Position numbers and translations under genes: made by a program. A stretch of 64,000 bases of DNA, from NCBI GenBank assembly GCA_021904315.1, contig CM038925.1:4342501-4406500 (forward strand). The letters run 5' to 3'. This document shows positions 1-64,000 of this stretch, in pieces; the stretch's first letter is position 1; every line of letters starts with the position of its first letter. A model generated the notes under the pieces. That model made no database searches and was not told where the DNA came from. It was given only the letters and a program-made list of their open reading frames with translations. Source of the stretch: Sphagnum magellanicum (Eukaryota > Streptophyta > Sphagnopsida > Sphagnales > Sphagnaceae).

Positions 1-367
1 CAACTGAGAGAATGCTTGACATTTGGATGCTGCCAGTTGATAGAGCCATCAGCAACTTACAGAATAGTGGAAAATACTCCTGATGATCCCCGCAAGCGCA
101 AGCCTGACATCAGCAAGGCAATCAAACTTCTTGGTTGGCAGCCTAAGGTAGCAGTTTAATCCTTGTTTCCTACTTGTAAGTGATGTCGTGCTCGTAATTT
201 TGAATTTTCTTCAAGGTATTTTATGTTCTAGCAGTGTAGAAGTTCAGCTTCTGACTGTTCTTGTTGCCTTCCAGATAACATTGCAAGAGGGACTCCCTTT
301 GATGGCAGCTGACTTCAGGGAGAGGCTGAAAAACTTCAAGAGTTCTGAGCAGCCCCTTGAGGCCTGA
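1..367 (+). CDS. UXS: UDP-glucuronic acid decarboxylase, C-terminal exons (partial)
   Basis: These are the last two exons of a UXS gene, whose enzyme converts UDP-glucuronate to UDP-xylose for cell-wall and glycan synthesis. The first visible exon probably starts at 37, after a CAG acceptor at 34-36, and ends at 147 with AAG before a GTAGCA donor. The second exon runs 275-367 after a TTCCAG acceptor and ends in TGA. The spliced product reads IEPSATYRIVENTPDDPRKR, then KPDISKAIKLLGWQPK, then ITLQEGLPLMAADFRERL. That matches the UXS C-terminal signature ENTxDDPxKRKPDISKAKxLLGWxPKxxLxEGLPLM known from plants. The catalytic Rossmann part lies left of the window, so soluble and Golgi-anchored isoforms cannot be told apart. 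Positions 1-36 are probably intron. Confidence 0.88.
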
Positions 368-3300
368 ACCATCTGAGCCTCTCCTTCTGAAAGTAAAGTG
401 CAAGTAAAGAGACTCCATGTTGTAGGCTACAACAAAATTCAATCCTGTTCCCTTCATATTCATTCATGATCACAGAGTGATATGGTCATGTAAATAAGTT
501 GCTGGCTTTCAAGCAATGTGAAGAAGGTATGTGGCATTGGTATGAGTACTTAAAACTTTGAAGCAGATTTAGTATGATATACATGTTTTTTTGCTGGAAA
601 AACTCTTATTCACAGTTTACTGTAAAACCATTTTTGGCCTCATTGAAGATAACAAACTATTTTCAAATCTTTCTGGTTACTTTTGCAAGTGAACCTGCTT
701 GGCCTTCATAGATACAGTAATTGGTTGCACTCTCGTTATTACCTTCATGGATAAATATAGTATTAACTTTGTTTTTGTCTGTATGAAGCAATATGTTGCC
801 TCAGCTTTCAATGAGATTAATTCTCCTGAAGGCGCTTATTATGTAAAGTCCAGTTTGTGAGAATCTGAAGGTTAAGTCTACATAATTCTTTCAATACAGT
901 TGATAAGTTAAAAGCAAATTGTGGCCCTTGTCTTCCTTTCTTTGTGCAGCTTGGAAGTCTCCTTTCCTGTTGTTGTTGTTGTTGCAGTCTTTTAATTATT
1001 CAACCCTTTAAGATCTGAAATGTAGAATGAAAGTTCTAGTGAATGAGGAAATGTGTGAGACCTGTTGTTTCCAATTTTTGTTGGTGAAGAGGTCAGCCCT
1101 TGACTTCAAATTTGTTTGGTTGAAGAATAAGGAGGAGGCTAGTCTTGTGAGAGCTTCAAGGTAGCAAATGCTACAGTTTGGAACTCTATAAATCAAAGCC
1201 TCCACCAAATTTGATTTGCTTTTTCACTCATGAGTTCACTTTTTGTTTATTTTCTTCAAGCTAGTGAGAAGAGGTTTCAACTTACAAATTACTTGGAAGT
1301 GGTGATGAGTTCTATTCATCGGTAGATGATATAAATTATCTAGCAAATCCAACTCAAACAAAATAAGGATGATCAGATCATAGAATGTCTAGATATAGTT
1401 TGACATTGTTGATTGTTCACATCTCCTCAAATGGTTTTGTAAGGATTTCACTTCTTAGCTGAACCTATTTTAATCAATAGTGTTTGATGACTTTTTAACT
1501 TTTTAAAGGTGTGAGGATAAGAGAAGTGGGGGAGAAGCTCAACAACTTGGCATCCTTTGCCAAGTTGGATCGCGTGAGAGAAAATGTTTGGCAATGCTTT
1601 CTTGAATGAAAATATTTACTGTTTTCTTCATTGTTTTACACTTTTATGAGACAAAATTCATCTTGTTTGTTTGAGTTTCTAAATATGGACGGATTGAAAG
1701 ATGGGTGGTAATGCTATTTTTTCTTTAGCAAAAATAGTTGAATTTACATTAGAAAAGCTGAATTTTCCCCCCAAATTTTTTTTTCTTTGTTGAAAAATAG
1801 TGAAATTTCACCAGGAAATTAAAACAGTTTCAGGAAAGGTATAGCCTGATTTTTTCCTCTTGTTACAATTTCTATGTGGAATTGGGTGTAATAAAAGTAA
1901 TAATGTAATAACCCAAAGCATTGTTTTGAAATTGCTTACAAGGAAAAACATTATGTTAACTTGATGAACTTTCTTCATAAGTCAAGGTATTCAAACATTT
2001 GCGATGCATTCCTCTTTGGGTGCCACCCTCATAAAAACTAATCTTTAGATGATCCCATGGAAGCTTTATGTTTCCGTGATATGTGTTAAAAATGTGAGGT
2101 TTTATTATGTTTAGTGTATCTTTTTAAAATTTATTTTGAAAATAATCTTCACAACCTTGGACACTTCCTACTAGTGACATTTTGATTTCATTATTATGAT
2201 TTACATTTAAGATTTGTAAATATTCCAAATGTAAAGAATGGAGATGTCACACAAGGAATTGTTCAAAAAGTTGTCAAAGTGTTTCACCTATGGAAATTAT
2301 GGTCATATGTATGTCAAAGTACAATATTTGGAAATGTCAAAGCATTACTTAAGTGGATGCATTAGTAATAAAATTCATGCCACTACAGTGGGTTTGCACC
2401 ATTTTCCAATGGATTTGCCCAATAATCAAAGCGCTATGGCAAGGCATTATTTGTAGATCCACCCAATAGCCAAAAACAAATAGAACATTTACATTTTATT
2501 TTATATTTAAATTTAAAAAATTTCATATGCTTTGTTGCATAGCCCACACAGGTTGGAATGGATGTTTTGTAGTATACTTTCAACATATAGCCCATTTACA
2601 AATGTTGAACACAATCCACTTTTTGCCAACTAATTACCATTTGATATTGTAAATAAAGAAATCAAAGATTACATGTATGACAATTACATTTCTTTGCAAA
2701 TCAAACCTTGACATTTTTTTCTTATATTTTGTTCAAATGAAACAATCAATGAAAATTCATTCTTCAGGTTTTTTTAGAGGCTGAAATGTGTATAATTAAT
2801 AAAAATTCTAAATTCCAAATTATTTTAATGAAAATACATTTGAATTTTTCTCATGTTGCACCAAAAATGGTGATGAACCACAACGGGATTTAGCCAAATT
2901 AGCCAAATCTATTTACAAAACAAAGAGAGAAATAGAAAATCTAAGAATCCTATTACATGTTGGCCAACCACTAGATTCTATTAACTAAATATGGTGATTT
3001 CAAATGAAGAGAGTTAGAAATCCAAAAATCTTGGTGATTTCATAAACATGGTGAATTTATTTATTTTTAAATCCAAATAGTTTTCTAGACCATGTTACTT
3101 GAGCTTTTTTTTAAATTTATAAATGAAAAATTTTGGCCACAAAAAAATTTGCTACAATTTAATATTGATACAAATAAGACATGAGGTTTAAGGTTAATTT
3201 GAATAAATGGTCAATTTAAAGTTTAATGGTACTATTTACTTCTTGAATTACAAACTTGTGATATTGGTATGTAATTTCCAAATTGAATATTTATTAATAG

Positions 3301-6300
3301 GTTTTGCTATATAATAGTTGACAATATGTTTAAATATTATAACCTATGATATAAATTTATAATTATATTTTAGATATTTCCTATTGCATTTGCTCCATTA
3401 AATACTAGATGTAGTAGAAGATGTACCCAAGTAACCTTAGATGATGAGGGAATAAGATTTTCCAATACATGCATAATCAAACCCTATCAAATCATTCGGG
3501 GGATTTTAGTGAGGTTACATAATACATTTTTATGTAACTATAACGAGAAGGTTTCTATGGCAATATTACATTCCAAGAATAATGACTAAATTACATTTGT
3601 GACCACCCTAAGATTGATTTCAAACTTTTAACCATGTGGGTATTGCAAATTCGGGATTGAAAAATAAAATAAGGCATGCCCATAATTGATGTTTGCACAT
3701 AAATATGAAGATATTTTCAATTAATTTTTTTAAAAATTAACTTGTTGTATTGGATTGAATCATGCATGTGGAATATGACATAACGTGTGATAGGGAAAAT
3801 ATATTGTAAATTAGGAAAATAAAAATTTGCGAAAATTCAAAATTGTATGAAAAACAAACATGGTACAAAAATATTGGTGAGACATAGAAATTTCCCACTA
3901 TAAGTTAGTCTAGAATGGCCAACATTATCCTCTGAGGTGTACCCTCATTCTAGAAAAGTCATAAGAAATGTTTTTCCAATAAGTTGCCACAACTTCTACA
4001 ACCTTTGCCATATGGTGTTGAGTGAAAAATTGTTGATGTTGAAGTGTGAGTTAGACCGCATTCACCACAAAGGCCTCTTTTGTGGTATCTTGAAGTTTAA
4101 TGACCAAAAACATTAATGTCATGATTCAAATGCACGATGAAAAAAAAAGGTTCAAAAAAAGTTAAATGCTTACAAACTTACTAGCCATGAATCATTTTGA
4201 ATTCATGGTAATTGCACATGGCTTGCATTTTCTTCTCTTGATTGGACTTGGTGGATTCAGGATTCCAATTGTGGGCATCCCATGCGAACTTAAAAGGCTT
4301 TGTGTAATCAACCTTACTCACCTAAATTGCTTTGACAAGATCATCATCCTTCTCAATCCACAAGAAGGCGTTATGTGCGATAGACCCCAACCCTCACATG
4401 GGTATGCCAATGATGTGTAACACTTTGTTGAAGGTTGATCTTATCAATAAAGATCATTGAACCTCTTTGAGGCATTGCACTTCAATTTGAAATTGACCCA
4501 CTTAGCTTCAACTTTCTTCTTCATTCAATCAATTGTTATATTTTCATTATAGGTTTGTGGTGCTTATGGGTTGCTCAAAATGCAAGCATTCATGACTTGA
4601 TTTTGTCAAAATAAATGTGTAGCTGATAGAAAAAAAGGTTTTATCAAAAGGCAAAGGTTTATTAAGAAAAGATAAAAGTTTTGCCAACAAACAAAAGGTT
4701 TTGCTAAAAGATAAAATTTTGGCCATAAATAAATATTTTTTTTGCCAATGTAATTGATATTTTGAGCAAAAGAAAAGGTTTAGCCAAAATATATATAAAT
4801 GTTTTGCCAAGCGGTACAAGTTTAACCAAGAAAAGATAAAAGTTTTATTGAAGGGTAAAGGGTTAGCCATGAAAATATAAAGGTTTTGCTAAGAAGTAAA
4901 GGTTTAGCCAAGAACAAAGAATTTTTGTCAAAAGACGAAGGTTTTATTAAGAATAAATACAAGTTTTGCCAAGTGTTAAAAGTTTAACCAAAAAGAAATA
5001 GAGGTTTTGCTGAAAAGTAAAGGTTTAACCATAAAGATATAAAGGTTTCGTTGAAAAATAGAGGTTAACTAAGGAACAATTTTAATTTTTTTGAAAAATG
5101 AAGGTTTAACCAAGAATGGGTGGGATGATAATAGGCTTGGCAAGTAAAGGTAAATGAATGGGGTGTAGGTAAGTAGCTTGGTGAATTGGGGGGTGGGTAG
5201 ATGGGAAATTTTTTTATTTATAAATAAACAGGTGAAGGAAAAAAAATGACCCAACCTCAATGCTTGCACCATGTCCAATAACTTGGACAAGTTTGAGTTC
5301 ATTGAAAATGGAATTGGTGGAGGTGTGGAAGTTGACTCACTCAAACCCAAAATGTTTAATAATAAATTTATTATTTACTTTTGGTAGCAAAAGTAATCAT
5401 AATTTATAGTTAGATGTTATGATAAATCATGAAGCTACTATGTTCAAGAGTTTCTTTCATATTTTCAACATCGCAGGTAAATATTTGTCAAAATTTTCAA
5501 CAATTCCAAAAATAATGAATTAGTGCCTAACCAACATTGGTGTTATGGTGCACATATGTTTCAACTAATTACTAAGCATCATATTTGTATTTCATTCATA
5601 CATACATTATTCATTAAACCCATTTTCAATTGTTAAACTATCAAATTGTGAAGCTAGTTAACATTGACATCAATAATCTAAACACCAATACCCAACACCA
5701 ATTTGGAAAAATTACCTTTATCATGTCATACTTTTTCAAATTCAAATCTTTTGTATTGAATATATGTTGACTGATACTTACTCCACCCACAAATTAACCA
5801 ATAAGCACTAGTTATTCATTAAATCAAAAGTGATCCATTTATTCATGTTTATTATTGTCTTAAAAGCCATGGATAATTTTCACAAACCAACATTAACTAA
5901 AACACATTTCAACAATTTATGTGCACAATCATAATACAATATATTTAATTATGATTTTAGGGTGCAGTCACAATACAACAAGTCAAAAAGGGTGTCAACC
6001 GCAAAGAAAAAAAATCAAAATTCAATAAATATTTATGTTTTGCCATTTAAAGCCATGGTAATCATAACAAGTTATTGTTTTTCATTCATATGAATGTTAA
6101 TGAATTCAAACCAAAAATACATTTGATGAAATTTTAAGTTTAAGTTTTGATTTAGGACCTTTAAATGTGCACAACAATGTGTCAAATAGGAATCAATTTT
6201 GGATTCATATAATAAAACATATTTGATGGGAAAATAATTAAGAGGATCAAAACCTATTAACCACATTAAAAAAACACTCATACCCTAAAATAAGTTGAAT

Positions 6301-7855
6301 TCAAAAACTTTAAAAATTCAATGAACTTTCCAAAATTGCTCTAGAATTTTAGAATTTCAAAAGACTTTTGCCACACATAAATGAGTTTGAATGTACATGA
6401 TGTGTTAAGAAAAGTTATAGTTTATTATACAAGAAAACAAATGTATATTTAAAAAATTGGTTATGATTTGAAATTATTATCATTTAAAAAAACGAAACAC
6501 TACATTTACAAGGAATTAAGACACTTTCAAAACTTCATATTTATTCAAAAATGATGAAGAAAAAAAAATTTCATGTACTTGAACAACTATAAACATTTAT
6601 TATAACAAGTTGCAAAAAAAATTGTTCCAAAATTCATTCATATGAAAAAGTTTTTTTTGGGAAAAAAAAATGCAATCCTTTTTTTCATTAATCATGTTAG
6701 ATCATTGTATCCTATTTGCACCCTTTTTTAGTGCATTCATTTTCTCCATGTACCATTATTAGAGAGATTGTCCAATACAAATGGATGATCATTTTCAAAG
6801 TAGATTGCATCAAATTGAACTATCTCTACACCTCAATTATTGTCCCACAAGAAGCTCCTACAAAGCATTAGTAAGCCTTTTGCATCTTTTGAGAAGTTGT
6901 GAAGTTGTCGGCACTCACTTGTGTGCACGCCTTTCACAATGCAAATTGGGAAGGAGGAGGAAGAGGGGGGAGGGGCAGGGCTAGGGGCTTCTCATCAAAT
7001 GCACTTATGCGGGTTTTTTTTTCCATAGCTTCCCCCTTAAGATTCTTTGCATCCTTAGTGAGTCACATGAGTTAGCTACTATTCACAGGTCTAGCAACTT
7101 GTGTATGGTAAAAAAATTTCCATAATCATCTTTTTTTTCTTTTTGCTCATGTTCTTGTGTAGGAAGAGATTGTATTTTTCTTGTTCCTCACTTGTGTATC
7201 TTTTTTTGTTTTGGCACATGTCAAATTTAGGGTTTGTTGTAATCCCAAAATTGTTGTTGCTTCTCCTTAGAACCATCCGAGTCTAGTTCTTCACACATGA
7301 AGTAGTATTTAGGTTCCACAAGAATTGTTCATGGTCTAGTTTTTCACAAAATTCAAATTTTAGTTCCAGTTTTGAAAATCATAAACACATAGTTTTAGTT
7401 TAGTTCTAGGTTCCACTTTGGTACATTTGATATATATACATGGGTAGTAGTACTTCCAAAAGCTTTTTGTAAGGTTTGTTAGTGCGTATAACTATGGCAA
7501 GCCCGTTTCACCATCATCAAAACATCGACGGGTATCATAACAAGAGTCCAATATTGTGATGATTTGTATGGATTGTCATGACACATCTCTGCCCCTTCAC
7601 TTGGATTCCCAACGCATCTACTTTGCCTCATTTAGTCTCTTTAGTTACACATAGTTTGTCCACACTTCCACACCTTTTCTACCTCATCAACCATGGGTTA
7701 TTCCTCAATCATTTGTACTTACATTAGGTGCCCTTCCATCCCATCAACAATGTCCATGTCCTTGTCCCGGTTGTGGTTGTGTATATGTAGTAAAAATAGG
7801 TTTAGCACGTCACCAAACATCATACATCACACATAGGCAATCATTAATTTCCAAG
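368..7855. other. 3' flank and AT-rich intergenic DNA
   Basis: The first several hundred bases are probably UXS 3' UTR and terminator. Beyond that I see AT-rich DNA with A/T runs and no coding region I can support. The short open frames here (for example near 2238-2456 and 4166-4420) have no recognisable motif and low-complexity composition. The one clear structure is the degenerate tandem repeat at 4630-5120, listed separately. Confidence 0.6.
4630..5120. repeat. degenerate tandem repeat, AAGGTTTTGCCAAGAA-like unit
   Basis: About 25 diverged copies of an 18-20 bp unit occur in succession, each resembling AAAGGTTTTGCCAAGAA or AAAGGTTTAGCCAAGAA. GCC sometimes becomes GCT, ATT or ACC. Alternating GTTTTGC and GTTTAGC versions suggest a higher-order dimer of about 36-38 bp. 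Open frames across it are a by-product of the repeat. Confidence 0.75.
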
Positions 7856-10720
7856 GTGCCAATGCTTTCAACATTATCGTCTTCTCCTCATTTGGCTTGG
7901 ACATGGATTGCATCATTAAATATCATTGATGTTTTCCATCTTGGTTTACCATGTCCTCGTTCATACCATCACATTCCATATGTTTTCCGTGTTAAGGTTC
8001 AGCATGCTTTGTGCATCCCTTTAGTTCGGTTAGCAATTCGTCCATCTAACACAACAATTTGGCATGCATTTTTGCTCTTCCATTCTTGGTGTTTATCATT
8101 TCCGCCATAGGGTGGTGAAAAAGGGGACCAAAAGACATGTGCCCATTTGCGTCGATACGTGGCAAGGGATTATGAGACATTACAAAAGGAACACACAATT
8201 ATAGCATAGGTGTTGGCTTCCCAAAGATCTTCAGAGATGGCACTAGATCCAATTCGACCTCCGTCAGGATAATTGCATTATGCACATGCATTTACTCATG
8301 TAGGGGAGTATGTTCAAGCAATGGGTGCATTGCCCCCCAACACTCATGTGGCCTCATTAGCTAAGACCATTACGACCCCTCACCATCTTCATCCATTGGT
8401 TGAAGTTGACCTCCCCCCTTTTGTTGACAATTTTCATCGAGCAACGGATTTTGTTTTGGATAGAAAGGCATTTTTTTGGCTTTAACATGTTCTCCACATC
8501 TTTCATCCGACAATCCCTCAAATATGGTGTATGAGCTTTTGCGAGATTGTTTTATCCCTAATGATTTTATTATTGGCTTTGATATTTTTTTTGAGATATG
8601 TGGGGCACATCGTTTGTGGTCATGTTCTTCCATCAATATCACTCCTGCTTGTTGCATCATGATTATTGGCTTTGGAAAAACAAGCCATAGGCATTTGACC
8701 CATCATGATTAGAGAGGTGATTAATCAATTAGTTGCCCGCACATTGGCTATTTAGTTCAAGGATACATTTGTAAAACATTTTGGTCCACATTAGTTTGGG
8801 GTGGTAGTATCAAGCATGTGCAATATAATGTTTCATGGTGTAAGAGCTATGTTGGATTTACATCTAGAATGGGTGGTTTTACAAGTGGATGTTCGAAACA
8901 TGTTTAATTTAATATCTCAAACAACCATTTTTCAAGAGTTACGATCTTTTATTGACACTTTGGATTAACTTTTTCCATTTGTTCATTAGTTTTACACATT
9001 CCCATCTCCACTATATTTTTGGAGGCTTCTAGGCACAAGGATCTCATTGCCATTTCATTTGGGTTTGGTACATGATAGGGGGATCCTTTTGGAAGAATGT
9101 TGTTTGCATTAGCTCATCTTCGCATTTTTCATCCTATTATAATAGCCCACCCTACTTGTGTTTTTCCTTTGTTGGCAAATGATATGTGCATAATTGGTCT
9201 TACCTTGGATGTGTTACCTATTTTTTTGTGATTATAAGAAAAATTTGGAACATTAGGACTTTTAGTGCAGCTAACAAAATGTGTAACATGGTCTCCACAA
9301 GGGTTAAACTAGTCTATATCACTTCTTCCATGTTTCCTTACACTTAAATCCAATTTTCGTATTCTAGGTGTTCCAATGGGTTCTTTGCCATTTGTGGAGT
9401 CCTTTGTATCAGAGGCGCTCCAAGAGGACCTCAACACAATCATTAGCCTTCTATGCTTGTAGATCTTCAGGTAACTTTTGTGATGTTTTCATTTTCTTAT
9501 GCTTAGTGGCCAACCTATTTACAACGTATTATATTTCCATCACTAGGTATCTTGTAGTGTTATATCAAGTTTGATGTTTGTACCATAGTTATGTTAGAAA
9601 AGTTATTAAGGTCACAATCCTTTGGCACCATAGTGGGCGACTTGGCTCATTGTTAGGTCACTCTTCTTACTTCTTCAGGGGGGGTAGGCCTTCCTTTAAT
9701 GTCTAATGTGCTACCCTTGTTTTTTTTATGTTGGGTTTTGATCGATCCTACATTAGTCTTTCATTTCCAACAAGATGATCACCTTTCTCTTCTTGATGCA
9801 GTGGCACATGTAAAAATTGGTATTTATCCCTTTCCAACTTGCATTACGGGATACCTATGTGTCGTTACTTGAGGTCATCTAATCACATGTCTTGGCTTTT
9901 GAAAGTTTAGTAGTGCAATCATATCCCCAAATGTAGTCTTCTTTTGTGGACCAACTTCATGAGCAAGAATTTACTTCGCTTTTAATAATGTTCCTTCGGA
10001 TGTTGTGCGAACACATCTTCACTTTTGTGTAGGTCTAGCAACAAAATCTTGGTTATTAGCTTGTCCTAGCACTCCTTCATTCCATTTATCCTCCACCCAT
10101 TTTCTTATAACACTTCGTATTTGTTTCAATATGCCACATCCTACAATTACACATATTTCATGATGTTAGTGTGATCATACCATTGATCATTTTGGTATCC
10201 ATTTGCTATGTTGTCCGTGTAGGAGTGAGCACATTACAGTTCATGATACGTTTCAAGATACCTTTGTAGCTATTGCATCGAAGAGTGGAGCCCACATATA
10301 GAAAGAGGTTTCTCACCTTTTCCCTGCCACACATGAAGATGAGTGGATATTGTCATCATCAGAGACAATTTTTGAACTTGGGCGAACGTTGTCATTACTA
10401 ATTTGACTTGTCCAAATTTGGTGCAACATGTTTTGACGATGATAACACATACAACGACACTTGTCACTCAAGACAAGGCATGATCCTAAACAGAGCGAAA
10501 ACTGAAAAATGATTTCATTCTCCTTGTCATAGAGACCTATGGTTGTCTCCATCTTCGTTTCGATTCCTTTCTAACTTCTTATGTACATGCTTGTATAGCT
10601 TGCCATCAGCGGACCTCCTTGGTACTTTCGATGCTTATATTTCATTATAGGCAATGGGTGTCGATAGCCTTACAATGTGCACTAATCATCGCAATTCTTT
10701 CAATGAACTGCCACCTTTAG
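7856..10720 (+). mobile_element. decayed reverse-transcriptase retroelement (non-LTR-like)
   Basis: Reading across all three + frames recovers an almost collinear but broken polyprotein with many stops and frameshifts. In order I see: an N-terminal part near 7856-8110 (LRLAIRPSN-like, WHAFLLFHSWCLSF); an RT core at about 8710-9200 with QLVARTLAI, FGVVV, HGVRAMLDLHLEWVVLQVDV, a NxFN-type motif (VRNMFNLIS), then GDPFGRMLFALAHLRIFHP and HPTCVFPLLANDMCIIG, where AND replaces the usual catalytic ADD; then FRILGVPMGSLPFVESFVSE near 9340-9420; GGVGLPLMS near 9690; and a C-terminal region with CDHTIDHFGIHLLCCPC near 10170-10220 and ETYGCLHLRFDSF and YRQWVSIALQ near 10530-10670. This resembles a family of RT-like polyproteins seen in several eukaryotes; I infer non-LTR type because I see no LTR, integrase or protease. 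Termini were not found. It cannot be functional. Confidence 0.72.
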
Positions 10721-12048
10721 TCACAATTCATCTCTTCCACACATATTAGCTAGTGCACCTCCATCACTAATTGATTTGTGGTAGAAGATACCCTTCTAGC
10801 ATTCTGTCTTCCACTTCATTACTACTATTTTGATGGTCTTTGTTTTCCTTTCGGGTGTTTACATTTGCTTCGACATGCCTTCTATTTTTTGTGGATGGAT
10901 TGCCATCCTTGTTTTAATATTTACACAAGGTTTTCCCCTCATATTGTTTTTGGCACATATACTTTACATTCAAGTTTGATGATGTTGACTATTATCTAGG
11001 TTATGACACGTTAAGATCTTGAATTTTATAGATTGCACAATGAATTCAGAAGTATGTGCATCCATTCAGGAAATTCTATGCAAAGCAATCAAATCCCAAT
11101 TTTATAGATCTTGAATTTTATAGATTGCACAATGAATTCAGAAGTATGTGCATCCATTCAGGAAATTCTATGCAAAGCAATCAAATCCCAAGCCAGGTAT
11201 GAAATTAGGATCATTGAGAAAATCTCTACCTTCACAAATATGTTCTACCTTATAACTTTGCATGGTCTTATATGTGACACTTTCAGCAGCATCTTACATC
11301 ATGCACAACCAAAGACACAACTGTAATCTTCCTAAAGACCTGGAAACCCCAATTTGTAGCTATTGATTAATGTGTTCAAAGTTCCCAACATTTCTCAATC
11401 AGAAAGCAATATTGGTATGTCACAGTTTCAACCCTTCAAAGAAAATACCAGCTAAAGAATGTCCATTAACAGAAGAAAAGAAGTCTTGGGAGCTTCTCAT
11501 TGCTGATGCACACACACGAAACCAGGTTCTCCAGGAACCAGATACAAAGGAAAGAAGGAATAAAAACATGGGCCAAAACTCCATATGTACAGCCAACTGG
11601 TGGTTTACTGAGGTTCACTTTTATGGAAAAACTTGAGAGATAAAACATGCTTGCAACCCGGAAACTGCTAGATATCATTGTCTCAAAATATGATATGATG
11701 CTGATTTTTCACAAGAATCAGACTTCAAAACTGTGCATCTTTGATTAGCAGTTCAACACCCCTTGATGCAAGAGAAGAATGTGATTTGTAAATGAAGCAT
11801 CAAGGAGTTCAGCTCTCAATCACAAGAAACTTCATGAAGAACAATGTAGCATTCTATACAGGAACAAGGGTCATCATTCACAAAGACCTCAATTGCTTCA
11901 CCTGAAAAAGACACAGGAAGGCTGCTACCTGTGGTGCTATCACTTGAGGAAGGAATCAGTGAAATACTTCAAGTTGGACCTCTGAGTGAAAGTAGCATCA
12001 GAGTTAGAGCCAAATCTAGAGAAAGGCTCATGTGTTCCCTGTGATGTC
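10721..12048. other. intergenic DNA and SHH 3' flank
   Basis: No coding sequence was recognised. It carries the 86-bp direct repeat at 11014-11191. From about 11.3 kb the base composition shifts towards the less AT-rich pattern of the neighbouring minus-strand gene, so its right part is probably the SHH 3' UTR. Confidence 0.5.
11014..11191. repeat. 86-bp direct repeat, two copies
   Basis: Copies at 11014-11099 and 11106-11191 begin AGATCTTGAATTTTATAGAT and look identical over about 86 bases, with a 92-base offset. The spacer TTTTAT repeats part of the unit, so this is a recent local duplication. Confidence 0.9.
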
Positions 12049-15000
12049 TTAGGTGTGAATTGGGGTCTCAATATCAACATGCCCACTAGGCCTCAAGTTT
12101 AGCACCACAGTAGTGGAACTAGAGGCAGAGGTGAAAACAGCTTCACTTCCAGGATGCTGAAGGGTTGAGGTGATTGCTTTGCTCTGATCTGGCAAGTCAA
12201 GAGCTTGAGCAGTGGATTTTCCAGCACTTGAGTGTTCAACAGCCAATGAATTGGCTTCTTTGGCACCTTGGAGGTCAAGGGCAGGGGCACCCAAGTTTCC
12301 AGTACTAGAAAGTTCAGCATTGGGACTCAACATTGGGGCACTTGTCCCTTTGCTTGGAAAAACAGTAGGAGGAGGTCCCAGAGCCTTGCCAGAGTTAGTG
12401 GAAGTGGAGATGCTCTGCACTTTGCCAGTAGCTTCAGGTACAGCTTTGTGAATCTTAGAACCAGTTTTGTTCGCTAAGGCAGCAGCTTCATGTGCTTGCT
12501 GAAGACGAGATTCAGTCTCAGGTCTCCGGCATACCTTCCTCAATGGCACAACCTCCTGCAAAAAGGACATTCAATTTGCGTGTGAAGTTGCCTTCTTTCC
12601 ATCATTCTGCAAGAAAAGAGCCTTGATATCTTGCTTTTCAATCATGAAAAGCAAGATCGGCACACTACTTCGAACCATACTGCTGCAACTACTTTTGAAG
12701 CAAGGGAAAACTGACTCTGTTGTGTAACCTACTTGGTGAAGAAGGCAGTTCCAGCATGTGCCTACAGAAGTCAGAAGGAGAAACAAATTGCTCTGGCAGG
12801 AATAATCACATGACAGTAAGGTCAAAATGTTTAGGTACCTCAGTTTGGTCATGACGATAGCGAACCCAAAATCGGCAGCGACAGCCACGGACATCATGTC
12901 TTCGCCGTTGAACATCCAGAATGTCTGCGTCGAAGTAAAGAGCCTGTTCATTGCCCTCCTGTAAAGAAAAGTAACGAACACTAAAGCCTCTATCATAACC
13001 CCATGCCAAAACCTCAACCACTTTTGATTGCACAGGTAAGTAAGTGTAACACTTCTGTCACATTCTCTCATAGCACCAAAATCTTAGGGTCACAATCTTG
13101 ACAACCTACATTTATCAAAAGGTTGCCCTACATTCCAATGACCCATAATTACTATTTCATAGCCATCAGCAGAACCATTACAATCTCTAGCTCACAGCAG
13201 ATCCAGAAATCCTCAGGCCATCTGACATAACACATCATTAGTTATGGTTCGATGTCATCTAATGATGAAATCTGTGTAACCAAGAAGATCTCATGCATCC
13301 CCTTCCACAGAAAATTCTGACAGTCAGATTTGTATGGACTTAGAATTGACAATCTTCAAAAATAAGTTTCATGAGAAAGACCTGGAAGCAAAGAATTAGG
13401 TCACCAGGAAGAACAGCCACACACTCTGTGGTTTCACAAGGAAGGGAGCGCTGCCGAACTGCATTTTTGACAGAGACCCACTCATCCTCCTCTGAACCAA
13501 AACCTGCAAACCGCACTCTCACCTCCTGTCCCCATCCATCCCAAAATCCGGATTGACTTTAGTAGAGATAGAATCACAGACTTCCAACTGTAAATGCAGA
13601 ATAGGGGGGATAGTTGTTCTAAGGTGTAGAAGGCTAACCATCAAACCTTGGAATGATTAGAGTAGGAATATGAGTGTGGACTTGAAAAATCATTAGGTTC
13701 ACATAAACACATTAGAGAGGTCAGTATCTATTTTGGGCATAATTTAGTTACTGGTTAGATAACCCTGATCCACATGGGTAGAAGTCCCTTCCATGATCTT
13801 TGACGCATTCCAACTTTTGTCTTGGAAAATTCACTACAGAGAATGCATCTGGCACAGCTTACTTTCATCCAAATGACTCCAATCCTTGATGTCATCTGTT
13901 GACCTGATGAGCATATTCTTCAAAAAGTGTTGATCCAAAAAATGTCTTTCAGCTTACCGGCTCACCATTCTCTCCTGTGCGCTTACTTATGAATGTTGCT
14001 ACGTCATACCTGCATCCACCACCAGTCACTCAAAACAGGTCACTGATGAACCACTCTCTATTTGAAGATAACAGACTTTGAACCAACACTGCACTGTGTG
14101 ACAGATGCAAAAATAACTGTCTGTTAGTATAACAAAGGTGACTGCTGGATTATACAAACCAACTATAGCAGATGGCTTGCAATGGATCCTGACCCTAAAA
14201 TGACTTTGTTAACTCCCTTAACAATAATGATGAGTGGAGACAAACATCTATACAGACTAGGTATAGGCCAAAACACTTCCAGAGTGCTTCCTAGATAGAG
14301 AAGAACCCTGTTTCAATTGTGCTTTACAAGTAAACAAGATTCCCACACAAAATGCAGGTATAGTACACAGGATCTGCACATGGTAGATACAACCTTCATA
14401 TAATTCACAATTTAGTAAATACTCTACATACACCTCAAGGAATATGAGTAGAACCTTAGGCTAAAATACACCCTTAAAGAATGCAGTTGTTAGAACTAAC
14501 CAAGCTTCATCCCTTGCTGACTTTGCCTCAAAATCCAGTTGCTTGGGTTCGCTCAGCTTCCTTACAACCGCTGCATTGGAACAGGTTTCAAGTTCATTGT
14601 TTCAAGTTGTTTGTCTGAGATCTACAATTTTGAGATCTGGGACTGTTGACATCAACATTCTTTGAAGAGAACAAGACATACCCCTGAGTATTCCAGCACC
14701 ATAGATGCTCAAAGGTGTCAAGAAATTCCTCTCCACATAAAGCACACACAAAACTGCAAGTTTTGGATGTCTATCAAGAATGGAAACAACTCTAATTCCA
14801 TATACACTGCTGAGAAAAGCATGTTGAGAGACATGACAGAAGAATAACCTGCTACCACTGTGTTGGTGTTCTGATATTTCCAATCAGGAAGGATTTTCAG
14901 AAAGAAAAATTTCAATCATATAGATTCAACTGAGGGGAGATATTGTAGAATTTTGAAAGTTGACAGGAACACAGCCCTCCTAGATGATTTGGGAATGAGA

Positions 15001-18000
15001 AGAGTCAGATAAAGAGTTCAGCTCAAAGAATATGTAAAGCAGGTGACAAAAGAGAATTCTCACACCTTACATGACACTTATGCTCTCACTACTTCCCTCA
15101 CTGACCTGGAGAACTTGCTGGTGCTGGTGCCAGTGCCGGTGCTGGAGCTAGTACTTTTACTGAACTAGGAGGCTCACTGCCTGTTGCAATAGCCTTATGT
15201 TTTTCAGGTGTTTTTGCACTTTTAGCCTTCTGGGCATGACGACGATTTTGAAACCAATTCCAGACCTGCATGCATTGGGCCACCACCCAGCAAGAAAATC
15301 ACAGTTCAGAATAAGCACAGGTGGTTAGGCATCAAAGTTAGTAGTGCTCATTGGTTGATTTGTGATGAAAATCTGAAATCTGAAATTACTGACATGCTGC
15401 TTTGAAGAGAATAATTGGGGGCAGGCGATGCTGACGAACAGACGCATTAGTGCTAGGCCAAAAAGATGGACTACCTGCTTTGATTGTACTGGTTTTTGAC
15501 CAGCCCTTTCTGGAGAATTGCTGAATCAATCAACAAAGACAAGATTAGTAAGCAAATATTCAGCTCTGCAACCAGTTGCTGAGCTATTCAGTTCTACCTA
15601 GTACTCCAGAGAAATGAATAGTTTCTCAACCAGTACCTGTCTCACCTTCAATTCTCTGCAATTCTAGGAAGTTCCCCTGGAATATATTTGTTAAGGTTGT
15701 TCACATGTTTTAGAATGCAATTCCTCAAGCCTCTGCAAGACCTTGAGCTATAGGCCACCTATTTCCATTAATTTGTTGGTCTGCATCAGTATCCTCAAAT
15801 TTCCTTTCTGAACTGAATTCAAACTGGATGTGCTCCTGTTGTTTCTAGCAAGAGAGTAATTCTAGGATTTCTAAATATCATTCAAATGAAAGCATTGCAG
15901 GTCCATCTCTGATGCTAAGCCCCATGTTAACAAACTAGATTTGGAGCACAGTATGAATTAGAAATAGCATTTGGAGGTTTCTTCACTTTAGAAAAACAGG
16001 TCAAACACTACCCCTAACAATGCACTTCAGGCCTCAAGCCAGAACCCCTAATCCAAGATTGTACTTCTACAATGGATGCTCAAGCAGTTTCTGGATACCT
16101 GAAACCTGTGCCTGTTGGAATGCATCACCATATCAAGAGAGAAGAAGCCACTACTCATGTGTGTATATACAAAAAAGATTAGAGCACATATGGATCAGGG
16201 ATAACATTTGGAGTTCTTTGGACTTCAAACCTAATTAAACCCTAACCCTAACAGTACACCAGATGCCATGTGCCAGAAGTCTAATCCATGTTTGTATTTC
16301 GAAAACTGTACACAGCAGGTGCTTGAGCAGGTTTGGGATACCTGAGCCACCAGGACCTCTGCCTGTTGGAAATGCACCACCATATCAAGAAAAGAAAATC
16401 CAATCACTAGGAGGTTTTCAATAAGCAAATTCATGGTTAAGAGGATAGGTAAGCACACCTGAATTTGCTAGCAAGTTCCTCCACAATGGTACGGGCTGGA
16501 GTTGCACCTTTACTTGCATCAAGCGCTTTTTCCATATCGGCAACCTAAAGGGAAGCACATGAACCCCAAACTGTTCCATCAACAATAGAGACAAAAAGCC
16601 TTTGGTCTGCTGTACCTATCACTATTGAGAACCCAATCCAACAACAGCAACAATAGGGCTAGCATGCACCTATCTGCTTGTGCACTTCCTTGTAAGTTTG
16701 CAACTAACAAGGCCCCTAAAGCTGAACATCTTGGTTGCACATACTACTAATGAGCTGCCTATTGGACAGTTGTCAAACCTGCCAACACAGGAACTTGAGA
16801 CAAAGCATTGCTGCCGCATGGTGAGTAGTCAGTGATGTACTTCACAGATAGCTTGTACCACATCTGTTCCTTCAAGTTCTCAAATTAGAGTCATCACACA
16901 CCCTTGCATCACTCTTTGTGCAAACCGGCAGCCCTATGAAATGCGAAAGGCCTCTACCAAGCAGACTGACCCACAAGGGAGACAAAAAACCTGCTTATAG
17001 AGAGCTACATCACCAATGTCACATCACTCTTTGTGCAAACCAGCAGCCCCATGAAATGTGAAAGGCCTCTACCTAGCAGACTGACCCACAAGGGAGAAAA
17101 AAACCCTAATTACAGAAAGGTGCATTGCCAATGTCACTAGTGTGCAGCACCAGCATGCAACCGACTGATTGTAACAGTAGTTCCAAAGACATTTGTAATA
17201 TAGTCGTCTGCTTTTCAGAAGCCTGCAAACAGGGGCTGGCCAATGACCATTGTGAAGCAATTGATTGACTTCCCTATACTTGTATGATCATCTACCCAGT
17301 AGCAAACAGAGAAGCTACTTTTTACTTGTCAGAAAGAAGCACAAGGACCTGCATAATGACCATTATAGGGCAATAATGGAGTGTTTTCCACAAAATTGTA
17401 TGGCAATCCTCTCTTTGAAAATTAAGTAATATTCAGTTGTTTCTTTGAGACTGCATGTGCAGAGAGAAGCACAATGCAACTATGTCTGCACCTCCTACTC
17501 ACCATCCAATCTCATATTTCAAACTGCATTGCTGCTACCAGTAATGGTCCTTCCAAAGAGCATTACATAGAAAGGTTTCAAATGATATGGATCTGGTCTT
17601 CCATAAGGATCAGATTATTCTGCTTCTTACCATCTCGACCAATATATCACATCATAACATTCCTAATGACACCGAACCCTAATTTGCAAAACTTTTTTGA
17701 ACTAGTCCATCACCAGGTCAATTTTTTTGACTGCATTGGGGTTCTTTACCAAGCATTTCATCAAGCTTCCAGAATCAACTTGCCATGTGCTTGATACATA
17801 GAAAAGAAGTACAGTACGTAATCTGAACAGAAGCTTCAGTTGCGGCGGTAATCAATGAGGAGACACGAAACCAAAGAAAGACGCAAATAGTGCTGAAAAT
17901 CACATCATCCTCCCCCCTTTTCTCGAAATGAACGGCACTAAAAATCAAGGACACAACAAAAAAGAAGGCCCAAAACCTCATGTCAAAAGTCTACATGTAA

Positions 18001-18134
18001 AAAGCGACACCAGAAAGAAGAGGCCACAAAAAAAGGGCGGCGAGGAGGAAAAGGAGAGAGGTCTTAGAATGCGCTCTCACCTCTGAGGGGATGAACCGGA
18101 ACGCAGGACCTCCGCCAACAGGTGTTCTCCCCAT
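12049..18134 (-). CDS. SHH: SAWADEE homeodomain protein (SHH1/SHH2-like), complete
   Basis: Nine exons: 18134-18081, 16544-16459, 15520-15475, 15265-15106, 14570-14501, 14009-13958, 13525-13382, 12958-12839, 12555-12049; all junctions are GT-AG and in phase, giving 412 aa. An in-frame TAG at 18146-18144 fixes the start. The N-terminus [18 protein letters not shown] opens a homeodomain (about residues 10-75) with VWNWFQNRR at 63-71. A Pro/Ala/Ser linker follows. The SAWADEE domain (about 130-250) starts [13 protein letters not shown] and contains [15 protein letters not shown] (158-172), QRSLPCE (Cys186) and [12 protein letters not shown] (His225, Cys230, Cys232), likely zinc ligands. Residues 270-412 are low-complexity Ser/Ala/Leu. 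In Arabidopsis, SHH1 reads H3K9 methylation for Pol IV recruitment in RNA-directed DNA methylation; SHH2 works in other chromatin complexes. The sequence looks closer to SHH2 by its N-terminus, but I cannot decide the paralogue. Confidence 0.93.
16014..16410. repeat. diverged duplication in SHH intron 2
   Basis: The stretch about 16014-16160 recurs at about 16247-16410: both contain a CCAGAA..CTAATCCA segment, a GGATACCTGA segment and CCTGTTGGAA followed by CACCATATCAAGA. The copies differ by many substitutions and small indels, so the duplication is old. Confidence 0.7.
16907..17139. repeat. about 115-bp tandem duplication in SHH intron 1
   Basis: CATCACTCTTTGTGCAAACC starts at 16907 and again at 17022. 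Both copies continue through an ATGAAATG(C/T)GAAAGGCCTC segment and GCAGACTGACCCACAAGGGA to a CCAATGTCAC end. Identity is high, so the duplication is relatively recent. It lies between exons 1 and 2, on the 3' side of the long first intron in transcript order. Confidence 0.85.
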
Positions 18135-18137
18135 GAC

Positions 18138-18162
18138 GAAACCCTAAACCTTAAACCCTTAT
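18138..18162 (-). promoter_or_regulatory. telo-box-like motif in SHH 5' leader
   Basis: The plus strand reads GAAACCCTAAACC followed by TTAAACCC, a few bases upstream of the SHH start codon. AAACCCTA is the plant telo-box, which is known to occur near transcription starts of ribosomal and proliferation-linked genes. Function here is inferred from position only. Confidence 0.45.
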
Positions 18163-21100
18163 AATACTCCTCCGCGTCAATTCGAAGAGCTGTCCGGTAT
18201 TCCAATGCAAAAAACTATAAACATCACATACATACTCGGTTACATCTCAATTCCATGAAAGCCAAAAAAAAAAGTTGTTTGTTGTTTCTCCCCTCCCTCC
18301 CCCCCGGTCTCTCTCCACCACCCACTACTTCCAGACTATTTCAATCCGACCTATTCAAAAGAGAGCAAGGTCTGTCGAAAACAAAACAAAACAAAATGCC
18401 AAACCCAAAAAAAAGCTTGCATTACAGACAATATTGCACAAGAAAACTAATGTGAGTACAACATGAGTGTAGTAATTGTTGTTCTTCGTCTCTTGTGCTG
18501 CTTGCTTCTTCCCTCAACGAGGGTCGTCGACAGCAAGATCGAAGTCCATCGTCGCACAAGCTTCCTTCTTTCTTTCTTTCTTTCCCGCTGCTGTTGCTTT
18601 TTGTTCTTGTGTAGGTGATTCTTCCGCAACTCAAGAGTTTCTTTTTGTTTTTGGGGGGGTTGATTTTCTCGTTTTTTTGGCGTTTCTTCGTGCGAGCGAC
18701 TGACGGCGTACCGTTGTTCCTTAACGGCTTCGTAGAGGAACTCGGTACGGCGTCGGCAGCCCCTCGAGAGCCCAATTCCAAGCCAGAACCGTCTACCGAA
18801 TCTCGGAATTATCTTACTTCACAATTCTCACATGCATATTCTCGACTTGGAATCTGTCACCAATATTTTGGTCCTTTACCTCAACAACGCTCTTTGTTGA
18901 ATGCCAACATCCTCCAATAAATTACTTTTTTTTATCAAACTTACTTTTTACTCTTTAATATTTGTGCTTCATGCACTTAACTTTTGAAACTCATGAAATA
19001 CGTTCAGAGTTACTGTTACCATGTAAAGAACTCATTACACCTGATGTTCACATCAATCAATTACCTTTGGATAATATTCACATGGCATGATGATGATGGG
19101 ATGATGACCTTATGCATACAATTTTATTTTATTTATTAATATTTGCATGTGGGATGTTCACGTAATTTAGGAACATCATGTCGGATGGATTATAAAGTTT
19201 ATAATAATTTGTGTGATTTTTTAAGGTTAGGTGGAGAGATTCATTGCAAATATGTGTTTTAGTTATTTTTATTCTTTTATTGATCCATCATCAATTTAAT
19301 TGTTCAATTCCAATCAATGATCTATTTTTGAAATCTTTTGTCATTGTTTGCTCAAGAATTGGGAAATTTTTGAATAAATGTGTTTTTTTCGGTGTAGCTT
19401 TGACTAATTTTTGGAAAAAAGAATTGTCAAATATCCCATATCACACATTTGATTTTAATTTGTATAAAATCACCATGTTGTTGACTAATGTTATGTGGGT
19501 TGTTTGATTTTTTTGATAACTTTTTGTTTCAAAAAAAAAAAATTCAAAAATTGAAGGACTTCTAGTTTCAATGTTTTTTGGAAAATTTTGGGAATCGAAT
19601 AACTTCTCTAATTTCTTTCTTTTTCAAATTTCAAATATAAAGGTTCATGATAAGGCCAACCAATTCTTAACCATAATTACAATGATTATACACAACTATT
19701 CTTTAGTCTAAACAATCTTGTCATGTCATATATTTGCAACAATCACCATGGGACCTGTAAAAATTGAAGCATTAATGTTGTAATAACCATCCAAAAAATA
19801 AAAAACAACAACAAAAAAGGGCTTTTCCCCAAACCAAACAACTTCAATAACCTCTTCTTCTAAAGCTATTGTTACCACTTTCATAGAGCTTCAAATAAAC
19901 ATATTGGAGGCTTACAATATTCTATGTAGTTTAATACATATCCATGAGATTGTAAAGACAAATTCACAATAACACATGAAGGTAAGTATTATGATAATTT
20001 TCACCAAACCGGAACAAAAATGACAAGAATGACATTCATAAACTTCTACATAAATGGCATATAAAATATTAAGTCATTTTTTTCATGATGAATGGCAATG
20101 ATTAAATGTCATTACTCCAATTGACTTCATCAGTTGTCAATGGTGGTTGTAAAAAAATATACAATAATTTGGTCAAATTTTTAAACAAACACTTATATGA
20201 AATTTTTTTGCATTTTGAATTTTTATTTCATTCGCTAATTTAAAATTTTGATTTCCTCATTTGAGCTCAAACCAACTTGTGAAAGTAAGTTTCAATTCAT
20301 TTCAACTTTCCCCTATACAAGTAGGCATTCAACCTAAGATATGGTGAAGCTTATTTATTCCATTCCATATTGAAATATCATGGAGCTTCATCAAAATTTT
20401 GATAAGACATATATTTTACTTTTTCAACTTATAAAAATAGTTCAATTTTGGGTCCAAACACAAGACATGAGCACTCTTAGAGGTATCACACTTCAATTTC
20501 AAATTAACATGGTTGTTATTGTTTCTTAATTTGAAATTAATATTGTAGAGTTTTTAGTATTCACATATTTGACCTTGAAACAAGAATGTGCTACTTGTTA
20601 TAAATCAATCCAACACTAGTGATCTAACCAAATTGTAGAAGATGTATCATTGAACCATATGACGTTATGGTTAAAAACATGTTTGCAAACATGACAATCC
20701 AACTTCACGTGTTTGATTGGTTGTACATGTGGATGGCAACTTTAGTAAGCAATGATCAACTATAAGGCCACCATTCATAAATATAGAAACATCAATGCAT
20801 TTAGGGGCCATTGTCATCATTGTATGACATACAAATTATTTCATATAAATCAGCCTGTGAAGGAGGAGAGGGATTGTCCATATAGAGAAGATGGGTGCCA
20901 TGATTTCTTGAGAGTTTAGGTTTAGGGTTTAAAGGGTTTCTCATGGCAATATCACTCAATGGCTCTACAAGAGCTAGCCTCTGCTCCTTTATGGCAAAGT
21001 TCAAAGTTCAAACAACCAAAAACAAGTTTCAAAATAGGAAATAGGAACAAAGTTCAAACAACTCTTCTTCATTCTCCATTATTACACTTATCTTTATTAT

Positions 21101-23019
21101 TAATTTTTACATGCCTACATGGGTTAGGAATGTCATACTTGGGTCCTGAAACCTAAAAGGCTTTGAGTGTTTGGGTTTAGGGTTTTTTTTTTTTTTTTTT
21201 TTTTTTTCAATTTTGTGATGTAGCTGAAGTGACAAATGATCCATAAGATGATTTAGCCACATTTGGTAGAAAAACAATAGAATTCTTCTATATTCTTGGC
21301 TACCTACTGAAACTTATCATAAAAAACTGACAAATTTTTTGGATTTTTTTTTTTTTCGAAATCTGGCAAATTTGGGCCATTTTTCCCAATGAAAAATCCT
21401 TTGTATAGATCGAAATCATATTTTTTCAAGAAATTTTTTGTCAAAACTTGGTCTTTAAAATAAATTTATTATAAAAATATTTAAAATTATAAAATTATAA
21501 AATTTAAAATAAAAAAAATCATTGCTTTGGGCCCTCACCAAAACTTACAAAAAGGTATATACATTAAAGGTACATCGAGGTACAAGTTTGCAAGGGTGAG
21601 GTGGGAGGGGCGGGGTTGCTTTAGAGTCTTGCCAAGTACACCTACCCCATGTGGGCCAGGATTTTTGGATTCATGTATGTATTTTAGGGTTTAGGGTTTA
21701 AGTACAATAAGTGTAGGGTAAGAAGAAGCCCCAAGGTGATGATGGATGGCATTCCCAAAACAACAACAAGAGGCCTAAAGACGAAGGTGGTATGAATGAT
21801 TTAGATGGATTCATGTATGCATTTTGTATAGAAGAGAAGTGTAATAAGTGTTAAGGAAAGCCCCCAAGATGATGGCATTCCCAAAACAAGAGGCCTAAAG
21901 ACAAGGTAAATTCAATGAAATTAGCTACTTTTTGGGGGAAAAATTCACCGAATTTCAGATATTACAAAATTAAAAAGACCACCCACGACAAAAAAAAAAA
22001 AAAAAAAAAAAAAAACCGCTATTTATTGTTATTTAATCTTCTCTAGGTTTGTGAGAATTTTAGAGGACCAAATGAAAATGGTTGAAAAGGATCATAATTT
22101 TTCAATGTTTAGCAACAATAAGGTACAAAGCTTGAAGAGATTTAAAACCCCCAATGGGATTGCTACATTTTGATGATTTGAACTCGGTTTTCTTAGTTAC
22201 CATACTTCTTATCGGATTTGGCAACAAATTGTCAAATAATTAATTAAATTTTAAAATTTACTTTTCAGCACTTGATTTTTTAAATTCTAATTTTTTTGAC
22301 AAACAAAAAATTAATAAACACATTCTTGTTATTATGTTTTTAAAGGGTTTAGGGTTTAGGGTTGAGGGACAAGTCTAGATTGTGTCAGCCTTAATTAAGT
22401 TCTTGAATTTTAAGATTCATTATAGAGTATATAGTAGCTTAAGGGATTTTTATAGGCCCCTAGGTAATAATAATAGGTCTATTTTTATATGAGGATTTTT
22501 GAAAGATGATAATTTTGGCTTGTGTTGAAAATTGAAAGCTGAATTTCAAAAATAAAATAAATTAGAAATTAAATTTTTTGAAAAAAATTTGAGAGAAAAA
22601 TGGCCTGGAACTTGAGGGTTAACCAACAATTAACCTCCAGTTTCAAACCCATGTTATCCAGAACCGGAATCTGATTTCCAGAACTGGAAATGGAACCTGA
22701 ACCTGAATTTTTATTTAAATTAAAAAAAAAAAAAGAACTGGACACGAAGTTGTCGGAAAACATTTCGAATTTTTTAAGAACCGGAACCGGAGGGTCTTGA
22801 TAGAAGGAAGGAAGGAAGGAAAGAACCGGCCGACACTGGAACCCACCTAATTTGACCGTGGTTCCACAGCTCCCAATGTTAGTCAGTGAGTGAGTGGCCA
22901 CTGCAGTGGCGGACTGTGCGGGCGCGCACTGCACTCCCACTCTCACTGGACCTCTGCATGGATTTTCCGCCTTGCCCTCGCACGAAGAACTTTGTTGCAC
23001 ACTCGGCACATCATCCTCA

Positions 23020-23025
<6 letters not shown>

Positions 23026-23057
<32 letters not shown>
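23026..23057 (+). promoter_or_regulatory. (CT)n tract in probable 5' leader of the protease gene
   Basis: About 15 CT repeats, followed by further pyrimidine-rich sequence and a (TCC)n tract near 23136-23157, lie 0.7 kb upstream of the protease ATG. CT/GA tracts are common near plant transcription starts and can bind GAGA-binding factors; the role here is inference. Confidence 0.5.
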
Positions 23058-23059
<2 letters not shown>

Positions 23060-23768
23060 CCCTTCCCTTCTTCCCCTTCTCTACTTCTCTTTTCTTTCCA
23101 AGAGAAGAAAAGGTCTTGTCTTGACCTTTTCTTCTCCTCCTCCTCCTCCTCCTCCTATTCCTTTTCATCATTCTGCTTTTGGATCTCCGATTCCTGTTGT
23201 CTCCTCCACTACCCCCTGTGCCCCTGTGTGTGCGGTTTTTGCTGTTTGCGTGGGGGGTGTTTGCTTCCGACATTGCAGATATTGTATCAGTTACATTTCC
23301 AATTTGTCGGAAGAATACGGTTTTTCTTTTTGTGTTTTTTTTTGCTTGGGTTTAAATAAAATTAACTCCTTTTTTCTGTTTTCTAAGCTTCGTCATGGCA
23401 TGTCTCTAGGTATAGACTTTGGGGTTTGGCAGATGATGGTCCAGCACCTCCTTTTTTTTTTGGCGAGAGATCTTAGAAAATCATGATGTGCTATAACATT
23501 GTGTGCTAACCCACTTCCCTCCAGTTTTATATGGTTTTTTTTTTGTTTTCTCTCCTGAGAGGGAAAAAAGAGACTTCTTGATGTCGAAGTACTCGATTCA
23601 GCAGGAGCTTTTGTAGTAAGTACCTAGTAGTAGAAGTGTCTGTACTTCTGATCCCCCAATGAAACATTGGCAGAGATCTGAAGAGATTAGAATTCCTTCT
23701 GGAAGAAAAAATCTTCCTCTGTTCGGCGTTCGCAGATCCTTCATTGTCACTAGAGAATATTATTGGAG

Positions 23769-26700
23769 ATGGATTCCAGATGTGGTCGTCACTCAAAAGT
23801 TTTTTTAGCGGCATTCTTATTGTTGTTGTTGTGGGTGCTCTGCATCATGAGTTTCGTGACGAGCGTTGCAGAGGCTCAAGTGCTGCAATTGAAGCATGGC
23901 TTTGCGGAGCTACAAGGCTCCAGTTTGAGGCAAGACGGAAAAGGGATGACTGCGGAGCACTTTGGTAGACTCCGCTCGCACGACGAGATGCGCAGGAGAC
24001 GCATGCTCTTGGCAGTCGTGGGCTTCCCTCTGGCAGGCGATGGCGATCCCACCAGCGTTGGGTAGGTACCTACCTACCTATCTATCTATCTATCTACCTA
24101 CCTACCTACCTACCCTTCTGTTGGTTCCAGGGTGATACTGCAACCTTCTATTGTACCTACTACTACTACTACCTACCCGTCTATGTACCTACCTACTCAT
24201 TCTACCTACCCACCACCCAAGTTGTCCAACAGAGTAGGGTTGGGTGTGCTGTAACCTTCTATTGTACCTACTACTACCTACCCTTCTATATACCTACCTA
24301 CTCATTCTACCTACCCACCACCCAAGTTGTCCAACAGAGGAGGATTGGGGGTGCTGTAACCTTCAATTGTACCTAGTACTACTACCTACCCGTCTATGTA
24401 CCTACCTACTCATTCTACCTACCCACCACCCAAGTTCTCCAACAGATTAGGGTTGGGGTTGCTGTAACCTTCTATTGTACCTACTGCTATCTACCCTTCT
24501 ATGTACCTACCTACTCTTTCTAGGTACCCACCACCCAAGTTGTCCAATAGAGGAGGGTTGGGGTGCAGGAGCAAGTATGTGCTGTTATGTAATTCATTTG
24601 ATTTCTTGCATTTTGTTAGGTTATTTGTTGGTTTTCTGGTTCTTCAAAACTTCCTTGTGTGAATTTTGTGGTTTCATGACATTAGTTTTGAGCACTACAG
24701 GAATTCATGACTGGCTCTCAGGGCTTTTGTTTTATGCAAATTGCAGTCTGGACTAAACAATTATATGTACCCACTTGCTTTCTTTCTTTCTTTCTTTATT
24801 TATTTATGTAGAGTGTTATAATTAGGACTCACAAGTGGCTCATGGGTGGGTTTGTTTTGTTGTTGTGTGTGGTTTTTCCTTTTGTTTTGGGGTGTGAAGA
24901 TTATATTACACACAGGTTGGTTTAGGGACTCCGGTGCAACTTTACTATGTACAGGTTGATACAGGCAGTGATATAATGTGGGTTGATTGTGCGCCCTGTT
25001 ACAACTGTCCATTGAAAACCACCCTCCCGGTAAATCCATCTACTAAGCTAGACTTTTGCTTTTGGCACCATGTGTGAAATTGTTAACCCACATATTGCAG
25101 TAAGATGTCAAGAATTGGGGTTTAGGGTTTGGGGCAGGGTGGAGATTAATGAGGGTGCAACTCTTGCTGCTGGTGGGTTTGTGTGTGTAGATTCCTCTTA
25201 CAGTCTATGATCCATCACGCTCATCAACAGCCCATGTTGTACCTTGTAGCAGTCAGAATTGTGCTTTGGCAACGGAAATGTTCTCATCAACAAACTGTCA
25301 TGGAGGAGTAACAGAGTGCTTATACCAGTCCATATATGGGGATGGGAGTACAATAGAGGGTTATTTTGTTGAAGATCTATTTACGTATGACCAACTTGTT
25401 GGCAACACATCCACCCCGAGGAATGGCTCTGCTTCAGTTGTCTTTGGGTACTCAACTTTTCTGCATATGTTGAATATCAGTTCCCCAGTTTGTGTTTGGT
25501 TTGTTGCCAAAAGAAAATATATCTATGTTCCAGAAGATTTACTGTCAAAGAACATGGTTGAGCAGCATGTCTTGATCCACATGGAATAGTCAAAACAGTT
25601 CCACACAAGGTTTAGCACTCAAAGAAGGAAGAGAGCACCAAGAAGCCAGAGGGGCCAAATTTAAGAAGTTTTGATGCACAGATTGAATTTGGGGAAGGGG
25701 CGGTGGCACAGGTGCAATTTCAACCAATCTGGTGTGTTGAGCTCAACACCAAGGGCTGTAGATGGACTGATTGGATTTGGCCAGGCATCAATCTCTGTTC
25801 TGTCACAACTTGCAAGCCAAGGAATAGCACCCAATGTCTTTGCACACTGTCTAGAAGGGGAAGATAAAGGTGGAGGGATACTTGTAATTGGTGAAATTGA
25901 TGAACCAGATTTGATATACACACCAATTATCCAACGACAGTAAGTGCATGCACACATTCCATTTTGTTGTCTGTGATGACCCATATGTGTAATATGTTGG
26001 TCACATCTCCTATGCCTTGGAGGCTCTTGTCAGATATGGCTTATTCAACACGAATACCTTACCCATAATTGATGTAAGCTAGAAATCTTAATAGTTATGT
26101 TGTTGTGATGTCTCTCTGATTTTTTTCTAATGATGAAGTCCTTACCCCCCCTTTTTTTCCTTACAAAATGTGTGCAGACAACATTACAATGTACAGCTGT
26201 TAAATATTGCAGTTAACGGAATGAATATCACTAGCCCATCAGTGTTTACACTTTCAGATAAATCGGGAGGGACCGGAGGAGGTGTTATTTTTGACAGTGG
26301 GACCACATTAGCGTATCTAGTGGACCCAGCTTACACCAACTTTGTAACAGCGGTATGTATTTATGTATGTCTGTATGTTTGTCAAATTCTTTATTTTGTG
26401 AGGTTTTGTTCAGAAAGAAGTGAAATAAAAATGGAAACACACATGTAAATTGTTTTTTTTTCCTCTCCAATAGCACACACTTGGGAAACCTACATAATTT
26501 GCATTAGCACATCTTTGGGTCTGCATTTTGTTCTTACCTGATGTCTACAAAAATGGCAGATAACTCAAGTAGTGCCTACGCCTGCTCAAGAAGTGCCAGA
26601 TGGTGAGGGTGGACACCAAATTTGCTTTGTGGATACTGGCTATGAGTACATTCTAGTCCTTTTTCCTCTGTGACTGTTATTGGCTTCCTTTTTGCACCTG

Positions 26701-28815
26701 ATATGTTGAGAGAGAGAGAGAGAGAGGTCAAGAGAGAGATATTGTAATATGGGTGGTTTCCACACTTGTGTGATCATCCTTAGATGGGTCCCCAAAATTT
26801 CTAAGGAATTTTGCAATGTTTACAGATTTGCCCTGTAAAAGTTTCTGATTCTGAATTAGAGCATAAAAGAAGTGGGTTTATGGGGTTTAGTGAATCGAGA
26901 GTGGAGTATTTGGGCTGATTTTGAGTTTTCATTTTGAATGGGGTATTTGGCCAGTGTGAACACCACATTTCCAGATGTGACGCTCTATTTTGAGGGTGGA
27001 GCAATGCAGCTCACTCCACAGAACTACCTCTTCCAACAAGAGATCACGGTAATGTTTCTCTGAGCATTCATTCATTCTGCTTGTGCTTTCTATATTTGCT
27101 CTTGGTCATGAAAGCATACTAGACTGATTTTGTGTAGGCTAATGCCTGATGCTGAGGGCATTACTGGAATAAGGGCCTGCTTGATGTGGGCCCAATTCCG
27201 GTAATGCCTGTGACCAACAGTGTTACACAATGTAAAAATAAACAATTTTTTTTGTTTTATACTCTTCCTGTGATACCCTCCGGGTGTTATCACTGGAAAA
27301 AAACTCACATGCACATTTATGCTCTGTAAGATAACCTCCAAATACACTACAGAATTTCTCAAGGTTTTTGTGATTGCTATATGACTCATTTGAATGTATA
27401 CTTGGAGGTTTTTTGAATGGGTGCATCAGGGATTAATCTTCCATAACAAGTTACCTTACTCTTGGTGCTTGGATTGTCAGTGGAATACTTCAGAATGTCA
27501 CTAATTTTCCAGTATCACTTTTCACCCTCTGAGTTGGCTGCAAATGACCAGAGCACCAGTGGCCAAACCATAGCAGCAGATTGTCTTGGGTGGCTGGAGA
27601 GTGTTAGCCAGCCAGGATATATATCATATACAATTTTTGGAGGTACAGATCTGTATCTCATGTCTGTGTTTTTTTATGCATTTTGATGGGATTGTTAATA
27701 GCTTTGGAAATGCCAGCAATGGTTAGGTCTAGGTTTTGAAGCTTAGCCTCCATGTCAGCTTGTTGCAGCTTGAATGAGGAATTGATACTTATTGGCATTT
27801 TTTCTTTGTTACATATGTCTCTTTGAGTGCTAGCCAACATCAAGACTTGCATCTTCCTGTTGCCTCTGGAAATGTGAGAATGATGTTGAGGGTGATTGGT
27901 CTGACACCTTGTGAGTTACACTCATAAGGTTATGACTGCACTCATTTGTTTTCATCCCGCCTTCAAAGCATTCTCATAGAGACATTGGTTTTAGTTAATT
28001 GTCATGAGAGTCATGTCCTTGATGATTTTGTTAAATAGTTTCACTTAGTGTGCGCCTGCTGAAATTGGACTGTGTGATGTTAATTGGGTGAAGATATTGT
28101 TTTAAAGGACAAGCTTGTGGTCTATGATAATGAGCAACATCAAATTGGGTGGAAGAACTATGACTGTAAGTATCTCTCTACAATCATTTGTAAATCTATT
28201 TCAATGAGAATGGAAATGTTGTTGCCCCTTTGTATAATTCCTCAATTTCGGTGATCGATTGCTCCATTACCCATCAGGGCATTGTAATTAATCAGCCCAA
28301 CTGTTGCAGACCTGGACATCATGGATGTAGGGGTGCTCTGTGATGCATTGTAGAGCTCATCCATTTGTACACATTGTTTTTTCATTTTCCTTTCAAATAT
28401 GAAAGGAACTACTCAAAATCTGGAATTGTTGTAGTCCTGAAGTGCTTGAAGCTCTATGTTTCTTAAGGTTTGAGGCATGATGGCCCAATGCTGGGTTCCA
28501 CAATCCTCATCGACAGTTGCTTGTGGGGGCTCAGACAATTGAGTTATCAATTTTCCTATGATGTTTGGTGAGGAAATTCTTCAATTTTCTGAGTTAATTT
28601 TTTTAAAAAAATTGGATGGCTAAAATTTCACAGGTAGAAACAGCATCAAGGTGTCAACTACTCGAAACGGGTCGAGTCCATTCACAGTGAATCCAACTGG
28701 ACTCTCTCCTATTGGAAGCTTTGGACAAGTGAATAATCCAAGAAGAAGCTTATGCACAATCATGGCATTGGTTACCACTCTAATGCTGTGTTGGAATTTG
28801 GCTATAATCATGTAA
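23769..28815 (+). CDS. A1 aspartic protease, probably secreted and GPI-anchored
   Basis: Ten exons: 23769-24061, 24900-25029, 25191-25447, 25712-25939, 26178-26352, 26560-26639, 26955-27048, 27513-27642, 28094-28165, 28634-28815; 546 aa. The ATG follows an in-frame TAG at 23751. Residues 11-33 form a signal peptide (FLAAFLLLLLWVLC) and a basic propeptide follows. The catalytic motifs are VDTGSDIMWVDC (Asp118) and IFDSGTTLAYL (Asp342). Other A1 landmarks are SIYGDGSTIEGYFVEDLFTY, VDGLIGFG, SYTIFGDIVLKDKLVVYD and QIGWKNYDC. The tail after CRNSIKVSTTRNGSS ends in a hydrophobic stretch (CTIMALVTTLMLCWNLAIIM) typical of GPI signals. This is the nepenthesin-type plant family, whose members cleave proteins in the apoplast or secretory route. 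Oddity: every junction works as GT-AG except exon 6/7, where phase demands a donor at GG|CTATGAGT (see findings). Either the allele is damaged or my exon 6 end is wrong. Confidence 0.87.
24064..24565. repeat. (TACC)n and about 108-bp tandem repeats in protease intron 1
   Basis: A (CTAC/CTAT)n tract at about 24064-24115 is followed by four copies of a 105-112 bp unit. The units begin with (C/T)AACCTTCTATTGTACCTA near 24140, 24252, 24357 and 24465. Each contains CATTCTACCTACCCACCACC and CAAGTTGTCCAACAGA (with changes in later copies), and the set ends near 24565. Confidence 0.85.
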
Positions 28816-30714
28816 GTTTGAAGTCAGGGCTTACCTGCTCCTGCTGCCTATATTAATTTATGGTAGTGGGGTTGGAACTTGGAACACTGATGCGGCCCCT
28901 ACACTGCACACTTGGGGGATATTGGGATGCTTGATGGTGGGCTTGGAATTGCTGGAAAACAACACAAGTTGAACTTGAGAGGTACATTGGGTAAATTATT
29001 CCTGGCCACTTTTGACTGTCCATAGTGGTAGTAGCATGGTGTATTTTCATCATCAACTTGAGCTTCCAAAAAGGGATAAATCGGTGATTGCTTTGGAAAA
29101 CAATTGTCATGACGATCATGTGATGATGGACCTGGTGATTTACCCCACACCCACCTGCCCCCCCCATGATAGCAATTTTAGTTTAATTCATTGCTATCTA
29201 TCTTTGCGGCAAATTTGGCACCTGGATGGAAAATAGTGTCCTGTCGCCATGATCATGCCATGATAGGGTAGTGTGATTTGCCATGAATATACATGGGGTT
29301 TTACTGACTCATCACGGTAGGAGCATTTGTGGGATACAGTGACTCTGTCACAACTGCATAATTTGTGAACTTCAGATTTCAATAAAACTTTGACCAAACA
29401 GGAGAGAACAATTTTTGCAAATTATGCAACTGCTGTCAAGCTTTGAGTCAATGATCAATTTAATTTATTTGGGTTTGCCATTTGTTGGGTACAAGTGAAA
29501 ATTCTCATGACTACAATTTTTCTTTCCTTGTTTCTGACATATATGATGTACGAGTTAATAACAAGCAACAGGCTGTGTGCACTGACACAATAGTTGGTGC
29601 TACTGCCACAGATTCTTCATCAAATTCAACACTAAAAAAAACATGCTTGACAATATAGAATATTGCCATGTTATGGATGGGAAAAAAAAAAGATTATGGG
29701 ATTTAGAAGCAGAAAAGTGCTTTGGTCAATTCATATTCCTCAAAAATTGATTCATTATTTCAACAAACATGTGTCGAAGTGGCGCCTGGTGGTGCCAATG
29801 TACTACATTAGTACTTCGAAACATACCCATACTTCCCCTCATCTTTGAAACCTTGAATTGCATGAGACCAAACTCGTATGTGAAAAGTCAGGGAGCTAGC
29901 TACCTTTGTACACAGACTAGATTTTGCAATAATAATGACCATGAATCATCATTGATATACTGGCGGCTTGAATGCCCAACTGCTGAAGTTTTGTAAAATA
30001 AATGTTGAAGCAAAGTTTGAAGTATTATTACCTATGCTTCAATCCAATTTGGGCTTTGCACACTGCTACCCCACACTATCACTGAGGATCAGCTCTATAT
30101 ATTTTTTTTTCTTATGGTTTCATGTGGTTTCGAATGATTGATCACTATATTTATGGCAATGTCAATTGAATTGAAATTAATATACATTTCATTGACATGA
30201 AAAGACACATGTTTAATCTGTTTTTTTTCATATTCATGTTGGTGGGTAGTGAAAAGGAATGAGGTAATTATAAAATGCAGGTAGTTAGTTATTAGGAAAT
30301 AAATGAAATAGTTAGGCTTGGAAATGAGATAGTTGTCTTTGAAATTATCTCTGAGAAAATATATGGGGGATGATCATACGATATGTTCCCAAAAAAAAAA
30401 AATCACCCATATATCAGTTCCTCAAAAAATAATCACCCATCTTGCACTAACAAAGTTTGCATACGCTCGATTCAGTAAACTTGCATAATGTCGAGTAATT
30501 AATTAATTAATATTGAAGATTCCTGAAATTCCAGGAGATTCTCTATTTTCCTTGGCCTCCAAAAAAAAAACGATTTGTCCAAAAAAGAATTTTTTTTGAA
30601 GATATAATTAGTGTGGAAGCTGCCAAGGTAAGTACTATGGTTAGATGAGAGAAAAAAAATGGTTCTTGACTAAAAAGGTTCTGCAAGTAAAGCTTTTAGT
30701 AAAGTGTCATGTTT

Positions 30715-31082
30715 GGCCAACATGAATTCTTGCAAGAGAGTGTTGTTGTTTGTCAAAATGGCCAACATGAATTCTTGCAAAGAGTGTTGTTGTTTGTCAA
30801 AATGGCCAACATGAATTCTTGCAAAGAGTGTTGTTGTTTGTCAAAATGGCCAACATGAATTCTTGCAACAGAGTAGTGTTGTTGTTTGTCAAAATGGCCA
30901 ACATGAATTCTTGCAACAGAGTGTTGTTGTTGTTTGTCAAAATGGCCAACATGAATTCTTGCAAAGAGTGTTGTTGTTTGTCAAAATGGCCAACATGAAT
31001 TCTTGCAAGAGAGTGTTGTTGTTTGTCAAAATGGCCAACATGAATTCTTGCAAAGAGTGTTGTTGTTGTTGTTTGTCAAAAT
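30715..31082. repeat. 44-48 bp minisatellite, eight copies
   Basis: GGCCAACATGAATTCTTGCA starts at 30715, 30760, 30804, 30848, 30896, 30944, 30988 and 31033. Each is followed by (A/CA)GAGTGTTGTTGTTTGTCAAAAT with slight length change from GTT and CA copy number. Every copy carries an EcoRI site (GAATTC). Open frames repeating QNGQHEFLQ are by-products. Confidence 0.95.
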
Positions 31083-31574
31083 CTACAACTTCTTCTCTTC
31101 TGCTGGAGTAGAGGAAAGTAAGCCTACTGAAGAAACCTGGAGTTTAGCAGCTTACTTATTATCATCATCAGCTGGCACTCATGATTTCATCAGCTGCTCA
31201 AGAGAATGTGAGTGGAAACTTTTTAAACTACTTACACAATTAATTAAAGAGCCTGTTACAAATTCTCCTCACTTCTCTCTGCCAAGGGCAGCAGACAGAC
31301 AACCACATTAAATTCCCCCTTCTCTCTCTGCTCTGCTCTGCTCTGCTCTGCACCTTATTATGGATTGTTTCCATGCCCACTCAAAGATCCTTTAGTGGAA
31401 GGAAAAGACAGATAGAAGTGGACTTTTTGCCCCATCCATCAAGAAGGAACCTAGAACCTACCTACCTACCTACCTACCTACCTACTTGGGCTAGAGTTAA
31501 CCAGCAGCATCCGTCATCAGTGCACCATGGAGGATGAATGGATGGATGGATGGATGGATGGTGTGTGGACAGGA

Positions 31575-31925
31575 AACAGTTTTTCATTGATATTCATGTA
31601 CCATAGCTAACCACAATGGTTAGCCCACAATGGTTGGTTAGCTATAAACTAATCATCTACCATGGTGGTTAGCTCAATTCCTTTTTACTTATTACCTACC
31701 TACTAACAACCCACTTGTGGGCTGTTAGTAGTGTAGGTAGTAAAATCAGCCCTTCTTTACCTATGTATAAAAAACCATCTATTTTGCCTATTATTAGTTA
31801 CCTATTTTCCTACCTATCTACCTATATATATATATATATATATGAAACCTATTTCTTTTCTTACATAATTGGTTACCAAAATGAAACCAAATATTAACTC
31901 AGTTGAGGTTCCATTGGATGTTGCG
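31575..31925 (+). repeat. dispersed (TACC)-rich repeat family, copy 1
   Basis: In order: GAAACAGTTTTTCATTGATA, TAGCTAACCACAATGGTTAG, a (TACC)-bounded dyad CTAACAACCCACTTGTGGGC with TGTTAG on the far side, ATTTTCCTACCTATCTACCT, a (TA)n insert at about 31822-31843, ATTGGTTACCAAAATGAAAC, and ATATTAACTCAGTTGAGGTT. The same block order is found in copies 2 and 3. It codes for nothing evident and is presumably a non-autonomous element. Confidence 0.75.
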
Positions 31926-32397
31926 CCTGGTTCACTCTGGCCCCCCCCCATGTGTCCATCATGCAACTATTAAAGATTATCAAAGATGCTTCTCCTATTA
32001 GCCTAGATTTTAGGTTACACTTCCCCACACACCAAGGCTGACTTCATTCATGTGCTCATCAGCTCTTCTTCCTCCATCAATGCTTAAGCTGTGACAACAG
32101 GAGGATCTTGAAGCTCTCTAGACTAGGGTATTACTCACTTGAGCATAGCTAAGCTACAAAGGCCATTGGCCATCTAGCTACTCAAGGGAGGCCAAGACTA
32201 GGTGGATGGCCTCCCTCACCTCAACTAGATAGGTGGCCATAAATGTGATAGCCTCACCTTTCACAATAGCAATTTCATCTTTGTGGGTGGTGGTGGTGCA
32301 TGACAAATAGAGTAAGCCAACCATTTTGGATGGTTTATTGTTTGAAGGTGCAAATTATTGGGGATGTGTGGAGCTACTCTTCTAAACCTCTAACAAG

Positions 32398-32523
32398 GTG
32401 GGCAAAATGTAGGGCCAAAGTGAACCAACACTTGCCAATGCACCATGAAAGATGGATGGTGGGCAAATGTAGGGCCAAAGTGAACCAACACTTGCCAATG
32501 ATGCACCATGAAAGATGTATGGT
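32398..32523. repeat. about 62-bp tandem duplication
   Basis: GTAGGGCCAAAGTGAACCAA followed by CACTTGCCAATG and GCACCATGAAAGATG occurs twice, beginning near 32409 and 32470. The second copy has a 3-base ATG addition. Confidence 0.9.
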
Positions 32524-32529
32524 AAGTGA

Positions 32530-32880
32530 TTCGAAAACAATTTTCTATTGGGTTCTAACTCCCTAGCTAACCATGATGGTTAGCCGGTTGCTTTGTTTAC
32601 TACCTACTATCAACCCACTTGTGGATTGTTAGAAGGTAGGTAATAAAGACAATCCTTACCTATCGATAAACCATTTACTTACTTAGTAGTCACCTAATTT
32701 CCTACCTATCACACAATGGGTAAGATAGGTAGGAAATTAGGTAAGATAGGTATCTACCTAATCTTACCTAATTTCCTACTTACTTCTCACACAATGGGTT
32801 ACCAAGGTGAATCCGAATATTAACTCATGTGATGTTCGTTCAGGATGGAGAGATAAGGGGCACCTAGTGGATGGTGTGTT
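32530..32880 (+). repeat. dispersed (TACC)-rich repeat family, copy 2
   Basis: Same order as copy 1: AACAATTTTCTATTGGGTTC, TAGCTAACCATGATGGTTAG, dyad ATCAACCCACTTGTGGATTG, TTTCCTACCTATC, then GGGTTACCAAGGTGAATCC and ATATTAACTCATGTGATGTT. An internal inverted (TACC/GGTA) segment lies near 32700-32765. Confidence 0.75.
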
Positions 32881-35800
32881 GGTTCACTCTTGCCCTTTGC
32901 AAGACATAATTCCCATTGTTAGTTGTTACCTACCTCTTTAGCTATTATATCCGTAGTGGATGAATTTCACAAGTATTTATTCAATCCATAAAATGAATGT
33001 CATTGAATATCATCCATTTTTTCTTTTGTATTATTTTAATATTTTCTACCACCGTCCATTTTTCATGCATAAATACATTTTAACTTTTTAAAAAGGGTTC
33101 TTTCGAGGATGGGCCTTTTGAAATGTTTAAAAATTAAATTCTATCACTCCAACTTCCAAAAAGGTATAAGAAAATGTGGCACAATCCATTATTTTTTAAT
33201 TTGATCAAAGCGATTATGAAGTACAATCTTGTGCTACAATGAAGCAAATGAACAACCATACAAGGACTAGGTATCAAGAAGACGATTGATGGTGTAAACC
33301 AAACGGACCACATAGTGAACAATGAAGGTTGACATAAGCAAAAATTGACTATTTGTCATTTATCCATTTGTAGCTAGCTTTTGCAAGTGAGACAAGAATA
33401 AAACAATGAGGTTTAAATGACCATTGGGCATTGTGGTCTCAGCATGGTGAGCCTTTAGGACCCAGCACCCACACTAGTAGCTTCACCTTCTTGAGTGAGG
33501 CCTTTTAGTTCCCCATAAAACCTACCCTAATTTTTTGTATTGCATTTGGATGATCATCTTCAGGCACAAGAACTCAGCAATGATCTTCCAGGATCTTACA
33601 AAATGGAAGAAAGATTTCACTGTCGAAGTTCAAGTCCTCTGAAAATTAGGGTTCGGGGAGGGGTCAAAAGGGGTGGTTCAAAGAATGGAAAGCAAGTTTG
33701 GTGGGTGTTTTGATTCTTTTGTTGAAATGCCACTCCAATAGCAAATGAACAGAAATGAAATGTTGGGTACCATGCCCTCCAATTACACTTAAAGAATTGT
33801 CGATATTTTCCATGTGTGTGTTTTTTTTGGATCTCTTTTCACACATATGCTAATCAATTAACATGAATTTACAAATTTTCAAAGTTGTGTCATGTTTAGA
33901 AAACTTCTTTAATTTCTTTTTTTTCTTTTACATTCTTTTCAAAAAAAGAAATTCTCTTTCAATATGTAAAAAAATATTTTATTAAAATCTAAAAATATCT
34001 TTCCAAGTCTACACATTAAAATTTGAAATTCAAAAACAAACTAAACAAACCAATGACACCTTTTTAAAATATATATATATGAACAACTCAATGAGAAGAA
34101 AGCAAAAATCAAAGGTGAAATGTGAATCAAAATTACTAAAATGAAAGTTGAAAGCTAATGAATCAAAGGTCAAGCTCATAGTGAATCAGCATGTTAAAAT
34201 CAAAGTTGCAAATTGATGTTCAAAGTGTCCAATTCCATTGTGGCATTGAAGACCAACTTAGCTAGAAGAACAAAAAAAAACAAAGTCTTATGAAATATCC
34301 ATCTATTTCAACCCAAAAAAATAAAATCAAAATGTGAATATGCATTGCTTACGGTGCAATGATAGGCAACATCTTGTAAATCCAAAATTGATCAAGGTAC
34401 ATTTTTTAGTGTTTCAAGCAAAAGTAGATTGTATCAAAGCAAAAGCAAAATGTGTTCAAACAAAAACAAACTTGGGGTCAACCACCTGATTGATTATAAT
34501 AAGATAGTTCAACAAAATATTAAAACCGTGACCAAAATTCATATTCATCTTAACAATTTGCAATGATACACAAACAAAAATAAAATCCAAACACTCTTTA
34601 TACTTGGGAGGTTCACTTTCAAACAATTTGTTTTAGAATTCATTTTAATAATTAACCCAAAAAAAATTGACAACATCTCGAGTTTGAACAATAGTTTCTT
34701 AATATTATAAATCAAAACAACAATAAGAACAACATCAAATGTAAGAACAATGTTCATATTAGGAACAATGATAGTTACATCAAAAACAATAACACCATTG
34801 TTTTTGTATTCAACACGACAATCAACAATAAGTTTATGTTTCTTGTGATGTCAATTTTCTTTTTCTTGCAAGAAACACCTTGAAAAAAATTGATTATTGA
34901 ACCAGTAGGCAATTTGCATGACAATTTTGTTCAAAATAAACATTTTTGAAACCTTAGCAACCATGGTTGAAAAAATGTATATGCAAAAAAAATTAAATCA
35001 TGAATTCAACCATGTTGTTGATGTAGGTTGACAAATATCCTACACCAACATATTCCTCTCTTCTTGAATAAATAGAGCATAAGATTTTTTGGTGTTTTTA
35101 TTAAAACCAACACCAAGCGCATGTAAAGAAGTTTCATCGCAAGCTAAATTCACATGTTGAAACTTAAAATCAATGAAAATATTAAAAGGAGATGAAGGTG
35201 TTGTGTCAATTTCAACAATTCATTGAATTTATATTTATTTAATCGACCTCCTAATGGATCTAATCAAAGCTTGGCTACTACATTGTAAATTAGAAAATAA
35301 TATAAAAACTAAATAGATGAACTATTCAAAGTTTGCAATTTGTAATGAATTCTTTAAAAATCAACAAAGCACATCACCTTACAAATGTAAGAATTTGAAA
35401 TCAAACAAATGAAGGCAAAACAACAAATTCTACAAACAATCCATAGCACTATCACACTAATGTGGACATTTTGATTTGCCATTTGTAACATCACAAGTTC
35501 TTTTAAAGTAATCCACACCCAATAATATTCAAATGTGTCTCTTATGAAATGCACAAATTTGCCCCAATTCATAAACTATAAGTTGCATTCTAACAAAACA
35601 ATAATTGAAAGTTCTAACAATTTGAAATAGTGAATATGTACCATAATTGGTCAATAGCAAGCATGAATAATTAACTCTTGTTTCAAATGACAAATTCTTA
35701 CAACCATTTTACAAAATCGTATATAAATGAAAGTTGTGAGATGCACATCCTTGTTTTAAAGTTGTGACACATGCACAATGGAATTGTCATGTGGTGGCTG

Positions 35801-38800
35801 TAATGAATGTTTTACAAAGTATTGAAGCTAAATTACACAAAGAAACAATTTTTAAAAAAACCAAAGAATTGATTAAATTGGCTAAATTAAAGGACAAATA
35901 ACCTTTACACTTACACCCACAATGGAAAGTTAACAAACATAATATGGATCCTAACAAAAGACAAAAATTGTGAAGGCAATATGTGTAAAAGATTGCAAAA
36001 ACTCTTAAGGATGAAAATATTTTTTATGTATTAAACAAGTTGTCACAATGATAAATCATGTCTATTGGAACTACATTGTTTTGCAACTAAAGCTCCAAAT
36101 CAACTAATATACAACTACATTACAACTAGAGCATGGAAATATGAGTAATAAATAAATAAAGTGTCACATCAAAAAATTAAAAAAATGTACTGTAGTTGCA
36201 AATGGGACACATATACATTGCAACGTACACATCAGACATATAAATGTAGTCAATCATGTTTGACTTTTTGGTAAGTTGCATTTTAATTGTGTATGGCAAC
36301 TATATTACAACTGGTGTAAATGTAACACCCAATCGACAATTACATTGCAACTAGACATCAACACATATAATCATTACAAATTTCCATTACCCATAACAAA
36401 TGACACTTGCAACTAATTGTGCAACTATGTTGCCACTATAGAAATATTATTTTTCCACTATTTTGTGATTATTGTTCAATTGTTAATAACTTAATAACTT
36501 AAAATTTTCATATTTAATCCTTAATATTTAATAGTGAATTATTTTAAATAATTTATAAAATATTATTTTTAATTAATAAGAAATAGCTCATTTTAATTAA
36601 ATCAATATATTTTTAATTTTTAATTTGTTAACTGATTCAAATAATCAATTTTTAAACAATTAAATAAAATTTTAAACTAAACTTATTCATAAAAATATCA
36701 AGTTTGAATGATTAATCATCAATTCAAAAATTCAAAAAATTAATTATTTAATAATTATGTTCTCCAAGAAATCATATTTAATATTTAACCATTATTATTT
36801 TAAATATTAAATATTAAATAAATTAATTAATTATTATGATTAATTAATTAAATTGGATAATTGAATATTAATCCGAACTAACCAATCCAATTTAGGTAAT
36901 AAATGATTAATCAGTTGAATTAGTTATTTAGAACATTATTATTTAGATTCACTAATTAGTTATTTATTTGAATTAGAATAATGAATTATCAAATAATCTA
37001 AATAATTGGTTTTGGGAATCCATATAATTATTTTTTTCAATTATGATAAATAAAATTGTGATGATGAATTAATTGATAAATGACTAAATAATTATTTAAA
37101 CTGGATTGACTAATTTTAAAAACTAATTCAAATGATCGTTATAGATAATTATAGATAATCAATTTGCATATATAATTATTAAATAATTACTTATTTACTT
37201 GTACAATTTAAAACTAAAAAAATAAGTACAAAGAATGTGGAAAAGTTTTTTTTTACTTTCAATTCAACTTGCAACTAATTTGTAACTAAAATATTTAGCC
37301 CATAAATTTTATCCTTGAATTTCATTCACAAACTATATGAAAAAGGTATTTTTTTGTGTGCTCACATGAAAAGATATGTGTCAATTTGGGATGAATTCAA
37401 AAAAGTTTAACTTTTAAAATAAAACATAAAATAAACAAATATATTACATGGCTACTCTTTTGTTTACTTATTTCTACATTCCTACTACTACTTGCGTACC
37501 TAAGTAAATAAATAGTTAGTGCTAGTTTTAAAAATAGGTATGTAGTATAAGTAAGTAGGTAGGTAAGTAGCCTGCGTATGTAAGTTTGTCCTACCTACTT
37601 AGTTTCACTTTCCTACCTACCTAACTATGCTTATGTACTGACCTCCTTAATTACCTAAATAAATAATTTTTTTATTCATTAATTTTTTTAATTAATATGC
37701 CATGTGGCAACTTTTGATTATGCCATGTGTCACAATCGAAGACCATTATAAATGAATAGTCATAATGTATGGTGGGGATTAATATTTCCAAAAAATAATT
37801 CACCCAAAAATCCCCATAATGTCACATGTGAAATTTTGATGGATTGATGAAAAATGATATCATGTTGATGTTACTATGGTAATTACAAATTAATTACATT
37901 GGAATTACACAATAGTTGTTCTTACATAGTTGTAACTGAGTTGCATGAGTTGCATATCTATACAATTTCACATATGGTGAGTTATATTTGTCACAATTCA
38001 TGCAGCTTGTTTGACAACATTCACACCTATAGAAATACATTGAATTACAAATGGTCATTGTAATTCAAAAATACAATTGCAAGGCTAGTTACAAATAACC
38101 CATTTTTTCATAGTGTGTCTATTTGTCATTTGGTTTACATGAAAAGGCTTTTCCTTGTAAAACAAAACATGAGCTATAAAGTTATAATTGAAGAATCCAT
38201 TTAAAAAATATAGGAGCTTTAGATTGGTTCAACAATAAAACCTTGAAAGGAACAAAATTACAAAAATTAACAAACTTATAGTTATAAATAAATGAATAAA
38301 AAATTAGATCAAGAATTCATACCTTGTTGGTGGGTACAAAAATTTGTACTTATTTGCCACTTGAAGTATGAACATGGACAACATGTCCATCATTCCCTAA
38401 CAATGTGTTCATTTTTAAACAAATTTGTAGTCAAATTTTTAATATTGTAATCCCAAAATTATTGTCACTCGTGAAAAGATTTTGGCCCGCATTTTAACAT
38501 GTTTGTTGATTTTTTTATTATCCTTGTTGATGTTCTCCAATTTCTATTCATCAATGTCCAAGAATTTATCCTTTTGGTGTGTATCATTATCACTAACAAA
38601 CATAATATTATAGAGATAAATAACATTTAAATCACTATCATCAATAATTTAAAAATCAATTTAATGAACTTTTTTAGAATATAATTAAATAAAAGGTGAA
38701 CTACAAAAAACACCACTAGGATCAATATTGAAATCCTCATTAGTCAATGGAACAAAAAGGTTGTTAAAATTTACAAAGAGGTTAAGATCAACTTCAATAA

Positions 38801-40428
38801 ATGTTTCAAAAGATTGATCAATATTAAATGATAACACAAACATCACAAACTTAACATCTCATGACTTAAAATGGAAATTGTGCAAAATTTGTTCATTCAT
38901 AATTTATACATTTCACACATTGATATTGCCACTACAAACACATTTAACAGACAAATTTATAAGAATATGAAAAATTCATGTGACATGCATTCATTCTTAA
39001 GTTCTTATTTCATTTGTCAACACTTTTATTTGTGTGTCAAATGTATTTTCAATGTACAATATTCATGTGTAAAATGTATGAACTTATGAATTAACGAATT
39101 TTACACAATTTTCATTATTAATTCATTGCATGCTAAATTTGTGATTAACAATCCAAAAGTTTCATCAACCTACATCACATGAACATGAACATCAAAACGA
39201 CAAGGAATAATAAGAGCCAATGCACATTGTAGATCAATAAAACTTAGAAGTTGTAAATCAATTGTCTAATTATTAATCACATCCAAATTTGACAATATTA
39301 TAATAAATGTTCCATAGACATCAAAAACATCATATGGGACATCATTACACTGTTTCTTTGAATTTGATTCATCAATGAAAACATTTTAAATCATTATTGA
39401 TATAAATGAAACAAAAAAAATGAAAAATAAGAAGGAGAATGTTGAAAATGTTCAAGCTCTCCAAAGTCCCCATAAAATAAGAATGTGATTAATATCCTTA
39501 ATTGATTCAGTTGCAAAACAAAAAAAACATGATCTCACACATCAACAAAATTGTTAATAAAAAATTGTAAGAATAGTGATTTCAAAAAGTAATTACATTG
39601 TCAACATTGGAAGAATTTTGATCTCACTAAAGGACCTAGGTGTTGGCATACCAAAAGAAAAAAAAACAATCAATGTTGTAAAGAGGTGTTGGAAGTACAC
39701 CATGAGAACAATGCCACATCCAACATTCCAATACAAAATGAAACATAGAAAGGCGAAGGTGGAAAAAAAAAAAAAAAGATGAAAAAAACATAAAAAATAG
39801 TAGAATACCACCAATGCTTGCAAAAACATTCAACATATAAAAAACAAACACAATCACAAAGTTTAGTTAGCAAGCTTATAAAAAGAGACACAAACTAAAT
39901 CACAAAGAGACAAAATAACTTACAAAATAACAAAACAACATAATGAAATAAGAAACAAGTCAAGGAAAAATTTTCCGCCGTATGCTCATGTTGTTGACAT
40001 TTGAATAGACAAGATAACAATCTTTGTGTTGTTGACAAAGAGAAAAGGGAAAGAAAAGTAGCAAGGAGATTCTTTTGTCAATGTGCAAAACAAGTAATGC
40101 CTTAAAAAAATTTAAAAAAAAACGAAAAACTCGTGATAGAGATGATGCGCATTGTTTGACAAAAGAAAAAAAACTCTTGACAACAAATGATGAACATTCA
40201 ACAAAATGATAAAAAGAATGATGAAAAGCTCACTTGCTAGCAAAACAAGCAAAACCCTAATGCAATCATAAAAGCTCACAATTGGATGGAAAAAAAAAAA
40301 AAAAAAAAGTCAAAAGAAAACACTTAGAGTGAAAGAACATAAACCCCTCCCTAAACCCTAAACCCCAGGGGCCTTCAGCCGACTGGCCTTGGGGATAATC
40401 CTCAATTCCTGGTACCCGCCGGGTATCA

Positions 40429-40462
40429 CAGTAATTTTTTTAGATAAATAAAAAAATTACTG
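40429..40462. repeat. perfect 14-bp hairpin
   Basis: CAGTAATTTTTTTA (40429-40442), a GATAAA loop and TAAAAAAATTACTG (40449-40462) form a perfect stem. It sits in the GC-richer island 40350-40660. Confidence 0.85.
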
Positions 40463-40699
40463 CAATGGTTTTTATGCCAGGTAAAGACCTTGGTCGGGGG
40501 CGTTCCAAAAATAACGGGCCCTTAGCCTTTAAATTGGGCATAAGTAAGTCTCGTTCCCTGTATCCATAAGGACCGAGAAAAGGGTTGTACTGGGAACAAG
40601 GGGCCCTGTTCAAGGAGGTACAAGGCCAGTATTTGGGTTCCTTACTACCCAAGTGGTGCAGAATTTGACTACTGTACTAAGAGGCCTCACTCAACAGAA

Positions 40700-41030
40700 C
40701 CCTGTTTCCACCATCCACTGGATGCCTGTTGGTTGGATGAACCTCAACTGAGTTAATATCTGGTTACACCTTGGTAACCAATTTTGTAAGAAATAAGTAA
40801 CTCCTATATAGGTAGATAGGTAAGAAAATAGCTAACTAGTAGGTGTAAGTAGATGATGGTGAATAGTTTATTCATAATGTAAAGGGCTGTTTTTTACTAC
40901 CTATCTACTAACAACCTGCTTGTAGGTAGGTAGGTAGGTAGGTAGTTTTTAAAATAAAAAAAGAGCAAGTGAGCTAACCATGGTGGTTAGCTAAGGAACT
41001 GGAACCCAAACAGAAAATGGTTACCTGACC
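40700..41030 (-). repeat. dispersed (TACC)-rich repeat family, copy 3 (inverted)
   Basis: The reverse complement matches copies 1 and 2 in order: TAGCTAACCACCATGGTTAG, dyad AAGCAGGTTGTTAGTAGATA, TTTTCTTACCTATCTACCTA, ATTGGTTACCAAGGTGTAAC and ATATTAACTCAGTTGAGGTT. It is about 9 kb from copy 1 and in opposite orientation. Confidence 0.75.
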
Positions 41031-41267
41031 ACTGTGTGAACTTGTTATAGTCCTAATATGCTCCATTTGGATGAAACCCTAAACCTAGGGTTTACCGTGC
41101 TTAAAGACCTGGGCAAATTTGAACGGGCGATGGTGAACGAGCACCCATGGTTGGTAGGTTTAGGGTTAAGGGGGGGGTACCTTCACCTTGTGGCCATATA
41201 GGAAGCCCACAAAATGTTAGATTTGAACTGAGAGACCCTGATATACCTAGTAGTCTAAAAGCATTAT

Positions 41268-41296
41268 GGGGGGGTGGGGGGGGGGGGGGGGGGGGG
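41268..41296 (+). repeat. poly(G) tract
   Basis: Seven G, one T, then 21 G. This is capable of G-quadruplex formation, and its length is prone to sequencing or assembly error. Confidence 0.9.
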
Positions 41297-41480
41297 TGAT
41301 ATTTGAAATATTTATAAATAATTTAAATGGAATTGGGTATTTTTAACCATGGTACCAAGGATGGTGCTGGTTAACCCAAGCCCATGTTACTATAAGCCAA
41401 CACCCAAGTACCTACCATGGTAACCTACCTACCTAGTATGGTACGTGATAGGTAGGTAGGTGAGAGAGCTAAGCTTATTT

Positions 41481-42770
41481 AATTAATAAGAAGCCAGCGA
41501 GAAGAGAGAGTTGAACTATTGTTTTTGCCCATAACCGTGCAGAAATAATGGCAACGGAGCATTAAAGTACAAGGGAACAAAGGGCGTAGGTTGGGGTGAC
41601 AAGCCCAGTGAACAGAACAGGCGGCTGCCTGCTTTGACAGGCTCCATGGCGCAGCAGCAGCAGCATCAGAAGCAGCAGCGCTCCTGCCTGCCTTGTCTTT
41701 TGCTCTCTGCCTCTTCTTCTCCCCTTCACACCACTGCCATGCGCCGCCCCTCGTCGTTGCTATGAGCAAAAGGAGCAGCTCATTACGTAACTACTGGTAT
41801 ATACCTCCCCTCCCTCTGCCTCCCTCTCTTTCTCTCTCTATTTGCAGCTTTCTCGTCGTGTCGGAGGCTCATTACTTCTTATTGTGGTTTTGGTTTTTGA
41901 TTTTGGTTTCTTTTTGAGGGGTGGTGGGGGTGTTCTTCGTTTTGGTTTTGTTTTAACCCTAGGTGGTTACGTACTTCTTGTTGCTTCTGGTTCCTTTTTC
42001 CGTTTTTTGCCACATTTTTTTTCCTTCCACGACGCATCGGCATCGGGGTGTGTTAGGAGGAGCAGGAAGAAGAGGAAGAGTGCTGTGTGAAAATGTACAT
42101 GAAGGTAGTGTTTGTTGTTGTAGGCTCAGTAATAGAGCCGTGGAGGATTTGCAACTTTTTAAGCGGATTGTCTGTTGTTACTGCCGGGATGCAATTAGTT
42201 TGAGTCCTGCTGTAATCGCTCACTATAGGTACTACGCGTTCTATGCTTTCTATTACTGCTGTGAGATCTCTGCTCGCTTTTCCTCGTCAACTTTTTTTTT
42301 GGGCACACATTGTCTTACGGAACAAGTGTAGGTACGTTGAGTACCGGCTGAAGTTCTGTTTCGTTTCCTCGTGTCCATCTGGACATACGATCGAGCCATG
42401 AGCGTGCATTGAGCTCAGAGTTGGACGCAGGTTTGTCCAGGAGCTGCTGCTGCTGCTGCTGCAACCTTGGAAGCCGAGTTTTCATGATAGCATTCAAGTC
42501 CACATTCTTCGTTTTGAGGTTTGTTGTTGTTGACAAATATTGGAACGGGAGTTCTTTTGTTCATACCTTCCTCTTAGATGGAAAAATGCTTGTGACAGAA
42601 GACACATCAACTTAGCTGCAGTGTGGTGGTCAACCGTTTTTGGAAGAATCAGCGCAACCAAGGAACAAGAAAAAAAACTCTTTCACTGTAAAGGACAAGC
42701 AGCCCGTTTGGAAGAAGCAAAGTGCAACCGGAGGACCACAAGTTTCTGTCACTTGTAAGGACAAGTCGCA
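41481..42770 (+). promoter_or_regulatory. probable promoter and 5' leader of the VAP27 gene
   Basis: Composition becomes less AT-rich here, with a CAG/GCA tract near 41657-41668, CT-rich sequence near 41800-41845 and (GCT)n near 42441-42462. There is no supported coding region. An in-frame TAA at 42756-42758 precedes the VAP27 start. An intron in the 5' UTR is likely but I cannot place it. Confidence 0.45.
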
Positions 42771-45580
42771 ATGCACACCGAACTTCTCAGAATCCAGCCA
42801 GGCGAGCTAAAGTTTCCATGTACGGTTTTCCACACACTGAACCTCAAGCATGTCTGTGTTGTGTTTTAGAGGGAGGCAGCGTCTGTGAGAGAGACAGCCA
42901 GCAAAGTGAAGTGATGATAAATCTACTTGCTATTTGAGTTGCACATGTTTGCACCCGGGGAAGCATTGGCAGAATCATGCCTAGTTTCCATACACAATTG
43001 GAACTGATATGCCCTTTTTCACTTCTTTGGAATACTGTTGCTGTGATTTGGTTATTCGTTGTTTGAGATCAATGGTCTCGTGTTTTGCTGCAAGGATTAG
43101 TATAAATTTGAGCTTAAAACACAGATACGTGAATGCCATTGTGGGGTTTGAAGTACATGCAAATCTGTAATAATTTCTTTTATTTTGTAAAAGCCAGTTT
43201 CAAACGAGTGCTAGTTTGGCTAGATTTTGGGTAGGATGTGGGAGCTCAAACCCTAGCTTTTTTGTGTTTGGGTTCATTATAACTGTTTTGTATCCATATC
43301 CAATTTTTGCTTTCCAGTGATTGACAATGGAAATGATTTCTCAAATTTGGATAGCTGCAGCAAGTACTTACTTTTTCCTCTCTGAATCTAAAATCTAACT
43401 CTCACCTTCTGAATGGTTTCCTGGTTCATCATTTTCAATTTCTCATGCAAGTCGTGTGTGAAAGTCGTGGAAACCTTTACCTTTTTTTTGAGCAGTTGAA
43501 TTGAAGAAGCAGGTCTCAGCCTCAATACAGCTTGTCAACTCATCTGAATATTATGTGGCCTTCAAGGTGAGGAGTTCTCTACTGAGCATTGCAAGATGAG
43601 CAATCTGACATTCTCATCGTTTTCCCTGGTTCAATGATACAATGTTACACTCTCAGCTTCACTGCAAGGCTGGAGGTGGTGGTGAATATTGAGAATAGTC
43701 TCCCACATCATTCTATCAGGAACACTGTGATTTAGTTTCATTTCTATTTGGCATGTGTTGCTTGGCAGGTCAAAACAACATCACCTAAAAAGTACTGTGT
43801 GCGACCCAACACTGGAATTGTACTACCTTATGGCAGTGCTGATGTCACTGGTACGTCATATCTGAAGGTTTACATCTTTTCATACTGGCAGCCATCTCTC
43901 TATCGCTGAGTTTCACCTTTATGTGGATTGTCTTTGGTTGACCTATATTAATGTTGGGGTTTCTGCAGTTACTATGCAAGCACAGCGGGAAGCACCACCA
44001 GACATGCAGTGCAAGGATAAGTTCCTTGTGCAGAGTGTGATAGCACCACCTGGGACTTTGGCAAAGGATGTCACCCAAGATCTGGTATGTTCATCTGTTT
44101 GAAATTGGTGTCTCCACTGAAGTAAATGATTGTACTGAAGATTAAACACTTTTATAAAGCAGATCTGTGAGCTTGAACATCACAAGAGGTGCATTACATT
44201 CATACTGATATCATCTTGGCCACATTTCCTTTTGCCTAGTCCAAATGTAAAGCTTGTTGATGTGATTGTATTTTGTGGAATGAGTGCAGTTCAATAAAGA
44301 ACCAGGTAGAGACATCCATGAAGCAAAGCTGAAGGTTTTATATGTGCCACCGCAACCACCCTCACCAATTACAGAGTCAAATGAGGAAGGCTTGTCACCG
44401 AAGACCTTTCCAGTGGTGGACAACGGCAGACACCACTTTCTGCCCCAAGATCCGGTAAACTTGTTATGTGAGGCTTTGTGTTGTTATAAGTTTTCCTGTT
44501 TCTGTGCTTCAATGACTTTGTGTTACTTGATCTGCACAGTGAGCTAACTGCTTTTTTGGTTTTACAGATGTTGAAAGATATTAGTGAGTTGAAGGCAAAG
44601 CTGACTGAGGTCTGTTCCTGCCTTATGACTAGCAATTTGATTGCATACTATACTTTTTGATACAAATTTGGTGTGAATTGTGGCCACAGGGATTTCCTTC
44701 CAAATTGGTTCTGTAGTTGTCAAGTGTGAACATGCATATGAATGAAAGTAGATAGTAGATTCTTCCTTTGTGGAAAGGCTCTTGAAATGGTTTTTGGTGA
44801 GCATTCCTGTCTATTTTTGTGATGTTGAGGTGTCATGAACATTGTGGCAGGCAAGGTCAGCACTGACTGCTTTGACTGAAGAGCGCAATTCTGCTATACA
44901 GCATAGCCTTCGCCTACAGGAAGAACTGGTAGCCTCTCCCTCAAGCTTGGATTAGTCTCCTTTGCTGTTATTGGACAACTGTTTGTATTATGTGCAATCC
45001 TGAAGTAGTATGCATGGACTGAAGTCTATTTAGTCTCAAGAATTCCTGAAGTATCTTATGTGCAAAGCAAGGTGGTATTTGGGTAGAATCAGTGGATTTG
45101 AAATCAGATGTTTGAAATCACAGAAGTTATTTCACACCTAGTGGAGAATTCTTTGCTTATACCTGCCCAGTGTTCATACAAATTTGACTAGAGCCTGATC
45201 TTAGATAAGAAATCAGATGCAAGTAGCTCATTGTTTGTCCATAATGAATGTAGACCTTGAAGTAAGAGAAGTATCAAATATTTTGATCCAGTAGATGAAT
45301 TTCTTAGTACTGCTTTGAGGTTGAAAGCAGGTAGTCAAGTCAAATTCATTTTAATGTTCAATCTTTAAGAGCATGAGCTGCGACAGAAAAAAATTATCTG
45401 TCCAAACTCTATCTCCATTGGCATGTGCAGGCGAACACAAAGATAGCAGGAGCAAAAAGTGGTGGGGTAGGCTCAGCAGAAGCTATGAAGGCCCAAAAGC
45501 TGCAGACTGGGTTCTCATTTTTGTTTGTTATTCTTGTTGGCTTCTTGGGCATGCTAGTAGGCTATCTTGTAGGTGGTTAG
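42771..45580 (+). CDS. VAP27: VAP27-type vesicle-associated membrane protein, complete
   Basis: Eight exons, all GT-AG and in phase: 42771-42819, 43496-43566, 43769-43850, 43969-44084, 44290-44454, 44568-44609, 44851-44928, 45431-45580; 250 aa. VAPs are ER tail-anchored tethers that bind FFAT-motif partners and, in plants, link ER to plasma membrane and cytoskeleton. The N-terminal major sperm protein domain (about 4-125) reads LLRIQPGELKFPFELKKQ, then VAFKVKTTSPKKYCVRPNTG, VTMQAQREAPPDMQCKDKF and LVQSVIAPPGT, and includes the basic FFAT-binding face. A Pro-rich linker follows (VPPQPPSPITES). Residues about 162-201 form a heptad coiled coil (MLKDISELKAKLTEARSALT). The C-terminal anchor is FSFLFVILVGFLGMLVGYLV. 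Length and order are normal for the family. Which of the several plant VAP27 paralogues it is cannot be told. Confidence 0.96.
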
Positions 45581-47549
45581 TGCAAAACGTCTCTAGTGAG
45601 TACCTGAGAAGCATAGTCGAACCTGCCTACACTGACTGCTTGATTTAAGCAGGAACCACCATGTTGTATGGAACATTAAAGTACATATGAGTATGACTAT
45701 TCTTCTTTCAAGCAGAAGGCTCTCAGATGTCTTTCTAGGCTTCCTCATCTTGTACATATTTATGTAGATATCAGGATGCTAGATTTTATTGTTCTTCTGC
45801 AGAAAATTTCTGGCTTATATTCTACACTGGGTTGCTACCACAATTTTCAACTGTTCTTCTATTTCTCAAACTTCCTAATCATGTCCCCAAGAAGTCAAAA
45901 GGTATGTAACCATCTATTTTCTCAAAGCCTTTTTAACTTCTCGCAGAGTTGTTCTGAATGTTATATCCATTTATGTTCTGTTGTGAGTCTGTCAATTTCT
46001 TTCCTTGTGGTCCTCTGGTTTTCAAAAATTCTCATAGATGTCCTCCAAGGCAATTAATGTCTGTGGATTCTTTGTGTCCTGGTGGCCTGCCATCATCAAT
46101 GATGTTTTTCAAGCTTGATGCTGGTGGTGTGGTTTGCAATATAAACTTTTAAAGAAGATCATGCAAAAAAATTATGCTTCTATTAGTTCCAAGTTCTATT
46201 AGCAGGTGACAGGAACTACTGGGTCATTTGTGTTCATAAGAGTAACCTACATCAAAGAGATTGATGAGGGTTGAGAGGAGCACAGGTCACTGGGGGCCTT
46301 AAGAAGCAAAAAGAAGAAAATGAAAGTATATTACTCTCTCAAAATGATGAAAATGTCTTCTTATTGATAGGGAAATACTAATCACCTTGGTGGTGTTACT
46401 CTTTAATAGCTGAAAATGCAAATTTTCAATCTTAACTTGATTGATACCCACATTTTTTAACAGTGATTTTTTTGCTTGATGGTTGCTTATTACTAGTTTG
46501 GAAGTGGCATGTAACTTGTAACATAGTTGACAAGTAAAATTGATCCAACAACTCATGGATCTCAAATCACTTGATTGCATCAATGTTTTTTGGCCTGAGC
46601 TTCATTGCCAAAAGACAGGATCTCCCAAAACCAAAAAGAAATTAGTGTTTTTTGTGAAGAGGCGGAGCTATTCTTGGTGTTAGCTTGGCCCCTCCACACA
46701 AACACATTATATCAAACAAGCAATGAAGGCAAGCAAGCAAAACAAATAAGTAAGAAGGCATGAAAGATGGAAAGATCTTGAAAATTGACCATCAAGTTCC
46801 AGCTCTAGACCTCCACCAATGTTGTCCACTCCTTGGAGCTCTCCTCTTCTTCTTCAATGCCTTGTGTAGAAGTTATGACAGCATGAGATTGATAAGTAAA
46901 AGGATTGAAAATGAAAATTGAAAGAGTGGAGAAGAATACCTTGTAGAAGGTATGAGAGTGTGAGATTCATAAGTTGATTGAAAATGAAAATTAAAAGAAG
47001 ATAGAGAAGGAGAACAAAACATGAGAAAGGAAGAAAAAATGACCCAAAAAAATGAGATGTTATAAGCTTGAATGACTAAAAGGTGCCTCAAATCCTAATT
47101 TCCAAAACCTCATTTCCTCTATCTTAATTTCAAACCTTTTCATTCGGTGGTTTGTCTATGGCATAGACACCCTTCTTCATCATTAGTTGAAAATTCTTAT
47201 GATCACAAACGATATTCAAATAATAAATAAGTGGAAAATGAGTATAATAAAAACTAAATTGAAATCAAATTATCAAATAAATTGATAGAATGGATACCGA
47301 ATTGTGTGGATACCGAATTCCACCGGCCAACTATAAAACTTCTAGAACAATGTGTGGAATAGAAGAATATGTTTGTTTGAAAATTTTCCAATAATTTCCT
47401 TTTTTATTTCCATGATTTTTTGAATTTGATTAATTCACCTACCTAATTTCAATGGACATTTGTGCAATTACTGTTCTATTATTTAGTATTCCTATTTCCA
47501 GCTTATATGCTCACTATACCACATCAACCATTACTCCCTTTCATGATAA

Positions 47550-47583
<34 letters not shown>

Positions 47584-50500
47584 GATATTGGTTATTATAT
47601 TAAAAGTAATGAGATACAAAACAAAAACATGTTACAATGTTATTCCATACATCCACTAGTGCTTTCAATGGTTTGTCCTCATGCACATCTAACTACTTAT
47701 GGATATACATTTAATTAATTAAATTTGTTGTGAGTGTTAACGTATTTGGTTACTAATTAAACATTGTATTGCTTGCAGTTAGAATGATTAATTTGACTTC
47801 ATTGTAGTGGTCAATATACACAAATTTTCAAGAAATTTGTTTTCTATTTCTTATTTCAAAACTTTGACATTATCCATGGCCATGTCAAGCGAAAACATGA
47901 AATGAATTCAATTTCAATGGCTATTTTTCATTCATTTCTAATAACATATGGTTTTTGATTTCTAAAATAAATGTTTTATTGTTGTCAAATTGTGAGATTA
48001 ACTTTTAATTTGAAATGATAACATTTGCTTCATAGATGACTACCTTTGCATTATTTAGTAGGATGTTGATACCCAAAATAGTAATTACATATTCCTTTTG
48101 GATGAGTATGCAATTGGATTTATTTTTAGTTGAGTATCAAATCCCATTGCCAACTCTTATCGTTTAGTGATGCAACACATTTCAAATCTTTAAGGATGGT
48201 ATCAACATTTTTTAGTATGATATTATTAACAATCCTTAAATGTATATTGATTTGCTTATAGGAGTTGCTTTGGAGTTACCAAGGTCATTTTGTTGTTCAA
48301 AATATAGTAGGTTCAATTTCTTGTAGATCCAATTTCTAAGATTTTTTTCTTGGTTTATTATGCCTTCATATCATGAATTAGAGTTCTTCCAATATAATTT
48401 TAAATAATTGAATTCCCTTGTATTCTTTTTTGTTGTCATCTTTCTGCAATTTCATCTTCTTTCTTGCTCTATTTTCATATTTTGTGTTATTCTACAAATG
48501 ACAACATTCCATTTTGGGGAAAATCCGATTTCACCATTTTGGTGGGTGATTCAAAAGTTGTGTAAGTCATAGAAAAATGTTTGTTGCAATGTTTGGGCTT
48601 ATGGCTGATTCTATACACGCCTTTATGGATGTTGTTTTCAATGATAGTAAGAAAATGATTAAGGAGATCTACCAAGTTTCGGTCTCTATGGATTTTTTCA
48701 TGATAGTAATAAAATGATTAAGGAGATTCACCAAGTTTCAGTCTTTGGAAGTAATGGATTGCATTGATTGGTCATGACTACTAGTTATATAATTGTAAGG
48801 GAACAATTGTTTAAACATTCTTAGGACATGAATATAACTCCAAAGACTACAACATCCATTGCCAATGACACATTTCATGATGTGCATGTTAAGCAATAAC
48901 ATAATGATGATTCAAGGCTAGTCCCTTTGTCAAAATTGATTTTCAATGATTTGTGCGATTCATTTGATGAAGATGTGGGGTTTTTTTTTTTTTTGGCTTC
49001 CAAACCTATTGTTTCGCATTCTTGTAGGCTTCTTTTTCTTCCAACTTCCCTTTCAAGATGAAGATTCTTGGAACAATCGTGAATCCCAACAACTCTAATG
49101 TTGTTAATGTCCCCAAATGTTTTAAAACAATGTCTTTCACCCCCAATGCTTCAAATGAGTTGAGGACATTAAATTGTAACACTATCAACATGCAAAATGT
49201 TTTTTGCTTTTTGAAGAATTTTGATGGAGACATCCTTTTAGAACTTTCATCGTTGTGTCAACTCACATGCCATTCTAGTCAAATGTAAAGGATGGATAGA
49301 AAGTTCGACGACCATGTTTAGTGCAAGGTGAAGATGACCATCATTAAATATGATTTTGGATTGGGTATCCAAATTAGCAAATGCTTGGGCCACTTGTGAT
49401 GTGAAAATAACACTTGTGACTAGGTTGGTTGATCTAGTTCTCAAAATGAAGTAGCTTGGAATGGCAACTTGATTCAACTTCCATGTAGTGACCAATTTAG
49501 TGTTTCATAGTCAATGATAGTTGCAAATTTTGCAATTCTTGGGAGGAAGTTTCATTGGCAAGAAAATAAGTTTGTCCAAAAGGGAATGGTGTTGACTTGA
49601 TACTTAATAAGCATAATTAAACATTGATGAATGCAACACTTGAATTGTACATTTTTTTAATAACTTGCTATTAAAAAATTAGGTATATTGATGCAAGTTA
49701 GTGCATTGGTTCTTGATGATATGGCAAGATATGTGAAAACATCTCAATAGAGACAAGAGCTAAATGCATCAGACAATCTTTTTGGGACAAAATCCCTTGA
49801 AAGAGTTGATGCAAGAGACATGCAAACACTTTAAACATTATCCTATTCTATCCATTGGGATAAATAGATGTAGTGGAGACAAAGCTAGGTGGGATGAAAA
49901 TCAAGGAGACTTTGGAAGTAGGGAGCCTTATTGTAATCATAGAAGCACAACTAATGTTCAAAACAACAAAGCCAATGCCTATGATACAACCCAATACTAG
50001 TGGGTTAAAACTTGGACATGCCGGCCAGTACTTTTTTCCCAATATCTATGAGTGTGGTTTTTATTTCCCTATAGAGAGAACATTGCTGAGTTTTTACAGT
50101 GCTAATTTATTTGCCAAGGCATAGTGTGATCTCTTGCACAAAAAAAAATCCCTAAAGGGCAACTTTGTTTTAATCAAAATTTGTGGGTTATTCATAGAAG
50201 GCCCAAGGAAGTATGCGTTGTGCACTATGTATATGTTTTTTTGTTTGTCAATCACAATAACAACAATAAAAGAAGAAGAACATTAAATAATAATAATAAT
50301 TCAAGCCTTACCTTTACATGCTTTGGTTGTATGTATCATTTTTTCATGTATACCCACTATTGACTCTTCATGTACATGCACCACTAGAGCCACTGCTTTG
50401 TTTCAAAACTCTAAAATAAAACACCTATTTTCATTTTTTGGTAATACCAAAATAAAAAGAAGAGAACACAAGAAGAAGAAAGTTTTTTTCCCCCAAAAAA

Positions 50501-51532
50501 ACACAAATACACATTACTCAAAACCTCACACACAAATTTTTTTTTGTCTATCAATCATGACAACAAGACTAAAAAAAGAAAAACATTAGGTTTGACGAAG
50601 GACTTTATGAACATCACCATATTCTACAAGGAAGAAGACTAAAAAAAAGATGTTTTGGTTGCAAATTGAAAACAATGTAAGGAAGAAGCATCTGTTGCTA
50701 CTATATCATTAGTGGGGCTTTTTTTTTTCACTTCAACATTGCAATTAGAATTTCAAATAGAAACAAATGACTTTCATGGTTCTAAAGTTAACATCTTAAC
50801 TAGATAGACAATTTCCTTTCACTTAATTTTGGGAACTTCATTTCAACATTTCAATCAAGATTTGAGATAGAAACAACTTATGTGGATAACTTTGGAATTG
50901 CCATTCTTGGCTGCTAAAATAGGTTGTTTACACAAAGATCAATTAAATGATGAACTAACCCTCGTACACCCTACCTGTCAAAACTATTCTTAGCCTATGC
51001 ACATGACACAAAAACAAGGTTAATGACAAGCCAATGCGGGCTAATATGCCTGATATTAGCTTATCAGCGCAACGATCATGTAGAAGTGAACCTCTTGATC
51101 ATTTCGCAATAGTTTTGCGTGAGTTTGATGGTGGGTGCGACATGAGCACAATGAATAACGAAAGGATGAATAATGAAAGGAATTTCTTACCTCATGACTA
51201 AAAAAACCATTAAACTTATTAGGGCTGTGAAAAATGGCGTAGTGCCCATAGAAAACCCAGAGACTGTAAAGAACAAAATTCATTTTAAAAACTCTAGAGA
51301 GTAAAGATTGTCAAAAAAGTCCAAAGAACATAGAGCTCAATGCTTAGTACATTTGACATCATGAGTTCTCCTTGCAATGCATTTGCAAGAGCTTGCCCAC
51401 CTATAGTAGCTCATGTAGCAGTTCATCCATTTTCCATAGTTCCACATTCCTCCCCTATGAATGTGGGGGAGCATCTACCTTATAGTTTTTAGGTTACTTG
51501 CTTGATGGGTAAGAAGAAGTCTTGCATCACAT
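45581..51532. other. VAP27 3' flank and AT-rich intergenic DNA
   Basis: No gene was recognised. The first few hundred bases are probably VAP27 3' UTR. It includes two imperfect tandem copies of about 80 bp at 46860-47015, a (TA)n run at 47550-47581 and a two-copy repeat at 48625-48746. 48.5-50 kb contains short coding-like fragments that might be old retroelement remnants, but I cannot identify a domain. Confidence 0.55.
48625..48746. repeat. about 60-bp tandem duplication
   Basis: Two adjacent copies (48625-48687 and 48688-48746) share ATGATAGTAA, AAAATGATTAAGGAGAT and CACCAAGTTTC-type words, differing by substitutions and a 4-base length change. Confidence 0.8.
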
Positions 51533-52243
51533 GTGGAGGAGACAAAGGCTTTGGAATTAGGGTTTTCCAAAGAAGATGTGGTAGGCAAAAAAGAACATGT
51601 TGGGAGATCATGGACAAATGCTAGTTTTTTGTGCTTGTTAAACCTTGTGGAGAAATATTGGGGATATAATTGCAAGCCATCTAAGGAGAGCAATTGGAAA
51701 ACATTCGTAGATGCTATGAATGCAAATTTTCCAAATGATGTGCGATGGAATTGGAAGCAAGTTCAAGACAAGTGGAACAAAATGAAGAAGATCTATGAAA
51801 CATAAAAGAATAAGATTGAGGTAACTAGTGCATCTCCATTTGATTGGCCATGGTTTGAACGTTTTGACAACATTTTTTCTAGTATTGCCACAATAAATGG
51901 CATACCTAATGCCATAGATCAAGGTGTGAGTGTGATGAATTCTGATATTGAAGTTATGAATGTTAATGATGAAGAGGATGTCCAAACACTTCAAATGCCC
52001 AGTAGATGTAAGAGACAAACTCCTATGTTTGAAGATGACAATACAAATGTTGGAACTACCTTATTAGTTAATTTTGATAGCCTTACAACTAGGGCATGCA
52101 AGTTACTTAGTGTGCAAGGGAAACCTAATAAGAAGCTAGAGAGGAAAAGGAAGTGGTTGTCCATAGTTTCATCTACAATTGCAGATGCCATTAATAATTT
52201 CACACATGTGATGAAAGACATTGAATTAAAAAAATGGAGATGA
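51533..52243 (+). pseudogene. Harbinger SANT/Myb-like DNA-binding protein, one in-frame stop
   Basis: A single frame of 237 codons is broken only by TAA at 51803-51805. The N-terminal trihelix/SANT-like region has conserved tryptophans: GRSWTNASFLCLLNLVEKYW, then SNWKTFVDAMN, WNWKQVQDKWNKMKKIYE, and SPFDWPWFERFD after the stop. A C-terminal basic segment (KLERKRKWLS) precedes the final TGA. In this superfamily the partner protein binds element ends and helps import the transposase. The single stop suggests recent inactivation. Confidence 0.75.
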
Positions 52244-52382
52244 CAAAATTCATCACATTTCAAATGTTGCAAAATGAAGAGAAATGCAAACAAATGATGA
52301 TACAAGGTCAATTGCAGTTGGTTGCTTTGTTTATAAATGTGTTGAAACAAAAGACCACAAATGGTAGTGGTAGTAGTGGCAA

Positions 52383-53923
52383 TCTTATATATTAAAGCTA
52401 CAATGTTTGTCTGTTTGTCTGTTCGGGCAGTTTCCAGGCACTGCCCGGACCTTTGTTTTTTTGTTTTTTTTGATGGGTTTTGTTTTCTGTGTCAGTTAAA
52501 CTGCCCGGACCTTTGTTTTTTTGTTTTTTTTAATGGGTTTTGTTTTCTGTGTCAGTTAAACTGCCCGGACCTTTGTTTTTTTTTTTGATGGGTTTTGTTT
52601 TCTATGTCAGTTAAACTGCCCGGACCTTTGTTTTTTGTTTTTTTTTTTGATGGGTTTTGTTTTCTGTGTCAGTTAAATTGCGATAGTTCCTAAATAACTG
52701 TCCGTTCGTCTGTGAAAGAAAGCGAGCGTTTTGCAACGTTTTGCTGGCGATGGTGGGGGATCAGAGAAGGAGTGAGAGAGCAAAAAGTTTCTGAGATTTC
52801 TTTTCAGCAACAAGAGAATTTTTTGCAGCACCCAGATAATTCTTTGCAGCAAGAAGAGGCTTTGTTTATAGCTATAAAAGAATTTGTTTGCAGCAGCAAG
52901 AAATTTTATTTACAGCAACAAGAGATTTTCTTTGCAACAGCAAAAGATTGGAACTTCAAAGAAAGAATTCAGAGAGCATGAAGTGTTTCATCCTCCGCAA
53001 CCAAAGGGAAGGACACAAATGAGAGCAAGACGAATTGAATTTCTTGAAACTAAAGCCATCCAAAGTGCGTACCAGATCGAAGAAAAGACACGCACATTTC
53101 CAAACCCCGAGTGATTTCCGGGGTGTGCTCAACCAAATTTTTGCAACAACAAAAACATACTCCACGTGCGGCTTCACTCATCGAAATCATAGCTGCAAAA
53201 ACAACAACCTGAAAAGGACAAATCCTTTGCTTCAATAGCCGAGTGCAGGCCTAATTTTGGTAATGCCCTCCCACCAAGATTGTAACATAAATCTGCTTTC
53301 AAATCAGATTTTCAAATCTGTGAGTTGAATAGCAATTACAACACCTGAGTTTGAAAACCCTAAATAGAGATATGAATCAAACAGGAACTGCAGCTATTTG
53401 TGCTTAGGAAATTCAACATTGAAACATTTCATTCCAACGGCACTGGCCAAGATCAGCAACAACACTAATGATGGTCTCAGAGTTGAGACCATGAACACAC
53501 CCATCTTTCCTCCCACTTCTGCAGCAACTTGGAGTGACATGACTACAGTGGTGGGTACAACAAATCAAGCTTCCTCCTTGACAGCAGGAACAAGAAGAAA
53601 AAATCTTATACCTCCACTCAACATGTTTTCTTGGTGCAGAAACTTTCTCAAGAAACTTCCTTTAAGAAGATTTGAAATTCAGAAATCTATAGCGAAATCG
53701 GAAACACAGACAGAAACAACGGAGGATTGAAGCAAAGTTTTCTGACAGTCCAGTGCTTTTCAGCCACGATTCTGTTCCAGAAATCGATTTCCTTTGCAGT
53801 CATACACAGAACAGGTTGCAATTCTTGGTCTTGCGCATGCAAATCTGAAGGAAGGAAAGACTTCATTCCCATTCATTTTTGGGGAAGCTCGACGGGTGCA
53901 TTATGCACCAGGTTCACATTAGT
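52383..53923 (+). mobile_element. candidate non-autonomous Helitron inserted in the Harbinger element
   Basis: The 5' end reads A|TCTTATATATTAAAGC, close to plant Helitron starts (TC plus TATTAAA-like). Near the 3' end a perfect hairpin GGTGCAT-T-ATGCACC (53895-53909) is followed after nine bases by TTAGT and then a T, resembling the Helitron hairpin plus CTRRT|T end with C changed to T. Insertion between A and T with no target duplication fits the mechanism. It codes for no Rep/helicase. Interior features are a 60-bp minisatellite and a Gln/CAGCAA-rich stretch (52780-52950). Both ends are short signals, so this is an inference. Confidence 0.5.
52441..52678. repeat. about 60-bp minisatellite, four copies
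   Basis: Units start CTGCCCGGACCTTTG at 52441, 52501, 52561 and 52616, each with a T-rich middle, GATGGGTTTTGTTTTCT and GTGTCAGTTAAA. Units 1 and 2 are 60 bases; later ones vary in T-run length. Confidence 0.95.
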
Positions 53924-54025
53924 TGATTAAAAGGAGTTAATTATGACAATTGATTTTGATTTATATTTCCATTTGTGAGAATAAAAACTTGAATTTCATT
54001 TCAAAATTCATCTTATATTACTTTG

Positions 54026-55200
54026 TCATGTTACAATTGGATTTTCAATCATCCATTGTTCAAAAAAATCTCTCTTTAATCTTTCACCTTTTACTTTTGC
54101 TTGCTTTCCTTTTTTAATAGTAGGTAATCTATTAACACCAAACCCCATTAAGTTGTCACCTCTTATTTTTGCATTTGCCAATTTAAGCTCCAATGCACCC
54201 CACATTTCACAATAGTTGTGAAGTACACAACAAGCAATTGTAATTGGTAATGTTTTATCAACTCTAGAATTAAAATGTTTCGAAATTCTCCATCTATTTT
54301 TCAAATAACCAAATGCATTTTCTATGACCACCCTCCTTAAATTCATGTTGGAATCATATCTTGTCTTGTCCACATTTGTAGGATTATGAATCTTGCAATT
54401 TTTTTGTAAGTGGGTAAATTGGATAAATTGCATCACCAATTAAAAATGGAATGCATATCATACCTTGAATAGTAACAACTGATTCTTGGAAAATTTCCCT
54501 AGACCTCAATTGTGCATATAGCCTACATCTTTTGAACTGCCCACCATCCTATACCCCTCCAGGTTGGCTAGCACAAACATTCCAAAAGATTTTGTTTGCA
54601 TCACACACGGCTTGCAACACAATACTATGGAACTTTTTCCTATTGAAAAAATCACCAATAGCAAGTGTAACTTTCTTGCTTGGAAGGTTTGCCAAAAGAA
54701 TGTGAATTCCATCTATAGCTCCACAAATGTTAGGTATACCTATAAGATTTTCAAAACAAATAATGACGTCCTTCAAGTGTTGACATGAAGGAATACTAAT
54801 GTATTTGCTAAACAATTTGTTTTTGTCAATTAGCACATCACAAACAATGTCAACATATTTTCTAATTGTTGATGCACCCACATTGAATCGATCAACCATA
54901 AGTGTAGCACTAAATCCATGAGCAAATCGATAGATCAATAGCCACAATCTTTTTAATTTCTAATTGTGGCCTAACGGGGGGTTTAAACAACTTGATTGCA
55001 AAAAATGTGTCAACTGGAAAATTAGGTTATTAAAAGTTTCAAAACTCACTCTATAATGCAACAAAAATTTCCTATCTCTTATTTCAGGTGTGGTATGCCA
55101 TGCATTGGTTTCCACAAGGTCCTAATGCGTGTATTGTTTAGGTTCTTTCCACCAAAAACGTGATGGATGTCTCCTCCCATTCACACCAGCCAAAAGCATT
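54026..55200 (-). pseudogene. PIF/Harbinger DDE transposase (HARBI1-like), frameshifted
   Basis: Reading right to left, the N-terminal region (about 55195-54970) gives VNGRRHPSRFWW, then WHTTPEIRDRKFLLHYRVSF, with stops. The core 54947-54549 gives VGASTIRKYV, LKDVIICFENLIGIPNICGA with IDG (first Asp), and FNRKKFHSIVLQAVCDA. An in-frame TAG near 54548 is followed by DGGQFKR and LIGDAIYP (second Asp). A frameshift near 54440 leads to 54439-54026 with VIENAFGYLKNRWRIS (catalytic Glu) and TIACCVLHNYCE. The three catalytic acidic residues of the DDE_4 transposase fold are therefore still visible, but the frame is broken by several stops and at least one shift. Confidence 0.85.
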
Positions 55201-55428
55201 GGAAAGACATTGAACTTATTATACTCCCATCTAAACTGAAAAGCACGTTATGCACTTTAGATTTAGATGTTGCACAATCCCCCAATGTAACAGAAAGTAA
55301 CATCCAAACGAGAAATACTTGTCCAAGTGAGACTAGATCCATGATCACAAATTTTGAAAAACAACACAAAATAACCCTAAAATAATGAAATGCTCTAAAA
55401 GAGTCCCAAAACAATGCAAATTCACCCC

Positions 55429-55429
<1 letters not shown>

Positions 55430-55464
<35 letters not shown>
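55430..55464 (+). repeat. 35-base poly(A) run
   Basis: An uninterrupted A run lies between the transposase remnant and the CWC25 promoter. It could be a retroposition tail, but I see no associated retrogene on its 5' side. Confidence 0.85.
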
Positions 55465-55466
<2 letters not shown>

Positions 55467-55656
55467 TCTACAAACCGATTAAAATTCTTTAAAGCATCCT
55501 TTATACTCTTGAAAAAAAATAGAAAAAAAAAATAGTGACCACAACTAAACAAAACTTGAGAGAATGAGAGCTGCTCTAGACCTGCGTGTAGATTCCGTAA
55601 AAAAGTCCATTTTACTAAAGCAGGGCAGTGCATGGGCAGTGTGTGGCTGCCCTGGG

Positions 55657-55738
55657 CCAGCGGATAGCCCGGGTTGAGCGGCCCACTTCAGGCAAATATG
55701 CCTGCCCTGACCGCTGCATGTGCCCAGGCTATCTGCCC
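55657..55738. repeat. imperfect GC-rich inverted repeat upstream of CWC25
   Basis: The centre is CAGGCA-AATA-TGCCTG (55689-55704). Outer arms pair loosely: GGATAGCCCGGG near 55661-55672 against CCCAGGCTATCTG near 55723-55735, and GAGCGG against CCGCTG. It is a GC-rich island in AT-rich DNA and could be a short foldback element or a promoter structure. Confidence 0.55.
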
Positions 55739-55889
55739 GTCTGGGTTGCGTGGAGAACTCGAGTTAGGGTTCGAGTTAGGGCTTGATGGCTCTCTTCCCT
55801 TCTCAGAGCGCTTGTTGTGGCCCGTCTCTCGTCGTATTCTGCAGTGAGGTCTTCTGCAGAGGTGATCACCGGGTTTGAGGCTGTTGGCG

Positions 55890-58800
55890 ATGGCTTTGAA
55901 GTTTCTGAACAAGAAGGGATGGCACACAGGAAGTCTGAGGAACATCGAGACGGTCTGGAAAGCGGAGCAGAAGCATGAGGCGGAGCAAAAGAAGTTGGAA
56001 GAATTGAAGAAACAGATCAATGACGAGCGTGAAGCTTCGGAGTTTCGTCTCCTCCAAGAACAAGCCGGCTTGGCCCCGTAAGCAGCTTCTTGGAATGATT
56101 TTCCTCTTTGCGCAGTCTTTTTCGCCCATCCTTCTTGTAGTCTTGCCGAAAGGAATCATCTACTGTTCGATTCTTGTTTAAGCCTGCCGTTTGGCCCCTC
56201 TCTATTTCTACCTTCTTTTATCCTTCCTCTACATCCACCGGAGATTTTCTTCCTCGGACTTTGATGATGGAGTTGTTGCAATTAGGTTGTACTTTTGTGA
56301 TGCAGATCGGCAAGCTCCCTTTCTTGCATGTAGTTTTTCCTATTTCGGATTTATCATGGATCCTTGCACGAAGCAGGGCGGCAACAAAGGTGCTGTTCAA
56401 TATGTGAAATATTTCAGAGACTGCATACTTTGGGGGCCTTTGCTATGTGTTGTTAGGGTACCAAGCGCTCTACACATAGAGATCTCTGTGAAGCTGCAGC
56501 TTGAATTCATCTGTGGGCTTTGCAGCAGAGCACCCAAACTATGTCACAATCTAGTGATTACTAGCTTTCAGGAGGTCTTCAACTAGACAAATTTGTATAT
56601 ACTACTATTCATACATTCTCCTCCTCATTGTTACAATTCATGCATAGTACAATTTTCAGATCTGCAAGATCTCATGGCAGTTCTGTTGTGATGCTTATTC
56701 AGATCAAAGTCCACCCAGTGCTCAGGCCATGAGAGTCTGGTTCACCAAGTTGCAAAGCCATTGTACTATAAGCTGGACTGGAACTATGGAAACTTCTTAT
56801 TCATGATTTAGTTGCACGTTTTTGACCCTAAGCTTAGTACCCTATATGGAAACAATTTTCATTGAAGGGTGTATAGATATGGAAGTTGTGTGAGGTATTG
56901 ATGCCAATCTTAAATTTGCAGGAGGCAGGAGCGATTGGAGTTTCTGTATGATGCAGGGCTACAAGTTGGAAAGACTTCATCAACAGATGAATACCTTTTG
57001 GGAAAGCCTGTGGAGGTTGCCGCAGAGGAGAATCAAATTTCCAAGGTATTAGATTCATACTGTTACTCTCACCTATTAGTCTTTGGCCCGGATCATTACC
57101 TGAGACACAGGCTGTTTTAAAGTCTTGATTTCTGGGAACTTTTAGAGTGCGAGTAGTCCTCATTTTCATACATGCCAGGACAAGGGGTTCCATTTGGAAT
57201 TCGTAGTTCAGATGGGGGGCTTTTACATATGAGACTGGTTGCTCTGATTGGGATAGTCCCGTGAGAAAAAAAAAACTTACACTGTCTGGTGAGCTCTGGT
57301 TTGTTTCAATCCTCCAGATACTTTTGTATTGCTGCTGGTTCTTTGTCTCCACTCTCTCTAGAAGATTCTGACAGCCCTTCACAAATGCTTGTCTATGGTA
57401 ATCAGGTAGCATCAGCACCTGGTTCATTGTTTGTTGAGGAGAAACCAGTGTCTGCAAATGATACATGGAGGAAGTTGCATTCAGATCCACTGTTGTTGAT
57501 CAGGCAGCAAGAGCAAGCAGCATTAGCACGTATCAAAAACAATCCTGTCAAAATGGAACAATTAAGAAAAGAGGTACAGTCCCTTCTCCATTTTGATTGT
57601 AGTTAGTATTTAGAGTATGGCTGCCTGATACATTCTGTTTCCTCACCCACTCCACCTGTGTCCTTGCATTCCTCTTGCTCTTCCCAACTGAAGCATGGGA
57701 TCTATGGACATGGCTAGGGCAGGTGTAGTTTCATTACAGCAATTACTTGCTCTTCCATAGTTATTTTGCTCCTGCATGCATTTCATTGCCTTGTCACAAC
57801 TCTTGTTGTGATGTGCAGGTGGAGATGAAGAAGAAAGCTAAAGAGGACAAGAAAAGGAAGAAAGAGGCCAAACAGCAACATAAAGACAAAAATCGAAAGA
57901 AAAGACATAGGAGCAGCAGTGAGGAGTCCTCAGAACCTGACCAGAGTAGAGCAAGATCTGGTAGTGCCAACTACCATGACATTGGGACCAGAAAACGGGA
58001 AATTTACACTCACAGCAATAAGCAGGATAACTATGGAGACACACCCAATGGAAGATCACCTGACCCTAGAGATAGGAGACATAACATCAACCGATCAGAT
58101 AATGCACATGACATACATGGTAACAGTGATCGAAAGGGCAGGCATGGCCATCCAGCAGATGCATATGATGATGGATACCAAAGACACAGAGATGACCGCA
58201 TAGAGGGTGTTGACCGAAAACGTAGCAGGCATTACTATCCAGAAGATGCATATGCTATTGGTGACAGAAAACATAGAGATGGCCATATAGAGGATGCGGG
58301 GGATTTAAGGTCAAATGATGGTGGCAGTCAAAGGGAGAGGCATGGCCACTCAGTGAATGCACATCATTCAGAGTCACTTGACAGGGAGAAGAATCAAAGG
58401 TCTGGCTCATTCCGGGATTCAAGGGAGCCAAAATTACAGGCTAAGGATCATTTGCACAGCTCAATGGGAGGATGTTCAAAAGACATAGCAGGAAGTAGGG
58501 AGAATGACCACTCTGGTGTGATGGTGGGTAAGCGTCTGTCTGAGCAGAATCAAGAGATTGGTACTGGAGAGGCAGTTCTGCACGCTCAGCTGCCACCCAG
58601 GCCCACTCCAAGGGCAAAACATAAAGCGGCTCCAATGTCTGATGCTGAGAGAGCAGCTCGTCTTTTGGAAATGCAGGACAATGCTGACCTACATGAAGAG
58701 CAAAGGTGGCATCGCTTGAAACATGCAGCAGATGCTGATATTGCTGAGTTAAAGAAAACTTCAGAAATAAAGCCGAATCAGGATTTCATGCTAGACACTC

Positions 58801-58919
58801 AACGGAATATGTATGGAACAGACAAAAATGGCACATCTACTCTTGAAAAGGGTGTCAAAAGGCGTGCCCACTTTCATGAGAGATCTGGTGCTGAAGAGAG
58901 GAATGCCTTCCGAAGATGA
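55890..58919 (+). CDS. CWC25: pre-mRNA splicing factor CWC25 homologue, complete
   Basis: Four exons: 55890-56077, 56922-57045, 57406-57573, 57819-58919; all GT-AG and in phase, 526 aa. CWC25 joins the spliceosome just before or during the first transesterification and stabilises the branch helix. The N-terminal CIR/CWC25 domain is MALKFLNKKGWHTGSLRNIE, then VWKAEQKHEAEQKKLEELKK and LQEQAGLAPRQERLEFLYDA. The family motif NDTWRKLHSDPLLLIRQQEQ and ARIKNNPVKMEQLRKE follow in exon 3. Exon 4 is a highly basic Lys-rich then Arg/Asp/His/Ser-rich region (about 165-420) with loosely repeated RxxHxxDAYxxGDRKHRD-type blocks. The conserved C-terminus is MSDAERAARLLEMQDNADLH, then EEQRWHRLK. For exon 3 I chose the acceptor at 57404-57405 because earlier AG sites put stops in frame. 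Confidence 0.94.
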
Positions 58920-61900
58920 TCACATTTAACTTGCCTGCAGAGATGGAAGAAATCCCTTGCAACAGTTTGCAGCTTCTGGAGGTTCATTCTAGATAGTAAC
59001 CTTCATACCACCGTAGTTTATCTAATGTGGCAAGGGTAGTAAATGCAGGGGCAAGTTTGTAACCCTTCCTTGATGGAGTAGTTCTTTTCAAGATGTATAG
59101 CTATGGCCCAACAGTCACTGATATGTCATTGCAAGGTTTGTTTCAATTTATTACCATTGATATGGGTTTGTTTTCTGCTTCAGTAGCTTTTATTTACATT
59201 TTGAATTGGAAGTTGGGTACATTCACTAGATTTATGGTCCTTTGGGAGCATGTTGGGGGCAGTATGGGGCAGGGCAGCCCATCTGATTAGTTACAATTCT
59301 CCTTTGGGTGGTTTGGAAGGAGTTGAACAGGAATTATTTTGGGAGGGGTTCAAGCATCCCTCTAGCTTACTTGGGTAAATCGGAGGTTCGGGCAATGTGG
59401 TCATAGCATAACTTAAGGTTCCACCCACATTCATGGAAGAAAAACCCTACTAATGAGCAGGCACTGCAGGCATGTAGAAAAGGTTCAATGGACTGGTTCT
59501 TCATTGCAGTTTTATGTATGAGAATTCCTCGGCAATGTATGGCTTACATGGACTGTTAGTGGATGGATGAATCTATTGAATTCATGAATGGTTTTAAAAC
59601 TACAATGGATCTCCAGCTAGATCCAAAACAGCAGTGGGTTGCCTTCAAATAAGAATCTGCAAAACATGCTCTGCAATTTGGTGCCATCTGAAGTATCCAG
59701 GCCAGGTGAATTGAGAACACTGATGCACAAACATGAATAGCCTGTTTATTGATTGGAACCTGGCTAATATGACAAAAGTAGTATTGACTTTCTTATGGGA
59801 ACAAACTTATCACTGGAAATTGTGTGCTACGAGTTCGGCACCTGACACTTTTATATAGAAATATAGACATAAAAATAATGCTCATGTTTCATTCTTTTTG
59901 TGTTTTGGATACCAAAGATGAGACTTCAGACTCTTGGGAACAAACCCTCCAAGCATGAAAAAGTTGAAAATTTGTTCACGCTAATAGAAATATCCACATC
60001 ACATGTTGTCCTTTGGATACCAAAGATGAGTCTCAAGACTCTTCACAAATAAACCCCCCAAACACAAAAAATGTGGAACAAGGGTTCACGAAGAACTGGG
60101 TCCTACTAATAAATAATGGAAAAAAATAATAATTTCTGTAATAAATACTGGACAAAGTCCACAAAGGTTTGAAATGATTTTAAATGTGAAAATTTTTAAA
60201 TTGACACATCTGAACCATTTACTGCCATTGAAACTTGCATATGCATGCAATCCCTAAGCTCCACCATTCTCAAATTTTGCAGTCAAAGTTTCTGATGTGA
60301 TAATATGAAGAAAATTATAAGATGGCCTATTGAGATAATTCTGGTTAAACATGTGATACTCTAGCATTAAATTGAAGGATGGAATTTAACTTCAATCTTT
60401 TATGAACTCACCCATCCAGTTGCAATTGATTAAACAAAAAAGCCATATCAAATTACATAAGACTTTGCTGTATTCTTGACCTTATATTACCTTCCAATGA
60501 CATTAGTGGGAATGGATGTTCAAAAAGACACTCATTTACAAAAATACCCAAGATTTAAAGAAGTTCAAGCAGCTCAATCAGCAGCAGTAAAATGATCTGT
60601 GCACTGCATTTTAGATGAAGTACAACCTTCAAATAGGATGAAAATGGGTTTGGATATGTACATACACAAGCAATACAGTGATCTTCACAAGGCCCAGTAA
60701 AAAAAATTGATTGCTTCTGGTTGGCCCAGGAAGTAGGATTTAAATAGTCACTTACCTTATTCAAGCTTCTGAATATAGATTTTGCTACCACATTTCAGAT
60801 GCAAAATCTACACAAATGTGTTAGAATGTACTCAATACAAAGACAACCATTATCACAGAAGTTAACAAGGAAACATATAAGGTGATTCCAGATTCCAATA
60901 GCCCAATATGGGTAAAACTGGTTCAAACCCTTTCATTGAACATCAAGGTGATGAACATGAATTTTTGCTATTACACATCCTTGGAAATTTACTGGACACC
61001 ATAAGCTAGTAGCCAATTGTAAATGCCATGAACTTCAGAATGGACTTTTCAAAAGGGTTTATAGTACCACATGATAAGCAAAAGGAACTTGGGTTCATCC
61101 TTGCATACTTGCCAACAGAGATAGAGCTTTTGGAACAGGAATGTACTTTCCAAAAATGTTTATTGTGCCCATTGTGATACAAATTGACTGCTTAAAAACT
61201 GACTAACCAAATGTGAGGAACAAGTTAGCTAACAGGACATAGGGCTTAGGGTTTAGGTCAAATCAAGTAGATATACTAGAAGCTTTTGCTACCTTGAAGC
61301 TATGGAGAGATACTTCAGGAACCTGATCTCATCCTTATTCAAGCAAATATATATTGGAAGTGCTGACCTCTGAACCAACAATGCACCAACAGAGAACTCA
61401 AACAATGGGCACTCAAGCATATGGTCAAAAACTTTTTCCTCTACAACTTTCATTCTAGCTTTTCATTCCTGTAGTTCAATCTTTGTACAAAGCATGAGAA
61501 TTTGAAGAACTGCAATACAAGGGGAGAAAATAGTGGGAAAGTGGAAGAAAATTTACAAGGTGACCAATTCTTATCCCAACAGAAAGAAATGTAAGTGCTA
61601 CCATATTCCCTTACCCTGATTAACACTAAAAGATGGTTCAAACAATTTCGATTATTTAAATCGATGATTGGGAATGTTTCCGAAAATTGCAAGCCCAGAT
61701 GAAAAGAAGAGAGCAATTTCTTTTTGCATGGGAGGTATACAGGGAAAAAGAGGTGCAGAGTCTGTGGGCTCTTGTGAGCTTATGGACATAAACAGAAAGA
61801 AACAAAAATGAATTGAATTCAAGTCTTGGGAGCACAGCAAAGAAAATGGAGAAAAAAAGAAAAGAGAAAAAACTTTACTGAGCTCATTGAATACTTACTA

Positions 61901-62084
61901 AAGGAGCACCTATGCAATGGAAGAAAGAAAGAAACTTTTAAAGGAACTTACATCAGATGATGAAAAGACAACAGAAGAGCAAAAGGAAGGTGAAGTTTTA
62001 GAACCTCTATGAGCTTGTCATCAGATAGAGGGAGGGCCTAAAGCTCTAACAGTAACTGAAGTCTATAGAAGAACCAGATCAGAC
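58920..62084. other. intergenic region between convergent CWC25 and PEX3
   Basis: No coding sequence is supported. The left few hundred bases are probably CWC25 3' UTR; the right end is PEX3 3' UTR. Two similar segments at about 59907-59990 and 60013-60100 share GATACCAAAGATGAG, CAGACTCTT/AAGACTCTT, AAACCC and GTTCACG words and are an old duplication. A telomere-like GCTTAGGGTTTAGG lies near 61244. Confidence 0.55.
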
Positions 62085-63685
62085 TCAAGATTCTGCCTCC
62101 TCACTTGAGTTTGTATAGATCAGAGCACAGAAAGAGTGCACCTGTGGCAAATCAGCAAGGATCCGTATGAAACGGTTTTCATCAGGATGCTCCAAGAGTG
62201 TGGATCCTACTCCTGCCACTGGTGGTAACAGCTTGGCAAGAGGAATCCCATGATCTGGAGCTCCTCTGTATACAGTGTAAAGCTCTTCCATGACTCCATC
62301 CAGCATTGCATCCAAGCACACAGCCAACACCTCATGGAACTCATTGCTGCAACCCCAAAGCCCTCTTCAGAATTAACATAAATTGATATCTTCACTTTCC
62401 AGCTAGAAGAGTTTCAATGTCTGGGAAAAAGCATGGAAGTGCTTCCAGTTGTAAAATTGATGTGTTCACAGAAGTCCTGTCCAATGTACTGGATTGTGAA
62501 CAGTGGAAGTATAAAATTACAGGAAGAACACAATCAGTAGAACAGACCAATTCCTCCTACCTGAGGGAATGGAAATCCATGAAACTACCACCAGTATGTA
62601 AGACCCATTTCTTGAGTATGATACAGACAACTTGCCTCGCAAGAACTGCTCGACTTTCAAGCACAAGCTGCTCAAGCTTTTCTTCATCCTCAATTGATGG
62701 AGCAGGACCTGAAGATTGTGATGCATCCACAGCTGAGGAGGCAGTTGCCAAGTTATTGTCATCCAATCTTTTGCTGGGTGGAAGAACATACTGGGCCCAA
62801 CCTGCTTGAATGCTACCAAGGCTTGCTCGTATTCTCATGAAAACATCTCGAAGATCATCAATTGTATATGGTTCCTTCAGAGGCTTGCTGCACAAGTCAA
62901 CCACAAGCACAAGAAATTTGATGCAAAAAAGTGTCAGTGAATTTCCACCTATACTGTACATGATAGATGCACAACACCATTCTTACAATCTCATCCAGAC
63001 AGCTCTTATCGGTTTAAAATCTTGGGGTCCTAGATTTTCCTTTCCTGTGTCCATTGAACTTCCACATTCATCTTTGGAGCAAATTTCTTGATCTAGCACA
63101 CCTGCCCATTCCTCAGGAGGGTGATTATTACCCAGAATCTCTATTGCTTCAGATAGACCCAAGTTAGAGAGATCCAAGTGAGATGGTCAGGTACCCTTTT
63201 AGGACATTATCAACCGCCTTCTGTGTATCAGCAATCAGGAAATCTAAACCCTTGTGAGGCAAATAGTCGGCAAACGCGATGAACTTGTGTTGGCAGGTCA
63301 TTGAGAGTGGCACATGCACCTCCTGCTAAAAAACCGAGAGGAAGAAACTGGTAACTAAATGGACTCTTCAGTTAGGAACAGCCCAAAAAGTAGAATGTTT
63401 CCAAAGACAATACCACCCAAAAAATAAAATAAAAAATCCTATAATGGAACAGATAAATGAAAGCCAAGAAGGAACAACTAAATCACAACACCATTGAAAG
63501 TAGGAGAAAGCCAAACAACTAAAATTGGAAGTACAATGATAGTCCTAGAAGGAGACTCACACTCAATTTTGACAAATCCCAGGCAGTGTCAATGTACACA
63601 TGCCTTCCCAGAATGTTGAGCTGAATGCGAATGAAGATATCAAGAAGACTCACAGCCCACATTGCACAAACAGTGCGTGTGAAAC
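62085..63685 (-). CDS. PEX3: Peroxisomal biogenesis factor 3, C-terminal half (partial)
   Basis: Four exons are visible in transcript order: 63685-63561, 63325-63195, 62887-62636 and 62346-62085 (about 256 codons); upstream exons lie right of the window. PEX3 is the membrane receptor that, with PEX19, inserts peroxisomal membrane proteins. The product reads FTRTVCAMWAVSLLDIFIRI, then QLNILGRHVYIDTAWDLSKL (the conserved NILGRHxYxDTA block), then QEVHVPLSMTCQHKFIAFAD, VDNVLKGKPLKEPYTIDDLR, VLASNEFHEVLAVCLDAM and LAKLLPPVAGVG, ending NRFIRILADLPQVHSFCALI and a short Glu/Ser tail. These align in order with the Arabidopsis PEX3 C-terminal half as I recall it. The junction 62636/62346 uses a GC-AG intron (AG|GCAAGT). 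The acceptor of the second exon may be three bases further in (63322). Confidence 0.9.
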
Positions 63686-64000
63686 CTGGCCAACTCAAGC
63701 AGAAACAGTAGATCTGTTGAGAACAAGCAATTGCACTCAGAAGTTTTCCATTTCATCCTCACCTTCTAGATGAATTCAACATAAAGAAAAATATTACTCC
63801 AATATCTAGACCAAGAAAACAGGGGAAAATAATGCAAGGGTAAGCTTTCATGGAACATCCATCTAACTGCATCCTTTGGTACATGGTCACCTGACATCTG
63901 ACACCTTTTTGACCTAAATTCATGAGGAATAAACAATAAAACCATCAAATCTCAAACTTCTTTCAGAAAGATTTCCGGAATGTTAAGGAAGGTTCAACAG
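63686..64000 (-). other. PEX3 intron sequence at the window edge
   Basis: This lies upstream of the first visible PEX3 exon in transcript order. I see no segment that reads as the preceding family region, so it is taken as intron. Confidence 0.5.

Follow-up and report, generated by a model that had tools for sequence, protein, structure and literature searches.

A non-autonomous Helitron nested in a degraded PIF/Harbinger transposon of Sphagnum magellanicum

Positions 52383-53922 of the window, i.e., of the whole stretch of 64,000 nucleotides that was analysed (G000:C19:4342501-4406500), are almost certainly a non-autonomous Helitron of 1540 bp, inserted between an A and a T inside a degraded PIF/Harbinger transposon. 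The genome searched was an assembly of 438,994,042 bases in 31 contigs. A preliminary description of this DNA had proposed a Helitron-like element nested in a PIF/Harbinger transposon, and both the empty Harbinger sites and the dispersed copies that carry the two Helitron ends bear this out. It is a clear nested insertion, the precise empty site of which is present many times within one genome. Coordinates of the features are collected in Table 1.

Table 1. Features of the Helitron and its Harbinger host (window coordinates; slashes in motifs mark the junctions with host DNA)
Feature	Position	Strand	Evidence
Degraded PIF/Harbinger hosting the Helitron	50991..55731	.	homology limits of six sibling loci; imperfect TIRs
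Left flanking TCT, probable target duplication	50988..50990	.	matched by TCT at 55732-55734
Right flanking TCT, probable target duplication	55732..55734	.	matched by TCT at 50988-50990
Harbinger ORF1 remnant, putatively Myb/SANT-like, interrupted	51506..52382	+	PF13837 on 51506-51805; stops
Harbinger DDE transposase remnant, interrupted	54026..55247	-	PF13359 on two pieces
Host A of the A/T target	52382..52382	+	A in 28/28 elements; present in 15 readable empty sites
Non-autonomous Helitron, mosaic of family A ends and a family B body	52383..53922	+	empty sites; copies with both ends
5' terminal sequence TCTTATATATTAAAGCTACA...	52383..52442	+	motif of host A + first 20 bases: 484 matches in the genome, 1 in the control
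Minisatellite, about 4 units of ~55-62 bp	52440..52681	+	unit number differs among family A copies
Body common to Helitron family B (element 300-1502)	52682..53884	+	92-96% to ten B copies over element 338/346-1501/1502
254-bp stretch matching a host-gene ORF	53435..53688	+	92% to the gene (L045) at G000:C13:16904178-16906094, upstream of the SRA-domain ORF
Terminal hairpin GGTGCATTATGCACC	53895..53909	+	ends 13 bases before the element end; 1013 genome matches to the 3' end, control 0
3' terminus TTAG (family: CTAG)	53919..53922	+	CTAG in the other 27/28 elements
Host T of the A/T target	53923..53923	+	retained in 15/15 readable empty sites; common to Helitron and Harbinger matches in junction searches

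Insertion site and boundaries

The empty sites were collected with the left Harbinger flank as a query (best 40 of 54 candidates scored). Twenty loci were cut out, among which L047 is the window itself while L060 and L066 represent one place, leaving 18 other loci. In 15 of them the alignment runs through the insertion point with neither an insert nor a target duplication (mostly GGCAA/TTGATTA), and each of the 15 has A before the junction and TTG after it; the element is thus fixed at 52383-53922 without target duplication. The remaining three loci are unreadable, one because of a deletion across the junction (L057) and two (L059 and L063) for want of a useful alignment. The preliminary description had suggested looking for Harbinger copies joined at A/T, which these 15 are. 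It had named copies owning the interior as a refutation, and the interior is absent from every readable locus.

Every one of the 15 readable empty sites retains T 53923, which puts the last base of the element at 53922. The left edge initially proposed (52383) stands, while the right edge (53923) was one base too far and included host DNA. Similarly, the placement between the two Harbinger genes does not hold strictly, as the Helitron breaks up the final codons of the Myb-like ORF1 (frame of 52225-52395). In its uninterrupted form this ORF closes with GGC AAT TGA, and the empty site reads Asn-stop at the insertion point.

Searches with the two junctions gave a concordant picture. In the left search (junction after query position 120; best 40 of 503 candidates), six Harbinger rows end at 121 and the Helitron rows begin at 114-129, with one exception at 102. 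In the right search (best 40 of 343), the Harbinger rows start at 121 (13 rows), 118 (two), or 142 (one), and the rows carrying the family A 3' end stop at 121-135, position 53923 being common to both homologies. Homology running continuously through a junction, which the preliminary description had named as a refutation, was found nowhere except in the window itself among these best 40 of 503 and best 40 of 343. Elsewhere, matches overrun the left junction by up to 18 bases and the right one by up to 14. Two left overruns were inspected, C13:9554991 (18 bases) and C1:15926747 (6 bases); the former, which corresponds to the exceptional row at 102, shows GTAGTGG-like similarity over about 13 bases, beyond which it is not Harbinger. 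Both look like chance matches.

Termini and the Helitron family

The bases on which the preliminary description relied are present: A followed by TCTTATATATTAAAGC at 52382/52383, and, at 53895-53909, the hairpin GGTGCAT-T-ATGCACC, after which come AGGTTCACATTAG and T. As read in the window, the sequence after the hairpin is AGGTTCACATTAGT. Single-stranded DNA of 53870-53923 is predicted to fold at -8.2 kcal/mol, a value equalled by none of 200 shuffles (z -3.5). The 16-base start occurs once in the window at up to 1 mismatch. Terminal inverted repeats are absent, in that the first 15 bases do not match the reverse complement of the last 15, and none of the 25 longest of 163 inverted repeats within 48000-58000 joins the two Helitron ends. 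A Pfam search with the four ORFs of the Helitron gave no match. Within the body, a degenerate 21-22-bp repeat (TTTGCAGCAACAAGAGATTT-like) recurs about six times in a row at 52797-52939.

When 52383-53923 was compared with the genome, at least 84 matching stretches were obtained (best 40 of 593 candidates scored), and a single other copy among them, C6:6097043-6098555, is full length (89% identity). Many copies are short and have in common positions 1-299 and 1506-1541, with a varying number of units of the ~60-bp repeat. The ends of 31 elements were examined; L015, L025, and L026, in each of which one end could not be located, were left out, giving a set of 28 with the window included. The base preceding the element is A in 28/28 and the base following CTAG/TTAG is T in 28/28, in line with the A/T insertion context initially suggested. 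The family A copies were found with a query that includes T 53923, which favours T at this position for them; the B copies are exempt from this bias. The second base after the end is mixed (A in 17, T in 4, C in 4, and G in 3 elements). A TC start is present in 23 of the 28, the exceptions being L018, L020, L022, L031, and L040, for the first four of which the start position is an extrapolation over 2-5 bases. The 3' end is CTAG in 27 of the 28; the window copy combines a TC start with TTAG, one base off the CTRR terminus that the family shows. The five deviating starts and the TTAG of the window copy count against the Helitron reading.

The dispersed copies carry both ends in different flanks, and no similarity between flanks of different copies was seen at E 1e-6 across the 28 elements. 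The sole flank match in this comparison is within L038, whose own 5' and 3' flanks are similar. From the end and flank bases across the 28 elements, the family boundary is A/TC...CTAG/T. Across the genome, 484 matches (control, 1) were counted for the 5' motif, made up of host A and the 20 bases after it (at most 1 mismatch), and 1013 (control, 0) for the 3' motif (at most 2 mismatches). These counts document a peat-moss Helitron family whose 3' ends number about a thousand.

Two other accounts of the insert have to be weighed against these data. The interior might be native Harbinger sequence between convergent genes, with coincidental Helitron-like ends; it does lie between the remains of two Harbinger genes, and its four ORFs are without Pfam matches. 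Yet 15 of the 18 sibling loci are devoid of the segment at the exact point, and the segment or its ends recur elsewhere in other flanks. This account is extremely improbable and was rejected on the evidence of the empty sites. Alternatively, the insert could belong to another type, such as a SINE or a TIR element too decayed to be recognised, which would agree with its non-coding nature, its length of ~1.5 kb, and its many short copies. Such an origin is contradicted by the window's own site, which according to the empty loci bears no target duplication, by the lack of inverted repeats at the two ends (see above), by the recurrence of A/TC...CTAG/T with the 3' hairpin across copies, and by the sharing of the 5' end with Rep-domain loci (see below). 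Other insertion types were likewise rejected on the empty sites, and we give them practically no credence. The insert is best regarded as a Helitron.

Mosaic structure

Family B elements are 1764-1830 bp long and have the form A/TCTTATATAT...GTGTCCGAAGGACAC...CACTAG/T; one copy starts with TT. Positions 338-1502 of the window element match ten family B copies at 92-96%. The window element is a mosaic, in which the ends of Helitron family A surround the body of family B. The same arrangement, A ends around a B body, is found in L009 and L010, and L015 is a 5'-truncated relative. L014 is a hybrid with a diverged A 5' end and a B 3' end. About 400 bp adjoining a partly repeated segment are retained in family B and in L010 and are missing in the window and L009. 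A tree of the body (14 rows), built to see whether the window, L009, and L010 form one group, had no well-supported branch, and therefore the number of end exchanges cannot be read from it.

A third repeat group is represented by L043:4128-6043 and L044:4067-5986, with ~373 bp of the body in common. In L044, a family B 5' end lies just upstream (4030-4083), and in L043, a family A 3' end lies downstream (6674-6716), due to which this group is probably another mosaic Helitron. The series of A, B, A-ended B, and the hybrid L014, together with the shared SRA-gene fragment described below, makes a tractable system for studying terminus exchange.

A fragment shared with an SRA-domain gene

In one respect the Helitron is unusual: a fragment of its body also occurs in a host gene that belongs to a gene-silencing protein family (G000:C13:16904178-16907096). 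The fragment (element positions 1053-1306) has its match in L045, within a 639-codon ORF (P0001). The ORF after P0001 encodes an SRA domain (PF02182, E=1.1e-42), closest to the structures of SUVH4, SUVH9, SUVH5, and SUVH6 (E 7e-32 to 2e-27), with UHRF1 at 3e-12. P0001 has 25 matches in the genome (30/30 candidates scored). Only one of them covers its full length, and the remaining 24, among them the window, are confined to residues 375-509. The third group (L043, L044, and also L033) has the fragment together with adjoining sequence.

This distribution suggests that the Helitron lineage probably captured the 254-bp fragment from the SRA-domain gene. The reverse direction, in which the gene gained a coding piece from the Helitron, seems unlikely, though it has something in its favour: the fragment edges are sharp in both the gene and the Helitron, the left edge in Helitron groups B and C nearly coincides with that in the gene, and 9 positions within the fragment (5 synonymous and 4 non-synonymous) distinguish the gene from both B and C. 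On the other hand, among the 25 matches only the gene has the fragment in a long open frame (639 codons against at most 152 in the others), and capture usually leaves a single gene alongside numerous truncated copies in transposons, as in the maize examples described in the parts of PMC3288121 consulted. Capture by the Helitron is therefore the preferred reading.

It is conceivable, but very doubtful, that the copies of the body spread a fragment of the SRA/SUVH-like gene, that small RNAs from these copies could act on this gene and so interfere with silencing of the element, and that the body moves between families by exchange of both ends. If this were true, the Helitron would interfere with silencing aimed at itself, given that proteins of the SUVH-like family place or read the marks by which transposons are silenced.

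The Harbinger host

Homology with six sibling loci begins at 50988-51000, and in three of the six it extends to 55731-55735. At these limits lie imperfect 15-base TIRs, TAGCCTATGCACATG and TAGCCTGGGCACATG, agreeing at 13/15 positions. Both genes are broken. On 51506-51805, PF13837 scores 21.6 bits (E=3e-4), under the curated cut-off of 27. PF13359 is detected on 54026-54439 (E=1.6e-5) and 54549-54959 (9.7e-4), with 25.0 bits on one piece (cut-off 24.8) and 19.2 on another, and there is no PF13359 match on 54960-55121. The target duplication of PIF/Harbinger elements is usually TTA/TAA, 3 bp. Here the 3-bp flanks are TCT in the window, AAT in L068 and L069 (these two share flanks), and TCT versus TTT in L067; they are unreadable in L070 and L071. 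The element resembles plant PIF/Harbinger transposons in its convergent DDE_Tnp_4 transposase and putative Myb-like ORF1, its short TIRs, and its 3-bp flanking repeat, but differs from them in the sequence of this repeat (TCT, or AAT in one sibling pair) and in the interruption of both genes.

In the interval 55731-56081, about 160 bases separate the end of the right TIR from the first ATG of an exon that encodes a Cir_N domain (PF10197, E=1.8e-16), which places the nested pair in the upstream region of a gene. To the left of the Harbinger, at 48635-48744, there are two 51-bp copies with 88% identity, 59 bp apart from start to start.

Sibling alignments longer than 600 bp show 81.9-87.1% identity to the window copy (six Harbinger copies; shorter alignments, 69-92%), i.e., a divergence of ~13-18%, while 13 Helitron bodies show 94.2-96.7% identity, or a divergence of 3.3-5.8%. 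The difference is in keeping with the Harbinger being older than the Helitron, which is the age order proposed at the outset.

A possible RepHel partner and the proposed movement

The genome contains at least 150 matches to Helitron_like_N over the cut-off (best 150 of 576 candidates scored, 150/150 over). For five of the 56 Rep loci on C1-C5, the shared 5' end lies upstream, on the same strand and no more than 10 kb away; none has it on the opposite strand, and none downstream (the first 100 listed of the 484 5' ends were used). Random placement gave a mean of 0.18 Rep loci, and none of 2000 trials reached five. Downstream stretches of two such loci, L073 and L074, contain pieces of a PIF1 helicase and then ...ACCCACTAG/T; each has one CACTAG/T, with nearly identical 45 bases before it, giving spans of ~7.3 and ~7.0 kb. 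Their 3' ends are without the family A hairpin, and a scan found no perfect 6-9-bp stem before CTAG. The lack of this hairpin in both RepHel loci read counts against a firm assignment of the enzyme that moves family A.

The following course of events is proposed. A Helitron from a high-copy family almost certainly inserted between an A and a T, close to where ORF1 ends, in an older, decaying PIF/Harbinger. By analogy with other Helitrons, a RepHel protein made elsewhere would nick at the 5' TC, the helicase would peel off one strand, the 3' hairpin would signal the stop at CTAG, and the peeled strand would be joined into the AT site. The present copy goes back to a mosaic of family A ends around a family B body, the gene fragment of which was most likely captured from the SRA-domain host gene.

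Comparison with known Helitrons

The word Helitron is absent from the main text of the Sphagnum genome paper (PMC9946827) by term search, and a literature search covering parts of the sources returned no report of a Sphagnum Helitron family or of Helitron capture of a SUVH-like gene. In PMC8616336, the passages on SUVH and on Helitrons, located by word search, are unrelated.

Rice DHH_Mothra, according to the sections of PMC4683698 consulted, is a non-autonomous Helitron of 1.3-2.7 kb with TC...CTAG ends, a 16-bp hairpin 13 bp before the end, tandem-repeat blocks of varying number, a gene fragment, and A/T insertion without duplication. The window Helitron has the same anatomy, including the tandem repeats and the gene fragment (PMC4683698), but it resides in another host, and its body is common to a second family with different ends.

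For the maize helA/helB Helitrons, the portions of PMC3288121 seen describe stepwise capture of gene fragments, multiple termini, and new Helitrons arising from nested copies. The window start fits the helB 5' motif ATC[TGA]....[TC][AC]TTAAAA except for the last base, while the 3' hairpin of helB differs in sequence from that of the window Helitron (PMC3288121).

In Helraiser/Helibat1, as far as the parts of PMC4778049 consulted describe it, TC is joined to A and CTAG to T, a 3' palindrome 11 nt before the end serves as a terminator, and the 3' end can be bypassed. The family of the window Helitron shares the TC...CTAG ends, the A/T joining, and the 3' palindrome. Unlike the window Helitron, Helraiser is autonomous, comes from bats, and has had its activity tested experimentally (PMC4778049). 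Both end exchange and gene-fragment capture are already known for Helitrons, and the window Helitron fits these known patterns.
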